Positions 1-64,000 of a stretch of DNA of 64,000 bases are shown here, one piece after another. This DNA is from Tessaracoccus coleopterorum. Its GTDB lineage: Bacteria; Actinomycetota; Actinomycetes; Propionibacteriales; Propionibacteriaceae. The position numbers and the translations under genes were made by a program. The first letter of the stretch is position 1. Each line of letters begins with the position of its first letter. The stretch covers positions 930,001-994,000 of the forward strand of contig NZ_JAANIJ010000001.1 in NCBI RefSeq assembly GCF_011174705.1, read 5' to 3'. The notes under the pieces were generated by a model that was not told the DNA's origin, did no database searches, and saw only the letters and a program-made list of their open reading frames with translations.

Positions 1-588
1 GGCGGTGTTGCCGGAGCGGTCGACGACGTTGTCGCCGAGCAGCGCCGACAGCGGGACCGCCACCACGTCATCGATGTCGAAGCGAGCGGCGACGGCGCGC
101 GTCTCGGCGACAATGGCGTCGAAGCGGCCGCGGTCCCAGTCGACCAGATCCATCTTGTTGACGGCGACCGCGACGTGCCGCACACCCAGCAGACCGGTGA
201 CGGCGAGGTGGCGACGCGTCTGCTCCACGACCCCGTGGCGGGCGTCGACAAGGATCAACGCGAGCTCCGCGGTCGACGCCCCGGTCACCATGTTGCGCGT
301 GTACTGGACATGCCCGGGGGTGTCCGCGAGCACGTAGGAGCGGTTGGCCGTCGAGAAGTAGCGGTAGGCCACGTCGATGGTGATGCCCTGCTCGCGCTCG
401 GCGCGGAGGCCGTCGGTGAGCAGCGCGAGGTCGGGTGCGGCCTGGCCGCGCTCCTCGGAGACGCGCGCGACGGCGTCCAACTGGTCGGCGAGCACCGACT
501 TGGTGTCGTACAGGAGGCGTCCGACGAGCGTCGACTTGCCGTCGTCGACGGAGCCTGCGGTGGCGAGGCGCAGCAGATCGTGCGTCAT
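1..588 (-). CDS. cysN: Sulfate adenylyltransferase subunit 1 (CysN), partial, runs off left edge
   Basis: GTPase subunit of ATP sulfurylase; with CysD it makes adenosine 5'-phosphosulfate from sulfate and ATP in the cytoplasm. About 195 N-terminal residues are visible. The translation starts [20 protein letters not shown], which holds the P-loop (GSVDDGKST, residues ~12-20), followed by the switch motif GITID, the G3 motif DTPGH and the G4 motif NKMD. The ATG at 588 shares one base with the cysD stop (TGATG), so the two are translationally coupled. Unlike most long genes in the window, this fragment shows no frame break. The C-terminal beta-barrel domains lie outside the window. Whether an APS kinase domain is fused cannot be seen. 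Confidence 0.93.
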
Positions 589-1490
589 CAGAAATACCCC
601 TGCTTCTTGCGGTCTTCCATGGCCGCCTCGGAGAGGCGGTCGTCTGCGCGGGTGGCCCCGCGTTCGGTGATGCGGGAGGCCGCGACCTCGAGAATCACGC
701 CGTCGACGTCGGACGCGTCGGATTCGACGGCGCCCGTGCAGGACATGTCGCCGACCGTGCGATAGCGAACGATCCTGCTCTCCACCTCCTCCGTCGGCTT
801 CGGGCCGCCCCACTCACCGGCGGTCAGCCACATGCCGTCGCGGCGGAACACATCACGCTGATGGGCGTAGTAGAGGCTCGGCAGGGCGATGTTCTCACGC
901 TCGATGTAGCGCCACACGTCGAGCTCGGTCCAGTTCGACAGCGGGAACACGCGCACATGCTCACCGACGGCGTGGCGCCCGTTGTACAGGTCCCACAGCT
1001 CGGGCCGCTGACGGCGCGGGTCCCAGGCCCCGAAGCTGTCGCGCAATGAGAAGACCCGCTCCTTGGCACGCGCCTTCTCCTCGTCGCGCCGTCCGCCTCC
1101 GAAGACCGCGTCGAAGCGGCCCACCTCGATCGCGTCGAGCAGGGGGACGGTCTGGAGGGGGTTGCGGGTACCGTCGGGTCGCTCCCTGAGGCGGCCGTCG
1201 TCGATGTAGTCCTGCACCTTCGCGACGTGGAGCCTCGCCCCGATCCGCGCGACGGTGTCGTCGCGGTAATGGAGCACCTCGGGGAAATTGTGGCCGGTGT
1301 CGACGTGCAGCAGCGCGAACGGCAGAGGCGCCGGCGCGAACGCCTTGAGCGCAAGGTGCAGCATCACCACCGAGTCCTTGCCACCGCTGAACAGGATGAC
1401 GGGGCGCTCGAACTCGCCCTCCACCTCGCGGAAGATGTGGATCGCCTCCGACTCGAGATGGTCGAGGTGATCGAGGAAGTTGTCATTCAT
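588..1490 (-). CDS. cysD: Sulfate adenylyltransferase subunit 2 (CysD)
   Basis: Catalytic subunit of ATP sulfurylase, working with CysN. The PP-loop nucleotide-binding motif SGGKDS lies near residue 36, followed by [12 protein letters not shown], typical of the PAPS-reductase/CysD superfamily. The frame is intact for about 300 residues, the usual family length. The frame is open to an ATG at 1505, but the start at 1490 ([13 protein letters not shown]) is preferred because it gives an ATGA overlap with the cysH stop, the junction style used throughout this operon. The product is cytoplasmic. Identification is secure from the continuous match over the whole length. Confidence 0.94.
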
Positions 1491-2202
1491 GTGTGGAGCC
1501 CGCATTCAGTCTTGTTCCTACCTGCCCATCGGCCCGCCCGGGCGTCCTCACCCTCGGCGACCGGCCGCGTGCACGGCTGGCATCCGATCGACGGGTAGCC
1601 CTGCTCACGGATCGGGTTGAGAAAGACGTCCTCCTCGAACGCGAAGCGCTCGACGTCGTCGTCATCCCAGGCGGCGATGGGGTTGATCTTGACCATCTGG
1701 CGCTTGTCGTCCCATCCGACCAGCGTGATGTCGGTGCGGGTCGGCGCATCCACCCGGCGCATTCCGGTAACCCAGGCCGCATGCCCGGAGATGGCCCGGT
1801 TCAGCGGCTCGACCTTGCGCAGCGCGCAGCAGCGGTCGGGGTCGCGCTCGTATAGTCGCGGACCGTGTCGCTCCGCCTGTTCGTCGACGCTCAGGAGCGG
1901 AAGGACGGTGCGCAGCCGGACGCGGCCCGCGTAATGGTCGCGGGTGGCGATGGTCTCCGGGAAGTGGAATCCGGTGTCGAGGAAGAACACGTCGAGCTCG
2001 GGGCCGACTGGGCGATGAGCTCGACCAGGACCTCGTCCCCCATGGACGACGCTGCGGTGACGTCGTCGCCGAAGGTGTCGCGCGCCCAGCGCAGCACCTC
2101 GCGGCTGAGTTCCACCTTGCCGAGGTGGCCCTGGTAGCGGGGGTCGGCCTCCAGTGCGGTGAACCGACCGGCGGCCTCGGCGGCCTGTTCGCGTGTCGTC
2201 AT
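1487..2202 (-). CDS. cysH: Assimilatory APS reductase (CysH), one frameshift
   Basis: Reduces adenylyl sulfate to sulfite with thioredoxin. The start is the ATG at 2202 (MTTREQAAEAAGRFTALEAD), in an ATGA overlap with the upstream small ORF. The N-terminal part reads to ELIAQSAP and then changes frame near 2000-2003, where a plus-strand GGGG run should be GGGGG. The restored sequence continues PELDVFFLDTGFHFPETI. Cysteine pairs DRCCALRK and GCQPC, plus a C-terminal ECGLHT, match the [4Fe-4S] signature of bacterial APS reductases rather than the E. coli PAPS type. Length after repair is about 239 residues. It lies between the zinc-ribbon ORF and cysD, all overlapping. Confidence 0.9.
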
Positions 2203-2375
2203 GTTGCCTCCTCCGATTCGCGGACCCGTCCTGGGATGCCCGCATCCTCGATGCGGTGCTGGGTGACGGTGAACACCCGTGCGCAGGCGACGCAGTGCCA
2301 GGCGCCGCGGGGTTCCTCGACGGGGCGGAGGTCCTCCTCCGCGCAGAAAGGGCAGTGGTAGATGACGGCGCTCAT
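2199..2375 (-). CDS. Small CxxC/CxxC zinc-ribbon protein of the sulfur operon
   Basis: A 58-residue protein starting MSAVIYHCPFCAEEDLRP and containing two CxxC knuckles, CPFC near residue 8 and CVAC near residue 33. These suggest a zinc ribbon or rubredoxin-like metal site. It has ATGA overlaps at both ends, with the sulfite reductase stop upstream and the cysH start downstream, so it is translationally coupled to both. A short cysteine-rich ORF in this position, between the sulfite reductase and cysH genes, also occurs in Streptomyces sulfate-assimilation operons as far as I recall. Its function is unknown to me. A role in metal or electron delivery to sulfite reductase or APS reductase is inference from position only. 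Confidence 0.82.
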   Translation of the reverse strand: MSAVIYHCPFCAEEDLRPVEEPRGAWHCVACARVFTVTQHRIEDAGIPGRVRESEEAT

Positions 2376-4036
2376 CGGAGGTCGTCCTCGTCGGCCCGGT
2401 GTGCCCAGTGGGCGAACGACTCGTCCCCCTCGCGCTGGGCCAGGAAGGTGCTTGCGAGGCGCTCGATGTAGTCGGGCAGGTCGGCCGCCGCCACCTTGAG
2501 CGCCCTCGTCTTGCGGGCCAGCTGCGCGCTGGCGCCGAGCTCACCGCCGAGGTGCACCTGGAACACCTCGGTGAGGTTGCCGTCGGCGTCGCTCTGAACC
2601 ATGCCCTTGAGGCCGACGTCGGCGACCTGGGTGCGGGCGCAGGCATTGGGGCAGCCGTTGACGTGGACCGTGAACGGCACGTCGAAGTCGGGTAGGCGTG
2701 CCTCGAGTTCCTCGATGATCGTGCGGGCCCTGGCCTTGGTCTCAACCAGCGCGAGCTTGCAGTACTCGATGCCGGTGCAGGCGAGGACGCCGCGACGGAA
2801 CTCGGAGGGTCGCGCGGGGAGCCCGAGCGCGTCGAGGTCGGAGATGAGGTCCTCGACCGCACCCTCGGGGACGTCGAGGACGAGCAGCTTCTGGTGCGGT
2901 GTAAGGCGGATGCGGCCCGACGCGTGGCGGGCGGCGAGGTCGGCGATCTCGGTGAGGCGGGTGCCGGAGACCCGGCCCGCGACCGGTGCCACACCAACCC
3001 AGAAGAGCCCGTCGTTCTGGGGGTGCACGCCGACGTGGTCGCGTCGCACGACCGTGGCGTCGGGCGCCGGGCCGTCGATCAGCGGCCGTCCGAGGTACTC
3101 GGTCTCGAGAACCTCACGGAACTTCTCGGGGCCCCAGTCGGCCATCAGAAACTTGAGGCGGGCGCGGTTGCGCAGGCGGCGGTAGCCGTAGTCGCGGAAG
3201 ATCGAGACGACGCCCTTCCACACCTCCGGCACCTCGGCGAGCGGCACCCACGCGCCGAGTCGCTTGGCGAACATCGGGTTGGTGGAGAGCCCACCTGCGA
3301 CCCAGAGATCGAAGCCGGGCCGTGCTCGGGATGGTCGACGCCGACGAACGACACATCATTGATCTCGTGGGCGATGTCCAGGTTCGGGCTTCCAGAGATC
3401 GCCGTCTTGAACTTGCGGGCAGGTTGGAGAACTCGGGGTTGCCGATGTACTTCTCGAGGATCTCCCGCACCGCCGGTGTACCGTCGACGATCTCGTTGGC
3501 TGCGATGCCTGCGACCGGGGAACCGAGAATCACGCGCGGCACGTCACCGCAGGCCTCAGCGGTGGTGAGACCGACGCCTTCGAGCCGACGCCAGATCTCC
3601 GGCACGTCCTCCACACGGATCCAGTGGAGTTGGATGTTCTGGCGGTCGCTGATGTCGGCGGTGTCGCGGGCGAACTCGGTGGAGATGCCCGCGATGGTGC
3701 GGAGCTGCTCGTTGCTGAGCGCTCCCCGTCGGAGCGGACCCGCATCATGAAGAACTCGTCGTCCAGTTCCTCGGGCGCCAGGCTGGCGGTCTTGCCGCCG
3801 TCGATCCCGGGACGGCGCTGCGTGTAGAGGCCCCACCAGCGCATCCTCCCCCGCAGATCGTCGGGCGCGATGGCCGCGAAACCCTCCTTCGAGTAGACCT
3901 CCTCGATGCGGGCGCGGACGTTGAGTCCGTCGTCGTCCTGCTTGAAGGCCTCGTTGCCGTTCAGAGGCGACTTGTCACCATCGGCCCAGGCTCCGGTGGC
4001 CTGATTCCTCACTGGACGTGCGGGTGCTTGTGTCAT
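2372..4036 (-). CDS. sir: Ferredoxin-dependent sulfite reductase, three or more frameshifts
   Basis: Siroheme/[4Fe-4S] enzyme reducing sulfite to sulfide. It starts MTQAPARPVRNQATGAWADG at the ATG at 4036, behind a GAGGAC ribosome site. The cluster/siroheme ligand motifs are visible near the C-terminus: CTGIEYCK (C-x5-C) and NGCPNACAR (C-x3-C). Frame breaks lie near 3724-3727, 3418 and 3317. Each is repaired by one extra G/C, for example GPGFDLWVAGG across the 3317 break. The repaired length is about 555 residues, as expected for the actinobacterial NirA/SirA family. Nitrite reductase is the main alternative, but the cysH-cysD-cysN operon argues for sulfite. The first gene of the operon; the 137 bp upstream (4037-4173) hold its promoter, in which I could not pick a clear -10. 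Confidence 0.9.
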
Positions 4037-4173
4037 GACGGGTCCTCTTGTCGGTTATCTGCGACCAACCGGGGCACCCCCGTCGTCATTCCCTCAACTG
4101 GCCTCTGATCGCCGTGGGCGAAGTAGTATCGCGTTCAATCAAAGCGTGGATGACTAGCGGAAATGCACGCTGG

Positions 4174-4590
4174 TCAGGCCTCTTCCCCATTGAGGGTGCT
4201 GACTGCGGCAGCTGACGAGGCAACCTGGAAATCGATGGTCTGGACGCCTATCAGCCCGAGGAAGATGGTCGGGTATGCGCCCGAGATCGTGACCCGGGCG
4301 GTGGTCGCCCCGGTGACCTCGACGCTGGCCCTGTACCCGGCATCCGCAGCGAATGCCTGACCCGCGCGCCGGGCGGCGCCGACGTCCAGGCGGGGCCCGC
4401 CGTCGGTGATGATCACCTCGTGCGCAGCCGCCCGTGCGGCCTCGGCCGCGATGCTCCGCGCCTCCTGCTCGGCCTCGGCATGGCCTGAGAAGTCGACGCC
4501 CAGCCCCACCGTGATGATGAACGCGGGCATCGCGACTGCCGTCCACACCGAGAGGCTGACCCCACGTTCGTCGCGCCGGCGGCTTCTCAC
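4174..4590 (-). CDS. TadE/TadG-like membrane-anchored pilus-assembly type protein
   Basis: About 138 residues from a GTG start at 4590 that overlaps the upstream stop as GTGA. The N-terminus has the basic stretch RSRRRDERGVS followed by one hydrophobic segment (SVWTAVAMPAFIITVGLGVD), the layout of TadE/TadG pseudopilin-like proteins. The remainder (HAEAEQEARSIAAEAARAAAHE, then a beta-rich tail) resembles actinobacterial proteins of Tad/Flp loci. No Tad ATPase, Flp pilin or peptidase is nearby, so involvement in a pilus is inference from family. It is likely cell-envelope exposed. The frame is intact. Confidence 0.6.
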   Translation of the reverse strand: MRSRRRDERGVSLSVWTAVAMPAFIITVGLGVDFSGHAEAEQEARSIAAEAARAAAHEVIITDGGPRLDVGAARRAGQAFAADAGYRASVEVTGATTARVTISGAYPTIFLGLIGVQTIDFQVASSAAAVSTLNGEEA

Positions 4591-5521
4591 CGGTTCACCG
4601 ACTGCATCTCGCCGACGATCACATCGGCGTCGCGGCTCAACGAGAATGGCAGCGACCCTGACCGGCCACCGCCCTGCCATTCGACGGCCCAGTCGGATGT
4701 CACCGTCACCGTGTAGCGGCCATCCTCCGCATAGACGTAGCCGCAGTCGGGTGAGGCCACGTTGCGCCCGCCGGTCGCCGCGGCACTCCAGGGTGTCCCT
4801 TGCCACAGGACACAGAGTCGCCGTTGCCCATCTCCCAGGTCAGGCCCGTCACCTTCGCCGTGAGGGTCACGCTCACACCCGCCTCCGAGATCGAATCGGA
4901 GACCGGCCCCCACTGCAAGGACGATGAGGGCGCGGCCCACAGCCAGGTGTGCCAGCCGACGTAGGCCATCCGTTGGGGCGAGTCGGCCCGCGGGAACATC
5001 CCGATCTCGGGCGCCTCGAAGTCGATGCTCGCGAGCAGTCGCCTGGCGAGCTCCTCGGGATCCGGGGCCTCAGGAGCCGACGGCAACCAGCGGAGCACGG
5101 TGCTCCAGGGGTCCGGGAGCCCGTCAAAACCGACCCGCGAACAGGCGTAGATGGCGCCCGATGACTGCCCACCCCAGGCGGGGTCGCCCCGCGGCGGCTG
5201 CGGCTCGGCCAGTCTGCACCAGGAGTCGGCGTAGTCACTCCACACGCCCAACGCCGTGGTGCATGAGATCACACGGCCCTGATACTCGCAGACTCTTAAT
5301 GCCGTCCCAGTAACCGCTTGTCCACCTGAACTCCCCTGGTCGACTTCTTCGCCTGTGCCAGAACCGTCCTCGACCTCGATCTCCGTGACACACTTCGCCC
5401 GACGGGTATCCCAACTTGCGCACAGCTTCTTAGCCTCCGCCTGCTCTGCTATCCCCGATGCAGCGACACCCACAAGGAACGCAGCAACCAGGAGACAGCT
5501 GAGAAGCAACCTCGTCAGCAT
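4587..5521 (-). CDS. Secreted protein of unknown function, one frameshift
   Basis: Starts at the ATG at 5521 with a signal-peptide-like N-terminus (MLTRLLLSCLLVAAFLVGVA, then ASGIAEQ). It continues with a cysteine-containing region (KKLCASWDTRRAKC, RVCEYQGRVISC) and a C-terminal beta-rich part (VSVTLTAKVTGLTWEMGNGD) that looks like a PKD/Ig-type domain. The frame breaks near 4798, where a GGG should be GGGG. The repaired tail reads CGKGTPWSAA and ends VIVGEMQSVNR at 4587. Length is about 311 residues. It overlaps the lipoprotein gene by 7 nt and the TadE-like gene by 4 nt, forming one operon. I do not recognise a family. Confidence 0.65.
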
Positions 5522-6132
5522 GTAACCGGCTCATTTCGGACTTGAGCGACCCGCCAACTCCCATCAGGCAGCAGCTGCAGGGTGCTCTCCTCAGTGAAGG
5601 TCCCGGAGGCTGGCACCTGTGTGCCGGTATCAACCTCGAAGAGCCGCAGGCCACCCCGATCCACGCAGTAGCTAACTACTGCGGTCCGTGGATCAGCACC
5701 TGATTCTCCAACAGCGACGGAAATGTCTCGAAAGGACAATCCTCCACCCGATCGGAGACGGTCCTCTCGAAAGCCCGCGATCCGCTCGATGATCAGGGAG
5801 GCCTCTTCGCCAGTCGTCACGTGCTGTGTCTCGTTCAGATCATTTGTGCCGAACGGGTCCGCTGCGAACTTCTCATAGACCCTCTGGTACTCCTGCCACC
5901 CGTGGATCACCGCGGCCGTGATCGGGTCCTCCGTCGGCAACGTCGCCGGATAGCTCGGAAAAGCCGTGGGCGTCGGACTGGGCGTGGGCGTCGGACTGGG
6001 CGACGGCGTCGGCGTGACGCTCGGCGAGGTACTCGTGACACTCGGGGTGGGGCTCGGAGGATCGGACGGCGCGCACCCGACCAGGGCCGAGGCGCACGCC
6101 AGCGCGATCAGGGAAGCGAGTCGACGCTGCAT
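5515..6132 (-). CDS. Lipoprotein with Ser/Thr/Pro-rich linker
   Basis: A 205-residue protein with an intact frame. The signal peptide ends in a lipobox LVGC at residues 17-20, so it should be anchored to the outer face of the membrane. Residues ~25-60 are a low-complexity S/T/P spacer with TPSPSP-type repeats. The folded C-terminal part contains ITAAVIHGWQEYQRVYEKFA. The start at 6132 follows a strong AAAGGAGGT ribosome site. It is the first gene of the three-gene envelope operon 4174-6132. No enzymatic motif is visible; the C-terminal domain has the small alpha/beta look of NTF2-like lipoproteins, which is only an impression. Confidence 0.75.
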   Translation of the reverse strand: MQRRLASLIALACASALVGCAPSDPPSPTPSVTSTSPSVTPTPSPSPTPTPSPTPTAFPSYPATLPTEDPITAAVIHGWQEYQRVYEKFAADPFGTNDLNETQHVTTGEEASLIIERIAGFREDRLRSGGGLSFRDISVAVGESGADPRTAVVSYCVDRGGLRLFEVDTGTQVPASGTFTEESTLQLLPDGSWRVAQVRNEPVTC

Positions 6133-6442
6133 CCGGACCTCCTTTGGTCACCGGGGAGGCCATTCAACCAACCAAACCGCGCACTTCAAGCCCGAACTCC
6201 CAGATCTGTGGACAAACCCGGCGAGCCGGAGGCGTCCGCTCCCGGCACCGGAAGTCACAGCGATGAGGCATGCCAGGCGAACCTGAGCGTGAAGTCACGC
6301 ACGGCAGAGAAGAAGCACGCGGATAGATCCCTCCCCGACTAGGGGTTTCAACCTGATCATCGGACATTTCACGCTGGTTACGTTCTTGCAACTTTCCACT
6401 ACTCAACGGTCAATCGACCGTTTCCGCTGTTAGTGTTCCGAC
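6133..6442. other. Divergent intergenic region
   Basis: About 310 bp between the divergent lipoprotein gene (minus) and the ABC importer operon (plus). It holds the ribosome site of the lipoprotein gene next to 6132 and, at the right end, the leaderless promoter of the importer. The section just before that promoter is AT-richer than the surroundings. I found no convincing small ORF or structured RNA in the middle. Confidence 0.5.
6431..6442 (+). promoter_or_regulatory. Leaderless-type -10 element before the glutamate importer
   Basis: TAGTGT (6431-6436) fits the actinobacterial TANNNT -10. It is separated by six bases from an ATG at 6443, so transcription would start at or next to the A of the ATG. 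No Shine-Dalgarno sequence precedes the ATG. This supports 6443, not the GTG at 6433, as the start. Confidence 0.6.
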
Positions 6443-7192
6443 ATGTCAACCACCCCACCGAGAGGCCCCTGGTCGAGGTCCGTGGCGTGAACAAGTTCTT
6501 CGGTGAACATCACGTCCTCAAAGACATCGACCTCGATGTCCAGCGCGGTGAGGTTGTCATCGTGATCGGACCGTCGGGCTCCGGCAAGTCGACCCTCTGC
6601 CGCTCGATCAACCGCCTGGAGACCATCACCTCAGGCGAGATCCACATCGACGGCAAACTCCTCCCGAGGAGGGAGGGCCCTCGCCCATCTGCGGAGCGAG
6701 GTGGGCATGGTTTTCCAGTCCTTCAATCTGTTCGCCCACAAGACCGTGCTCGAGAACGTGACGCTCGCGCCGACCCGTGTGCTCAAGATGTCGAAGGCGG
6801 ACGCAAAGAAGCGTGCGATGGAACTCCTCACCCGCGTCGGCGTGGCCGACCACGCCAACAAGCTGCCCGCCCAACTCTCAGGCGGTCAGCAGCAACGCGT
6901 CGCCATCGCCAGGTCACTGGCAATGGATCCCAAGGTCATTCTGCTCGACGAACCGACGTCGGCCCTCGACCCAGAGATGATCAACGAGGTCCTCGACGTC
7001 ATGATCGAACTCGCCCGAAGCGGCATGACAATGCTCGTCGTGACGCATGAGATGGGCTTCGCGAAGAAGGCCGCCGACCGGGTCGTCTTCATGAGCGACG
7101 GCGCCATCGTCGAGCAGGCGACCCCGGAGGAATTCTTCTCCAATCCCAAGACCGACCGAGCCAAGGACTTCCTGTCCAAGATCCTCGCCTGA
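6443..7192 (+). CDS. gluA: Glutamate-type ABC transporter ATP-binding protein, frameshifted
   Basis: ATPase of a polar amino-acid importer. Motifs in order: Walker [11 protein letters not shown]-loop FQSFNLFAH, signature LSGGQQQR, Walker B VILLDEP, and the switch histidine VTHEM. The leaderless ATG at 6443 reads MSTTPPRGP and needs one extra C in the CCCC at 6465-6468 to join the main frame. Two further one-base losses (CCC at 6663-6665 and GGG at 6671-6673) restore [20 protein letters not shown]. Length is about 250 residues, normal for GlnQ/GluA. It is followed by a binding protein and two permeases in one operon. Glutamate or glutamine as substrate is inferred from family resemblance. Confidence 0.88.
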
Positions 7193-7216
7193 ACGCGAGA
7201 ACCAGAAGGAGCAAAC

Positions 7217-8072
7217 ATGAAGCTCAGTAAGATCGCTGCCGGTACTCTCGCCCTCTTCACCGCCGTCGCATTGACGGCGTGCGGAGGCGACACCACCGGC
7301 CCGTCCACCGACTTCCCGAGGGAAGCACGATGGCCAAACTCAACTCGGCCCAGAAGATCACCATCGGCACCAAGTTCGATCAGCCATTGTTCGGCCTGAT
7401 GGGGCCGGACGGCACGCCCGTCGGATTCGACGTCGAGATCGGCAAGCTCATCGCGAAGCGGCTGGGAATCCCGAAGACAAGATCGAATGGGTGGAGACGG
7501 TGTCGCAGAACCGTGAGCCGTTCATCCAGAACGGGCAGGTCGACATCGTCGTCGCCACCTACACGATCAACGACAAGCGCAAGGAAGTCATCGACTTCGC
7601 GGGCCCGTACTACATCGCGGGTCAGTCGTTCCTGGTGCCGAAGGGCAACCCTGCGGGCATCACGTCGACCGACACCATCGGCGACAACACCATCTGCACG
7701 GTGACCGGTTCGACTTCAGAGAAGAACATCAAGGAGTTCACCGACAAGGTGATCACCGTCGACAAGTACTCCGACTGCCTGGAGCCGATCCGCAGCGGCG
7801 ACGCGCAGGCCCTCACCACCGACAACGTCATCCTGGCCGGCCTGGTCGACCAGAACGGTGACGAGTTCGAGGTGGTCGACTACACCTTCACCAAGGAGCC
7901 TTACGGCATCGGCCTGAAGAAGGGTGACGACGACTTCCGCGCCTTCATCAACGACACGCTCGAGGCGTCGTTCAAGGACGGAGCCTGGGCGAAGGCGTGG
8001 GAGAACACCGCGGGTAAGGTACTCCCGACCCCCGAGCCCCGACTGTCGACCGCTACTGACCACGTGATCTGA
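7217..8072 (+). CDS. gluB: Glutamate-type ABC transporter substrate-binding lipoprotein, frameshifted
   Basis: Extracytoplasmic receptor of the importer. It starts MKLSKIAAGTLALFTAVALT and has the lipobox LTAC, so it should be lipid-anchored. The SBP family 3 fold is shown by IGTKFDQPLFGL, GFDVEIGKLIAKRLG and DIVVATYTINDKRKEVIDF. Two frame breaks, CCC at 7315-7317 and CCC at 7470-7472, are repaired by one C each (DFPEGSTM and GIPEDKIEW). Repaired length is about 286 residues. The ATG at 7217 follows AGAAGGAG with good spacing. It resembles corynebacterial GluB, which supports glutamate as ligand; aspartate or glutamine remain possible. Confidence 0.88.
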
Positions 8073-8094
8073 CGACACCGAGAAGGAGGCGCGG

Positions 8095-8740
8095 ATGGAG
8101 GCGGTATTCGCCAACCTGGACCAGTACTGGGCAGGCTTCAAGGTCACCCTCGAGCTACTGATCGTGGGTGGCATCGGCGCCCTCCTTCTCGGCATCGTCA
8201 TCGCGCTGCTGCGCATCTCGCCCCTCGCAAGCCTCCGGGCCGTCGCGACTGGCTACACCGAACTTGTCCGCAACACCCCGCTCACCCTGGTGTTCTTCCT
8301 GATCATCGTGGTGCTGCCCACCCTTGACGTGCGGTTCAACTTCATGGTCGGCGCCTACCTGTCGCTGGCCATCTACACCTCGGCGTTCGTGGCCGAGGCG
8401 ATCCGCTCCGGCATCAACGGCGTCCCGATCGGTCAGGCCGAGGCGGCGAGATCCGTCGGGTTGACCTTCGGGCAGACGGTGGGACTCATCATCCTGCCGC
8501 AGGCATTCCGGATGACCATCCCGCCGTTGATCAACGTCTTCATCGCCCTGACGAAGAACACGTCGGTGGCTGCCGGCTTCTACGTCGTCGAACTCGTCGC
8601 CGTCTCCAAGCAGCTCGCCAACGAGAACGGCAACGCCGTCATCCCGATCCTGATGGGTATCGCGGCGTGTTACCTGATCATCACCATCCCCTCGGCCAGA
8701 TCGCCGGGTCATCGAGCGGAAGGTGGCGGTCCAGCGATGA
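8095..8740 (+). CDS. gluC: Glutamate-type ABC transporter permease 1, frameshifted near its end
   Basis: Inner-membrane permease of the HisM/GlnP family, with several hydrophobic segments and the EAA loop (GQAEAARSVGLTFGQ, then ILPQAFR). The start at 8095 follows AGAAGGAGG. Two one-base losses, GG at 8694-8695 and GGG at 8706-8708, remove its stop and make the raw frame run straight into the next permease, giving a false fusion. Repaired, it ends ERKVAVQR with TGA overlapping the gluD ATG (ATGA). Length is about 216 residues, normal for the family. Confidence 0.86.
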
Positions 8741-9616
8741 GCACCCTCAACGTCCTCTACGACGCACCCGGCCCGCGCACCCGCCGGCTGTCGCGCGTGC
8801 TGTCCATCGTCCTGACGATCGCTCTCGCCGGGCTCGCCTTCTGGTTCCTGTGGCGCCTCGGGCAGCCCCGCACCACCGTCAACGGCGCTGTCCTCAGCGG
8901 CCTGTGGGACCCGAGCCGCTGGGACATCTTCGCCGAGGGCGACGTCTGGTACTCGCTCCTCGTGCGCGGCCTCCTGATGGGCACGCTGCGGGCCGCAGGC
9001 ATCGCCGCCGTGCTCGCCCTGATCCTCGGCGTCCTACTCTGCTTCGCCCGCAGCGCCCGATCGGCCTGGATCCGGGTGCCCACCACCATCGTGCTGGAGT
9101 TCTTCCGGGCATGCCGGTGCTGCTGATGATGCTGTTCATCCTGCTCGCCCTCGGGCTCTCGGGCATGTGGCCCGTGGTGCTCGCGTTGACCGTCTACAAC
9201 GGGCCATCATCGGTGAGGCGCTCCGTGCGGGGATCGCGTCGCTTCCCCGCGGCCAGCGGGAGGCGGGCCTGTCGCTCGGTCTGACGTCGACGGCCACCCG
9301 ACTCATCGTGGAGTTCCCGCAGGCCTTCCGGCAGATGCTGCCGATCATCGTGGCGCAGCTGGTGGTGCTGCTGAAGGACACCTCGCTGGCCTACGTGGTC
9401 GCCTATCCCGAGATTCTGCGCACAGCGGGCACCCTGACCCAGTTCTTCGGCAACCGCTACGCCTTCTCGATCTTCGCGGTGGTCCTCGTGATCTACCTGA
9501 TCGTCAACTTCAGCCTCTCCAGCTTCGCCAGGTGGTTGGCCCGACGCACCGGCCCCAAGGCCGAGGCCGCGCTGATGACGCAGAACACCAAGACAATGGG
9601 AGCGGCCGACGCCTGA
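8737..9616 (+). CDS. gluD: Glutamate-type ABC transporter permease 2, frameshifted
   Basis: Second permease of the importer, about 295 residues. It has a cytoplasmic N-terminal tail (MSTLNVLYDAPGPRTRRLSR) typical of GluD, then hydrophobic segments and the EAA loop LPRGQREAGLSLGLT. Frame breaks lie at GGG 9107-9109 (restores FFRGMPVLLMM) and GGG 9201-9203 (restores VYNGAIIGEALRAG). The C-terminus ends TMGAADA. It is the last gene of the operon and faces pntB convergently; a hairpin between the stops may end both transcripts. Confidence 0.86.
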
Positions 9617-9659
9617 CCTGAGGGTCGGGCGCCGGCCGTTGGGGGTTCGGCTCAGGCGT
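9609..9659. terminator. Possible bidirectional terminator between gluD and pntB
   Basis: The arms acgcctga (9609-9616) and tcaggcgt (9652-9659) are perfect reverse complements and contain the stop codons of the two convergent genes. The loop is GC-rich and can itself fold. There is no clear T-run, so this is a candidate only. Confidence 0.35.
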
Positions 9660-11055
9660 TAACCTTCGCGGGCAGCGCCGCGACGATCTCCTGAGCGGTC
9701 GCCTTGGCGTCACCGAAGCACATCACCGAGTTCTCGTTGAAGAACAGCGGGTTCTGCACGCCCGCGTAGCCCGCGCTCATCGAGCGCTTGAACACCACGA
9801 CGGTGCCCGCCTCCCAGACGCGCAACACCGGCATGCCGGAGATCGGCGAGCCTGGCTCCATGGCCGCGGGGTTGACGGTGTCGTTGGCGCCGATCACGAG
9901 GACCACATCGGTGTCCTTCAGGTCATCGTTGATCTCATCCATCTCGAACACGATGTCGTAGGGCACCTTGGCCTCTGCGAGCAGCACGTTCATGTGACCC
10001 GGAAGGCGTCCGGCAACGGGGTGGATGCCGAAGCCGACCTTCTTACCCTGCCCCGCAGCCGCTCGGTGAGCTCCGCGACGGCATACTGCGCCTGCGCGAC
10101 CGCCATGCCGTAGCCGGGGACGATCATCACGGAGTCGGCCGCCTCGAGCAGGGCCGCGACCTCGGTGGTCGATGCCTCGCGGTGTTCCCGTAGTCACGGT
10201 CTCCCCGGTGGCGACGGCGTCGCCGAACCCGCCCAGGATGACGGAGACGAACGAGCGGTTCATGGCCTTGCACATGATGAAGGAGAGGATCGCGCCGGAG
10301 GCACCGACGAGCGCGCCGGTGATGATCAGGATGCTCATGTCGAGCATGAAGCCGCTCGCCGCAGCCGCCCAGCCCGAGTACGAGTTGAGCATCGACACGA
10401 CGACGGGCATGTCCGCGCCGCCGATGGCCGCCACGAGGTGGGCGCCCAGCAGGAGCGACAGCACGGCGGCGATGATCAGCGGCAGGATCGAGCCGGTCGC
10501 CAGGTACCACCAGCCGAGCAGTGCGATCGCGATGACGACGGTGAGGTTCAACCAGTGCCGACCCGGCAGCGTCAGCGGCTTGGACTTGATCTTCCCGTTG
10601 AGCTTGCCCCACGCCACGAGCGACCCGGTGAAGGTGACGGCGCCGATGAACACACCGAGGAACACCTCGATCGAGTGCAGCGCGTCGGCGTGGCCGCCCG
10701 AATCGAGGTGCACGTTGAAGCCGACCAGTACGGCGGCGGCACCAACGAAGCTGTGCAGCAGGGCGACGAGTTCGGGCATGCCCGTCATCTCGACCTTCTT
10801 GGCCCGCCACAGCCCGATGGCGCCGCCGATGGCGAGCGCCGCGTACAGCATGATGGCCGCGTCGACCTGGAGGTTGTGGCTGGCATAGTCGCGGTATGCG
10901 ATGGCGAAGTTGGTCGCCACAACGGCGAACACCATGCCCATGATCCCGTAGACGTTGCCCTTGCGTGCCGTCTCGTGCTTCGAGAGCCCGGCGAGCGCGA
11001 GGATGAACATCAGCCCGGCTGCGATGTAGGTCGCGTTGATGAAGTTCGTCAGCAT
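9652..11055 (-). CDS. pntB: NAD(P) transhydrogenase subunit beta (PntB), frameshifted
   Basis: Membrane subunit with the NADP(H)-binding dIII domain. It couples hydride transfer from NADH to NADP+ to proton movement. The N-terminal two-thirds is a run of hydrophobic segments; the C-terminal domain has [41 protein letters not shown] and [17 protein letters not shown], all close to E. coli PntB. Between about 10190 and 10050 the raw frame is nonsense. Reading the neighbouring frame gives [20 protein letters not shown], then [21 protein letters not shown], the expected dIII start. Repaired length is about 468 residues. It lies 6 bp downstream of pntA. Confidence 0.92.
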
Positions 11056-11061
11056 GGCCGA

Positions 11062-12597
11062 TCAGTCCTTCCTGAACATGCCGAGCATGCGCTGGGTCAC
11101 GGCGAAGCCGCCGAACACGTTGATGGAGGCGAGCAGCACCGCGACCGCCGCGATGATCTTGACGAGCATGGAGTCGCTCGCCAACTGGGTCATCGCGCCG
11201 ACGATGATGATGCCGCTGATGGCGTTGGTGACGCTCATCAGCGGGGTGTGCAGGGCGTGGGTGACGTTCCACACCACGTAGTAGCCGACGACGCAGGCGA
11301 GCGCGAAGATGCCGAACAGGCTGACGAAGGACGCGGGCGCGACCGTGAGCGTCGCGATCAGCACGATGGCCGCGACCCCGACCATGACGACCTGGTGCCA
11401 CCAGGGCGGGGTTGCTTCGGCTCGGCGACGATGGGAGCGACCTCCGCGGCCGGCTTCGCGACCGGCGCGGCCGACACCTCGATCGGCGGTGGTGGGAACG
11501 TGACCTCGCCGTCGCGGACGGTGGTCATGGTGCGCACGACCTCGTCGTCGAAATCGACGACCAGTTGGCCGTCCTTCTCCGGGGTCATCAGCGTGAGCGC
11601 ATTGACGAGGTTGGTGCCGTACAGCTGCGACGACTGACCGGGGAGCCGGCTCGCCAGGTCGGTCCAGCCGATGATGGTGACGCCACCGTCGGTGGTGTAG
11701 CTCTCACCGGGGCGGGTCAGCTCGCAGTTGCCGCCGCCCTGGGCGGCGAGGTCGACGATCACGGAGCCGGGCCGCATGGTGGCGACCATGTCGGCGGTGA
11801 TCAGCTTCGGCGAGGGCCTTCCGGGGATGGCTGCCGTGGTGACGATGATGTCGACGTCTGCGGCCTGGTCGGCGTACAGCTGGGCGGCCTTGGCCGCGTA
11901 GTCGGCCCGACCTCCTTGGCGTAGCCGTCAGAGCTGACGCCCTGGCCCGCCGTGTCGACGTGCAGGAACGTGGCGCCCATCGACTCGACCTGCTCAGCGG
12001 TCTCGGGCCGCACGTCGGTGGCTCGGACGATGGCGCCGAGCGAGTTGGCCGCGCCGATGGCGGCGAGGCCCGCGACGCCGGTGCCCGCGACGAGCACCTT
12101 TGCCGGGGGCACCTTGCCCGCGGCGGTGACCTGGCCGGTGAAGAAGCGGCCGAACGCGTGCGCCGCCTCGACGACGGCGCGGTAGCCGGAGATGTTGGCC
12201 ATCGAGCTGAGTGCGTCGAGCGCCTGGGCGCGGCTGGTGCGCGGCACCATGTCCATGCTCATTGCCGTCACACCGCGCGCGGCGAGTCGCTCGGTGAGCG
12301 CCTCGTCCTGACGCGGGAACAGGAAGCCGATGAGCACGGCTCCTGCTCTGAGGAGCGCGATCTGCGCGTCGGTGGGCGCGTTGACGGTGAGGACGATGTC
12401 GCTCCCCACGCCTCCGTCGCGCTCCCGACGGTCGCTCCCGCCTCCGCATATGCCTCGTCGGGGAACGCGGCGCGGACGCCGGCCCCTGTTTCGATCAGTA
12501 CGTCATATCCAAGGGCGATCAGTTGCCCGACCGTCTTGGGGGTCGCAGAAACCCGGTTCTCACCGGGCCCGACCTCGTTGGGGATCCCTATCCGCAT
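11062..12597 (-). CDS. pntA: NAD(P) transhydrogenase subunit alpha (PntA), frameshifted
   Basis: NAD(H)-binding dI domain plus a C-terminal membrane part. It begins [20 protein letters not shown], the family hallmark, and carries the Rossmann motif [20 protein letters not shown]. The last ~110 residues are hydrophobic and end [11 protein letters not shown]. Breaks near 12406, 11907 and 11405 are each repaired by one [28 protein letters not shown], and [14 protein letters not shown]. The start at 12597 is chosen because a TANNNT element sits seven bases upstream; the frame extends to a GTG at 12633 without any ribosome site. All regions are in one polypeptide as in E. coli, about 512 residues. 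Confidence 0.9.
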
Positions 12598-12610
12598 GTC
12601 CTGCACCGTA
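12598..12610 (-). promoter_or_regulatory. Leaderless-type -10 element before pntA
   Basis: On the minus strand TACGGT (12610-12605) is followed by seven bases and then the ATG at 12597. The spacing matches leaderless transcripts, and no ribosome site is present. A TTGTGA 19 bases further upstream could be a weak -35. The element lies inside the 3' flank of purB, about 80 bp past its stop. Confidence 0.55.
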
Positions 12611-12686
12611 TCGGTCTGGGCCAGGAAGGTCACAACCGGGGTCGCTCACCCGAACTGATCGGACAAAGCCCCTCGTCGGCGTCGCG

Positions 12687-14112
12687 TCAGAGGACGGAGC
12701 CGGGGTGTAGGCGGCGGCCTCCGGGTCGGCGGCGACGACCGCGGCGACCCGCTCGGAGACCCGGGCCACCTGCGCCTGCGCGGTTCCCGCGAGCTCAAGC
12801 GGCGACACGATCAGCGCGTCGAGGTCTGCGCGGGTGAGGCCGAGGCGCTCATCGGAGGCGAGCCGGTCGAGGAGGTCGTTGGTGCGGGCCCCTTGCGCAG
12901 GTCGAGCGCGACGGCCACGGCATGCTCCTTGATCGCCTCGTGGGCAACCTCGCGGCCGATCCCTTGCGGACGGCGGCCATCAGCACCTTGGTGGTGGTCA
13001 GGAACGGGAGGTACCGCTGCAGCTCGGCCTCGATGACGGCGGGAAGGCGCCGAAGTCGGCGAGCACCGTCAGGAACGTCTCGAACAGGCCGTCGAGGGCG
13101 AAGAACGCGTCGGGCAACGCGATGCGACGCACCACGGAGCAGGAAACGTCGCCCTCGTTCCACTGATCGCCGGCCAGTTCGCCGACCATCGACACGTAGC
13201 CGCGGACGACCACGGCGAGGCCGTTGACGCGCTCGCAGGAGCGGGTGTTCATCTTGTGGGGCATCGCCGACGAGCCCACCTGGCCCTCCTTGAACCCCTC
13301 GGTCACCAGCTCGAGGCCGGCCATCAGGCGGATCGTGGTGGCCACGTTGGACGGCGCGGCCGCCACCTGCGCGAGCGCGGTGACCGCGTCGTAGTCGAGC
13401 GAGCGGGGGTAAACCTGGCCGGTCGACGTGAACACCTGCGCGAAGCCGAGCTCGTCGGCGATCCGGCGCTCCAGCTCGGCGAGCTTGCCGGCATCGCCGC
13501 CGAGGAGGTCGAGCATGTCCTGCGCGGTGCCGACGGGGCCCTTGATGCCGCGCGCCGGGTAGCGACCGATGAGGTCGTCGAGCCGGTCGAGGGAGACGAG
13601 CAGCTCGTCGGCTGCCGTCGCGAAGCGCTTGCCCAGGGTGGTGAGCTGCGCGGCGACGTTGTGGGAGCGACCCGTGAGCGGCTGGTCGGCGTACTGGGTG
13701 GCGAGGCGCGCGAGCTGCGCCAGGGTGGCGACGACGCGGGCGCGGATGAGGCGCAGCGCGTCGAGCACCTGCAGCTGCTCGATGTTCTCGGTGAGGTCAC
13801 GCGAGGTCATGCCCTTGTGGATGTGCTCGAACCCGGCGAGGTCGTTGAACTCCTCGATGCGGGCCTTCACGTCGTGGCGGGTGATGCGCTCACGGGCGTT
13901 GATGGAGTCGAGGTCCACCTGGTCGATGACGCGCTCGTAGGCGGTGATCACGGCGTTCGGGTCGGCGCCGCCGAAGTCGACGCCGAGGTCGCGCTGGGCG
14001 CGGAGCACGGCGAGCCAGAGGCGGCGTTCGGAGACGATCTTGGCCTCGGGGCCCAGATGTCGCGCATCTGCTTGGAGGCGTAGCGGTTGGCCAGGACATT
14101 GGGGACGCTCAT
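12687..14112 (-). CDS. purB: Adenylosuccinate lyase (PurB), frameshifted
   Basis: Cleaves SAICAR and adenylosuccinate in purine synthesis. It starts MSVPNVLANRYASKQMRDIW at 14112. Motifs include GMTSRDLTENIEQ, TGRSHNVAAQLTTLG and the fumarase/aspartase signature GSSAMPHKMNTRSCERV. Several breaks are repaired by single G/C additions, near 14050, 13040, 12960, 12893 and 12703. The last converts the tail to AAYTPGSVL and a stop at 12687, very close to the YTPGxxL end seen in mycobacterial enzymes. Repaired length is about 476 residues. Its leaderless promoter is described separately. Confidence 0.92.
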
Positions 14113-14125
14113 GGGCCGCATTCTA
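14113..14125 (-). promoter_or_regulatory. Leaderless-type -10 element before purB
   Basis: On the minus strand TAGAAT (14125-14120) is followed by exactly seven bases and the ATG at 14112. There is no ribosome site. This is the best -10 match of the series in this window (TATAAT-like). Confidence 0.65.
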
Positions 14126-14289
14126 CTGAAGCCGCCCGTGGAGCGGCTTCGCCATCCGCGGCCATCAGCGGGCGCGCTCGGCGGTGACGGTCGGCCGGGG
14201 TTATCCACAGCCCCTGGGAACTCCGGGCGTGTGGGGAGTTGCGCTGCCTAAAGTCGAAGACATCTACCCGCTCCTGGGAGGAAGCTGCG

Positions 14290-15760
14290 ATGCACCGTCT
14301 ACTGCGCGCGATCCCGCTCCCGCTGACCGCCCTGGTCGCGCTCGGCTGCGCGCCTGCCCTCGCGCCGGAGGCGCCGACACCCACCCCTGCACGCTCACCC
14401 GCCGCGACGCCGTCCACCTCACCGAGCGCGACGCCCGTGGCGCCGGTGCGGTTGGCCTGGCAGAACCGGGTCGCCCTCGTGGGGGCTCCCGCCGTCACCG
14501 ACGACGTGATCGTCGCCTATGTCCATGTGGGCTCCAGCCTCGCACTGGTCGGCTACGAGACCCTCACCGGCAACGAGTTGTGGCGGCGCGCAGCAGTGCC
14601 CGGGGCGGCACGATCGGGGTCGCCATCAATCCGCAGATCCTCCAGCATGACGGCGCGCTCTGGGCTGCCGCGCTCGCGGCGACCGGGTCCGGTTCCCACC
14701 GCGTGATGGTCCTCGATGCGCGCACCGGCGACGAGGTGCGGCTCCCCGCCCTGGAGTTCTGGGGGCTCACCCGGCCGCGGCGGTGCTCGGACGACCATCC
14801 TGCGTTCTGTTTCCAGATCCACCGCTCCGACGATGACGGCGGGACGCGGTACCGCGCCGACCCCGTGGCCGGCACCCTGGCGCCCGACCCGTCCTACGTC
14901 GCCGACGGCAACGTGCGGTTCCTCGGCGAGCACGTCTACTCGACCAACGACCGTGCGGACGAGGGAGGCACCGAGCTGCTCGGGTACCAGGCCGACGGCC
15001 GGACGCTGTGGGAGGTGCCGTATGTGGACGTGTTCGGGCCGCGGTCCAGCTCGGACAGCGGCTGGTCGTGGGACGACGAGGGCGCCGGAGAGCGGATCAT
15101 CGGCATCGGCGGCGCGGGGTACTACGCGGGGATCAAGGCCGGCGATGAGATCCCGGCGGACGCGTTGCGAGCCGTCGGGCTCGACCGCTCGACGGGGCGG
15201 GTCGCCTGGAGCATCAAGGGCGCAAGCCACTGCCCCATGGACGTCGAGGCTCGGCCACGGGTCTCCGACCACTTCATCGCGTGCCGCTTCACCGGGAAGG
15301 AGGTGATCGTCGACGCCGGGCCGACGGCCTCAGAACCGACTTCAGCGGCCTGGTCGGCGAGTTGGTCGCGATCGACCGGGCCTCCGGCACCATCGCGTGG
15401 CGCCAGTCGATCAGCACCGGGTACTTCGACTTCGACTGGGCGTTCGTCTCGGACGACTCGGAGGCTGTGCTGCGCGGCGTCGGGGACACCGCGGTGCTGG
15501 TGGATCTGGCCACGGGCGACGCGGCCCCGGCCGGGGCCGACGAGGTGTTCGCGTGTGGGCGGGAGCGCGCCTGCGTGCCGCTGAGGATGGGTGATGAGGA
15601 GCACGAGTTCGCGGCGGGCGAGGGCCGGTTCCCCTGCGACCGCTCGGGCGGGAGGTGGACGCGTGGACACCCGGGTCGCTCAGACGGGCCGGCCAGGAGG
15701 GTGGGGCCTCGTGATCGTCGCGGGGCCGACACCATCTCCGGATACCTGGTTTCCCGCTGA
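14290..15760 (+). CDS. PQQ-like beta-propeller lipoprotein, frameshifted
   Basis: Surface lipoprotein with a signal peptide ending in the lipobox-like ALGC (residues ~16-19), then a P/T/S-rich spacer and blade-like repeats. Repeats include VAYVHVGSSLALVGYETLTGN, HRVMVLDARTGDEVRLP, AVGLDRSTGRVAWSIKG and VAIDRASGTIAWRQ, the D-x-x-T-G-x-x-x-W pattern of PQQ-like propellers. The start at 14290 follows GGGAGGAAG. Breaks near 14600, 15325, 15640, 15705 and 15722 are each repaired by one G/C, ending ADTISGYLVSR. Length is about 492 residues. A cofactor need not be bound; many such proteins are scaffolds. No operon partner. Confidence 0.7.
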
Positions 15761-15790
15761 GGAGCCGCGGGGTGGACCGACGCGTCCGAC

Positions 15791-16550
15791 TCAGCCGAGG
15801 CCGTCGAAGAAGGCGACCAGCTCACCGGTGATCTGCGCCTCCGCTGCCGCCCGCGGTACGGTCGGCACGCCGTCGCCGGCCTGCGGCCCGTAACGACCGA
15901 AGAAGCTGTGCACCGCGCCGTCGATGACGACCAGCCGGGTGTCGGCGGGGAGCCTGGCGAGCCCACCACGGATGTCTGCCTCATCGGCCAACCCGTCGTG
16001 CTCGGCCATCAGGGACAGCGTCGGGACTCCGGCCGCGGTGAGGTCGTCGCCGTCGGAGGGTAGGCCGCCAGCAGCACGAGTCCGGCAACGGCAGGGGTCT
16101 TCCCGGCATGGGAGGCCGCCATCACTCCCCGAGCGAATGGCCGCCGACCACCACGTCGAGGCCCGGTGCCAGCTCGGTTGCGACCTGCCCGGCCCGATCG
16201 GCGTCGAGCACCGCCAGGTCGAACGGCATCTCCGGGATGAGGGTGCGCACCCCGTGCCCGGCCAGCGCGTGCCCGATCCACTCATAGGCCTGTGGACGGA
16301 CCAGGCCGCCGGGGTACAGCACGAACGCGACGCGGGCCTCGCCGTCGGGCGGGTCGATCACGAGCACGTCACCACCCGCGTCCGCGAGGGTGACCCGGGG
16401 CACGGTGCCGTCAACCACGGCGTCCTGGCCGACGACGAGAGGGTCACGAACCACGATCGGCTGCGCGACGCCCACACCGTAGCCGACGAGCAGCGCGAGG
16501 AGCGGGATGATGAGGTGGCGGGGCTTCACGCGGCCATTGTGCAGGCTCAT
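15791..16550 (-). CDS. Alpha/beta hydrolase (dienelactone-hydrolase-like), membrane-anchored, frameshifted
   Basis: One N-terminal hydrophobic segment (HLIIPLLALLVGYGVGVAQP) suggests a signal anchor. The catalytic domain has the nucleophile elbow GHSLGG, seen once a one-base loss near 16127 is repaired (raw GHSLGE then stop). A second break near 16065 is repaired to AAYPSDGDDLTAAG. The acid/base residues are likely in LSLMAEHDGLAD and the His of GAVHSFFGRYG. Length is about 255 residues. The GAVHSFFG motif is typical of proteins annotated alpha/beta hydrolase (chlorophyllase/dienelactone-hydrolase-like). The substrate is unknown. The start at 16550 lacks a clear ribosome site; a GTG at 16529 is an alternative. 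Confidence 0.7.
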
Positions 16551-16629
16551 CGGCCTGCGGGTCGAGCACCCGTTCCGAGCCCGCTTCGCGCCCCCGCCCC
16601 GGCGCCGGGCCCGGGGGCACAATCGGTTG

Positions 16630-18409
16630 ATGGGACACCCGATCGAGGACTATGCGCTGCTCAGCAACTGCCGCACCGCGGCCCTCGTCTCACGCAACGG
16701 CGACCTCGACTGGCTCTGCCTGCCGCGCTTCGACTCCGGTTCCATCTTCGGTGCGCTGCTCGGCGACGAGCGGCACGGACGCTGGTCGCTGCGCCCGGCC
16801 GACCCACACGCCCGGATGGAGCGAAGCTACGACGGCGACACGTTCGTCCTCGTCAACCGTTGGACCACCCCGACCGGCGAGGCCGAGGTCATCGAAGCCA
16901 TGCCGATCGGCCACGACACGGCCGTGGTGCGACGCGTCCGGGGCGTCAGCGGCAGGGTGGAGTTCGAGTGCCACGTCCGCCTGCGCTTCGACTACGCCCG
17001 CGCCATCCCGTGGGTGCGCCAGACGGGTACCCACGACGAGCCCTGCCTGCGCGCCATCGCGGGCCCCGACGCCATCGACCTGCGCGGAGTTCGTCTGCAG
17101 GGCCACGGCCACCGGCACAGCACCAGGTTCACGGTGGAGGCCGGCGCCGTCCGCGACCTGACCCTCACCTGGCAACGGTCGCACCTGGACGGGACCCCAC
17201 CCCGCGACGTGGACGCCGACCTCGCGTCGACCCGCCGTTGGTGGCAGGACTGGAGCGACAAGACCGAGCACGACGGCCCGGAGCACGCCCTGGTGACCCG
17301 ATCGCTGCTGGTGCTGCGCGCCCTCACCGACGAGCGGACGGGCGGCGTCGCGGCGGCGGCCACCACGTCGCTCCCGGAGGCGATCGGAGGCGAACGCAAC
17401 TGGGACTACCGCTACGTGTGGCTGCGCGACGCCGCCCTCACGCTCGAGGCGTTGATCGCCCACGGGTTCATCGACATCGCCCACCACTGGCGCGACTGGC
17501 TGCTCCGCGCAGTCGCCGGCGACGCCGCGCAACTGCAGATCATGTACGGGCTGGCCGGGGAGCGCGACCTGCCGGAGCGGATCCTCACCAGCCTGCCCGG
17601 CTACGAGGGCTCCTCCCCGTGCGGATCGGCAACGGCGCCGTCGACCAGTTCCAGGCCGACGTCATCGGCGAGGTCCTCGTCGCGCTGGACGCGGCGCGGG
17701 TGGCGGGCCTCGGTGAGGACAGGTTCTCCTGGTCGCTCCAGCAGGCCCTGGTCGAGCAGGCCATCGAGCGGATCGACATGCCCGACCAGGGCATGTGGGA
17801 GGTGCGCGACGAGCCGGAGATGTTCACGCACTCGAGGGTGATGGTGTGGGCCGCCCTCGACTGCGCCGTCCGGGCGGTGCGGACCCACGGGTTGCCGGGC
17901 GACGTGTCGCGCTGGGAGTCGTTTCGCGACCACATGCGCCGCGAGATCGAGGCCAACGGCTACGACGCGGAGCGCGGGCACTTCGTCCAGCACTACGGAA
18001 CCACCGCTGTGGACGGTGCGCTCCTGTTGCTGCCCCAGGTCGGGTTCTGCGCGGCCGACGACCCCCGGATGGTCGCGACGGTGGCGGAGATCGAGCGCAG
18101 GCTGCTGGTCGACGGCTTCGTGATGCGTTACAGCACCGACGACGGAGTCGCGGGCGGCGAGAACGCCTTCCTGGCGTGCACCTTCTGGCTCGTCGAGCAG
18201 TACGCGATGGTGGGCCGCCTCGACGACGCCACCGCCCTGATGGAGCGGGCGTGCGCGACCGCCAACGACCTCGGCCTGCTCAGCGAGGAGTACGACCCGG
18301 CTGCCGCCAGGCAGACCGGCAACTTCCCCAGGCGTTCTCCCACCTGGCACTGGTGCGGGCCGCCGACGCCATCGGAGGCCACGGCGGCCGGGCGACCCAC
18401 CGAAGGTGA
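16630..18409 (+). CDS. Glycoside hydrolase family 15 (glucoamylase/trehalase-like), frameshifted
   Basis: Starts MGHPIEDYALLSNCRTAALV, the conserved beginning of bacterial GH15 proteins (MxxxIEDYALIGDCRTAALV). Key motifs are GGERNWDYRYVWLRDAALTL (substrate site), MWEVRDEPEMFTHSRVMVW and the C-terminal SEEYDPAARRQTGNFPQAFSHLAL. Two breaks, near 17616 and 18330, are each repaired by one C (SSPVRIGNGAVDQF and NFPQAFSHL). Repaired length is about 594 residues, normal for the cytoplasmic trehalase/glucoamylase branch. No signal peptide. Alpha,alpha-trehalase is a reasonable guess, as in mycobacterial homologues, but substrate cannot be fixed from sequence. Confidence 0.85.
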
Positions 18410-18440
18410 GCCACCCGTCCTTCCGTCATCCCGCTACCCC

Positions 18441-18780
18441 GACCCCGCAGGTAGTGGCCGAAAGTTCCAACCAGACCGACCAGAACCGGCCACTGGCCGA
18501 TTTTGCGAGGACACCCCACCGATCCGACCCCGCAGGTAGTGGCCGAAAGTTCCAACCAGACCGACCAGAACCGGCCACTGGCCGATTTTTCGAGGGCGCC
18601 CCACCGACCCGACCCCGCAGGTAGTGGCCGAAAGTTCCAACCAGACCGACCAGAACCGGCCACTGGCCGATTTTGAGAGGGCACCCCACCGACCCGACCC
18701 CGCAGGTAGTGGCCGAAAGTTCCAACCAGACCGACCAGAACCGGCCACTGGCCGATTTTTCGAGGGCGCCCCACCGATGT
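18441..18780. repeat. Four tandem 85-bp repeats between convergent genes
   Basis: Units begin at 18441, 18526, 18611 and 18696, an exact 85-bp period. The first 64 bases of each unit are identical in all four copies; the last 21 differ at a few positions (ttttgcgagga, tttttcgaggg, ttttgagaggg, tttttcgaggg). Inside each unit agtggccg and cggccact form an 8-bp inverted repeat about 26 bases apart, with gttc/gaac able to pair inside it. The 3' arm also forms a short hairpin (cggcc-act-ggccg) followed by atttt, like a mini-terminator. The period is not a multiple of three, so it is unlikely to be coding. It fills most of the 409-bp gap between the GH15 gene and the htdX-like gene. Confidence 0.9.
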
Positions 18781-18818
18781 CCGAGGTCTGAGCTCCGAGG
18801 TCCGGCGCCGGGACGCCC

Positions 18819-19682
18819 TCAGTGCGGGGTGAGCTCACCGACCAGGTGCGGCTTCCCGTCCTTGTTCACCACCGAGAACCGACGGAGGTCGCCGTCGACC
18901 TCGGTGGCGAACCACACCTTGCCCGGCAGCAGGACCGGCTTGGCGAACTGCACCCGCACCGTGTAGGCGGCAGGCAGCCGGCCGGAGAGTGCCGCGAGGG
19001 AGCGGGCGTGCACCCACATGCCGTGCGCGATCGCCCTCGGAAAGCCGAACATCCTTGCCGTCACGGGAGACAGGTGGATCGGGTTGGCATCCTCGGACAC
19101 CTTGGCGTACTGACGGCCGAGGTCGGCCGGCAGCCGCCACAGCTGCGACGGCGCGGCCGTCGGGGCGGCGAGGTGTTCGGCCTTCACCGGCTCTCCCCCA
19201 CCCCCTTCGCCCCGATCGACAGGTAGTTCGACACCCCCTCCCACACGATCTCGTCGCCGACGTGGATCTGACCGCGCATGTCGAACGAGACCCCTTGGGA
19301 TGCGGGCTCAGGTTCTCCGCGCACACCCTCATCCGCAGCCGCTCCCCACGGTGACGCGGCGGTGCAGCGTCATGGTGTTGCTGACGTGCACGAGGCCGGC
19401 CAGCGACATCGGGAAGTCGTCCTCGGCCATCATGGCCGCCTGCAGCGGGAAGGTCTGTACGTGCAACCAGGTGGCAGGCACCTCGTCGCGCAGCGTGAAG
19501 CCGCACACCCGGTCGTAGGCGGCGAGCCAGGTCAGGTCCTGCTTCTGGTCCATCAGCAGGTAGCTGCGGTCGGGCAGCGCGCCCACCTTCATGCCCCTCT
19601 TCCGGAACGACCCGACCAGGCCCTTCAGCAGCACCTTCTTCGCGTCGGGCGGCGCCGACAGCGAACGGACATCGCGACCCAT
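18819..19682 (-). CDS. MaoC-family (R)-hydroxyacyl dehydratase, HtdX-like, frameshifted
   Basis: Double-hotdog type dehydratase acting on 3-hydroxyacyl-thioesters. It starts MGRDVRSLSAPPDAKKVLLKG at 19682, one base after the fabG4-like stop. The C-terminal hotdog has the catalytic pattern YAKVSEDANPIHLSPVTARM and FPRAIAHGMWVHAR (Asp/His of the R-hydratase motif D-x4-H and the following HG). Breaks near 19345, 19295 and 19200 are each repaired by one G, for example VTVGERLRMRVCAENLSPHP. Repaired length is about 288 residues, matching mycobacterial HtdX (Rv0241c). Position directly after fabG4 and fadA2 homologues strengthens the call. Confidence 0.82.
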
Positions 19683-19683
19683 G

Positions 19684-21078
19684 TCAGGCTCCGATCAGGT
19701 TCTGGCCGCACACCCGCACGATCTGCCCGTTGACGCCGCCGGAGGCGGGGTCGCACAGGTAGGCGAGGGTCTCGGCGACGTCGACAGGGTTGCCACCCTG
19801 CCCGAGCGAGTTGGTTCGCCGGAAGACCTCCCGCTGCACGAACGGGATCGCCGCCGTCATGTCGGTCTCGATGAAGCCGGGCGCGACGGCGTTGATCGTG
19901 ACGGGCCTGTCCCCAGCGCGTCACGCAGGGCCCACACGTACCCATCACGCCCGCCTTGGAGGCCGCGTAGTTGGTCTGGCCCTTGTTGCCGGCCACGCCG
20001 GAGGTGGAGGCGATACCGACGAGACGGGCCTCTGCTGCGAGGCCACCCGGCCTGTCACCTGCGAGCAGGAAGTCGTTGATCCGGATCTGGGCGGCCAGGT
20101 TGACGTCCATGAGGCTCGCCCACTGCTTCTCGTCCAGGTTGGCGAGCATCTTGTCGCGGGTGATGCCCGCGTTGTGCACCATCGCCCAGATGCGGGTGTC
20201 CGCCCCGTGCCGCGATGCCACGTGCTCGGCGATGCGGGCCCCGGCGTCGGACACGGTGATGTCCAGCTGCAGGGCCGATCCGCCGATCTCGTTGGCCACC
20301 TTCGCGAGCGCGTCTCCGGCACCGGGGATGTCGATGGCCACGACGGTTGCGCCGTCACGCGCGAACGTGCGCGCGATCGCGGCGCCGATGCCCCGCGCGG
20401 CGCCGGTGACGACGACCAACCGCCCGTCGTAGGGCCTGGGGCTCACCTGATGGGTCACGGTGGCCGGACCGACCCGCCAGGTCTGCCCGTCGACGAACGC
20501 GGAGCGACCCTCGAGCAGGAAGGACAGCGTCGACGCCAGGTCGGAGGCGACGGCGCCCTTCCGCACGAACACGAGGTTGGAGGTGCAGCCGTCGCGCAGT
20601 TCCTTGCCGACGGTGCGGTTGACGCCGTCGATCGCCTGCGCGACCGCCTTCGCCTCCAGACCGTCGACGGCGAGCGCGTCGCTTGCCAGGAGGATGATGC
20701 GGCCCGACGTCTCCAGCGACCGCATCACCGGCCGCAACATCGCCCGGATGCCCTCGAGCTGCGTGATCTCCCGCAGCCCGGTGGCATCGACGATGATGGC
20801 GCCCGGCCGGGCCGGGTAGCGGGCCGGCACCGCGCGGCCCTTGTCGTCCTTGACCCGCGCCTCGGGCAGGTCGACGATGGGCTGACCTGGGGTGATGCCG
20901 AGCAGGGTGAGGGTCTCGCGGGCGAGCCCCCGCCGGGAAGCTCACCGAGCACGACTGGCCCGGTCGGCATCACGCGGCCGCGGCGCAGCACGGGCGGGTC
21001 GCTGAGGCCCACCTTGCGGGCCACGAACTTGCCGGCAGGGGTGCCGTAGATCATCTCGAGAACGCTCATGTGGCTCAT
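19684..21078 (-). CDS. fabG4: High-molecular-weight 3-oxoacyl reductase, FabG4-like, frameshifted
   Basis: Two-part SDR: an N-terminal flavodoxin-like half ([20 protein letters not shown]) and a C-terminal SDR domain. The SDR has the nucleotide motif [17 protein letters not shown], the catalytic Ser in STSG and Tyr/Lys in YAASK. Breaks near 20935 and 19915 are repaired by one G/C; the second restores [14 protein letters not shown] and the tail [11 protein letters not shown]. Length is about 465 residues, as for mycobacterial FabG4 (Rv0242c), which reduces long-chain 3-oxoacyl-CoA with NADH. The ATG at 21078 overlaps the thiolase stop (ATGA); a Met three codons on is an alternative start. Confidence 0.87.
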
Positions 21079-22312
21079 GCCTCCAGGATCGCGACGACGC
21101 CCTGGCCGCCTGCCGCACAGATGGAAATCAGGCCGCGGGACCCGGGCCCCTCTCGGCCAGCATCTTCGCGAGCGAGGCGACGATGCGGGCTCCGGTCGCC
21201 GCGAAGGGATGCCCGGCCGCGAGCGAGGAGCCCTTGACGTTGAGCTTCGACCGCTCGACGTAGAGCCCCTTCTGCTCGAGCGCCGTCAGCGTGGCGAGCA
21301 CGGTGGACGCGAACGCCTCGTGGAACTCGTAGAAATCGAAGTCACCCATGGCGAGGTTGTTGCGTTCGAGCAGTTCCGGGATCGCCGAGACGGGGCGAGC
21401 AGGAGGTCGCCGGCGCCGTTGACGTAGTCGGAGGCCGCCACCTGCGCGTCGACCACCCTCGCCAACACAGGCCACCCTCGACGGCGCGCCTCCTCCTCCT
21501 CCGCGAGGAGTGCGACGGCGGCGCCGTCGGTCAGCGCGGTCGAGTTGCCCGCCGTCATCGTGGCCGCGTCGCCCTTGCCGAACACGGGGCGCAGCTTCGC
21601 GAGCGCCTCGATGGACGTCTCGGGTCGCAGGATCGCGTCCTTGGAGACCCGCAGGTAGGGGTGACCAGGTCGTCGAAGAAGCCCTCGTCCCAGGCCTTGG
21701 CCAGGTTGCGGTGCGACAGGTAGGCGAGCTCGTCCTGCTCGGCGCGGCTGACGCCCCACTTCTCGGTGGTCAGTGCCTGCGACTCGCCCATGCTGAGGCC
21801 GGTGCGCGGCTCGACGACGCCGGGAGGCACGGGCATCAGGTCGCCGGGCCGGATCCTGCCGAGCGCCCGGAGCTTCTCGGCACGCTGCGCGCCCGGTTCA
21901 GCGCGAGCAGTGCCTTGCGGAGCGACTCGGTCACGACGATCGGCGCGTCGGAGGCGGTGTCGACGCCGCCGGCGATGGCGACCTGCGCCTGGCCGAGCCT
22001 GATCTTGTTCGACGCGTAGACGACGGCCTCGAGGCCGGTGCAGCACGCCTGCTGCAGGTCGCAGGCCGGGGTGAGCGGCGAGAGCGCCGAACCGAGCACC
22101 GATTCGCGCGTCAGATTGAAGTCGCGCGTGTGCTTGAGGACGGCGCCGCCGACCACCTCGTCGACCTTCTGGCCCGCGAGGCCGAAGCGGGCGACGAGGC
22201 CGTCGAGGGCCGCGGTCATCAGGTCCTGGGCTGAGGCGAGGGCGTACTTGCCGCCCGCCTTGACGAACGGGGTGCGGTTGCCACCGACCACCACCGCGTT
22301 GCGTGAAGTCAT
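21075..22312 (-). CDS. fadA2: Acetyl-CoA acyltransferase (thiolase), FadA2-like, frameshifted
   Basis: Thiolase starting MTSRNAVVVGGNRTPFVKAG at 22312 after a GAGAGG ribosome site. The catalytic Cys is in DLQQACCTGLEAV (~residue 93). Downstream motifs are YEFHEAFASTVLAT and GSSLAAGHPFAATGARI, with a C-terminal Cys in [17 protein letters not shown]. Breaks near 21885, 21660, 21392 and 21140 are each repaired by one G/C. Length is about 414 residues. It is the first gene of the operon fadA2-fabG4-htdX and diverges from a TetR gene. The family includes mycobacterial FadA2 (Rv0243), which lies in the same neighbourhood as Rv0241c, Rv0242c and Rv0244c. Confidence 0.88.
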
Positions 22313-22344
22313 CGTTGATCCTCTCGGGACGTATCTGTTACCGA

Positions 22345-22359
22345 CAGTAGCAGGTACTG
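22345..22359. promoter_or_regulatory. Candidate TetR operator in the divergent fadA2/tetR gap
   Basis: CAGTA-gcagg-TACTG is a perfect 5-5-5 inverted repeat in the 71-bp gap between the two divergent genes. A wider imperfect symmetry (ttaccga and tcgggta) flanks it. It lies upstream of the tetR -10 and near the fadA2 promoter, so binding could control both. Assignment to this TetR is by position only. Confidence 0.5.
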
Positions 22360-22370
22360 CAAGTCTCGGG

Positions 22371-22383
22371 TACTCTTGCGGGC
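22371..22383 (+). promoter_or_regulatory. Leaderless-type -10 element before tetR
   Basis: TACTCT (22371-22376) is followed by seven bases and the ATG at 22384, with no ribosome site. It fits TANNNT with leaderless spacing. Confidence 0.6.
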
Positions 22384-23011
22384 ATGAACGACTCCGAAGC
22401 ACCGGTAGACGGCCGCGCGGCGCGCTGGGAGCAGCACAACGCCGAACGCAGGCGCGCCCTCGTGGAGGAGGCCGTGCGCACCATCCGGGAACTGGGCCCG
22501 GGCGTCGGGATGGACGAGATCGCCGCGCAGGCGAAGACCTCGAAGACGGTCCTCTACCGGCACTTCGGCGACAAGGCCGGTCTCTACCGCGAGATCGTGT
22601 CCTCGGTGCACGACTACATCCTGCGCACCCTTCCCTCGAGGACGCCGAGCACCTCGGCCCGCGCGACCTGATCGCCGAACTGGCCGACACCTACCTCGCG
22701 GTGGTCGAGCGCGACCGCAACCTCTACCTGTTCGTCTCATCCCGCCCGACCGGCGAGACGCCGACGGAGGATCCCGTGGCGACCATCACCACCAAGATCG
22801 GCAACGAGGTCGCCAGGACCTTCCACGCCTGGCTGCACAACCAGGGCCGCGACGTCGAGCCGGCCAACATCTGGGCCCACGGTGCCGTCGGTTTCATCTG
22901 GGCCGTCGCCGACCGGTGGATCGTCACGAACCTGCGACGCCCCGGGCCGAGGTGGTCGCCTACATCGACCAGTTCTTCGCACCAGCATTCGAAGCCCAAC
23001 AAAGGAGTTGA
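22384..23011 (+). CDS. TetR-family regulator of the fatty-acid locus, frameshifted
   Basis: The N-terminal helix-turn-helix is visible at residues ~20-65: VEEAVRTIRELGPGVGMDEI, then AAQAKTSKTVLYRHFGDKAG, the standard TetR pattern. The ligand-binding half includes LADTYLAVVERDRNLYLFVS. Breaks near 22637 and 22945 are each repaired by one C, giving a tail AYIDQFFAPAFEAQQRS and a stop at 23009-23011. Length is about 209 residues. The stop lies 4 bp before the fadE start, and its last codons contain the fadE ribosome site (AAAGGAG). It diverges from fadA2. An acyl-CoA effector is likely by context but not shown. Confidence 0.85.
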
Positions 23012-23015
23012 GACC

Positions 23016-24932
23016 ATGACCATCTCGCCCACCGGCGAAGCCCTCCGCAGAGCCCTCGACGGCCCGTTCCACGCGATCAAGCAGCGGTGGCGCGACGAGG
23101 TGACCGCGGACGACGTCGTCCGCGACACCGCGCTCTCGATGGAGGACGCGCGCGCATGGACGCTCGATGGCGTCGTCCGCCTGGCACACCGCCAGTTCGT
23201 CACGGCCGGCTTCCCCACCGCGCAGGGCGGCACCGGCACCGCGGCCGACTCGGTCGCCAACTTCGAGATGGTGGCCATGGGCGACCTCTCGTTGACCATC
23301 AAGTCGGGCGTCCAGCACGGCCTGTTCGGCGGCGCCATCGTCAACCTCGGCACCCAGTGGCACCACGAGACCTTCCTGCCCGACGCCATCAGCGTCGATC
23401 TGCCCGGCTGTTTCGCCATGACGGAGCTCGGGCACGGTTCCGACGTGCAGTCGATCGAGACGTCGATCACCTGGGACCCGGAGACCTCCGAGTTCGTCGT
23501 CCACTCCCCACCCCACGGCCACGAAGGCCTACATCGGTAACGCCGGGCGCGACGGACGGATGGCCGCCGTGTTCGGCCAGCTCTGGGTGGGCGACGTGCA
23601 CGAGGGGGTGCACGTGGTCCTCGTGCCGATCCGCGATGAGCAGGGCAACGCGCTGCCCGGCGTGACCCTCGGCGACCACGGCCACAAGGGCGGCCTGCTC
23701 GGCGTCGACAACGGCACCATCGCGTTTGAACACGTGCGGGTACCCGTGAGATGCTGCTCGACCGGTACGGCGGCGTCGATGTGGACGGGGTCTACCAGTC
23801 GGCGATCAAGTCGAAGAACGCGCGGTTCTTCACGATGCTCGGCACGCTGGTGCGCGGCAGGATCTGCGTCGGAGGCGGTGCCGCCTCGGCCACCAGGAAG
23901 GCGCTGACCATCGCCACCAACTACGCCGACCGGCGCAGGCAGTTCCGGGAACCCGGCCTCGGCGAGGAGATCCTGCTCCTCGACTATCTGGCGCACCAGC
24001 GACGCCTGCTCCCCAACATCGCGCAGGCCTACGCGTTCGGGTTCGCCCAGAACCAGTTGGCCCTCGACCTGCAGAAGGTGACCGACCAGGCGGGCTCCGA
24101 CACGCAGGCCGCACGGACGCTCGAGACGTTCGCGGCCGGCATGAAGGCGGCCCAGACCCGCTGGGCCAACGACACCATCCAGCAGTGCCGCGAGGCGTGC
24201 GGCGGCGCGGGCTACATGAGCGACAACGCCATCACGTTGCTGCGCCAGGACGCGGACGTGTTCGCTACCTTCGAGGGCGACAACACCGTCCTGCTTCAGC
24301 TCGTGGCCAAGGCGCTGCTGCTGCACTACCGCACCTCCTGGGGGAGATGGACCTGCGCGGCACCGCCCAGAAGACGGCGCGTCTGATCGGCGGCACCGTC
24401 CTCGAACGCACGACCGCCCGCTCGCTGATCGACCGCCTCATGGCGACGGCAGACCGCAAGCCGGAGACGCAGCGGCTGCGCGCCCGCGGTTGGCACATCC
24501 AGATGTTCGAGTTCCGCGAGACGCACGTCATCGAGGGGCTGGCGCAACGGATGCGGGTGGCGAGCAAGGCCGAGGACGCGTTCGGGCCGTCAACCAGTGC
24601 CAGCCCCACATGCTGGAGGCCGCGCGGGCCCACATCGACCGCATGGTGCTCGAGACGTTCATCGAGGCCATCGAGGAGTGCGAGGACGACTACGTCAAGG
24701 CACTGCTCGTGAAGGTGTGCGACCTGTACGCGCTGTCGACCATCGAGGCCAACCGCGCCTGGTACCTGGAGCACGAGGCGTTCGATCCGCGCCGCAGCAA
24801 GGCGGTCACGGCCGCCGTCGACCAGTTGTGCGGTGAGCTGCGCGGCAGGGCGAGGGAACTCGTCGAGGGCCTCGGCGTGCCCGAGGGCTGGCTGACGCAT
24901 CCGCGCCGGGCGATCGCCCCACTCGTCCCTGA
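23016..24932 (+). CDS. Acyl-CoA dehydrogenase, FadE5-like, frameshifted
   Basis: Large FAD-dependent acyl-CoA dehydrogenase of about 640 residues. Visible motifs: CFAMTELGHGSDVQSIET (FAD/substrate loop), the helix-rich core KALTIATNYADRRRQF, REACGGAGYMSDNAI and FEGDNTVLLQLVAKALL. Breaks near 23512, 23748, 24342, 24588 and 24918 are repaired by single G/C additions; the last gives a stop at 24930-24932 instead of read-through into padR. A FadE5 (Rv0244c) homologue in this neighbourhood is conserved in mycobacteria. It should start a beta-oxidation turn completed by the opposite-strand operon. A strong hairpin terminator follows. Confidence 0.86.
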
Positions 24933-24945
24933 CCCGGGTCGACCC

Positions 24946-24988
24946 GACCCCGCTGACCGGAAGGTCGGCGGGGTCGCTTCTTCTTTCT
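24946..24988 (+). terminator. Rho-independent terminator after the acyl-CoA dehydrogenase gene
   Basis: The arms gaccccgc-t-gacc and ggtc-g-gcggggtc pair around a ggaa tetraloop (24946-24975) and are followed by a T-rich tract, gcttcttctttct. It separates the fatty-acid locus from the padR operon. Confidence 0.8.
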
Positions 24989-25027
24989 GGGAATTCCTCT
25001 GCGCAAACCCTTGCCTCCCCGCTACTC

Positions 25028-25060
25028 AGTCTTACTATCTAGTAGTAGTCAATGACACTA
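25028..25060. promoter_or_regulatory. AT-rich promoter/operator region before padR
   Basis: An AT-rich patch in otherwise GC-rich DNA containing actatctagtagt (imperfect palindrome centred on ctag). PadR proteins usually bind AT-rich palindromes overlapping their own promoter. No single -10 could be fixed. Confidence 0.4.
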
Positions 25061-25077
25061 GGTACCGGGAGGGCAGG

Positions 25078-25436
25078 ATGGCCAGGCAGGACACCGAGAT
25101 GCTCAAGGGGACGCTCGAGGGCATCGTGCTGGCCATCCTCTCCCGACGACCCGCCTACGGCTACGAGATCACCGCCTCCCTGCGGGACAGGGGTTTGCCG
25201 ACATCGCCGAGGGAACCATCTACGCCCTCCTGGTGCGGATCGAGCAGCGGGGTCTCGTCGACGTGGAAAAGGTCCCATCAGAGAAGGGCCCGCCGCGGAA
25301 GGTGTACACCCTCAACCCACGCGGCTCGGACCAACTCGACGACTTCTGGAGGACGTGGCAGTTCCTCTCCGAGCGCATCGGAGAACTCCGCGCCCCGACG
25401 AACCCCATTCAAGGGAGCAATCATGAGCTGGCTTGA
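25078..25436 (+). CDS. PadR-family transcriptional regulator, frameshifted
   Basis: Winged-helix regulator starting MARQDTEMLKGTLEGIVLAI. Core motif: RRPAYGYEITASLRDRGFADIAEGTIYALLVR, then VEKVPSEKGPPRKVYTLNPR, the PadR signature. One break near 25194, where GGGG should be GGGGG, is repaired to RGFADIAEG. Length is about 119 residues. Its end overlaps the DUF1048 start by 14 bp. The promoter region contains the AT-rich ttactatctagtagtagtcaatgacacta, with actatctagtagt as an imperfect palindrome that could be its own operator. It probably represses the following ABC exporter genes. Confidence 0.85.
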
Positions 25437-25784
25437 GACCCTCACGGGTCCATTTGAGGAGAAGAAGCAGTACCGGCAGGCCATCGCGCGGATCGCCGCC
25501 CTGCCACCGGCACACAGGAGGGCCGCGGAGGCCCTGCTGCGCTACCTGCAGTACCAGGGCGGCATCGTCGACGGCGCATCACTCGTCACGATGGTCGGCG
25601 ACCTCGCCGACCTGTGGGAGCGGGCCGCCACCGACGGCACAGGCGTGCGCGACATCGTCGGCGACGACCCCGTCGGGTTCGCGGAGGACTTCGCGGAGGC
25701 CTACACGGGAAGGCGTTGGATCGACAAGGAGCGCGCCCGCCTGGTCAGGGCCATCGACGAGGCCGAAGGGATGAACGGCCGTGA
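25423..25784 (+). CDS. DUF1048 protein, one frameshift at its end
   Basis: About 120 residues, starting MSWLETLTGPFEEKKQYRQA behind AAGGGAG. It is helical, without signal or membrane segments. The sequence, including IDKERARLVRAIDEAEG, matches the DUF1048 family, which is typically encoded between a padR gene and ABC exporter genes. A one-base loss near 25768 hides the natural end DEAEGDERP; the TGA then overlaps the GTG of the ATPase gene (GTGA). Function unknown; a soluble partner of PadR or of the exporter is inference from the conserved neighbourhood. Confidence 0.78.
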
Positions 25785-26562
25785 CCGCCGCCGCCATCCG
25801 GGCCTCCGGGCTGCGGAAGAGCTTCAAGCACGTGGAGGTGCTGCGCGGCGTCGATCTCGAGGTGCCCGTGGGCAGCATCTACGCGCTGCTCGGCTCGAAC
25901 GGGGCGGGCAAGACGACCACCATCCGCATCCTCACCACCCTGCTGCGTGCCGACGCCGGCGAGGCGGAGGTGGCCGACCTCGACGTGGCGACCCGCGCCG
26001 ACGCCGTCCGCGCGGCCATCAGCCTGACCGGGCAGTTCGCGGCGGTCGACGAGATCCTCACCGGACGCGAGAACCTGCGGCTGATCGGTCGGCTGCGTCA
26101 CGTCGACGACCCGGCCGCGGTCGCCGACGAACTGCTCCGCCGGTTCTCGCTCACCGACGCCGCCGACCGGCGGGTCGGCACCTACTCCGGCGGCATGCGC
26201 CGCAGGCTCGACATAGCCATGAGCCTGATCGGAGACCCGGCCGTCGTCTTCCTCGACGAACCGACCACCGGGCTCGACCCGGAGGCCCGGCTCGAGGTGT
26301 GGGAGGCCGTCCGCGGGCTCGCCAGGCGGGGAACGACCGTCCTGCTCACCACGCAGCAGTTGGAGGAGGCCGAGCAGTTGGCCGACCGGATCGCGATCCT
26401 CCACGAGGGCCGCATCATCGTCGAGGGCACCCTCGAGGAGCTGCTCCGCCTCCTGCCACCCGTCGAGGTCACCTATGTCGAGAAGCGGCCGACCCTTGAG
26501 GAGATCTTCCTCTCGCTGGTCGGCACCGGGGCCACGGCCCGGTCGAGAGGAGCGCATCATGA
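25781..26562 (+). CDS. ABC exporter ATP-binding protein (DrrA-like)
   Basis: ATPase with Walker A GSNGAGKTT, Q-loop SLTGQFAAVDEILTG, signature YSGGMRRRLDIAM, Walker B VVFLDEPTTGLDPEARLEVWE and TTQQLEEAEQLADRI. It belongs to the daunorubicin-resistance (DrrA) type. The C-terminal part PTLEEIFLSLVGT is family typical. One break near 26540 is repaired to TAPVERSAS with a TGA overlapping the permease ATG (ATGA). Length is about 261 residues. It works with the next gene as a drug- or lipid-type exporter under PadR control. Confidence 0.87.
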
Positions 26563-27333
26563 GCGTCCATGTCTTCGGCGACACCGCCACCCTCACCGGC
26601 AGGGCGTTGCGCCACATCACCCGTAGCCCCGACACGATCATCACCACGACCGTGATGCCCATCGCGTTCCTGCTGTTGTTCGCCTACGTCTTCGGCGGCG
26701 CGATCCACACCGGATCAGACGCCGACTACGTCACCTACCTGTTGCCTGGCATCCTGCTCATCACGGTCGCCTCGGGCGTGGCCTACACCGCGTTCCGGGT
26801 GTTCCAGGATCTGCAGGGCGGTCTGTTCGAGCGCTTCCGTTTGATGCCGATCGCCCGCCCAGCGTGCTGTGGGCGCACGTTCTGACGTCACTGGTGGCCA
26901 ACCTCGTCTCCGTTGCGGTGGTTGTCATCGTCGCGGTCGTGATGGGTTTCCGCCCGACCGCCAGCGCCCTCGGCTGGCTGGCCGCCATCGGAATCCTGGC
27001 GCTGCTGACGCTGGCCCTGACCTGGGTCGCCGTGATCCCCGGCCTGACGGCGAGCACCGTCGACGGCGCGAGCGCGTTCTCCTACCCGCTGATCCTGCTG
27101 CCGTTCATAAGCTCGGCGTTCGTGCCCACAGAGACGATGCCCGGCCCGTGCGGTGGTTCGCGGAGCACCAGCCCGTGACGGCGATCGTCGATACCCTGCG
27201 CAGCCTGTTCACGGGGCAGCCCGTGGGCGGCGACATCTGGGTCGCCCTGGCATGGATCGTCGGCGTCCTCGTGGTCGCCTACGTCGCCGCGATGGCCGTC
27301 TACCGGCGCCGCGGTGGGGTGTCGGCGGGGTGA
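26559..27333 (+). CDS. ABC-2 type exporter permease, frameshifted
   Basis: About 259 residues with six hydrophobic segments, starting MSVHVFGDTATLTGRALRHI. It has the ABC-2 motifs PDTIITTTVMPIAFLLLFAY and RFRLMPIARPSVLWAHVL. Two breaks (near 26862 and 27148) are each repaired by one C, giving TMPRPVRWFAEHQP and the C-terminal AVYRRRGGVSAG. Its stop is followed one base later by the convergent DUF3048 stop, so there is no room for a terminator between them. Confidence 0.85.
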
Positions 27334-27334
27334 G

Positions 27335-28419
27335 TCAGGCGACCACGACGTCTGCGGTGGGCCGCGGAAGCTCGATCCAGGTGGTTCCCGGGGCGAGCAG
27401 CAGCGGGTCGCCCGCCGCCGTGGTGAACACGAAGGGTTCCGCGATGGCGCCCTTCGTCCAGGTGCCGGTGACCGACGTCCCGCCGGTGGCGTAGGTGAAC
27501 GCGCCGCTGGCGTCGATCAGGTCCATCACCGGGTCGGGCGCGTCACGGCCCTTGCCGATGCGCTTGTACTCCCAGTCGGCACCGACGATCAGCACGCTGT
27601 CGGCGGCCACCCGGGTGCCGTCGGCGAGCAGGTGCTCACCCCACGGCTGGCTGCGCAGGTACCGGCCACCCGCGGCATCGAACGTGTAGCCCATGTCGGC
27701 CTTGCCCGGCTTGCCGTACGGGATGGTGATGCTCGTCGCGGGGCACCGTCCGCCGCCGACGATGAGGCGGCGTCGGGCGCGAAGTCCAGGTAATGACCCG
27801 GTGCGCCGGCGCGGGCGGCGATCTCGGCGAGCTTCGCGGGTGGGCCTGGATGGCCCGGTCGTACTGGGTCTTGCCGCCGGCCTTGTAGAGGCGCGCCTTG
27901 TCGACGCTCATGGCGCCGGTCTTCTTGACCTCGAGGTAGGTCATGCGTTCGAGTCGCTCCGAGTTTGCGTCGATGTAGGCCAGCACCCAGTCGGCGGCAC
28001 CTGTGTTGGCGACCAGCGGGAAGATCGGTGAAAGCAGCGGCACGTCGGCGGGTCGGAGCGACCTGACGGGCCCGACCGCCTCCGGGTACCGGCTCTGGAA
28101 CACCGGCACGAGGCGGGTCGATCCGTCGCCGTTGGGCTGGACGATGACGATGTCTGCCGAGTCGATCCCCACTGCGGCTGCTCCACCTTGAGGTTCGGCA
28201 CCTTGACGGCGACCGCCGGGCGGGTCAGGACCGCGGGGTCGGTGAAGCTGAGGCCGGTCAGCGGCGCCCGCGGCTCCGGCGTGGGCGTCGGGGTCGGCGT
28301 GGGCGTCGGGGTGGGCGTGAGCGTCGGGCTTGCGGTCGGGACGGGCCCGGCCTTGGGCGAGCAACCCGCCACCCCATGAGCATTCCTGTGACGAGCAGGC
28401 TCCGGCGGGTCGGCTTCAC
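27335..28419 (-). CDS. DUF3048-family lipoprotein, frameshifted
   Basis: Starts from a GTG at 28419 behind AGGGAGAG. Signal peptide with a lipobox near GVAGCSP, then a T/P repeat linker (TPTPTPTP) and the DUF3048 domain: LTRPAVAVKVPNL, IVIVQPNGDGSTRLVPVFQS, VGPVRSLRPADVPLL. The C-terminal part has ADSVLIVGADWEYKRIG. Breaks near 28366, 28172, 27835 and 27740 are each repaired by one G/C. Repaired length is about 362 residues. DUF3048 proteins are secreted or surface lipoproteins of unknown role (YerB-like). It is convergent with the ABC exporter and divergent from the DUF6361 operon. Confidence 0.82.
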
Positions 28420-28595
28420 GGGTCTCTCCCTCTGACGCAGGCAACAATGACGCCGCCCAGTGTGGCACGCTCCGACCACCCCTGCGGGAGCGGGCAGGGG
28501 AAACGGTCCGCAGCGGTTGAGCGGATGCTGCCCTGGGTCTGTCGGGCAGGCGGAACGCTCCGGCGCCCACGACGTCGAGTGCCGATCCCGGTGGC

Positions 28596-28601
28596 TAGAG
28601 T
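28596..28601 (+). promoter_or_regulatory. Candidate -10 of the DUF6361-PLD-helicase operon
   Basis: TAGAGT fits TANNNT. It lies about 30 bases before the start codon, leaving a short leader that carries the GGGAAAGGA ribosome site. No good -35 was found. Confidence 0.4.
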
Positions 28602-28632
28602 GAGCCCGGAGACCACCTGGGAAAGGATGGGC

Positions 28633-29792
28633 GTGGCGTCGACCATCAGCTGGCTGGATGCCTCATCCGAGGAGCAGCGACGCATGCGCGAGATTGTCGA
28701 GTTGTTCATGGACCGCGAGAGTCGCGACGAACTCGGCATCGGGGTGATCCGCGACACCATCGCGGACGGCCTCTTCCCTGGCACCTCCACGCTTCTCACC
28801 CGGGCCAGGTATCTCCTGTTCATCCCTGGTGTCACCAGTTGGCGTCGCGCCAGAGCGACACGGCGTGGGCCGTCAACCACTACGAGCGTAGATTGATCGG
28901 CCCTCTCGCCGGATCGGAGGGCGCCTTTGGACGGGTCAGCGGGAGCGGCCTCAAGCGCCTGCCCAGCTCGGTCTACTGGGCGGCACTCACGCGATGGGGC
29001 ATCCTCCTCGAGCCCGAGGCGGCGCTGGCGCCCGTGGTGCATCGACTGCAGGATGACGAGGCCGCCCGACACCCCGTCGATGCGTGGAGCCCCACGCTCC
29101 CCACCATCCCGGACGGATTCCCGGACGAGGTCCGCGACGGCTTCGATCTCAGCCTCCAGGAGGCCAGCTGGCTGCGCGACCGCATGCTGGCCACCGTCGA
29201 TGGCTCGCTCCTGACATGGCTGCTCGCGCACCGTCCCCGGGAGTCCGGCCCCTTCTGGAGCGACCCTGCCATCTCCGACGCTCCGGGTGCGATCGGTGAC
29301 CTCGTGCACCACGCCCGCATGTTCGCGACGGCGATGCAGGGCGCTTCACTTCTCTACAACCTGCTGCTCGCCGACGACCTGGGACGCCTCGCGGTGACCC
29401 TCCACCACGGCTTGCCGATTACCGGACCGACTCGCCCGCTGGGGGCCGATGCGGACGCGGTCGGTCTGCGGCAGTGGCGTCCCGACTGGCTGTGGGGGTG
29501 GGTCTCGGGGCAGGGCGTACGGATCCCGCCCTCCACCCGCAGGTTCGTCGACGGCTGGGTCACGCAGCTCGGGTTGGTGAGCGGCCTCCCCGATCTGTCG
29601 GATGCGACGGCGGCACGGGCGTTCATCCGCGACCGCGAGCGCCAGCACAAGCGTTCGCAGGCTCGGATCGGCAACCGGAAGCGGCTCTCACAGTGGGGCG
29701 GCTCCTCGGGTGCCGGCGAGCTGCAGTTCCGCTGGCCACAGGTCCGACGCATCCTGCTGGACATCCACGAGGGGCTGGAACGCGATGCTTGA
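28633..29792 (+). CDS. DUF6361 family protein, first gene of a putative defence operon, one frameshift
   Basis: N-terminal hallmark of DUF6361: STISWLDASSEEQRRMREIV, then RDELGIGVIRDTIADGLFPG and TSTLLTRARYLLFIP. The frame breaks near 28832, where CCC should be CCCC; the repaired text is FIPWCHQLASRQSDTAWAVN. The C-terminal half contains FWSDPAISDAPG and ends in a basic segment DRERQHKRSQARIGNRKRLS. Length is about 387 residues. A GTG at 28633 is the preferred start given GGGAAAGGA upstream; ATG 28627 is the alternative. The stop overlaps the PLD gene start by 8 bp. No catalytic motif is recognisable. Its function is unknown; the basic tail suggests nucleic-acid contact (inference). Confidence 0.75.
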
Positions 29793-31546
29793 GCCCGACA
29801 ACCGCTCGGCCCTGACCGACCTGCTCAAGCCGCCGCGCGGTTGGCGGCTGGCGCGTGCGGTAGGCACGACGTACACCCTCGACCTTCACGCGGCGCTGCG
29901 GGTCCCCGTGTCCCTGGCGGCCCACGGCGTCGACGACGAACTGGGTGTCCTGGGTGCCATCGCCAGCGCTGCCGACCGGATCGACGTCTTCGCCCAGGCC
30001 GGCGTGATGTCGTTCGGGCATCCGCGCAGTGACCTGGTGGTGTTCCTCGAGCCCATGATCCATCCGGTCACCACCCGCCCAGGGGTCTGTTCCACCCGAA
30101 GGTCTGGTTCCTCGAGTTCGCCCGCGGGGACGAGTTGAGCTACCGCTTCCTGTGCGCCAGCAGGAACCTGACGTTCGACCGCTGCTGGGATGCCGTCGTC
30201 CGACTCGACGGCGCGCCGACCGTTGACGCCGCTGCCGCAAGCCTCAACGCACCGCTGACGGGGCTGCTGCGGGCGCTCCCCTCGATGGCGGTGAACCCCT
30301 CCCCGCGCGCGTCGCACGGCAATCACCGCACTGGCAGACCGCTTCGCGCGGATCGCCTGGGAACTCCCGAGGGTGTGAAGGAGCTTGGCTTCGAGGTGTG
30401 GGCATCGGCCAGGACCCGGAGCCGCAGCTCAAGGGTGGCCGCATGCTCATCGTCTCGCCCTTCGTGAGCGAGGGAGGCCTCCGCACCCTGGACACGCACC
30501 GGCAGCGGGTCGACCTGGTCTCGCGGGCGGAGAGCCTCGATCAGTTGCCGGCCACCAGTCTCGGACCCAGGCTGCGGCTGAGCACGTTCGACGTCGCCTC
30601 CGATCCAGCCGCACCGGAGTCCGACCCGGCCCCGGTTGGGATCGTCGATACTCAACTCAGCGGCCTACACGCCAAACTCACCGTCTCCGAGTACCGGAGA
30701 TCCGCGTACGCCCGCATCGGCTCTCAGAACGCGACCGAGGCCGCCTTCACCCGCAACGTCGAGGCGATGGTGATGCTGCATGGCCGCATCGACGTGCTCG
30801 GCATCGACAAGACCCTGTCCGGGCTCGGCGATCTCCTCGTCGACCACGAACCGCAGCCACCCGCCGAAGCGGATCCGGACCTGGCCCTCGATCGGATGCT
30901 GACGGGTCTACTCACCCGCACCGCGGCCACACCGGTCCGCATCCGGGTGCAGCCTGCCGGGGACCACTTTCGCCTGTGCGTGAGCGTCGACTCCCGGGAG
31001 GTTGAGCCGCTGCCAACGGGAGTGTCCATCGAGTGGGCACCCGCGACCTCGCCAGGCATCCTCAGTGCGTGGCCTCCCGGTCCGCCCGCTTCACCCACTG
31101 TCCTCGAGGGTTCGACCTGGCCGACGTGACTCCTTTCCTGTTGATCACCGCGACCGCGGAAGGCAGGTCCTGCTCCACTGTGCTGCTGGCACGGCTCCAG
31201 GGCGACCCGCGGGAAGGCAGGAGGCCGTCATTGCCAGGAAGCTCTCCGATCCGGCCGCATTCCAGCGCTTCGTCGCGCTGCTGCTGGAGCTCGATCACGT
31301 CGGTGGCGGGACGGCCGGGGCTCGTGGGGCTCCGCAGGCACCGCCGACGGCCTGCTCGATGCGGACGGGATTTTCGAGCCCCTCGTGCAGGCGGTGGCGG
31401 AGGACCACGCCGGGCTCGCTGACGTCGACCGCCTGGTCCGCTACCTGCAGGAGGCCAGGCGCGACGTCCTCCCGGAGGGGTTCGAGTCGCTCTGGGCGGA
31501 GCTGTGGCGGGCGCACCAGAGCCTGACGGGCGGTGACGCAGGGTGA
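29785..31546 (+). CDS. Phospholipase-D-like (HKD) domain protein, frameshifted
   Basis: Starts MLEPDNRSALTDLLKPPRGW at 29785. Two HKD-like half-sites are visible: GLFHPKVWFLE with CASRNLT (~residues 100-127), and LHAKLTVSE with IGSQNAT (~295-315). Both keep the H-x-K and the downstream Asn, while the Asp of the classic HKD is not obvious in the first. This is the layout of PLD-like nucleases of defence systems. Breaks near 30080, 30300, 30405, 31065, 31220 and 31322 are each repaired by one G/C, which joins what look like several small genes into one of about 587 residues. Its TGA overlaps the helicase GTG (GTGA). Confidence 0.72.
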
Positions 31547-34500
31547 GCGGCATGGATCTGGGCCGGGTGCTGGCGGGCCTGAAGGGCTTCCAGCGCGACG
31601 CCGTCGAGCACACCATCGACCGCCTGTACGGCGACCCCACCGGCTCGGGTCGGTTCCTCATCGCCGACGAGACCGGGCTCGGCAAGTCGATCATCGCCCG
31701 CGGGGTCGTGGCGAAGGCGATCGACCTGCTCCAGGGCGACGACAGCGTCGGTCGCATCGACGTCGTCTACATCTGTTCCAACCAGGACCTCGCCACCCAG
31801 AACCTTCAGCGCCTCAACGTGACCGGCGACCCCGACGTGCGGATCGCGAGCCGCCTGACCCTGATGGCCCGCGACGCCGCCCGGCTCAACTCCCACCATG
31901 GGCCGGGCAAGAAGGTCAACCTGATCGCTTTCACACCCGCCACCTCGATGCCGGAGAACGGCTATGCGCAGGGCAACGCTCTGGAACGGGCACTGCTCAC
32001 GTTGCTCCTCGACCGGGTCGAGGATTCGGATGCACAGCGCGGCCACGCGCTGCGAACCCTCATGCAGGGTGCGGTGGCGACCCGCGAGCGCTTCGCCCAC
32101 TACATCAACGACATGCATACGAGCATCCGGGGACGGATCGACGACGCGATTCTCGAACGGTTCGAGTGCAGCTACCGCGCGGGCCACCGGAAGGCACTGC
32201 TGGACCTGATCGCCGCGGTCGGAGACCGCGACACGCTGCCGGACGAGCTGCGTGTCGCGACCAATGCCGTCATCGGCGGGCTCCGGCAGAGCCTGGCCGA
32301 TGCCAGCATCGGTGCGCTGGAGCCCGACCTGGTGATCCTCGACGAGTTCCAGCGCTTCCGTCACCTCCTCAACCCGAGCTCGGGAGAGGCGGGAGAGCTC
32401 GCCGACGCCATGTTCTCCTATCCCGGTGCACGCACCCTGCTGCTGTCGGCCACGCCCTACAAGCCGTTCACCTCGAGCGACGAGATCGACGACGACCACT
32501 ACCGCGACTTCTTCGCCACCGTCGACTTCCTCTTCGGAAGGGACACGGAAGGCTCCCGACTCGTCCACGCGACGCTGGGCGCGTACCGCCGGGCGATCCT
32601 GACCGGAGGCGATGCCCTCGGTGCCGCGGAAGCGGTGCGAACCGCGCTGCTGCCAGTCATGTCACGCTCGGAGCGACCTGACAGCGCCGTCGGCGCCACG
32701 CCGCGGCTGCTCAGCGTCCCTCCTCCACCGCGGACGACGTGCGGGAGTACGCGCAGCTTCGCAGGTTCGGCGATGAGATCGGCGCTCCGATCAGCCTCGA
32801 GTACTGGAAGTCGATCCCCTACTTCGCGAACTTCATGGACGGCTACAAGCCCGGGCTGCGGGCGCGCGAGTGGTTCGGGACCGAGGGGGGCGCCGAGGCC
32901 GAGCGCCTCCTCGGCGCGACCCGGGCGCTGACCCGCGAGCAGATCGAGACGGGCGATTGGCTGGATCTCGGCAACGGCTACCTGCGCTGCCTGGCCGACG
33001 AGACCGTCAACCGCGGCTGGTGGCGCCTCCTGTGGATGCCTCCGTCGATGCCGTATGTCGAGCCGGGGCCGGTCTACCGCGACGTGCTCGCCGCCTCCGA
33101 GGACCTGGGAGGGATCACGAAGAGACTGGTCTTTTCCGCATGGTCGGGGGTTCCCACGGCCGTCGCGTCACTCCTGTCGTACGTGGCCGACCGCTGCGTC
33201 ACCCGGGCCGCCGGTGAGAGACAGGAGAGCCGGAGCCGCCTGACCTACCGCCAGGTCGACGGCGAGGCGGGCGCCCTCTCCACGCTCGCGCTGTTCTGGC
33301 CCCACGCCGGCCTCGCCCCGTTGGGCGATCCCCTTTCCGCCGCACGCCACGCCGGTCGCATCCTCGATGCCCACGACCTGGTGGAGCACGTCTCGTCAAC
33401 GCTCCCGCTGGCGAGGGCACGCCACGCCCCTGGGACGCGTTCTTCTCCGTACCAGGCATGACGCCTGAAGGCCTCGACCCCTTGCTGCCCTGACCGCCGT
33501 GGCCGAGGGTGACGACGACGCCGGCGATGTCGGGCTGCGGGCCCACATCGAGAAGGCGGCCACCCAGGCGGGTGGGTCCGTCCCGCTCAGTCATCCGGAG
33601 CTGGCCCTGTTTGCGGCCTTCGCACCAGGAGTCACGGCGCTGAGGGCGGTGGGGCGCATCGCCGGCCCGACCTCGACCCCGCAGGGCAGGTGGAAGGTGG
33701 CCTTCCGGCTGGCAGATGCCCTCCGACGCTTCTTCAACCGGGAGGACGCGGTGGGACCTATCACGGCTGCGTACCCGGACGCGGGACCCTACTGGGGCTC
33801 ACTGTTGGCCTACTGCGCCGACGGGAACCTGCAGGCGGTCCTCGACGAGTACCTGTTCCAGCTCCACAGCGAACTGGGTGGCCGCGTCGCAGATGACGCG
33901 GCGCTGGATCGGATCGGCACCCGGTTCATCGAGGCCCTCTCACTGCGGCCCGCGCGCTACGTCGCCCATGATACGAGCGCCACCCGTGGGCAGATTCCGA
34001 TGCCTGCCCGGTTCGCCCTGCGCTACGGGGGCGCGAGCTCGGCGGAGGACTCGAAGCAGGCGGCACGCCAGGGTGAGGTGCGCTCGGCGTTCAACTCCCC
34101 CTTCGCCCCGTTCATCCTGGCCACGACGAGCGTCGGGCAGGAGGGCATCGACTTTCACTGGTGGTGCCACAGCGTCGTGCACTGGAACCTGCCGTCGAGC
34201 CCGGTCGACTTCGAGCAGCGCGAGGGCCGCGTGAACCGGTTCGGCGGTCACGCGGTGCGTCGCAACGTGGCACGCGCGCACTGGGATGACGTGCTCGCCT
34301 CCGACTCGCCGAGCCCGTGGAGCACCGCCTTCGACGCCGCGACCGAGGCCTCGCGCGGCGACGCCTGGGGCGAGTTCTCCCCTGGTGGTGTTACCCGCCC
34401 GCGGCTGGCGCCCGCGTCGAGCGGGTCATCGCCCGCTACCCGCTCAGCCGCGACGGCGCCAGGTACCAGACTCTGACCAGTTCGCTGGCCTTGTACCGCC

Positions 34501-34616
34501 TCGCCCTCGGCCAACCGCGCCAGGAGGACATGCTCAGTCTCCTGCAGCAGCGCGGGATCAGCGGAGGTGACGTCCCGACGATCGACCTGCGGCCGCCGCG
34601 GTTCGAGCCCTCCTGA
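31543..34616 (+). CDS. Large SF2/SNF2-like helicase of the putative defence operon, frameshifted
   Basis: About 1025 residues. Motif I ADETGLGKSI (~41-50), motif II DEFQ in VILDEFQRFRHLL (~266), motif III LLSATPYKPF (~302), motif V ATTSVGQEGIDFHWWC (~860) and motif VI FEQREGRVNRFGGH (~892) give a complete SF2 core. A ~450-residue insertion separates the two RecA lobes. Breaks near 32722, 33425, 33480 and 34382 are each repaired by one G/C, the last restoring FSPWWCYPPAAG. The start is GTG 31543 (GTGA overlap) or ATG 31552. DEFQ instead of DEAD/DEXH points to a DNA-translocase type. It resembles helicases that accompany PLD-type nucleases in anti-phage systems. Confidence 0.8.
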
Positions 34617-34651
34617 CGCGCGACACGCCGACGCGCAGGGCACACACACTT

Positions 34652-34680
34652 CACTTGCTATTTACAAGTTCACTTGCAAA
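34652..34680. promoter_or_regulatory. AT-rich promoter with direct repeats before the VOC-HxlR operon
   Basis: Two copies of tcacttgc (34652-34659 and 34671-34678) stand 19 bases apart around gctatttacaagt. The element overlaps the probable promoter of the operon. HxlR regulators often bind near-repeat sites at their own promoters, so autoregulation is plausible but unproven. Confidence 0.45.
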
Positions 34681-34735
34681 GAGCAAGCTGGGGTTCGTGG
34701 TTCAACCGATCAGTATCGATCCGATGGAGGAGATC

Positions 34736-35182
34736 ATGAGCACCACAGGCATCTTCGTCAACCTGCCGACCACCGACCTCGACCGCTCCAAGGCGTTCTA
34801 CGAGGCCCTCGGCTTCACCATCAACCCGCTGTTCACCGACGAGAACGCAGCCTGCGTCGTGCTCGGCGAGAACATCTACTTCATGGTCCTCACCCGCGAG
34901 TACCTCGCCACCTTCACCGACAAGCAGATCATCGACCCGATGACCCAGGCGCAGGTGTCGATCGCGCTCAGCCGCGAGTCGCGCGAGGAGGTCGACGAAG
35001 TGATGGCGAAGGGCCTCGCTGCCGGAGGCCGCGAGCCGCGCGAGGCGCAGGACTACGGCTTCATGTACTCCCGCGATCTCGATGACCCCGACGGCAACAA
35101 CCTGTCGTTCCTGTTCATGGAGCAGGCGGCGGCCGAGGTCGGGCCCGAGGCGTATCTGGCGAGCCGGTCGGCCGCGGAGTAA
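34736..35182 (+). CDS. VOC-family (glyoxalase/bleomycin-resistance-like) protein
   Basis: A 148-residue cytoplasmic protein with an intact frame. It opens MSTTGIFVNLPTTDLDRSKA with FYEALGFTI, the vicinal-oxygen-chelate fold pattern, and closes with DDPDGNNLSFLFME, the second metal-site strand. The start follows GGAGGAG. The HxlR gene begins 8 bp after its stop, so the two form an operon. Family members of this small type are mostly of unknown substrate. The intergenic region before it (34617-34735) contains the AT-rich ttgctatttacaagttcacttgc with the direct repeats cacttgc, possibly HxlR sites. Confidence 0.82.
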   Translation: MSTTGIFVNLPTTDLDRSKAFYEALGFTINPLFTDENAACVVLGENIYFMVLTREYLATFTDKQIIDPMTQAQVSIALSRESREEVDEVMAKGLAAGGREPREAQDYGFMYSRDLDDPDGNNLSFLFMEQAAAEVGPEAYLASRSAAE

Positions 35183-35190
35183 AGGGCGCC

Positions 35191-35886
35191 ATGGCGACGC
35201 GTTCCCCCGCGGCTTCGGCCAGTACAGCGGCGTGGCGCGTGCCGTCGAACGGGTCGGCGAACGATGGGCCCTGCTCATCGTGCGCGACCTGCTCGGCGGC
35301 GCCCGCCGCTACAGCGACCTGAAGGCGTCGCTCCCCGCATCCCCACCAACATCCTGAGCGACAGGCTCCGCGAGTTGGGTGACGCAGGCGTGATCCGCCG
35401 CGTGCCAACGGTGCGCGGCGGCTACGAGCTCACCGAGCTCGGCCGCGGCCTCGAGCCCGTCCTCACCGCCCTCGAGCACTGGGGCTTCGGCCTGCTCGGC
35501 AAGCAGGGTGAGGCTGAGGTCGTCAGTGCCGACGCGCTCGCCTTCACGTTGCGCACAGCTTTCCGCCCCGACGCGGCAGAGGCGCTGCCGCCCACCCGGT
35601 ACCTGCTGTCCGTCCTGTCCGTCGGGCCCTCCCGGCCGCCGTCACCGTGGCGGCCACCGTCGTCGGCCGCACGCTCGACGTGGCTCCGGTCGGGCCGGGG
35701 CACTTCCCCAGCCCCGCCGCTCCACCCACGAACCCGTGCCCGCCTCGGTGCTTTCGCTCGAGGTCGCCCCCGACGACCTGCGGGCACTGCTCGCGGGCAC
35801 CACAGGCCCGACGGCGCGGCCGACTCGGAGTTGCTGGAGAGGTTCACCGCGACGTTCCGGCTCGGCGAAGGCGCCGTCGAGGGTAG
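35191..35886 (+). CDS. HxlR-family transcriptional regulator, frameshifted
   Basis: Winged-helix core: [40 protein letters not shown] and [14 protein letters not shown], the HxlR signature. The ATG at 35191 reads [20 protein letters not shown] once one C is added to the CCCCC near 35203. Further breaks near 35337, 35625, 35728, 35807 and 35882 are repaired likewise, and the last gives the end LGEGAVEG and a stop at 35884-35886. The repaired protein has about 232 residues, longer than minimal HxlR proteins, with a C-terminal SCP2/effector-like domain. It probably controls itself and the VOC gene. Confidence 0.8.
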
Positions 35887-35904
35887 GGCCTCCCAGGGCT
35901 CGCG

Positions 35905-37129
35905 TCAGTGCGGGACCCCGATGTCGCTGCGATGGAAGCCGCCCGGAAAGCCGACCTTGGCCAGAAGGGAGTAGGCGTTTGCGCGGGCCTGATCGACGTC
36001 GTCGCCGCGGCCCACGATGCCGAGCACGCGGCCCCATCCGACACAAGGTCGCCATCCCGGAGGCGGGTACCCGCCTGCAGGATGTAGGCGTCGGCCTCAT
36101 CGACGGGAAGCTCGATGGGAATGCCGGTGGTCGGCGTGCCCGGGTACCCCTCGGCGGCCGACACCACCACGACGGCGGCGCCGTCACGCCACCGCAGCGG
36201 CCCGAACCCGTCCAACGCCCGCGGGCGGCCGCGTCGAGCAGCCCGCCGAGCGGGGTCTCTAGGAGGGCGAGCACTGCCTGGGTCTCGGGATCGCCGAACC
36301 GCACGTTGAACTCGACCACCCGCAGGCCCTTCGACGTCAACGCGAGGCCGGCGTAGAGCAGGCCGATGAACGGGGTGCCGCGACGGCGCATCTCGGCAAG
36401 CGTCGGCTCGACCACCTCCGCCATGATCTGGTCACTCAGGCCAGCGTCGGCCCAGGGCAACGGCGAATAGGCGCCCATGCCGCCGGTGTTCGGGCCGGCG
36501 TCGGCATCGCCGACGCGCTTGTAGTCCTGGGCGGGAAGCAGCGCGACGGCGCGCTCGCCGTCGCAGATGGCGAACAGCGACACCTCTGGGCCGTCGAGGA
36601 AGTCCTCGATCACGACGCGGCCACACTCCAGGCCGTGCGCGATGGCGGCGTCGCGGTCGTCGGTCACGACGACGCCCTTGCCTGCCGCGAGTCCGTCGTT
36701 CTTGACGACGTACGGTGCACCGAACTCGTCGAGGGCGGCCTCGATCGCGGCCCGGTCCTCGCACAGGAACGAGCGGGCGGTCGGCACGCCGGCAGCGAAC
36801 ATGACCTCCTTGGCGAACGCCTTCGACCCCTCCAACTCGGCGGCTGCGGCACCCGGCCCGAAGGTCGGGTACCCCGCGGCGCGCAGGGCGTCGCCGACGC
36901 CGGCGACGAGCGGCGCCTCGGGGCCGACCACAACGAGGTCCACGGCCAGCCCGGCGGCGAGCGCAACCACGGCCTCGGGGGACGAGGCGTCGACGGCGTG
37001 CAGCGTCGCGATGGCGGCCAGCCCGGGGTTTCCGGGAGCGACGTGGAGTTCGGTGACGGCGGGATCGGCGACGAGCGAGCGGCCGATCGCGTGCTCGCGA
37101 CCACCGGAGCCAAGCAGGAGGATCTTCAC
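35905..37129 (-). CDS. purD: Phosphoribosylamine-glycine ligase (PurD), frameshifted
   Basis: ATP-grasp enzyme of purine synthesis. GTG start at 37129 ([18 protein letters not shown]). Motifs: [56 protein letters not shown] and [17 protein letters not shown]. Breaks near 36227, 36040 and 36015 are repaired by one G/C each. The natural C-terminus reads [20 protein letters not shown] and ends PH at 35905. Length is about 411 residues, slightly short but normal. It faces the HxlR gene convergently with a 18-bp gap. It is not in an operon with other pur genes. Confidence 0.92.
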
Positions 37130-37343
37130 CCGGCTCAGCCTACTGGGGCGCCCCTCTGCGGCACGCCAGCGCCCACGGCGACGGCACCGACCGGGATGGC
37201 GTGGTCGCCACGCGTACCGACCCGCCCACGATCCGACCACCCCTCCCACAGGGTCATCGTGGGACGATCGGTGACAGGCCGCGGGAGCCGTGCCACCCAA
37301 CGCCGCCTGCGACCCGTCCATGCCACGGCCCTGCGTGGTCGGC

Positions 37344-37349
37344 TAGACT
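37344..37349 (+). promoter_or_regulatory. -10 element of the Gfo/Idh/MocA operon
   Basis: TAGACT fits TANNNT and sits directly against a LacI-type operator (37350-37365), so a bound repressor would cover the transcription start. Confidence 0.5.
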
Positions 37350-37365
37350 GGGCAAGCGTTTTCCG
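37350..37365. promoter_or_regulatory. LacI-type operator, plus-strand side of the glycan locus
   Basis: GGGCAAGCGTTTTCCG shares GGCAAGCG..TTCC with the two sites at 47350-47385 and has the central CG of LacI/GalR-family operators. It follows the -10 immediately. The matching site at the other end of the locus suggests one regulator controls both operons. Confidence 0.65.
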
Positions 37366-37386
37366 ACCACGTCGCATAGGAGCACA

Positions 37387-38505
37387 ATGGCCATCAGGGT
37401 CGCCGTCATCGGAACGGGAGCGATCTCCCGCGACCAGCACCTCCCGGGCCTGCGCGCCCTCGGCGACGCCGTCGAGATCGTCGCGGTCGCCGACCTCGAC
37501 GAGGCGAGCGCCCGCTCCGCCGCCGCCGAGTTCGGGGTGCCGCACGTCTACACCGACGTGCCGACGCTGCTCGCCGAGCAGCACCCCGACCTGGTCACCC
37601 TCGCCACTCCCCCGGCGCGCACCGCGAGGCCGCCATCGCGGCACTCGACTCGGGCGCCTGGGTGCTCTCGGAGAAGCCGCCGACGCTGTCACTCGCGGAG
37701 TATGACGAGATCGCCGCGCACGAGGGAGACAACGGCCCTTCGTCTCCTACATCTTCCAGCACCGCTTCGGCTCGGCCGCCGAGCGCCTCCGGAAGCTGAC
37801 CGCCGACGGCACCCTCGGGCGCCCGCTCGTGGCCCAGTGCCACACCCTCTGGTACCGCGACCCGGCCTACTTCGCCGTCCCGTGGCGCGCCAAGTGGGCC
37901 ACCGAGGGCGGCGGCCCGACCATGAGCCACGGCATCCACCAGTTGGACATGCTGCTGTCGATCCTCGGCGAATGGACCCATGTGACCGCCGAGATGGCGA
38001 CGCTGGGCCGCGACACGGAGACCGAGGACTCGTCGTTCGCGGTCGTGCGGTTCGCCTCCGGCGCCACCGCCTCCATCAGCACCAGCGCGCTGGCCCCAGG
38101 CAGACCAGCCAGGTGAGGATCGACTACGAACTCGCCACCGTCGAGGTCGAACACCTCTACGGCTACGACAACGACGACTGGCGCTGGACCCCGGCGCCCG
38201 GGGTCGATCCCGCAACGGCCGCGTCGTGGCTGCCCGAGGTCAACACCCACAGCTCCAAGCACATCCCCCAGATGCGGCACCTCGTCGACGCCATGGGGCG
38301 CGGGGTGCGGCCGCGGGTCAGCGGGGATGACGGCCGCCGCGTGCTGGAACTCATCGCGGGCATGTACAAGTCGGCGCTGACCGGCCGCCGCGTCACGAGG
38401 GCCGAGCTCACGCCGGACGACCCCTTCTACCATGCGATGCCCGGCACCGACCCCGCCGAGGCCACCGCCCGGATCCATGCCGCCACCATCACCCGGGCGA
38501 TCTGA
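37387..38505 (+). CDS. Gfo/Idh/MocA-family oxidoreductase, frameshifted
   Basis: NAD(P)-dependent sugar dehydrogenase family. Rossmann start MAIRVAVIGTGAISRDQHLP, then SEKPPTLSLAEYD (the EKP motif) and the catalytic-domain stretch GGGPTMSHGIHQLDMLLSIL (GG..xxDxGxH-like His). ATG 37387 follows TAGGAGC. Breaks near 37614, 37732 and 38098 are repaired by one G/C each, joining the parts into about 374 residues. It is followed directly by the DUF6807 gene, a pairing seen in sugar-catabolic loci. Substrate unknown; a mannose- or amino-sugar-derived compound would fit the GH38 partner. Confidence 0.83.
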   Translation: MAIRVAVIGTGAISRDQHLPGLRALGDAVEIVAVADLDEASARSAAAEFGVPHVYTDVPTLLAEQHPDLVTLATPPARTARPPSRHSTRAPGCSRRSRRRCHSRSMTRSPRTRETTALRLLHLPAPLRLGRRAPPEADRRRHPRAPARGPVPHPLVPRPGLLRRPVARQVGHRGRRPDHEPRHPPVGHAAVDPRRMDPCDRRDGDAGPRHGDRGLVVRGRAVRLRRHRLHQHQRAGPRQTSQVRIDYELATVEVEHLYGYDNDDWRWTPAPGVDPATAASWLPEVNTHSSKHIPQMRHLVDAMGRGVRPRVSGDDGRRVLELIAGMYKSALTGRRVTRAELTPDDPFYHAMPGTDPAEATARIHAATITRAI

Positions 38506-39410
38506 GTGACAGGCTTCCTGATCCGCCGCGACGAGCGGGCCCTCGCCGTCACCGTCGGCGGGGTCGAGGTGGCCAGCTACGTGTTCCATGACCCGACCTG
38601 CGACCCCTTCGAGGGCCCGAAGCCGTACCTCCACCCGATCAGGACCCTCGCCGGTCATGTCATCACCGACTTCCGCCCGGCCGACCACCTCTGGCACAAG
38701 GGCCTCCAGATGACGCTGACCGACGTGTCGGGGCAGAACTTCTGGGGCGGGAACACCTACATCGACGGCGAGGGGTACGTCGCTCTCGACAACGTCGGCT
38801 CCATCCGCCACGACGGCTTCGACGCCATCACGGAGTCGGCGGAGGCGGCGGAGGCGACCGTCGAGGAGAGGCTGACCTGGGTGACCAGGGCCGGAGCCCC
38901 GTGGCTCTCCGAGCGACGCCGGCTCCGGTTCCACGGCCTCGACGTGGCGGACGGCGTCTGGGCCCTCGAACTCACGTCGCGGCTCACCAACATCCACGCC
39001 GACGCCCTGACGCTCGGCAGCCCCGCGACACGGGGCCGCGTCGGGGTCGGCTACTCGGGCGCCTTCCTGCGGCTTGCCGCCACATTCACCGGCGCGACCG
39101 TCGTCACCCCCGGCCCGGTGTCGCATCCCGGCGCCGATGCCGACCGCCTGATGGGAGCGACCCTGCCCTGGTTGGCCTTCGCCTCCGACGACGCCACGGT
39201 GGTCGCGCTGGCGGGGCGTCCTCGGGCGCGCCGGCGCTCAGGTGGTTCGTCCGCTCACTGCCGGAACCCGTCGCGGCGCCGTCGCCCACCTTCGACGAGT
39301 CGGTGGTCCTCGCCCCTGGGAGCGACCTCACCCTCAGGCACCGGTGGATCTTCGCCGACGGCGCCCTCACACCTGAGGCCACCGCGGCGCTCGCCACCCG
39401 TCAGGCGTAG
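38506..39410 (+). CDS. DUF6807 (PmoA-like) family protein, one frameshift
   Basis: Starts from a GTG immediately after the upstream TGA, reading TGFLIRRDERALAVTVGG. Family features: FEGPKPYLHPIRTLAGHVIT, DHLWHKGLQMTLTDVSGQNF and WGGNTYIDGEGYV. DUF6807 proteins are beta-sandwich proteins often encoded beside Gfo/Idh/MocA enzymes; the name PmoA is misleading and implies no methane oxidation. One break near 39224 is repaired to SSGAPALRWFVRSLPEP. Length is about 302 residues. Its 3' end overlaps the convergent lyase-like gene by 10 bp. Function unknown, probably handling of a sugar derivative. Confidence 0.78.
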
Positions 39411-41094
39411 GTGCCCCGCAGGCTGATCCGGGCGACGCCGGGTGCGCGGCCCGTGAGGTAGACCCGCGGCCCACCCATCGCGTCGGTGCCGCCGACGTAC
39501 TCGTACTCCTCGCCCGCCGAGTAGTGCGCGGAGCCCCGCTCTCCGGTTCCCGGGCCGAACTCGATGGCGGAGGTCCCGACGACGTATCGTCCGACACCCT
39601 CGTCCAGGCGCGCGCTGCCGTCGCCGAGCTCCACGCAGCCCTCGAAGGCACCGCCCTCGCGGAAGGCCAGTTCGAGCGCCCAGCCGAGTTGGGGTCCATC
39701 GGTGGTGACGGTCAGGTCGACGCCGTCGGCGGTGGGGGTGACGGACACCTCGGTGTGCAGGCGCACCTCGTCGGCTTCCCGCTGCCCGAACGACATGGAG
39801 GCCGAGAACCGGCCCTCGTCGACGAGGTCATAGGCGCCGTCGGCGCGGCGGAGGCCGGGCGCGAGGGGCTGGTAGTAGCCACCGGCCAGGTCCTCGACGA
39901 GCAGGTGCGCACCGTCGAGGTCGCGCAACTCACCGGGGCGGAACGGGCCGAGCCCGAAGAAGTCGCGGCTGAGCCGGACCGACTCGAGCAGCACCTCGCC
40001 GCATTCGAGGCGGAGGAACGTGGGGTTGTTGGCCAGGCCCGAGCGGATCCTGCGTTGCCGCGCGAAATCGGAACCGGCGTAGACGACGAGCCTCCGCCCG
40101 GGATCGTCATGGATCACGAGGCGGGACTGTGGCCAGGCGAAGGTGCCGTGGCCCGGCGCCGCGGCGGGTGGTAGTTCCTCGCCCAGCGTCGGGTCGAGGA
40201 GCAGCGCCGCGAGCACGGCATGCGGCTCCCCGATGCCGAGGGAACAGGCCAGCCCGGCCGCCCAGGCGAGGTCTCCCCGACCGGTGGCCAGCGCGGCCCG
40301 GCGGAGCGGGATCACGTAGGGGTCGAGCGGGTGCCGCGGGTCCTTCTGGTCCTGCCTGCGCGAGTGGATCGTCTCGATGGTCGCGTCGCGGCGGATGAGT
40401 CCGAGCGACGACACGAGGTTGCGCTCGACGAGCCCGAGCAGCTCCGGCCGGTCGAGCACCTCGGCCAGCAGCGTGAGCGACGGGTTCGTGACGTGCGACG
40501 CGTAGGTCGCGCTCCGCTCCGAGTACTGAGCGTCCCCGTCGATGTCGATCCCCTCGCCGAGCCACTCCTCGGCGCGCGCCACGAGCGCCCCGTCCGGACG
40601 CATCCGGTGCAGCCGCGCGAGCGCAGAGGCCAACTCCCAGCGGTGGTTCGGGGTGTGGACCCCGCCCGCCAGCATCGCGGCTCGCGCGTTGTCGGCGATC
40701 TCCACCAGCAGCGACTCGAGGACCGCCAGTTCGGAGCGGGCGGCGGGATCGGCGCGGCGGATCACCTCGACGGCGTCGCCCAGGTCGTTCAGGGTGAAGC
40801 CCGAATCGGGCGGCGACTCGAGGTTGTCCCCGCCGGTGAACAGTCCGGACGGCGCCTGCAGGTCGGCGAGGGCGGCTCCGTGGGCCACGGCGGCGTCGAG
40901 CGCGGCCGGGAACGGTGGTGTCTGGACGACGGCCACAGGTAGACCGCGACCAGGAGCAGGATCCGACGCATCGCCTGCCGGTGCGCACCGTAGGGCGCCC
41001 CAGGAAGCGACCCGACTGCCCCGGGGTCGAGCCAGAGGTCGGCGGTCTCGTCGGCCGCGGCGGTGGCCTTCGTCAGGAACGGCTGGTCGGGCAT
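39401..41094 (-). CDS. Large protein of heparinase/polysaccharide-lyase-like architecture, frameshifted
   Basis: About 565 residues, starting MPDQPFLTKATAAADETADL, two bases after the GH38 stop. The N-terminal ~300 residues are helix-rich with GGVHTPNHRWELASALARLH (an N-H-R-W motif) and YSERSATYASHVTNPSL, reminiscent of (alpha/alpha) toroid lyases. The C-terminal part is beta-rich (QREADEVRLHTEVSVTPTAD). A break near 40938 is repaired to VAVYLWAVVQTPPFP. There is no signal peptide, so it should act in the cytoplasm on imported oligosaccharides. The lyase assignment is inference; a hydrolase or isomerase is possible. Confidence 0.5.
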
Positions 41095-41096
41095 GG

Positions 41097-44000
41097 CTAC
41101 TTCCTGTGGAGGAGGAGGGTGCGGACCTCGAACGGCCGCAGGTCGAGGGTGATCGAGTCACCCTCCGGGAGGATCTCTCCACCCGGCGTCTCGACGAGAT
41201 CGGCGAGCCGTGCCCCTGCGAGCGGGAAACCCACCCGGAGGACGGCGCGGGTGCGGGAACCCTGCGCCTCGTACACGCGCACGACGACGTCGCCGCCCCT
41301 GTCCGCGGCCAGCTTCACCGACGAGAGCCGCGCGGAGCCGCCCTCGAGCGACACGAGCGGCTCCGGTGCCTCGGCACCGACGATCGCGCGGGCGGGGCTG
41401 CCGATCACGGCCCCCCAGTGGGCGGCCTCGAGCACCGTCGGCGCCGGGGCGACCAGGGTGACGAAGCTGTGGCGGCCCTGGTCGGCGTCCGGGTCGGGAT
41501 AGGTGGGTGCCCGCAGCAGCGACTGGCGCACGGTGGTGACCACCCGGCCGTCGTCGCTGTCGCGCGTCACGTCGTGACCGTAGACGGCGTCGTTGACGAC
41601 GGCGACGCCGAAGCCGGGCTCGCCGACGTGCACGTAGCGGTGCGCGCACGACTCGTAGCGGGCCGCGTCCCAGGACGTGTTGGCATGGGTGGGTCGCCGG
41701 AGGTGCCCGAAGGACGTCTCGTAGGCGGCGTCGGCGGCGTGCACGTCGAGCGGGAACGCGAGCTTCAGCAGGCGGTGCCGCTCATGCCAGTCGACGTCCG
41801 TGTGGATCAGGAGCGCCGCGCCGGTGACGTCCAGGCCGATGCGCTGGGTCACCGAGCTCCGGCCGAACTCCCGCTCGACGACGACCTCGCGCCCCTCGAC
41901 CCGGACGACGCCACCGGTCAGGTCGGTCGTCGAGAGTCGGTAGGAACGGTCGAGCTCCCAGGCGTCCCACTTGGCGGGCGCGTCGACGTGGAGCTGCAGC
42001 AGGTTGCCGCGGCGGCCCTCCGCGATCAGTTCCCGGCCGCTCTCCGACTCGACGATGCTGGCGACGGTGCCGTCGGCGGCGATGAGGACAGTCAACGCCT
42101 CCGAGGTGAGTTCGACGGATCCGTCGAGCCTCTCCACCACCCGCACGTCGGCATCGGGCTTCGGCTCGCCGATGCCGAGGGCGGGGATCCCGGCGACGGG
42201 TTCGGTCGCCGGGTTGGCGGTGAGGGCCCGCCCGCCGGGGCCGGCGAGCGCGGTGAGGGCGCCGTCGACGAGTTCCTCGAGGCGTGCGGTGACGCGGGCG
42301 TGGGTCGCCTCTGCCTCGCGGTGCACCCAGGCGATGGAGCTGCCGGGCAGGATGTCGTGGAACTGGAGCAGCAGCACCTGCTCCCACAGCTCGTCGAGGT
42401 CGTCGTGGGGGTACTCGACACCGCGGAGCAGCGTGGCCTGCGCACACCAGGCCTCCGCCTCCACCAGGAGCGACTCGTTGCGACGGTTGCCGCGCTTGGT
42501 GCGCGATTGCGAGGTGAAGATGCCGCGGTGGAACTGCAGGTACATCTCCCCGACCAGACGGGCGGGTCGGCATAGTCGGCCTCGGCCTCGGCGAAGAAGT
42601 CGTGCGGGGTGCCGAAGCCGACGCGGGCCGAACCCTCGAGGTCGGCCTGCAGGCGCGCGTCGGCCATCATCTCCCGGGTGGGGCCACCCCCACCGTCTCC
42701 GAACCCGAACGGCATGAGCGATGTCGAAGAGCCGCCGTGGTCGGCGAAGTTCTCGACGCTGCGGGCCAGCTCGACCGGGCGCATGTCTCCGCTGTAGGTG
42801 TTGTTGGGCGGGAAGTGCGTGAAGATGCGGGTGCCGTCGATGCCCTCCCAGGCGAACGAGTGGTGGGGCATCGTGTCGACATCGTTCCAGCACATCTTCT
42901 GGGTGAAGAACCACCGGATCCCGGCCCGCTTCATGAGCTGCGGGAGCGACCCCGGGTACCCGAAGGAGTCCGGAAGCCACCCACCTCGCTGCGGCTCCCG
43001 AACTCGCGCTCGAAGAAGCGCGTGCCGTACAGCAGCTGCCGCGCCATGGATTCGCCGGAGATCATGTTGACGTCGGATTCCACCCACATGTTGCCCACCG
43101 GCAGGAAGCGGCCCTCCGCTACCCGTTCGCGGATCCGTTCGAACAGTGCCGGGTCGCCGCGCTTCACCCAGGCGAAGTGCTGGGCGGACGAGCTGACGAA
43201 CACGGCCTCGGGTCGCGGTCCATGAGGTCGATGACGTTGGCGTAGGTGCGGGTGACCTTGCGCACGGTCTCCCGGCTCGGCCAGAGCCAGGCGGAGTCGA
43301 TGTGCGCGTGGCCGGTTGCCACGATGCGGTGCGCGGACGGCACCGCGGGTGAGGCGAGCAGCGGCGCGAGGATCGCCCGCGCATCCCGGGCACCTGCGCA
43401 GGGCGCGTCCGGGTCGACGGTGTACAGCGCCGCCTCCAACCCGGCCAGGATCCTGGCCCGGCGCGGCTCGTGGCCGGCCAGCACGCCGGCAAGGCCACGC
43501 AGCACCGTCACCTCCCGGAGCAGCGCCTCCACCTCGGTGTCGATGAGACGCAGCCGCATCCCGCCGAGCCGGTAGCGGGGTTCCGAGCCTGCGGTGGCCT
43601 TGTCCCGAGGGGTTCGGCGCGTACGCCGTCGGCCCGGCAAAGTCGTTGCCGCCACTCAGGTCGGGGTTCGCGGCTCCCTCGACGAGGAAGGCGAAGCTCT
43701 CCCCGGGTGTCGCATCGACCGGAACGTGGTGGTTGCGCGGCTCGAGCCCTTGACCGCGCGGCCGTCGGTGGTGCGCACCAGGCCCTCGCACTGGAAGCCG
43801 GGCTTCGCCTGGTTGAAGCCGAGATCGAGCGACAGCTCGATACGGCCGTCGGCGTCCGCCCATTCGGCGGGCACCTCTCCTCGACGCGGAACCAGGTGGT
43901 CGCCCAGGGGGCACCCCAGCGGTGACCCTCGGCGACGCCCACGAACTCGGCCCGCTCGACGGCGTCCGCGAACGGGATCGGCTCCCTGCGCCGCACCCGT

Positions 44001-44120
44001 CACCGGGGACGGTCCATGCGCCCAGCCGGAGCGGCCTCTCGTCTGCGACCACGCCCCGCGGCAGGTACTCGTTGAGGAACCGGTCGACCCTGTTGAGGAG
44101 CAGCTCCGGGTGTGGTGCAC
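41097..44120 (-). CDS. Alpha-mannosidase, glycoside hydrolase family 38, frameshifted
   Basis: Cytoplasmic exo-alpha-mannosidase of about 1010 residues. GH38 motifs: the HxD zinc pair in ATGHAHIDSAWLWPSRET, the nucleophile region GGWLPDSFGYPGSLPQLM, GIRWFFTQKMCWND and FHDILPGSSIAWVHREAE. A GTG start at 44120 reads MHHTPELLLNRVDRFLNEYL once one C is added near 44108. Many breaks follow (near 43995, 43873, 43640, 43215, 42980, 42565), all repaired by one G/C. The C-terminal domain has the beta-sandwich end LDLRPFEVRTLLLHRK. It lies in the transporter operon, so imported mannosides are the likely substrate. Confidence 0.88.
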
Positions 44121-44121
44121 G

Positions 44122-44993
44122 TCAGTCCTTCAGTCCCGAGTTGATGTTGGAGGAGGTGATGTACTTCTGGAACACGAGGTACAGCACGACCAGCGGGATC
44201 ATCGACAGTACCGAGGCGGACAAGAGCACCGACCAGTTGATGTTCTCGGCCCCGACGAGCGCCCGCAGCGCGATCTGGAGGGTGAACTTCTCGGGGTCGC
44301 CCAGGATGATGAGCGGGAAGATGTAGTCGTTCCAGCGCCACTGGAAGCTGATGATCGCGAGCGTCAGCAGCATCGGTCGTGCGAGCGGGAGCATGATCCG
44401 GAAGAAGATGCCGTACTCGCTTGCACCATCAATGCGGGCGGCCTGGCTGAGTTCGTCGGGCACCGACAGGAAGAACTGTCGGAACATGAACACGCCGGTC
44501 GGGGTGACGATCGAGGGCACGATCACACCGGCCAGGGAGTTGTAGAGGCCGAGGTCGCGCACCACCATGAACATGGGGTTGAGGATGACCTCACCGGGCA
44601 GCATCGTCATCGAGAGGATGCAGAGCCCGAGCACGCTCAGCCAGGGTTCTTGTACTTCGCGAGGGCGTAGCCCGTCGTGGCGCTCAGGAACACCGTCAGC
44701 ACGGTCGTGATGGTCGCCACGATGGTCGTGTTCAGCAGGTAGGTGCCGAAATCGACGCGTTCGAGGGCCATCCGGTAACCCTCGATGGTCCACTCACGCG
44801 GCAGGAAGGAGAGCGGGTAGGAGAACAGCTCGCTGCCCGGCTTGAAGGAGGACAGCAGGAACCAGAGCAGCGGAAAGGCCATCAGGATGGCCAGCACCCA
44901 CAGGGCGCTGGTCGGCAGAATCTGCCTGCGGAGCGGCACCGCGCCCTCGCGTCGCCGCTTCTTCGGCTCGGCGGTCAACGTGGCAGTGGACAT
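44122..44993 (-). CDS. Carbohydrate ABC transporter permease (MalG-like), frameshifted
   Basis: Six hydrophobic segments and the EAA loop DELSQAARIDGASEYGIFFR with IMLPLARP. It starts MSTATLTAEPKKRRREGAVP at 44993, sharing one base with the upstream permease stop. One break near 44640 is repaired to ALAKYKNPG followed by LSVLGLCILSMTMLPGEVI. The C-terminus is the typical FQKYITSSNINSGLKD. About 290 residues. Inner-membrane component of the importer encoded with the SBP and the MalF-like permease; the ATPase is not in the window and is probably a shared MsmX-type. Confidence 0.88.
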
Positions 44994-45940
44994 CAGAATC
45001 CCCTCCCGCTCGCCTGCTGATCTTCATCTGGATGATCGCGATCACCATGAGGATGACCAGGAGGATCATCGACGCGGCGCTCGCGTACCCGATCTCGGAG
45101 CGCTTGAATCCGGTCTCGTAGATGTACTGGACGATGAGCCGGTTCTGGGTGCCCGGCCCACCGCCGTTGAGCGCCTGGATCATGGCGAACTCCTTCATGT
45201 GGCCGAGCGTCGACAGCAGGATGACAAGCACCGAGGTCGGCGCGATCGACGGGAGCGTGATGTGCCAGAAGCGCCTCCAGGCCCCGGCACCATCGAGCTG
45301 GGCCGCCTCGTAGTACGACTGCGGCACGTTGTTGAGGGCGGCGATGAACAGCAGCATGTTGAACGCGGCGCCGCCCCAGGCCGACGCAAGGATGACGACG
45401 GCCAGCGACAGGTCCGCGTTGGTCGACCAGGGCAGCGGATCGGCGCCGAGTTCACGGATGACGAAGTTGACGAACCCGAAGCTCTCCCCGAAGAGCCAGC
45501 GCCAGATGACGCCCGCGACGATCGGGGACACAAGCCACGGGAGGAAGAAGATGATGCGGGCCGCAACCTTGCCCCTGGCCGCCGCCGAGTTGATGGCGAC
45601 GGCCATGGACAGTGCGAGGCAGTACGCGATCGGCACCGCGAACAGGGTGTAGATGAAGGTGCGGCCGAGCGAGGTGTAGAAGGCGGAGTCGCCGAGCAGC
45701 TTCGCGTAGTTGTCGAAGCCGACGAAATTCGCCTCCCCCACCCCCGGTAGTCGGTGAGCGAGTAGGAGAGGCCCAGGATCCCTGGCCAGAGGAAGAACAA
45801 CCCGAAGAGGCCCGCGGCGGCGACCGTGAAGATGAAGGGCGCCATACGGTACCGGCCGAACGGCTTTCTACGCCTGCCGTCGTCCGGGGCAGCTCCCGCC
45901 CGGACGGGGCGGGAACTGCGTTCACTGTGGTGGAGGTCAT
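44993..45940 (-). CDS. Carbohydrate ABC transporter permease (MalF-like), frameshifted
   Basis: Starts MTSTTVNAVPAPSG at 45940 behind TAGGAAAG. The N-terminus should continue through a basic segment (RRKPFGRYRMAPFIF) to a hydrophobic helix, after repair of breaks near 45898 and 45745. Core: YYEAAQLDGAGAWRRFWHIT with LPSIAPTS, the EAA loop. The C-terminus reads QMKISRRAGGGF after a one-base repair near 45003, and its TGA overlaps the next ATG. About 317 residues. Partner of the MalG-like permease. Confidence 0.86.
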
Positions 45941-45959
45941 GGGCTTTCCTACGCTCGGT

Positions 45960-47241
45960 TCAGGAGAGCTGCTCGGTGGTGACTGTGTTGATCGCCTCGA
46001 TGGTCTGCTCGAGGCTCTGCTCGCCGTTGAGGTACTTGACCGTCTCGTCCTTCAGCGGTTCGCTGTCGACGGACTTGCCGAGGTACCCGAAGAGCACACC
46101 GTCGGTGGTCTGGACCGCGGAAATGGCCGGGAGGCCGCGATCTCCTCGTTGTACAGCTCGAACGCGTAGGCGTCGTCCTTGTACTCGACGTCCAGGCCCT
46201 CCAGGGAAGGCAGGCAGCCCGAGATCTCGCAGTATGCCTTGTAGCTCTCCTGGCTGTACATCCACTCGACGAACTTCAGGGTCTCCTCCTCGACGCCTGT
46301 GCCGTCGAAGGCGACGATCCAGGAGGCGGCGCCGTAGTTGGTGGCGCGGACCGGCTCCTGCGGCAGCGGGACCGAGAGCCACTCGAAGTCCTTGATGTTC
46401 TCCTGGAAGTCGGCGATCTGCCAGACGCCCGACATGTAGGCGGCGACACGGCCGCTCTTGAAGGTGGCGCTGGGGTCGTCACCCGCGCCCCACACCGAGG
46501 CGGGCATGAAGCCGGTGTCGTGCATCGCCTTGAAGTACTCGAGCGCCTTGCCCGCCTCGGCGTCCAGCTTCCAGCTGCCGTCGGTCTGCTCGGTGACGCC
46601 CTTGCTTCCGAACTCGTAGAGGAAGGCACGGAGGCGGTGCGCGGAGGAGTCCATCACGGCGCCGTACTCGGCATCGGTGGTGTCGACGACCTGCTTGGCC
46701 GAGGCCTGGAACTCGTCCCAGGTCCACTGCTCATCGATGGTGGTGGGGTACTTGACTCCGGCCTCATCCCAGAGGGACTTGTTGATGAACATGCCGACGG
46801 CGGTCAGCGTGGTGGGGAGGGCCTTGACCTTGCCGTCGGCCGGGTCCTCGACCGCGAGGGTGTCGATGACGCCGACCCTGTCGAAGATGTCGGTGAGGTC
46901 GAGCAGTCGGTTGGTCCACGCCGGGTCGGTCGACGGCGATGCGGCGAGAGCGGGGAGGTCGTTGGCCTGGGCGGCGGTGCGGAGGCGGGTGCGGAGATCC
47001 GCGTTGGGAACCTCGACCACGTTGACCTTGACGCCGGTCTCGGCCTCGTACTTCTCGGCGAGCATGGCATAGCCACCGCCCTGGTTGATGTCGCCCGACT
47101 GGACCAACTCAAGCACGACCTGCTTGCCGCCGGGCTCACCGGATGCGCCACCCTCGGTGGCCCGGAACAGGCCACCAGCGCGAGAGCGCACGTGGCCACG
47201 CCGGCCGCTGCAAGTGCGCGGAAGGTACGGGAACGCTTCAT
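45960..47241 (-). CDS. Carbohydrate ABC transporter substrate-binding lipoprotein, frameshifted
   Basis: SBP family 1 receptor. It begins MKRSRTFRALAAAGVATCAL with the lipobox LVAC. Family features: INQGGGYAMLAEKYEAETGV, then VKVNVVEVPNADLRTRL, and TYTIDEQWTWDEF-like text (TTIDEQWTWDEFQASAKQV). The C-terminus reads VKYLNGEQSLEQTIEAINTV. Breaks near 47150 and 46138 are repaired by one G/C. About 427 residues. First gene of the minus-strand operon SBP-MalF-MalG-GH38-lyase; its promoter carries two LacI-type operators. The ligand is likely a manno-oligosaccharide or N-glycan fragment, inferred from the GH38 partner. Confidence 0.87.
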
Positions 47242-47327
47242 TGTGTCTCCAATTTCTGTATCGCTCTCCAGCGAGCGGGGTTCCGGTCAACCCGCCGTGG
47301 CACCGCTGCCGGGCTGACTTTCCCCGA

Positions 47328-47355
47328 GCATAACCAGAACTCGCAGCATTGGCAA
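47328..47355 (-). promoter_or_regulatory. Promoter of the glycan importer/GH38 operon
   Basis: On the minus strand TTGCCA (47355-47350) and TATGCT (47333-47328) are separated by 17 bases, a near-consensus sigma-A promoter. The -35 lies inside the operator at 47350-47365. The start codon is about 90 bp downstream. Confidence 0.7.
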
Positions 47356-47365
47356 GCGCTTTCCA
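47350..47365. promoter_or_regulatory. LacI-type operator 1 before the glycan importer
   Basis: TGGCAAGCGCTTTCCA, with the palindromic core AAGCGCTT around the central CG of LacI/GalR operators. It overlaps the -35 box. The same motif stands at 37350-37365 before the opposite operon of the locus. Confidence 0.75.
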
Positions 47366-47369
47366 CACG

Positions 47370-47385
47370 GGGAATGCGCTTGCCC
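47370..47385. promoter_or_regulatory. LacI-type operator 2 before the glycan importer
   Basis: GGGAATGCGCTTGCCC, the reverse complement of GGGCAAGCGCATTCCC, closely related to the first site. Centre-to-centre distance is 20 bp, about two helical turns, allowing cooperative binding on one DNA face. Confidence 0.6.
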
Positions 47386-47681
47386 GATCCTGCGTTCGCG
47401 GCTTCGGCTCGCTCGGTCCACGCGCGCCTCCCCGGGTTTCCGGATTGCCCGGCCCTGGCCGGGCCCCGGGGATCGGGGCCGTGAAAATCGCGTCGGCGCG
47501 GCGGTTGCCCGGAAACTGCCGACGTCGAAGCGACCCGGCCAGTGCCGGTGGCGCCGTGCTGTGAACCGGGTGGGCGCTGCCACCCGTGGCGCTGCACGTT
47601 CCCGCGGAGATCTCGCAGCACGCAGGCATCATCCGCGAGGCGGGCGACGGCACCGGGGCGTTGGGTTGCGCACCGGGCAAC
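47386..47681. other. Intergenic region without recognised gene
   Basis: About 296 bp between the operators and the small membrane gene, both on the minus strand. It is GC-rich. Open frames here have arginine/proline-rich shadow composition and no plausible family. A short hairpin ggttgc-gcaccgg-gcaacc (47664-47682) at the end of the small membrane gene may act in termination but has no T-run. Confidence 0.4.
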
Positions 47682-47944
47682 CTACCTGTCGCCAGGCTCG
47701 GCCTCCTGGGAGACGTCGGTCGCCTGGGCAGCCTCCGCCTCGCGGTCGGCCCGCTCCGCGGCCTCCTGGGCCCGCTGCACGAGCACCCGGAACCCGATCA
47801 CGACCAGCAGGAACCCTCCCCGACGGGAACGGTCCACCACCAACCCCAGTTCAGTTCCTCCTGCCAGATCGCGATGATCACGGTTGCGACCATGAACAGC
47901 GACAGCAGGGTCACCAACGTCATGACCAGGCGCTGGGTGCTCAT
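47682..47944 (-). CDS. Small membrane protein downstream of purA, one frameshift
   Basis: About 88 residues, starting MSTQRLVMTLVTLLSLFMVA with TVIIAIWQEELNWGWWWTVP, then a second hydrophobic stretch GGFLLVVIGFRVLVQRAQEA and a charged tail rich in Ala, Glu and Asp ending EAEPGDR. The frame breaks near 47820 where the run in cccctcc... lacks one C; without repair it stops after EGSCWS. Two transmembrane helices with a cytoplasmic coiled tail. The ATG at 47944 lies 5 bp after the purA stop, so it is probably cotranscribed with purA. No family recognised. Confidence 0.65.
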
Positions 47945-47949
47945 GAGGC

Positions 47950-49238
<1,289 letters not shown>

Positions 49239-49497
49239 TCACATCCTTGGCTCACTGCATAGAGGAAGCCCACAAGATTCTCCCGGGGCCTTGCGACCGC
49301 AGTCTACCGGTCCACGGCCCATCGAGGGCGTTGCGCGTGTCCGCGCTTCGGCCGACGCCCCTGGGCGTTCTCCCACAGAGGCATGACTGCGGCGCACGAC
49401 TGTGCCGATTCCTGATCCCTCAGAGCGCCCCGGTGCCACAATGGTGACGCGGGCGCCCAGGTAGGCGCCGCCAGTGCAAAGACGCAGGAGGCTCCCC

Positions 49498-50492
49498 GTG
49501 AAGAAGCTCATCAACAACCCCGACAACGTGATCGCAGACGCGCTCAAGGGGATCGCCGCATCCGACAAGGACGTGCGGGTCGATTTCGAGAACCGCGTGA
49601 TCTACCGGGCCGCACCGAAGGAGGGTGGAAAGGTCGCCGTCATCTCCGGAGGCGGGTCGGGCCACGAGCCGCTCCACGGCGGCTTCGTCGGGGTCGGCAT
49701 GCTCGACGCGGCGTGCGCAGGCGAGGTCTTCACCTCGCCGACGCCCGACCAGATGCTTGCCGCCACCACCACCGTCGACAACGGCGCTGGTGTGCTCCAC
49801 CTCGTGAAGAACTACACCGGCGACGTGATGAACTTCGAGATGGCAGCGGAAATGGCCGCCGACGCGGGCGTCGAGGTCGCCACCGTCATCATCGCCGACG
49901 ACGTCGCCGTCCAGGACTCGCTCTACACCGCGGGTCGCCGCGGGGTCGGTGCCACCGTCTTCGTCGAGAAGATCGTCGGCGCCGCGGCCGAGGAGGGCGG
50001 CGATCTCGCCTCCGTCACGGCCGTCGCGCAGAAGGTCGCCGACAACTCGCGCTCCATGGGCATGGCCCTCACGTCATGCACCGTGCCCGCCGCGGGCGCC
50101 CCACGTTCGACCTGCCCGAAAACGAGATGGAGATCGGCATCGGAATCCACGGCGAGCCGGGTAGGCACCGTGAGCCCATCGCAGACGCCGCATCCATCGC
50201 GAAGCAACTCGTCGACCCGATCCTCGCCGACTACGACTTCACCGGCGCACCGGTGGTGGCGATGCTCAACGGTATGGGCGGCACCCCGCAGATCGAGCTG
50301 TACCTGATGTACGGCGAGGTCGTCGCGCTGCTCGAGGCCGCGGGCGTCACCGTCGAGCGCAACCTGGTGGGCAACTACATCACGAGCCTCGACATGGCGG
50401 GCTGCTCGCTGACGCTGCTGCGTGCCGATGACGAACTTCTCCGCCTCTGGGACGCCCCGGTCCGGACGGCCGGGCTACGGTGGGGCCTGTGA
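49498..50492 (+). CDS. dhaK: Dihydroxyacetone kinase subunit DhaK, one frameshift
   Basis: Substrate-binding subunit of the PTS-dependent DHA kinase. GTG start at 49498 behind CAGGAGG, reading KKLINNPDNVIADALKGIAA. The DHA-binding loop is GGGSGHEPLHGGFVGVGM, in which DHA is bound covalently by a His in this family. Further motifs: VKNYTGDVMNFEMAAEMA and MLNGMGGTPQIELYL. One break near 50098 is repaired to AAGAPTFDLPENEMEIGIGI. About 332 residues. GTGA overlap with dhaL. Confidence 0.92.
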
Positions 50493-51123
50493 CTGCAACA
50501 GACCTGACACTCGACCAGCTGGCCGACTGGCTCCGCCGCTTCGCCGCAATCGTCGATCAGAACAAGACGTACCTGACCGACCTCGACTCCGCGATCGGCG
50601 ACGCCGACCACGGGGCCAACATGGCGCGCGGCACCGCAGCCGTGGTCCAGCACCTCGATGAGGCAAACACCGTCGACGCGCTCCTCAAGAAGGCGGGCAT
50701 GACGCTGGTGTCCACCGTCGGAGGCACCAGCGGGCCGCTGTACGGCACGCTGCTGATGAAGATGGGCATGGCCACCGGCGCTGTCACCGAACTGGATACC
50801 GCCGCCTTCGCGAAGGCCTTCCGGGCCGGGCTCGAGGGCTGATCGCCCGCGGTAAGACGGAGCTCGGCGACAAGACCATGGTCGACGCGCTCTCGCCCGC
50901 CATCGACGCGTTCGACGCGGCCGTTGCGGACGGGGCTGACTGGCCCGCGGCCGCGGCGGTCGCTGCGGCGGCCGCCGCGACGGGTCGCGACGCCACCACC
51001 CCGCTGGTCGCCCGCAAGGGTCGCGCCAGCTACCTCGGCGAGCGTTCGGCGGGCCACATGGATCCGGGGGCCACCTCCTCGACGTACCTGTTCGACGCGT
51101 TGGTCGAAGCGGTCGGCGCCTAG
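50489..51123 (+). CDS. dhaL: Dihydroxyacetone kinase ADP-binding subunit DhaL, one frameshift
   Basis: Carries the ADP cofactor that is rephosphorylated by DhaM. GTG start at 50489 overlapping the dhaK stop. Motifs: LDSAIGDADHGANMARG (Asp residues for Mg-ADP), VGGTSGPLYGTLLMKMG and GERSAGHMDPGATSS. The break near 50838 removes a G and makes a false TGA after LEG; the repaired text is GLEGLIARGKTELGDKTMVD. About 211 residues. The stop TAG is followed at once by the dhaM ATG. Confidence 0.92.
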
Positions 51124-51835
51124 ATGAGTGTCGGAATCGTCGTCGTCTCCCACAGCCTGAGGCTCGCGGAGGCGGCGGTCGAACTGGCACTGCAGATGGT
51201 GCACGGCGACCCACCCCGATCAGGGTGGCCGCCGGCACCGCCGACGGGGGCCTCGGCACCGACGCAACCGCCGTGATGGATGCGCTCGGTGAGGTCGACG
51301 GCGGTGACGGGGTCGTCGTGTTCGTCGACATCGGCTCAGCCATCATGAGCACCGAGATGGGCATCGAGCTCTACGGACAACCGGAATCCGACATCCGCAT
51401 CCTCGCGGCACCCTTCGTCGAAGGCCTCGTCGCCGGCGTGATCCGCGCCGCTGGCGGAGCCGATATCGACGAGGTGGCCGGCGAGGCGGGCAACGCCATG
51501 GCCCGAAGCTGGCGGCGGTCGGACCCGCCCCGGGCCGGGGACGGCCACGCCGCCCGCGGCACCGGTGGAGGCGGGGCCACCGCGGAGGCCGTCCTGACCA
51601 ACGAGACGGGCTGCACGCCCGCCCGGGCGCGCTGTTCGTCGCGGAGGCACGCAGGTTCGACGCCGACATCACCGTCAGCAACGGAGGCGAGCCCGTCTCC
51701 GCTTCCAGCAGCATCGGCCTCGCGATGCTCAACGCGCGCAAGGGCGACACGCTGCACCTGTCGGCCACCGGCCCAGATGCCGGACCCGCAGTCGCGGCCC
51801 TCGCCGCCCTGATCGGCAGCGGATTCGGCGAGTAG
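51124..51835 (+). CDS. dhaM: PTS-dependent DHA kinase phosphotransferase DhaM with fused HPr domain, frameshifted
   Basis: Two domains: an N-terminal EIIA-mannose-like domain starting MSVGIVVVSHSLRLAEAAVE, with phospho-accepting His in SHS, and a C-terminal HPr domain with TNETGLHARPGALFVAEARR, the phospho-His site. Between them is a Pro/Arg/Ala linker. Breaks near 51217, 51512 and 51625 are each repaired by one G/C. About 238 residues. The E. coli version has a third EI-like domain that is missing here. Phosphate must come from enzyme I encoded elsewhere. A strong terminator follows. Confidence 0.88.
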
Positions 51836-51842
51836 TGCACGG

Positions 51843-51880
51843 AAGGGGCGCCGGGCGTGGGTGACGCCCGGCGCCCCTTT
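51843..51880 (+). terminator. Terminator after dhaKLM
   Basis: Arms aaggggcgccgggcgt and acgcccggcgcccctt form a perfect long GC-rich stem with a short ggtg loop, then ttcc. It ends the DHA kinase operon. Confidence 0.8.
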
Positions 51881-51941
51881 CCGTGTCCGCAGGAGAACCG
51901 CGCCGGTTCCAGGGTCTCTGCGGGCCCGCGGCGGACGGCAC

Positions 51942-51954
51942 TAGGCTGTGCTGC
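51942..51954 (+). promoter_or_regulatory. Leaderless-type -10 element before the DUF3151 gene
   Basis: TAGGCT (51942-51947), then seven bases and the ATG at 51955. No ribosome site. Matches the pattern seen at six or more other genes in the window. Confidence 0.6.
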
Positions 51955-52389
51955 ATGAGTGAGACGCACCCCAACCTGATGGCCTCGGATGTCGTCGTCC
52001 GGCTGCCGGAGGATCCGGCCCTTGCCGACATCGCTGAGCGCGGCCGGGAGCACTTCCTGGACGTCGTCGCGGCGCATCCCGCCTCGTCGCTCGTGTGGGC
52101 GCTGCTCGCCGAGACCTGCCTCGCCGAGGACGATCTCGGTAATGCGATCACCGCCTACGCGTACGCCCGCACCGGTTACCACAGGGGGCTGGACACGCTG
52201 CGCCGCAACGGCTGGAAGGGATCCGGCCAACTGCCCTGGGAGCACGAGCCCAACCGCGGCTTCCTCCGCGCCCTCTGGGCGCTCAGCGTCGCCGCCGGCC
52301 GGATCGGCGAGACCGAGGAGCAGGAGCGCTGCGCCCAGTTCCTGCGCGACTCGTCGGAAGAGGCCTTCCGGGTCCTGTCGCAGGACTGA
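51955..52389 (+). CDS. DUF3151 family protein
   Basis: A 144-residue cytoplasmic protein with an intact frame, starting MSETHPNLMASDVVVRLPED. Typical features: VAAHPASSLVWALLAETCLA, AYAYARTGYHRGLDTLRRNG and WKGSGQLPWEHEPNRGFLRA. DUF3151 is an actinobacterial family of TPR-like helical repeats with no known function. It is monocistronic between a terminator and a convergent aldo/keto reductase gene. Its presence supports the actinobacterial origin. Confidence 0.85.
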   Translation: MSETHPNLMASDVVVRLPEDPALADIAERGREHFLDVVAAHPASSLVWALLAETCLAEDDLGNAITAYAYARTGYHRGLDTLRRNGWKGSGQLPWEHEPNRGFLRALWALSVAAGRIGETEEQERCAQFLRDSSEEAFRVLSQD

Positions 52390-52398
52390 GCCGCGGGC

Positions 52399-53397
<999 letters not shown>

Positions 53398-53418
53398 TCA
53401 GGTGGTGTGCGGGGTCGG

Positions 53419-54352
53419 TCAGGCCTCGGGACCGGCCGGCCGTGTGTCTCGAGGGTGATCGCATCAGGTTCGGGGCCGCCGCGCACTCCGGTGTCGAGGG
53501 CGTCGATGAGTTCGAGCTCCCGGTCCGTGAGCACGAAGTCGGTGACGTCGAAGTTGGCCGCGATCCGCCCCGGATCGACCGACTTCGGGATGGCGGAGCG
53601 TCCCTCCTGCAGGTGCCAGCGCAGCATCACCTGCGCGGGCGTCCGCCCGTGCGCCGCGCCGATCGCCGCGAGGGCGGGGTCCCCGAGCGTGCTGCGCCGT
53701 CCCTGGCCACCCCAGCCGGGTAGAAGGTGATGCCGCCGAGCGGCGACCACGCCTGGGTGAGGATCCCGTGCTCCGCATGGAGGGTCTGCAGTTCGCGCTG
53801 CTGGAAGTAGGGGTGGACCTCGATCTGGTTGACGGCGGGCACCACACGCGTCTCATCCAGCAGGCGGCCGAGATGGGTCGGCATGAAGTTGCTGACGCCG
53901 ATGGCGCGGACGAGGCCGTCGTCCAGAAGTGTCTCAAGATCGCGGTACGCCTCGAGGGTGAGGTCGAACCTGGTGGGGAGCGGCTGGTGCAGGATGAGCA
54001 GGTCGATCCGTTCCACGCCGAGCTTGGCCGCCGACTTCTCGAACGCGTGGCGCGTGGCGCCCGTCCCGTAGTCGCTGATCCACACCTTCGTCTCCAGGAA
54101 CACCTCCGCCGGGTCGATCCCGGACGCCGCGACGGCCTCTCCGACGCCGCGTTCGTTGCCGTAGGCGGCCGCCGTGTCGATGTGGCGGTACCCGGTCGCG
54201 AGCGCGAGGGCGACGGCGGCCGCCGTCTCGGCCGGCGGGGTCTGGAACACGCCGAAGCCGAGGGCCGGCAGCGTGACGCCGTTGTTGAGGGTGAGCATCG
54301 GGACGCCGTTGTCGGGGGTGAGCATCGGGACGGGGTTGTCGTCATGGATCAA
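53419..54352 (-). CDS. Aldo/keto reductase (2,5-diketo-gluconate reductase-like), frameshifted
   Basis: AKR5-type oxidoreductase: LNNGVTLPALGFGVFQTPP, GYRHIDTAAAYGNERGVGEA (Asp/Tyr), ETKVWISDYG (Lys), LLILHQPLPT (His) and RAIGVSNFMPTHL. The frame opens at 54352 but the first 18 codons repeat PMLTxxNGV, suggesting that the true start is the Met near 54298. Breaks near 53715 and 53432 are repaired, the latter giving the end THGRPVPEA. About 293-311 residues. Divergent from the XRE regulator gene, a common pairing. Confidence 0.85.
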
Positions 54353-54462
54353 GGTAGGTCGCCCGGTTGCGGTGCGGGAGGCCCCGGCATTACCTGGTTC
54401 GCCGGTACCCCTCCCGCGTCAGGGGTAACGCCGGCACCTGTCGGCGCCAGCCCTTTCCGAAG

Positions 54463-54475
54463 TAGCGTTGATGCC
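54463..54475 (+). promoter_or_regulatory. Leaderless-type -10 element before the XRE regulator
   Basis: TAGCGT (54463-54468), then seven bases and the ATG at 54476, with no ribosome site. The shared 120-bp gap with the divergent AKR gene contains it. Confidence 0.6.
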
Positions 54476-55382
54476 ATGGATCTGCTGGTCGAGACGCGTG
54501 ACTTCCTCACCACCCGGCGCGCCCGGATCACCCCGTCCGAGGCGGGTCTGCCTGCCTACGGGGCAAGCGGCGCGTGCCGGGGCTGCGCCGCGAGGAGGTG
54601 GCGATGCTTGCGGGCATGAGTGTGGACTACTACACGCGGATCGAGCGGGGCAACCTGCGTGGCGTCTCCGACGAGGTGCTCCACTGCCTGGCCGAGGCGC
54701 TCCGGTTGGACGAGGCCGAACGCGGGCACCTGTTCGACCTGGCCCGGGCGGCGAACGCGGGCGGCGCCGCACGGGCCCGCACGCGGCGGGGATCCGGTCA
54801 GCTACGCCCGGTCGTCCAGAGGATGCTCGACGCCATGGACACAATGCCCGCATTCGTGCGCAACGGCCGACTCGACATCGTCGGATCCAACCTCCTGGGC
54901 CGGGCCCTCTACTCGCCCGTCTACGACTTCGCCGCCCGGGCCGGCGCCGACACCGTCAACACCGCACGGTTCCAGTTCCTCGCCCCGGAGGCGGCCGCGT
55001 CCTACTGGGGAGACCAGGCGCCCCGGATCCGCCACGACGCCGTCGCCATCCTGCGTGCGGAGGCCGGGAGGAATCCCTACGACAAGGAGTTGAGTGACCT
55101 CGTCGGCGAGCTGTCGACGAGGAGCATGGAGTTTCGCCAGCTGTGGGCCAACCACGACGTGCGCTACCACCGCTCCGGCACGAAGGTGTTCCACCACCCC
55201 GTGGTCGGGCGGCTCGAGCTCGACTACGAGGCCCTGCTGCTGCCCGCCGACGAGGGCCTGCAACTCAACGTCTACACCGCGCCGGTGGGTCGCCGTCGCA
55301 CGACGGGCTCCGGCTGCTCGCCGCATGGGCCGACGGGTCGTTGACCGGACCGGCGCCCGCATCGCAGGACGGCAGAGGCTGA
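54476..55382 (+). CDS. XRE-family regulator with MmyB-like ligand domain, frameshifted
   Basis: Helix-turn-helix: [20 protein letters not shown] then [20 protein letters not shown] (residues ~28-70). The C-terminal MmyB-like domain has [31 protein letters not shown] and [19 protein letters not shown]. Start is ATG 54476, with [18 protein letters not shown]. Breaks near 54565 and 55286 are each repaired by one G/C, the second restoring [20 protein letters not shown]. About 303 residues. Members of this family are typically divergent from an oxidoreductase gene that they control, as here. Confidence 0.85.
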
Positions 55383-55490
55383 CGCCGCGGCGTCCCGCGG
55401 CGTCCCACGGCAGCCCGGTGTTAGGTCATGGGGCCTTCCGCGATTTACACTGGTCGACGGCCCTTTTTTCCAACCTGGGAGTTTCCGCCC

Positions 55491-57348
55491 GTGCCAATTC
55501 GCCAAGACCTCCGAAACGTCGCAATCGTCGCACACGTCGACCACGGCAAGACCACACTCGTCGACGCCATGCTGTGGCAGTCCGGGGCCTTCCGCGAGGG
55601 AGCCGATATCAACAACCGGGTCATGGACTCGATGGACCTCGAGCGCGAGAAGGGCATCACCATCCTCGCCAAGAACACCGCCGTGCGGCACACCCGCCCG
55701 GACGGCACCGGGGCCACCATCAACATCATCGACACCCCGGCCACGCTGATTTCGGCGGTGAGGTCGAACGCGGCCTCGAGATGGTCGACGGCGTTATCCT
55801 CCTCGTGGACGCCTCCGAGGGCCCGCTGCCCCAGACCCGGTTCGTGCTGCGCAAGGCGCTGGCCAAGAAGCTGCCGATCATCGTCGTGGTGAACAAGGTC
55901 GACCGCGCCGACGCCCGGATCTCCGCGGTGGTCGAGGAGACCTACGACCTCTTCATGGACCTCATCGACGATGACGCCACCGAGGTGCTCGACTTCCCGA
56001 TCGTGTATGCCTCAGCCAAGGCGGGCCGCGCCTCCACCACGCAGCCCGCGGACGGCTCGATGCCCGACAGCACCAACCTCGAGCCTCTGTTCGCGACGCT
56101 GTTCGAGCACATCCCGGCCCCAGCTACGAGGAGGGGCCGTGCTGCAGGCGCACGTCACCAACCTCGACGCCTCGCCCTACCTCGGCCGCCTCGCGCTCTG
56201 CCGCGTCGTCGCGGGCGAGCTGAAGCGCGGCCAGCAGGTGGCCTGGTGCAGGACCGACGGGACCATCACCAACGTCAAGCTCACCGAACTGCTCAAGACC
56301 GAGGCCCTCGACCGCGTCCCCGCCGACAGCGCCGGCCCCGGTGACATCGTCGCCATCGCCGGCATCCCCGAGATCATGATCGGCGAGACCCTCTCCGACC
56401 CCGAGAACCCCAGGCCGCTGCCGCTCATCCATGTCGACCAGCCGTCGATCTCGATGACGATCGGCATCAACACCTCGCCGCTGGCAGGCCGCTCCGGCAA
56501 GAACCTGACGGCCCGCCTCGTCAAGGCACGCCTCGACCAGGAGCTGGTCGGCAACGTGTCGATCAAGGTGCACCCGACCGAGCGGCCCGACACCTGGGAG
56601 GTGCAGGGCCGAGGCGAACTCCAGCTCGCCATCCTCGTCGAGATGATGCGCCGTGAGGGCTTCGAGTTGACCGTCGGCAAGCCCCAGGTGGTGACGCAGG
56701 TCATCGACGGCAAGCTGCACGAACCCATCGAGCGCCTGACCGTCGACATCCCCGATGAGTTCGTCGGCGTCGTCACCCAGCTGATGGGACTGCGACGCGG
56801 CCAGATGGCTCAGATGGTCAACCACGGCACCGGCTGGGTCCGCATGGAGTTCCTCGTACCCGCCCGTGGCCTGATCGGTTTCCGCACCGAGTTCCTCACG
56901 GAGACGCGCGGCACCGGCATCATGAACCATGTCGGTGAGGGCTTCGCCCCTGGGCGGGCGACTTCCGTACCCGGCCGACGGGCTCGCTGGTCGCCGACCG
57001 CACCGGCTCCGTCACCGGCTACGCGCTGTTCAACCTGCAGGAGCGCGGCACGATGTTCGTCTCCCCGGCGCCGAGGTGTACGAGGGCATGATCGTCGGCG
57101 AGAACCCGCGCGCCGAGGACATGGATGTCAACCCCACCAAGGAGAAGAAGCTCACCAACGTGCGCTCCTCGACCGGTGACGAGTTGGAGCGGCTCATCCC
57201 CGCCAGGCAGATGTCGATGGAGCAGCAGCTCGAGTTCTGCGCAGGCGACGAGTGCCTCGAGGTCACCCCCGCCGTGGTGCGTATCCGGAAGGTGACGCTG
57301 AACGCCAACGACCGCGCCAAGGGGCGCAACCGCGCCAAGAAGGCCTGA
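55491..57348 (+). CDS. typA: Ribosome-associated GTPase TypA/BipA, frameshifted
   Basis: Translation-factor GTPase: G1 [16 protein letters not shown], switch [14 protein letters not shown]3 [16 protein letters not shown]4 [11 protein letters not shown]. The C-terminal half has [20 protein letters not shown] and [20 protein letters not shown]. The start is a GTG at 55491 ([18 protein letters not shown]) behind TGGGAG. Breaks near 55741, 56120, 56134, 56953 and 57065 are all repaired by one G/C, restoring the G3 box and FAPWAGD. About 620 residues, standard length. A strong terminator follows. Confidence 0.93.
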
Positions 57349-57372
57349 CGGGCCGCCCACAGCGGGCACTGC

Positions 57373-57411
57373 GAGGAAGACGCCGGGCGACCATCGCCCG
57401 GCGTCTTCCTC
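57373..57411 (+). terminator. Terminator after typA
   Basis: Arms gaggaagacgccgggcga and tcgcccggcgtcttcctc form a perfect 18-bp stem with a cca loop. The GC-rich stem is followed by tgtcc, a weak T-tract. It lies 25 bp past the typA stop. Confidence 0.8.
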
Positions 57412-57475
57412 TGTCCTGACGCGCCGGGCGGGGCAGATCCACGGACTTGTCGGACCCGTCTGGTCGAATGAACCC

Positions 57476-58972
57476 ATGGAAGCTCTCGCGATCGTGCTGT
57501 GTCTGCTGGCCCTCGGCATCGGAGCCGTGGCCGGCTACGTGTTCGGCAGGCGCACCGCCGGGTCGTCCCCCGCAGCCGACGCCGACCGGCTCGCCCTGAC
57601 CGACGCCAGGCAGGACGCCTCGACGGCGCGGGCCGAGGCGAGCAGGGCCCGCGAGGAGGCCGCCGTCGCGAAGGCCGAGGTCGCGCAGATCCTCGCAGAC
57701 AAGGCCGACCTGCGGGCGGCGGCCGCCGACGCGCAGCGGGCGGTGGCGGAGGCCCGCGCCGAGACGGCGCAGATCAACTCGCTGCTGGCGGGGCCACCGC
57801 CGAGCGTGACGCCGCCGTCGGCCGCGCGGCCGAGCAGGCCGCCGACCGGGAGTCGCTGATCGCCCAATTCAAGCTGCTCTCGGCCGAGACCCTCGAGCAC
57901 CAGAACAGGCAGGCCGAGCAGGCCACCGAGCAGCGCTTCAAGGCAACCGAGCACCTCGTCTCGCCGCTGGCCGACGGGCTCCGCCAGATGCAGGAGAAGC
58001 TCCACCTGGTCGAGACCGAGCGGGCCAGGATGTCGGCCGAGCTCGGCGAGCAGGTCAACACGCTGCGCATCTCCAGCGACGCCGTCCGGCGTGAGGCGCT
58101 GAGCCTGAGCACGGCGCTGCGCACGCCCCAGGTGAGGGGCTCGTGGGGTGAGGCGAGCCTCAAGCGCATCGTCGAGATCTCCGGTCTCACCGAGCGCTGC
58201 GACTTCGACACGCAGCACACCTACGTCTCCGATGACGGCCGGTTCCGACCCGATCTGCGGGTCAACCTGCCGGCAGGCAAGGTCATCTTCGTCGACTCGA
58301 AGGTGCCGCTCGCGGCCGTCCTCGAGGCGTACAACACAGAGGACGAGACCGCCCAACGCGGCCACCTCCAGGCGTTCGCCAGGCACGTCCGCACACACAT
58401 CGACCAGCTGTCGGAGAAGAACTACTGGCAGCTCGACGTCGGCTCGCCCGAGTTCGTCGTGCTCTACCTGCCAAGCGACGAGTTCTACCGGCTGGCCCTC
58501 GAGCAGGCCCCCGACCTGCACGACTACGCCTCGCGGCGCCACATCGTGCTGGCCTCCCCGGCCTCCTGATCCCGCAGCTCCAGATCGTGGCCAACGGGTG
58601 GAAGCAGGTGGCCGTCACGGAGACGGCAGCCCAGGTCTCGAAGCTCGGTCGCGAGCTGTATGAGCGGCTGGCCACCATGGGGCCCACTTCGACAAGCTCG
58701 GCCGCTCGCTGAGCGCCTCCGTCGGGAACTACAACAAGACGGTGGCCGCGATGGAGAGCCGCGTGATGGTGTCGGCCCGCCGCTTCCGGGACCTCGAGGT
58801 GAGCGGCTCCGAGTTACCCGAGCTGACGCCGGTGCACGACACCACCCGCGAGCTCGCCGTCGCGGAGATGCTCGACTACCAGGAGCTGCGCGCCCGTGAG
58901 GAGGCCGCCCTGGATGCGCCGCTTCTCCTCGACGACGGGCGCAGGCGCCACTCGCAGCGCGAGTCCGGCTGA
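57476..58972 (+). CDS. rmuC: DNA recombination protein RmuC, frameshifted
   Basis: One N-terminal membrane helix (LAIVLCLLALGIGAVAGYVF), then a coiled coil (residues ~30-150, Ala/Glu/Arg-rich), then the RmuC nuclease-like core: VRGSWGEASLKRIVEISGL, FRPDLRVNLPAGKVIFVDSK and VVLYLPSDEFYRLALEQAP. Breaks near 57797, 58563 and 58682 are repaired by one G/C, restoring AGATAERDAAVG and ASPASLIPQLQIVAN. About 500 residues. RmuC limits inversions at short repeats. Monocistronic. Confidence 0.88.
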
Positions 58973-59028
58973 CGGCCCTCACGCGCTTCCGCTGGCGACT
59001 TCCCGACCGCGGCGCGACAATGGCGGTC

Positions 59029-60292
59029 ATGACGACTCTCTCGGATCTCGCAGCCCTGATCCCCGACGCGGTCGAACGGCTGCGCGATGTGGCCGCCCGG
59101 ACCCCGATCCAGCTCGACGAGCGGCTGTCCCAGGCCACCGGCTCGGAGATCTGGCTCAAGCGCGAGGACCTGCAGCCGGTGCGCTCCTACAAGCTGCGCG
59201 GCGCCTTCAACCTGATGTCCCAGCTCACCGAGGAGGAGCGGCGCACCGGTGTGGTGTGTGCCTCCGCCGGCAACCACGGCCAGGGCGTCGCCTACTCGGC
59301 GGCGGCGCTGGGGATCAGGGCCACCGTCGTGGTGCCCCACACCACCCCGCGCCAGAAACGCCAGCGCATCCGGGAGCTCGGCCGCGGCCAGGTCGATCTC
59401 GTGCTCCACGGCACCACCTACGACGAGGCCTCCGAGGAGGCCTCCAGGATGGCCGAGACGGGCAAGGTGCTCGTGCCCGCCTTCAACGATCCGCGCACGG
59501 CGGCGGGTCAGGCGACGCTCATCGTGGAGGCCTTCGACCAGCTGGGCTTCGTGCCCGACGTCGTGCTGATCCCCATCGGTGGCGGTGGCCTCGTCTCCGG
59601 CGCGGCGGCCTGGCTGCGGGAGCAGCACCCGGAGGTGCGCATCATCGGTGTGGAGCCCGACGGCGCTCCCTGCGTCGCGGCGGCAATCTCGGCGGGACGG
59701 CCGGTCACCTTGAACGAGATCGACACTTTCGTCGACGGGGCCGCGGTGCGTCGCATCGGAGACTTCACCTTCGACGCCATCCGTGAGGCCCGCATCGAGC
59801 TGACGCGGGTGCCGGAGGGCCAGATCTGCAGCGAGATGCTCGAGATGTACCAGACCGACGGCATCATCGCCGAGCCCGCGGGAGCCCTCGCGGCCGCGGC
59901 CCTCCCGACCGGGGGGTCGGCCCGCGGGTGCAGATCACGCCGGGGTCACGGGTGCTCGTTGTCGTCTCCGGCGGCAACAACGACGTGTCGCGCTACGCGG
60001 AGATCGTCGAGCGGTCCCTGATCCACGAGGGCCGCAAGCACTACTTCCTCGTCGACTTCCCGCAGCAGCCCGGCGCCCTGCGCACGTTCCTGGACACCGT
60101 CCTCGGCCCAGAGGACGACATCACGTACTTCGAGTATGTGAAGCGCAACTCCCGCGAGACCGGGCCGGCGCTGGTGGGCGTCGAGCTCGGCAACCCGACC
60201 GACTACCCGTTCCTGGTGCAGCGCATCGAGGACAGCGGCATGCACGCCACCGAGGTGGCCTACGACAGCCCTTCTTCCAGTTCCTGACCTGA
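59029..60292 (+). CDS. ilvA: Threonine ammonia-lyase (IlvA), frameshifted
   Basis: PLP enzyme of isoleucine synthesis. Motifs: PLP lysine in LQPVRSYKLRGAFNLM, phosphate loop IPIGGGGLVSGAAAW, and SAGNHGQGVAYSAAALG. The C-terminal ~90 residues are an ACT-like region (HYFLVDFPQQPGALRTFLDT) as in short actinobacterial threonine dehydratases. Breaks near 59915 and 60272 are repaired by one G/C; the end becomes DSPFFQFLT at 60292. Start is ATG 59029 or 59020 (nine bases upstream), neither with a strong ribosome site. Its stop abuts the convergent ispH stop with one base between. Confidence 0.92.
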
Positions 60293-60293
60293 G

Positions 60294-61270
60294 TCAGTCG
60301 TTGACCGCCGAGCGGCGCAGATCCTTGCGGAGCTCCGGCGGGAGCGCGAACTGCAGCGTCTCCTCGGTCAGCCGCTCCTCGACCGCGGCCGGGTAGCCCT
60401 TCGACTCCAGGAAGTGCAGCACGCCCTGCACCAGATCATCCGGCACCGACGCCCCGCTGGTCACGCCGACGGTGTTGACGCCCTCGAGCCATGCGGGGTC
60501 GATCTCCCCGGCGTTGTCGACGCGGTGCGATGCCTTCGCGCCCGCCTCGAGGGCCACCTCGACGAGGCGCACAGAGTTCGACGAGTTCTGGGACCCGACC
60601 ACGATCATCAGGTCGCAGCCCGCACCCGCGATCTGCTTGACGGCGAGCTGGCGGTTCTGCGTGGCGTAGCAGATGTCGTCGGACGGCGGATCCATCAGCA
60701 GCGGGAACTTCTTCCGGAGCCGGTCGACGGTCTCCATGGTCTCGTCCACCGAGAGCGTCGTCTGGCTGAGCCAGGCGAGGTTGGTGCCCTCCGGGATGTC
60801 GAGCCCTTCGACGTCGTCGGGGGTCTGCACGAGCGTGGTCACCTCGGGCGCCTCACCCATCGTGCCCTCGACCTCCTCGTGGCCGGCGTGACCGATCAGC
60901 AGGATCTGGGTGCCCTGCGACGCGAACCGCTTCGCCTCGTGGTGGACCTTCGTGACGAGCGGGCAGGTGGCGTCGATCGTCTTGAGGGAGCGCTCGGCGG
61001 CCTCGGCGTGCACCGCGGGGACACCCGTGGGCCGAGAACACGACGGTTGCACCCTCGGGAACCGAGTCGAGTTCCTCCACGAAGATCGCGCCGCGCGCCT
61101 CGAGGTCCTCCACGACATGGCGGTTGTGCACGATCTGCTTGCGCACATAGACGGGCGCGCCGTACAGGTCCAGCGCCTTCTCGACCGTGACGACGGCCCG
61201 GTCAACGCCCGCGCAGTACCCGCGGGGGCGGCGACGACAACTCGCTTGGTGGTCTCGGTGGGGTGCTCAT
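60294..61270 (-). CDS. ispH: 4-hydroxy-3-methylbut-2-enyl diphosphate reductase (IspH), frameshifted
   Basis: Last enzyme of the MEP isoprenoid pathway, with an [4Fe-4S] cluster. It starts [18 protein letters not shown] at 61270 after repair of CCCC near 61258, and continues [20 protein letters not shown] after another repair near 61221 (first cluster Cys). Other motifs: [35 protein letters not shown] (second Cys), [17 protein letters not shown] (third Cys) and [19 protein letters not shown] break near 61032 is repaired to [14 protein letters not shown]. About 327 residues. Two divergent leaderless-type promoters share the 55-bp gap with the next gene. Confidence 0.92.
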
Positions 61271-61284
61271 GGCACCCAAGTCTA
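61271..61284 (-). promoter_or_regulatory. Leaderless-type -10 element before ispH
   Basis: On the minus strand TAGACT is followed by eight bases and the ATG at 61270, one base more than the other cases, with no ribosome site. It leaves at most a one- or two-base leader. Confidence 0.45.
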
Positions 61285-61313
61285 GGTCGTAGGTGCCAAT
61301 CGGCCCACCTCGC

Positions 61314-61325
61314 TAACCTTGGCGC
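61314..61325 (+). promoter_or_regulatory. Leaderless-type -10 element before the 61326 gene
   Basis: TAACCT (61314-61319) plus six bases before the ATG at 61326. No ribosome site. Divergent from the ispH element about 40 bp away. Confidence 0.55.
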
Positions 61326-62096
61326 ATGCCAACGCCCCAACTGCACGCCATCGGCTTCGATGCGGCCACCGTCGACGAGATCATCCACGCCGCCTTCGAG
61401 GCGGGGGTCCGCGGGGCGCAGGTTCCCGGCTACTCCCTGATCGGTACCTACACCGATCCGAGCGGCGCACGCCTCGCCTTCGTCCAGCGGGAGGGCAGCC
61501 GGTCACCACCACCGGCGCCCTGCGCTCGGAGACGAGCTACCGCGCCCAGGTCGTGCGATTCACCGATGTCCTCGCCCGTGTGACGCTCTACGGGGCCGAG
61601 GGCGAAGGCCCGCTGCTCGCACAGTTCCTCGCCATCGTCGACGATCCATTCAGCTACCCGCAGCACGACCTGCGCGACCCCGCGCAGTTCAGCATCGCCG
61701 AGAACCTCAAGGTGGGTGCGCTGGCGATCGACGTCGAGGTGCACCCGGACGCGGAGGCGTTCCTCGCGTCGCCCTCGTCGAGGACCGGCGCACTGCAATT
61801 GGGCGCCAAAACGCTGATGTCCCCCGGCCTCGTGGGCCTCCAGGCCGCCGCGATCGGGCCGCAGGAAGCCACCCCGACCATGCTGATGGCCGTCACCGTC
61901 GACGAGGTCGAGGTCCGCACCAACGCGTTGACGGGCGTCGACTTCCAGTTCGTGCAGGGCGGGGCGCGGTCACGCTCTCGTGCGCGGTGCCGATGGAGCA
62001 TCGCGTCTCGGTAGGCAACGTATTGTTCGGCACCTGGTTCGGCACCTGCTCCTCGGGGTCTGGGACGGGGGTAGCCCCTCGCGCGGGCGGGGCTAG
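61326..62096 (+). CDS. Hypothetical protein, frameshifted
   Basis: About 258 residues, starting [20 protein letters not shown]. The visible sequence is alpha/beta with [40 protein letters not shown] and [20 protein letters not shown]. The end, [17 protein letters not shown] then [12 protein letters not shown], needs two one-base repairs (near 61495 and 61963, and possibly 62058). No signal peptide and no motif I can name. Stop TAG falls inside a CTAG shared with the convergent GH3 stop. I recognise no family. Divergent from ispH. Confidence 0.6.
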
Positions 62097-63170
62097 CCGA
62101 CGAGGGCCCGCGCAGGCTTCGCGAGCGCGCCGTCGGGCGCTGCGACGTAGAGCTGGACCACCTGCCGCGACGCTCGCGCCCCCGAGTTGGTTACGTCCAC
62201 CGCGACCCGCACCACGTCACCCGCCTCGAACGTGACACCCGAGTGGCCGAAGGTGGTGTACGACAGCCCGAACCCGAACGGGAACTGCACCGCATCCGGC
62301 GCGAAGGTCTCGAAGTAGCGGTACCCGACGAACACGTCCTCGGCGTAACAGTTGTAGGCCTTGTGGCCGAAGTTCGCGGCGGTGGGATAGTCCTCGTACC
62401 GGCCGGCGATGGTGTCAGTGAGGCGCCCCGATGGCGACACGGCCCCGGTCAGCACGTCGACGAGCGCGCGGCTGCCCTCCATTCCGCCCTGCCACGCGAG
62501 GATCAGGCCGGCGAGGCGGTCCCCATACTCCTCCGCCCACGAGAGGTCCATCACGTTGCCGGTGTTGACGATCGCCACCACCCGCTCGAACCGCGCGACG
62601 ACGGCGTCCAGCATGGCCCGTTCGGCGTCTGTGAGGTAGTAGGAGCCCTTCTCCAGGACGTTCTCGCGATCCTCCCCGCTGCGCGGCCGAGCACCACGAC
62701 AGCGGTCCCGGCCGTGTTCGCCGCCCGCGACACCAGCCCGGGGTCCAGCGGCATCTCCTCGAAGTGTCGCGGCCAGTTGCCCCAGTACCCCTGATCGGGC
62801 GGGTTGGCGGCGGACCACGCCTCGTACACCTCGGCCACCTCGCCGCTCACCAGCACGCCAGCCTCGCGCAGCGCATCCAGCAGCGACACCTCGTAGGGCG
62901 CTTTCACGTCGCCGCCTGAGCCGTAGCCGACGGCGAACCAGTCGCACTGCACGCGCCCGAACACGGCGACCTCGCCGTGCGGCGCCAGCGGCAGGACGTT
63001 GCCCTTGTTGCGCAGCAGCACCACCCTTCCGCAGCAGACCGCCGGCACAGCCCGACGATCCGGTCCGAGACGGTCCGATCGGTGTCGACCAGCCCCGCCG
63101 ACGTCTGGGAGAGGCCGTTGACGACGGTGTGCATCGCCTTGCGGTAGAGGCGCCAGAGTTCCCGCGGCAT
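62093..63170 (-). CDS. Glycoside hydrolase family 3, swapped-order, lacking the catalytic barrel; frameshifted
   Basis: Start MPRELWRLYRKAMHTVVNGL at 63170. It contains the GH3 alpha/beta-sandwich domain, with SAAEGVVLLRNKGNVLPL (near residue 45), TNTGNVMDLSW-like IVNTGNVMDLSWAEEYGD, and LAWQGGMEGSRALVDVLTG, then the start of a fibronectin-III-like part (FPFGFGLSYTTF, VDVTNSGARASRQVVQLYVA). The stop comes after KPARALVG. Swapped-order GH3 enzymes carry the TIM barrel with the nucleophile Asp after this region; here it is absent and no one-base repair restores it. Breaks near 63048 and 62685 are homopolymer losses. About 360 residues. Probably catalytically inactive. Confidence 0.65.
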
Positions 63171-63315
63171 GGGGATCCTCGAGGGTGGTTGGTCAGTGGC
63201 GGATCAGGACGACAGAACGTCCATGATCCACCACTCTGTGGAGACCCAGCATAGGCGAAGCGTTTCGACGCCGCCAGTGGTCGTTCACCTCACGGCGCCA
63301 AGCCCGGCACGCGAA

Positions 63316-63351
63316 CAGACCCACGTCATCCCTGTGGACGACGTGGGTCTG
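63316..63351. terminator. Hairpin between GH3 and SHOCT genes, possible terminator
   Basis: Arms cagacccacgtc (63316-63327) and gacgtgggtctg (63340-63351) are perfectly complementary around a 12-base loop. It lies 20 bp downstream of the SHOCT stop (minus strand). No clear T-run follows, so efficiency is uncertain. Confidence 0.55.
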
Positions 63352-63371
63352 GTGGCTGACGAGCTCTCCGC

Positions 63372-63751
63372 TCAGAGGCCGAGCAGCTTCGCCTTCGCCG
63401 AGGTGAACTCTTCGGCCGACAGCAGGCCCTTCTCGTGGAGCGCCGCGAGGCGCTCGAGCTGGGCCAGCGGATCCACGGCCTCGGCGGCGAGTGCCGGGGC
63501 GGCGGGAGCCGCAGCCGCGACAACCGGGGCCTGCGCGACCACGGCCTGCTGAGCCGCGACCGCGCGGGCGGCCGCGTCGTCGAGCGCGGCCTGCTGGGCC
63601 TGTGCCCTGGCGGCGGCGAGTTCGGCCTGCTGGGGGCCTCGGCCTGCTGCTTGGCCGCGACGTTGCCGGAGACCTTGGTGGCGGTGCCGGCGATGACGGC
63701 GGTGCGGGCTGCGGTGCCGAGAAGGCCGGGGCGGCCCCTGCGTCGAATCAT
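63372..63751 (-). CDS. SHOCT-domain protein, one frameshift
   Basis: About 127 residues. The start at 63751 (MIRRRGRPGLLGTAARTAVI) follows the strong CAGGAGGT. A hydrophobic Gly/Ala-rich N-terminus, then an Ala/Gln-rich helix (AAARAQAQQAALDDAAARAV) and a C-terminal SHOCT motif QLERLAALHEKGLLSAEEFT with SAKAKLLGL. SHOCT domains are short oligomerisation modules of unknown role. One break near 63643, where CCCCC lacks a C, is repaired to EAPQQAELAAARA. Stands alone. Confidence 0.78.
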
Positions 63752-63877
63752 GATGGTTACCTCCTGGGTTGTGGACGGACACCCGGCAATCGCCGGGCCG
63801 GGACGCCTGATCCGCTGAGCGCGCACCAGGCCGGGAACCGGCCACCACCCGCGGGCGATGACAGGCTGTGGGCCCGG

Positions 63878-64000
63878 TCAGCTGCCGATGCGAGCCGCGA
63901 TCAGGCCGGTGACGATGACTGACGTGATGGTCACCGTGGAGAAGCCGGCGATGATCATCTTGGGAAGGATCGCGCCCTCGATGGCCGCGACCTCCTCCGG
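63878..64000 (-). CDS. Partial membrane protein, runs off right edge
   Basis: The last 40 residues of a gene that begins beyond the window. They read PEEVAAIEGAILPKMIIAGF, then STVTITSVIVTGLIAARIGS and a TGA stop at 63880. One hydrophobic helix fills most of it. Too little is visible for a family. Confidence 0.6.
   Translation of the reverse strand, partial: PEEVAAIEGAILPKMIIAGFSTVTITSVIVTGLIAARIGS

Follow-up and report, generated by a model that had tools for sequence, protein, structure and literature searches.

A REP-like interspersed palindromic repeat of Tessaracoccus whose stacked copies keep helical phase

The window analysed here, a stretch of 64,000 nucleotides from Tessaracoccus coleopterorum, contains an array of four tandem 85-bp units on the plus strand at 18438-18777, for which TRF gives a period of 85, 4.0 copies, 95% matches and a score of 631, the top of the window's nine rows. 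As an initial annotation of the sequence had placed it, the array lies between convergent genes and occupies most of the non-coding gap that separates them. On the left is a GH15 glycoside hydrolase gene on the plus strand (16630-18409, from Pfam PF00723 and PF19291 on 16630-17841, a codon scan and ORF ends), which is spread over several frames in the assembly and whose end is uncertain, at about 18340-18409. On the right is the 3' part of a MaoC-like dehydratase gene on the minus strand (18819-19244, from Pfam PF01575 and the ORF list). The four near-identical units and the identity of their first 64 bases, both claimed earlier, were borne out: columns 1-64, counted from 18441, show no difference among the four copies. 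The drift ascribed to the last 21 bases exists and is modest, seven of the 21 columns being variable (65, 66, 71, 73, 83, 84 and 85). Several genes between 15000 and 22000 of the window are broken across frames, and the assembly is rated at 60.9% completeness despite its two contigs of 3.59 Mb; together these suggest indel errors in the assembly.

The conserved part of the unit is essentially a dispersed element, here called E, and comparison of units and spacers shows the array to be built of E plus a 25-bp spacer. Model R1 places the four plus-strand copies at 18451-18508 (61.6 bits), 18536-18593 (62.0 bits), 18621-18676 (60.3 bits) and 18706-18763 (62.0 bits). The core of about 58 bp, defined as the region common to the loci, has the own-genome majority sequence CAGTGGCCGATA-n-TTTCAGC-n-GGACCGAYCAGAATCGGCYACTGGCCGATTTTTCC (93 of 109 cores were kept here, those with no indel and few mismatches). 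It is made up of box A and box B, with a loop between them in which GAC is near-invariant, and of box C, which has a T-run. In copy 1, box A is AGTGGCCG (18453-18460, plus strand), box B is CGGCCACT (18487-18494, plus strand) and box C is GGCCGATTTT (18495-18504, plus strand). Two hairpins with a common arm had been proposed, and both can be drawn: boxes A and B give the 5' and 3' arms of a long one, and CGGCC-ACT-GGCCG (18487-18499), followed by T residues, gives a short one whose 3' arm and T-run are in box C, so that 18487-18494 is used by both. Across six species GAC, AA, CCA-TG and CGATTTT are near-invariant and the adjoining columns far more variable; these motifs look like sequence recognition. 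E lies in non-coding DNA, none of the arrays reaching the codon-usage score of 9 that we used for coding sequence when their first three units were scored (0.7-2.4 in the window). In stacks of the own genome (e.g. L026, L034, L035, L041, L046 and L048), earlier copies carry GATTCT or CCCATT variants.

E is dispersed within the genome and patchy within the genus. In the T. coleopterorum genome (G000), BLAST with the 85-bp unit returned 82 matches and model R1 at least 117, in about fifty clusters. Model R1 also had at least 130 matches in G010, at least 31 in G011, at least 20 in G015, at least 37 in G020 and at least 40 in G045, and no match in the other 33 of the 39 Tessaracoccus genomes. A degenerate 22-letter pattern added a seventh carrier, G007 (15 matches); over 198 genomes of the family it was positive in seven, all of them Tessaracoccus, with none among the 159 from outside the genus and 0 for a reversed-pattern control. 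By model and pattern together, then, seven of the 39 genomes carry E and 32 yielded none. The pattern is narrow, finding one copy in G000 and one in G015, and G007 was missed by the model, so that a negative result elsewhere refers to close forms of E. When contigs from 84,980 species, a set that possibly leaves out the own-genome records, were scanned with an exact pattern, 45 stretches came up, of which 42 were from Tessaracoccus bendigoensis and one from T. caeni; one each from Hymenobacter and Alkalihalobacillus are taken for chance. On a one-gene tree of the 39 genomes, presence of E requires five changes, compared with a shuffled mean of 6.6 (23 of 500 shuffles were as low), a patchy distribution that is weakly clustered. 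A phage or plasmid origin was set aside, as no phage, viral or plasmid record matched: blastn against phages and plasmids gave no match, and viral contigs had 0 stretches for one exact pattern. Five short-read contigs of G010 (C23, C26, C107, C129 and C155) start no more than about 45 bp from E, which indicates that the assembly breaks at E and that the true copy number is likely above the count. Of the three options offered by the initial annotation, a mobile non-coding element fits best: dispersal in the genome and patchiness in the genus are observed, while mobility is what we infer from them.

E often occurs in head-to-tail stacks, and stacked copies keep helical phase whatever the spacer between them. 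Neighbouring copies on the same strand cluster at distances of 73-74, 83-85, 94, 104, 114-117 and 126-127 bp, that is, at multiples of 10.5 bp. For 62 spacer-distinct spacings from five species, R(10.5) was 0.599 (Rayleigh p=2.2e-10), 10.5 was the best period in a scan of 5-25, and jitter of each distance by +-6 bp reached the observed value in 0 of 5000 trials. The phasing recurs in the individual species: G000 (n=25, p=8e-4), G010 (n=22, p=1.4e-4), G045 (n=6, p=0.025), G015 (n=4, p=0.05) and G020 (n=5, p=0.05). With spacers not collapsed, the G010 list gave R=0.78 for 37 spacings under 150 bp, and a cruder anchor, with fewer usable copies, gave weaker phasing (n=52, R=0.44, p=3.9e-5, jitter 1/5000). 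The test covers spacings below about 155 bp; of four longer ones in G010, 191 is near the ladder and 226, 245 and 246 are off it. One and the same length can come with different spacers (94 bp with eight of them in G010), and different spacers of about ladder length stand within one stack (84 and 84 bp in L152; 95, 94 and 98 bp in L167). Similar spacers were collapsed by a similarity cut-off, on which the unrelatedness of the rest depends, so that some arrays may share a descent no longer visible. The helical-phase ladder across unrelated spacers is new in this analysis.

The orientation of copies is uneven as well. Where neighbours within 1 kb are on opposite strands, the C boxes point outward in 26 pairs and inward in 2 (14:2 in G000 and G010, 12:0 in G020 and G045), or 22:2 (p=4e-5) when four pairs common to the sister species G020 and G045 are counted once. 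In the G010 list, eight of ten outward pairs have gaps of 34-36 bp, and the middles of four such pairs (L062, L063, L093 and L104; T. bendigoensis) are unrelated, with none conserved. The genes between some outward pairs look ordinary by eye. In G000 the arrays have genes closer to their C side (median 60 bp) than to their A side (median 210 bp; p=1e-6, n=47), an asymmetry not found in G010 (p=0.26, n=26) or G015 (p=0.61, n=7). In one stretch of G045 (L159, 5183-6520), an IS481-type integrase-like gene, identified by eye, lies between E copies; it is not in the matching G020 stretch (L151).

Part of the arrays arose by local duplication. Ten of 75 arrays have 80% or more of their first spacer repeated in the flanks, on the left, on the right or divided between the two (one split allowed), which marks tandem duplication of E with flanking DNA; the window array is one of the ten, with a recurrence of 92%, and the other 65 have no duplication trace in the flanks. 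Of 29 listed stacks with at least three copies (a few of them listed twice), 20 have spacers that are all alike. In 23 other genomes that encode the MaoC-like protein, a convergent GH15 match lies in the fetched locus once, in G041, as a putative counterpart at 55% identity (E-value 6e-9); the gap between the GH15 and MaoC matches is 99 bp there vs 488 bp in the own genome, and no E was detected at this junction. The window array can be read as a duplication-type expansion between two convergent genes; one relative carries a junction of this kind and no array.

The closest known kind of sequence is the REP/BIME/REPIN group, and E would work much as REP and BIME sequences do. That E is a REP-like interspersed palindromic element is well supported: it is a short imperfect palindrome in many non-coding copies, and its inverted pairs, mostly outward, have a favoured gap, much as REPINs pair inverted palindromes at a preferred distance. 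The resemblance extends to tandem clusters of near-identical units with flanking sequence, as far as the passages of PMC3116915 describe REPINs, and these report preferred next-neighbour distances of 71, 110 and 184 bp, single values in contrast to the ladder of 10.5-bp steps in E. Passages of PMC3733652 likewise describe REP families that lack a transposase and form inverted dimers with spacers alike in length and different in sequence, tandem REP clusters that include flanking DNA, CGTC families without a dedicated transposase, and, in a mention, REP-like families without tags in M. tuberculosis. E differs from REPs in its third, half-palindromic box A. It does not belong to the GTAG super-family, in which this tetranucleotide stands directly beside the stem, for E has no family-wide GTAG tag: on the minus strand GTAG directly precedes a CCGAT-N4-ATCGG mini-stem, resembling a minimal GTAG REP, in 14 of 78 G000 copies and in none of 110 from five other species. 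In the CGTC super-family the tag is beside a stem of 8-9 bp with a loop of 4-5 nt; CGTC occurs anywhere on the minus strand in 32 of 58 G010 copies and 9 of 78 G000 copies and, by eye, is not beside the B-C stem. The MIRU/VNTR repeats of mycobacteria are also actinobacterial, intergenic, tandem and dispersed, with a unit length similar to that of E. On a comparison by description, E is set apart by its palindromic boxes and its helical phase. We found no literature on REPIN/RAYT systems in Actinobacteria and nothing related for Tessaracoccus. The text of PMC3733652 has no word starting with "actinobacteri"; "helical" occurs 0 times there, its passages give no whole-turn spacing of direct copies, and the word is also absent from the text of PMC3116915.

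A RAYT-driven REP was rejected, because the REP transposase domain Y1_Tnp (PF01797), which sets REPIN/RAYT systems apart from E, is missing from all 39 Tessaracoccus genomes; five of 14 control genomes were positive. The fetched stretches contain 207 ORFs that lie within 800 bp of E. None of their families occurred in more than four of seven species, and no candidate was recognised among them, also for the autonomous element with which a MITE would share its terminal inverted repeats. One ORF cluster near E, to which no name was assigned, spans four species, and two three-species clusters resemble, by eye, ribosomal protein L1 and an ABC ATPase.

Phasing that persists through unrelated spacers in several species points to a protein in simultaneous contact with two copies. 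We propose, with a probability of roughly 0.6, that E is a mobile repeat of REP-like type, probably non-autonomous, and that a DNA-binding protein engages its copies two at a time on the same helical face. E would spread, or would have spread, as a non-autonomous element, and a sequence-specific protein, either a transposase or a host protein, would engage two copies from one face of the helix. Such engagement might set where the next copy arises, or it might let only in-phase copies persist. A more specific version, which we offer tentatively, has E recognised by a bacterial mobile-repeat system that is independent of RAYT and measures with a helical ruler: the protein complex on one copy would direct how the next is made, by duplication or by insertion. 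The new copy would then come to lie whole helical turns away, on the same strand or outward and almost never inward, and phased stacks would be made from unrelated flanking DNA. How transposase-less REP-like elements multiply and stack is a question that passages of PMC3733652 pose for CGTC elements, and the idea of a two-copy protein could be tested by simple binding assays in a cultured genus.

It is also conceivable, if rather doubtful, that all of this is the residue of past activity. E would have been mobile long ago, slippage or unequal crossing-over would now rework the leftovers, and phasing would be a physical bias of that process. The lack of a candidate transposase fits such relics, as do the many stacks whose spacers are all alike and the occurrence of some E sites in both of the sister species G020 and G045. 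Relics would not be expected to keep core letters near-invariant next to columns that vary, however, and slippage leaves unexplained the inverted pairs that point outward across a gap of 34-36 bp and whose middles are unrelated (in the four of eight that were read).

E could instead serve the host chromosome, a nucleoid protein or topoisomerase binding its stacks by analogy with BIMEs. Gyrase binds REP clusters. Passages of PMC6907758 report BIMEs as possible supercoil-diffusion barriers or domain boundaries in E. coli, and its passages on the helical turn concern DNA topology. Helical phase, palindromic boxes and non-coding placement would all suit a chromosome-organising site of this sort, but the all-or-none patchiness of E, with none in 32 of 39 genomes, is ill-suited to a housekeeping site, and we consider this role unlikely.

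The initial annotation had also offered RNA-level functions, of which the fullest is an array of terminators or attenuators: the short hairpin with its T-run would end transcription, the long hairpin would prevent this, and the array would separate the convergent genes. Several properties of E agree with it. The short hairpin and T-run of copies 2 and 4 pass a terminator scan, two sites vs 0.7 (sd 1.0) in shuffles. When unit 1 is folded by itself as RNA, the long hairpin is favoured (-25.9 kcal/mol, z -2.5), and a 33-nt piece taken in isolation adopts the short one (-11.4, z -3.5), outfolding all but one of 200 shuffles; folding is ordinary for the stretch around copy 4 (z -0.8) and for the minus strand of unit 1 (z -0.9). 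In an alignment of 39 of the 49 non-redundant G000 copies with five from G015, the long stem (columns 4-11 with 38-45) has 88.4% of its cells paired and the short stem 91.5%, against at most 52.3% when an arm is slid by 1-3 columns, as expected of complementary arms. In G000 a GATTTTT tail is found in 17 of 30 last copies, in element direction, vs 15 of 58 earlier ones, although copies within a stack are not independent.

Covariation and gene context argue against this function. Column shuffles of that alignment equal the real pairing in 394 of 500 runs for the long stem and in 500 of 500 for the short one, and the pair 38-50 is broken in 20 of 44 copies. Among 188 of 230 copies from six species, those with a recognisable box A (the two from G007 were lost), partner shuffles within species reach the observed pairing in 800 of 1000 runs for the long stem (10 pairs) and in 1000 of 1000 for the short stem. 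Shuffles across species reach it in 8 of 1000 (long) and 37 of 1000 (short), low counts that relatedness alone would give. The attenuator-like behaviour suggested earlier thus finds no compensatory support in either stem. Plus-strand changes of G-U type were dropped as a sign of RNA, as G010 copies show the opposite mismatch. Of the 80 arrays with both flanking genes readable (47 in G000, 26 in G010, where 27 of 53 arrays had no readable flank, and seven in G015), 24 are convergent, 26 divergent and 30 co-directional, not different from 25% for convergent pairs, and the 5' neighbour reads into the element in 41, not different from 50%. With no bias to convergent genes or to orientation, the proposed terminator cluster for convergent genes is not supported, and at the G041 junction convergent GH15 and MaoC-like genes do without the array. 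We regard termination or attenuation as improbable. A known RNA family was discarded in the absence of any Rfam match at gathering scores in the window, and the suggested processed small RNA gained no support; a promoter scan found none, and none was expected.

Nor is E likely to belong to a mobile gene unit of the DUF222-HNH (13E12-like) kind, for which we see little chance. Of twelve DUF222 places in the own genome, six have an E copy at a distance of 293-591 bp and six lie more than 13 kb from any. Four of the six nearby genes are near-identical (82-92% over 1.4-1.9 kb), and each is directly followed by an E array; among the longest matches listed in an all-against-all BLAST of long non-coding stretches, these four segments alone stood out. 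They are, however, copies of a single duplicated unit that carried gene and repeats along with it, and hitch-hiking may suffice. DUF222 is moreover present in 37 of the 39 genomes, E-free ones included, and G010, the genome richest in E, gives two matches (best E-value 1.5e-7), a distribution for which DUF222 was set low as a driver. The HNH part of these genes was read by eye, Pfam reporting DUF222 only. The four segments lie at L039, L041, L046 and L048 of the own genome, near 1.46, 1.64, 2.24 and 2.32 Mb.

A neutral minisatellite (VNTR) confined to the window locus would account for the clean tandem period and is refuted by BLAST of the unit and its more than 100 dispersed copies. The unit also shares its letters 13-25, box A and beyond, exactly with a tRNA-Ser(cga) gene (L045, 3328-3413) that has an E copy about 110 bp away, an overlap that is probably due to chance.
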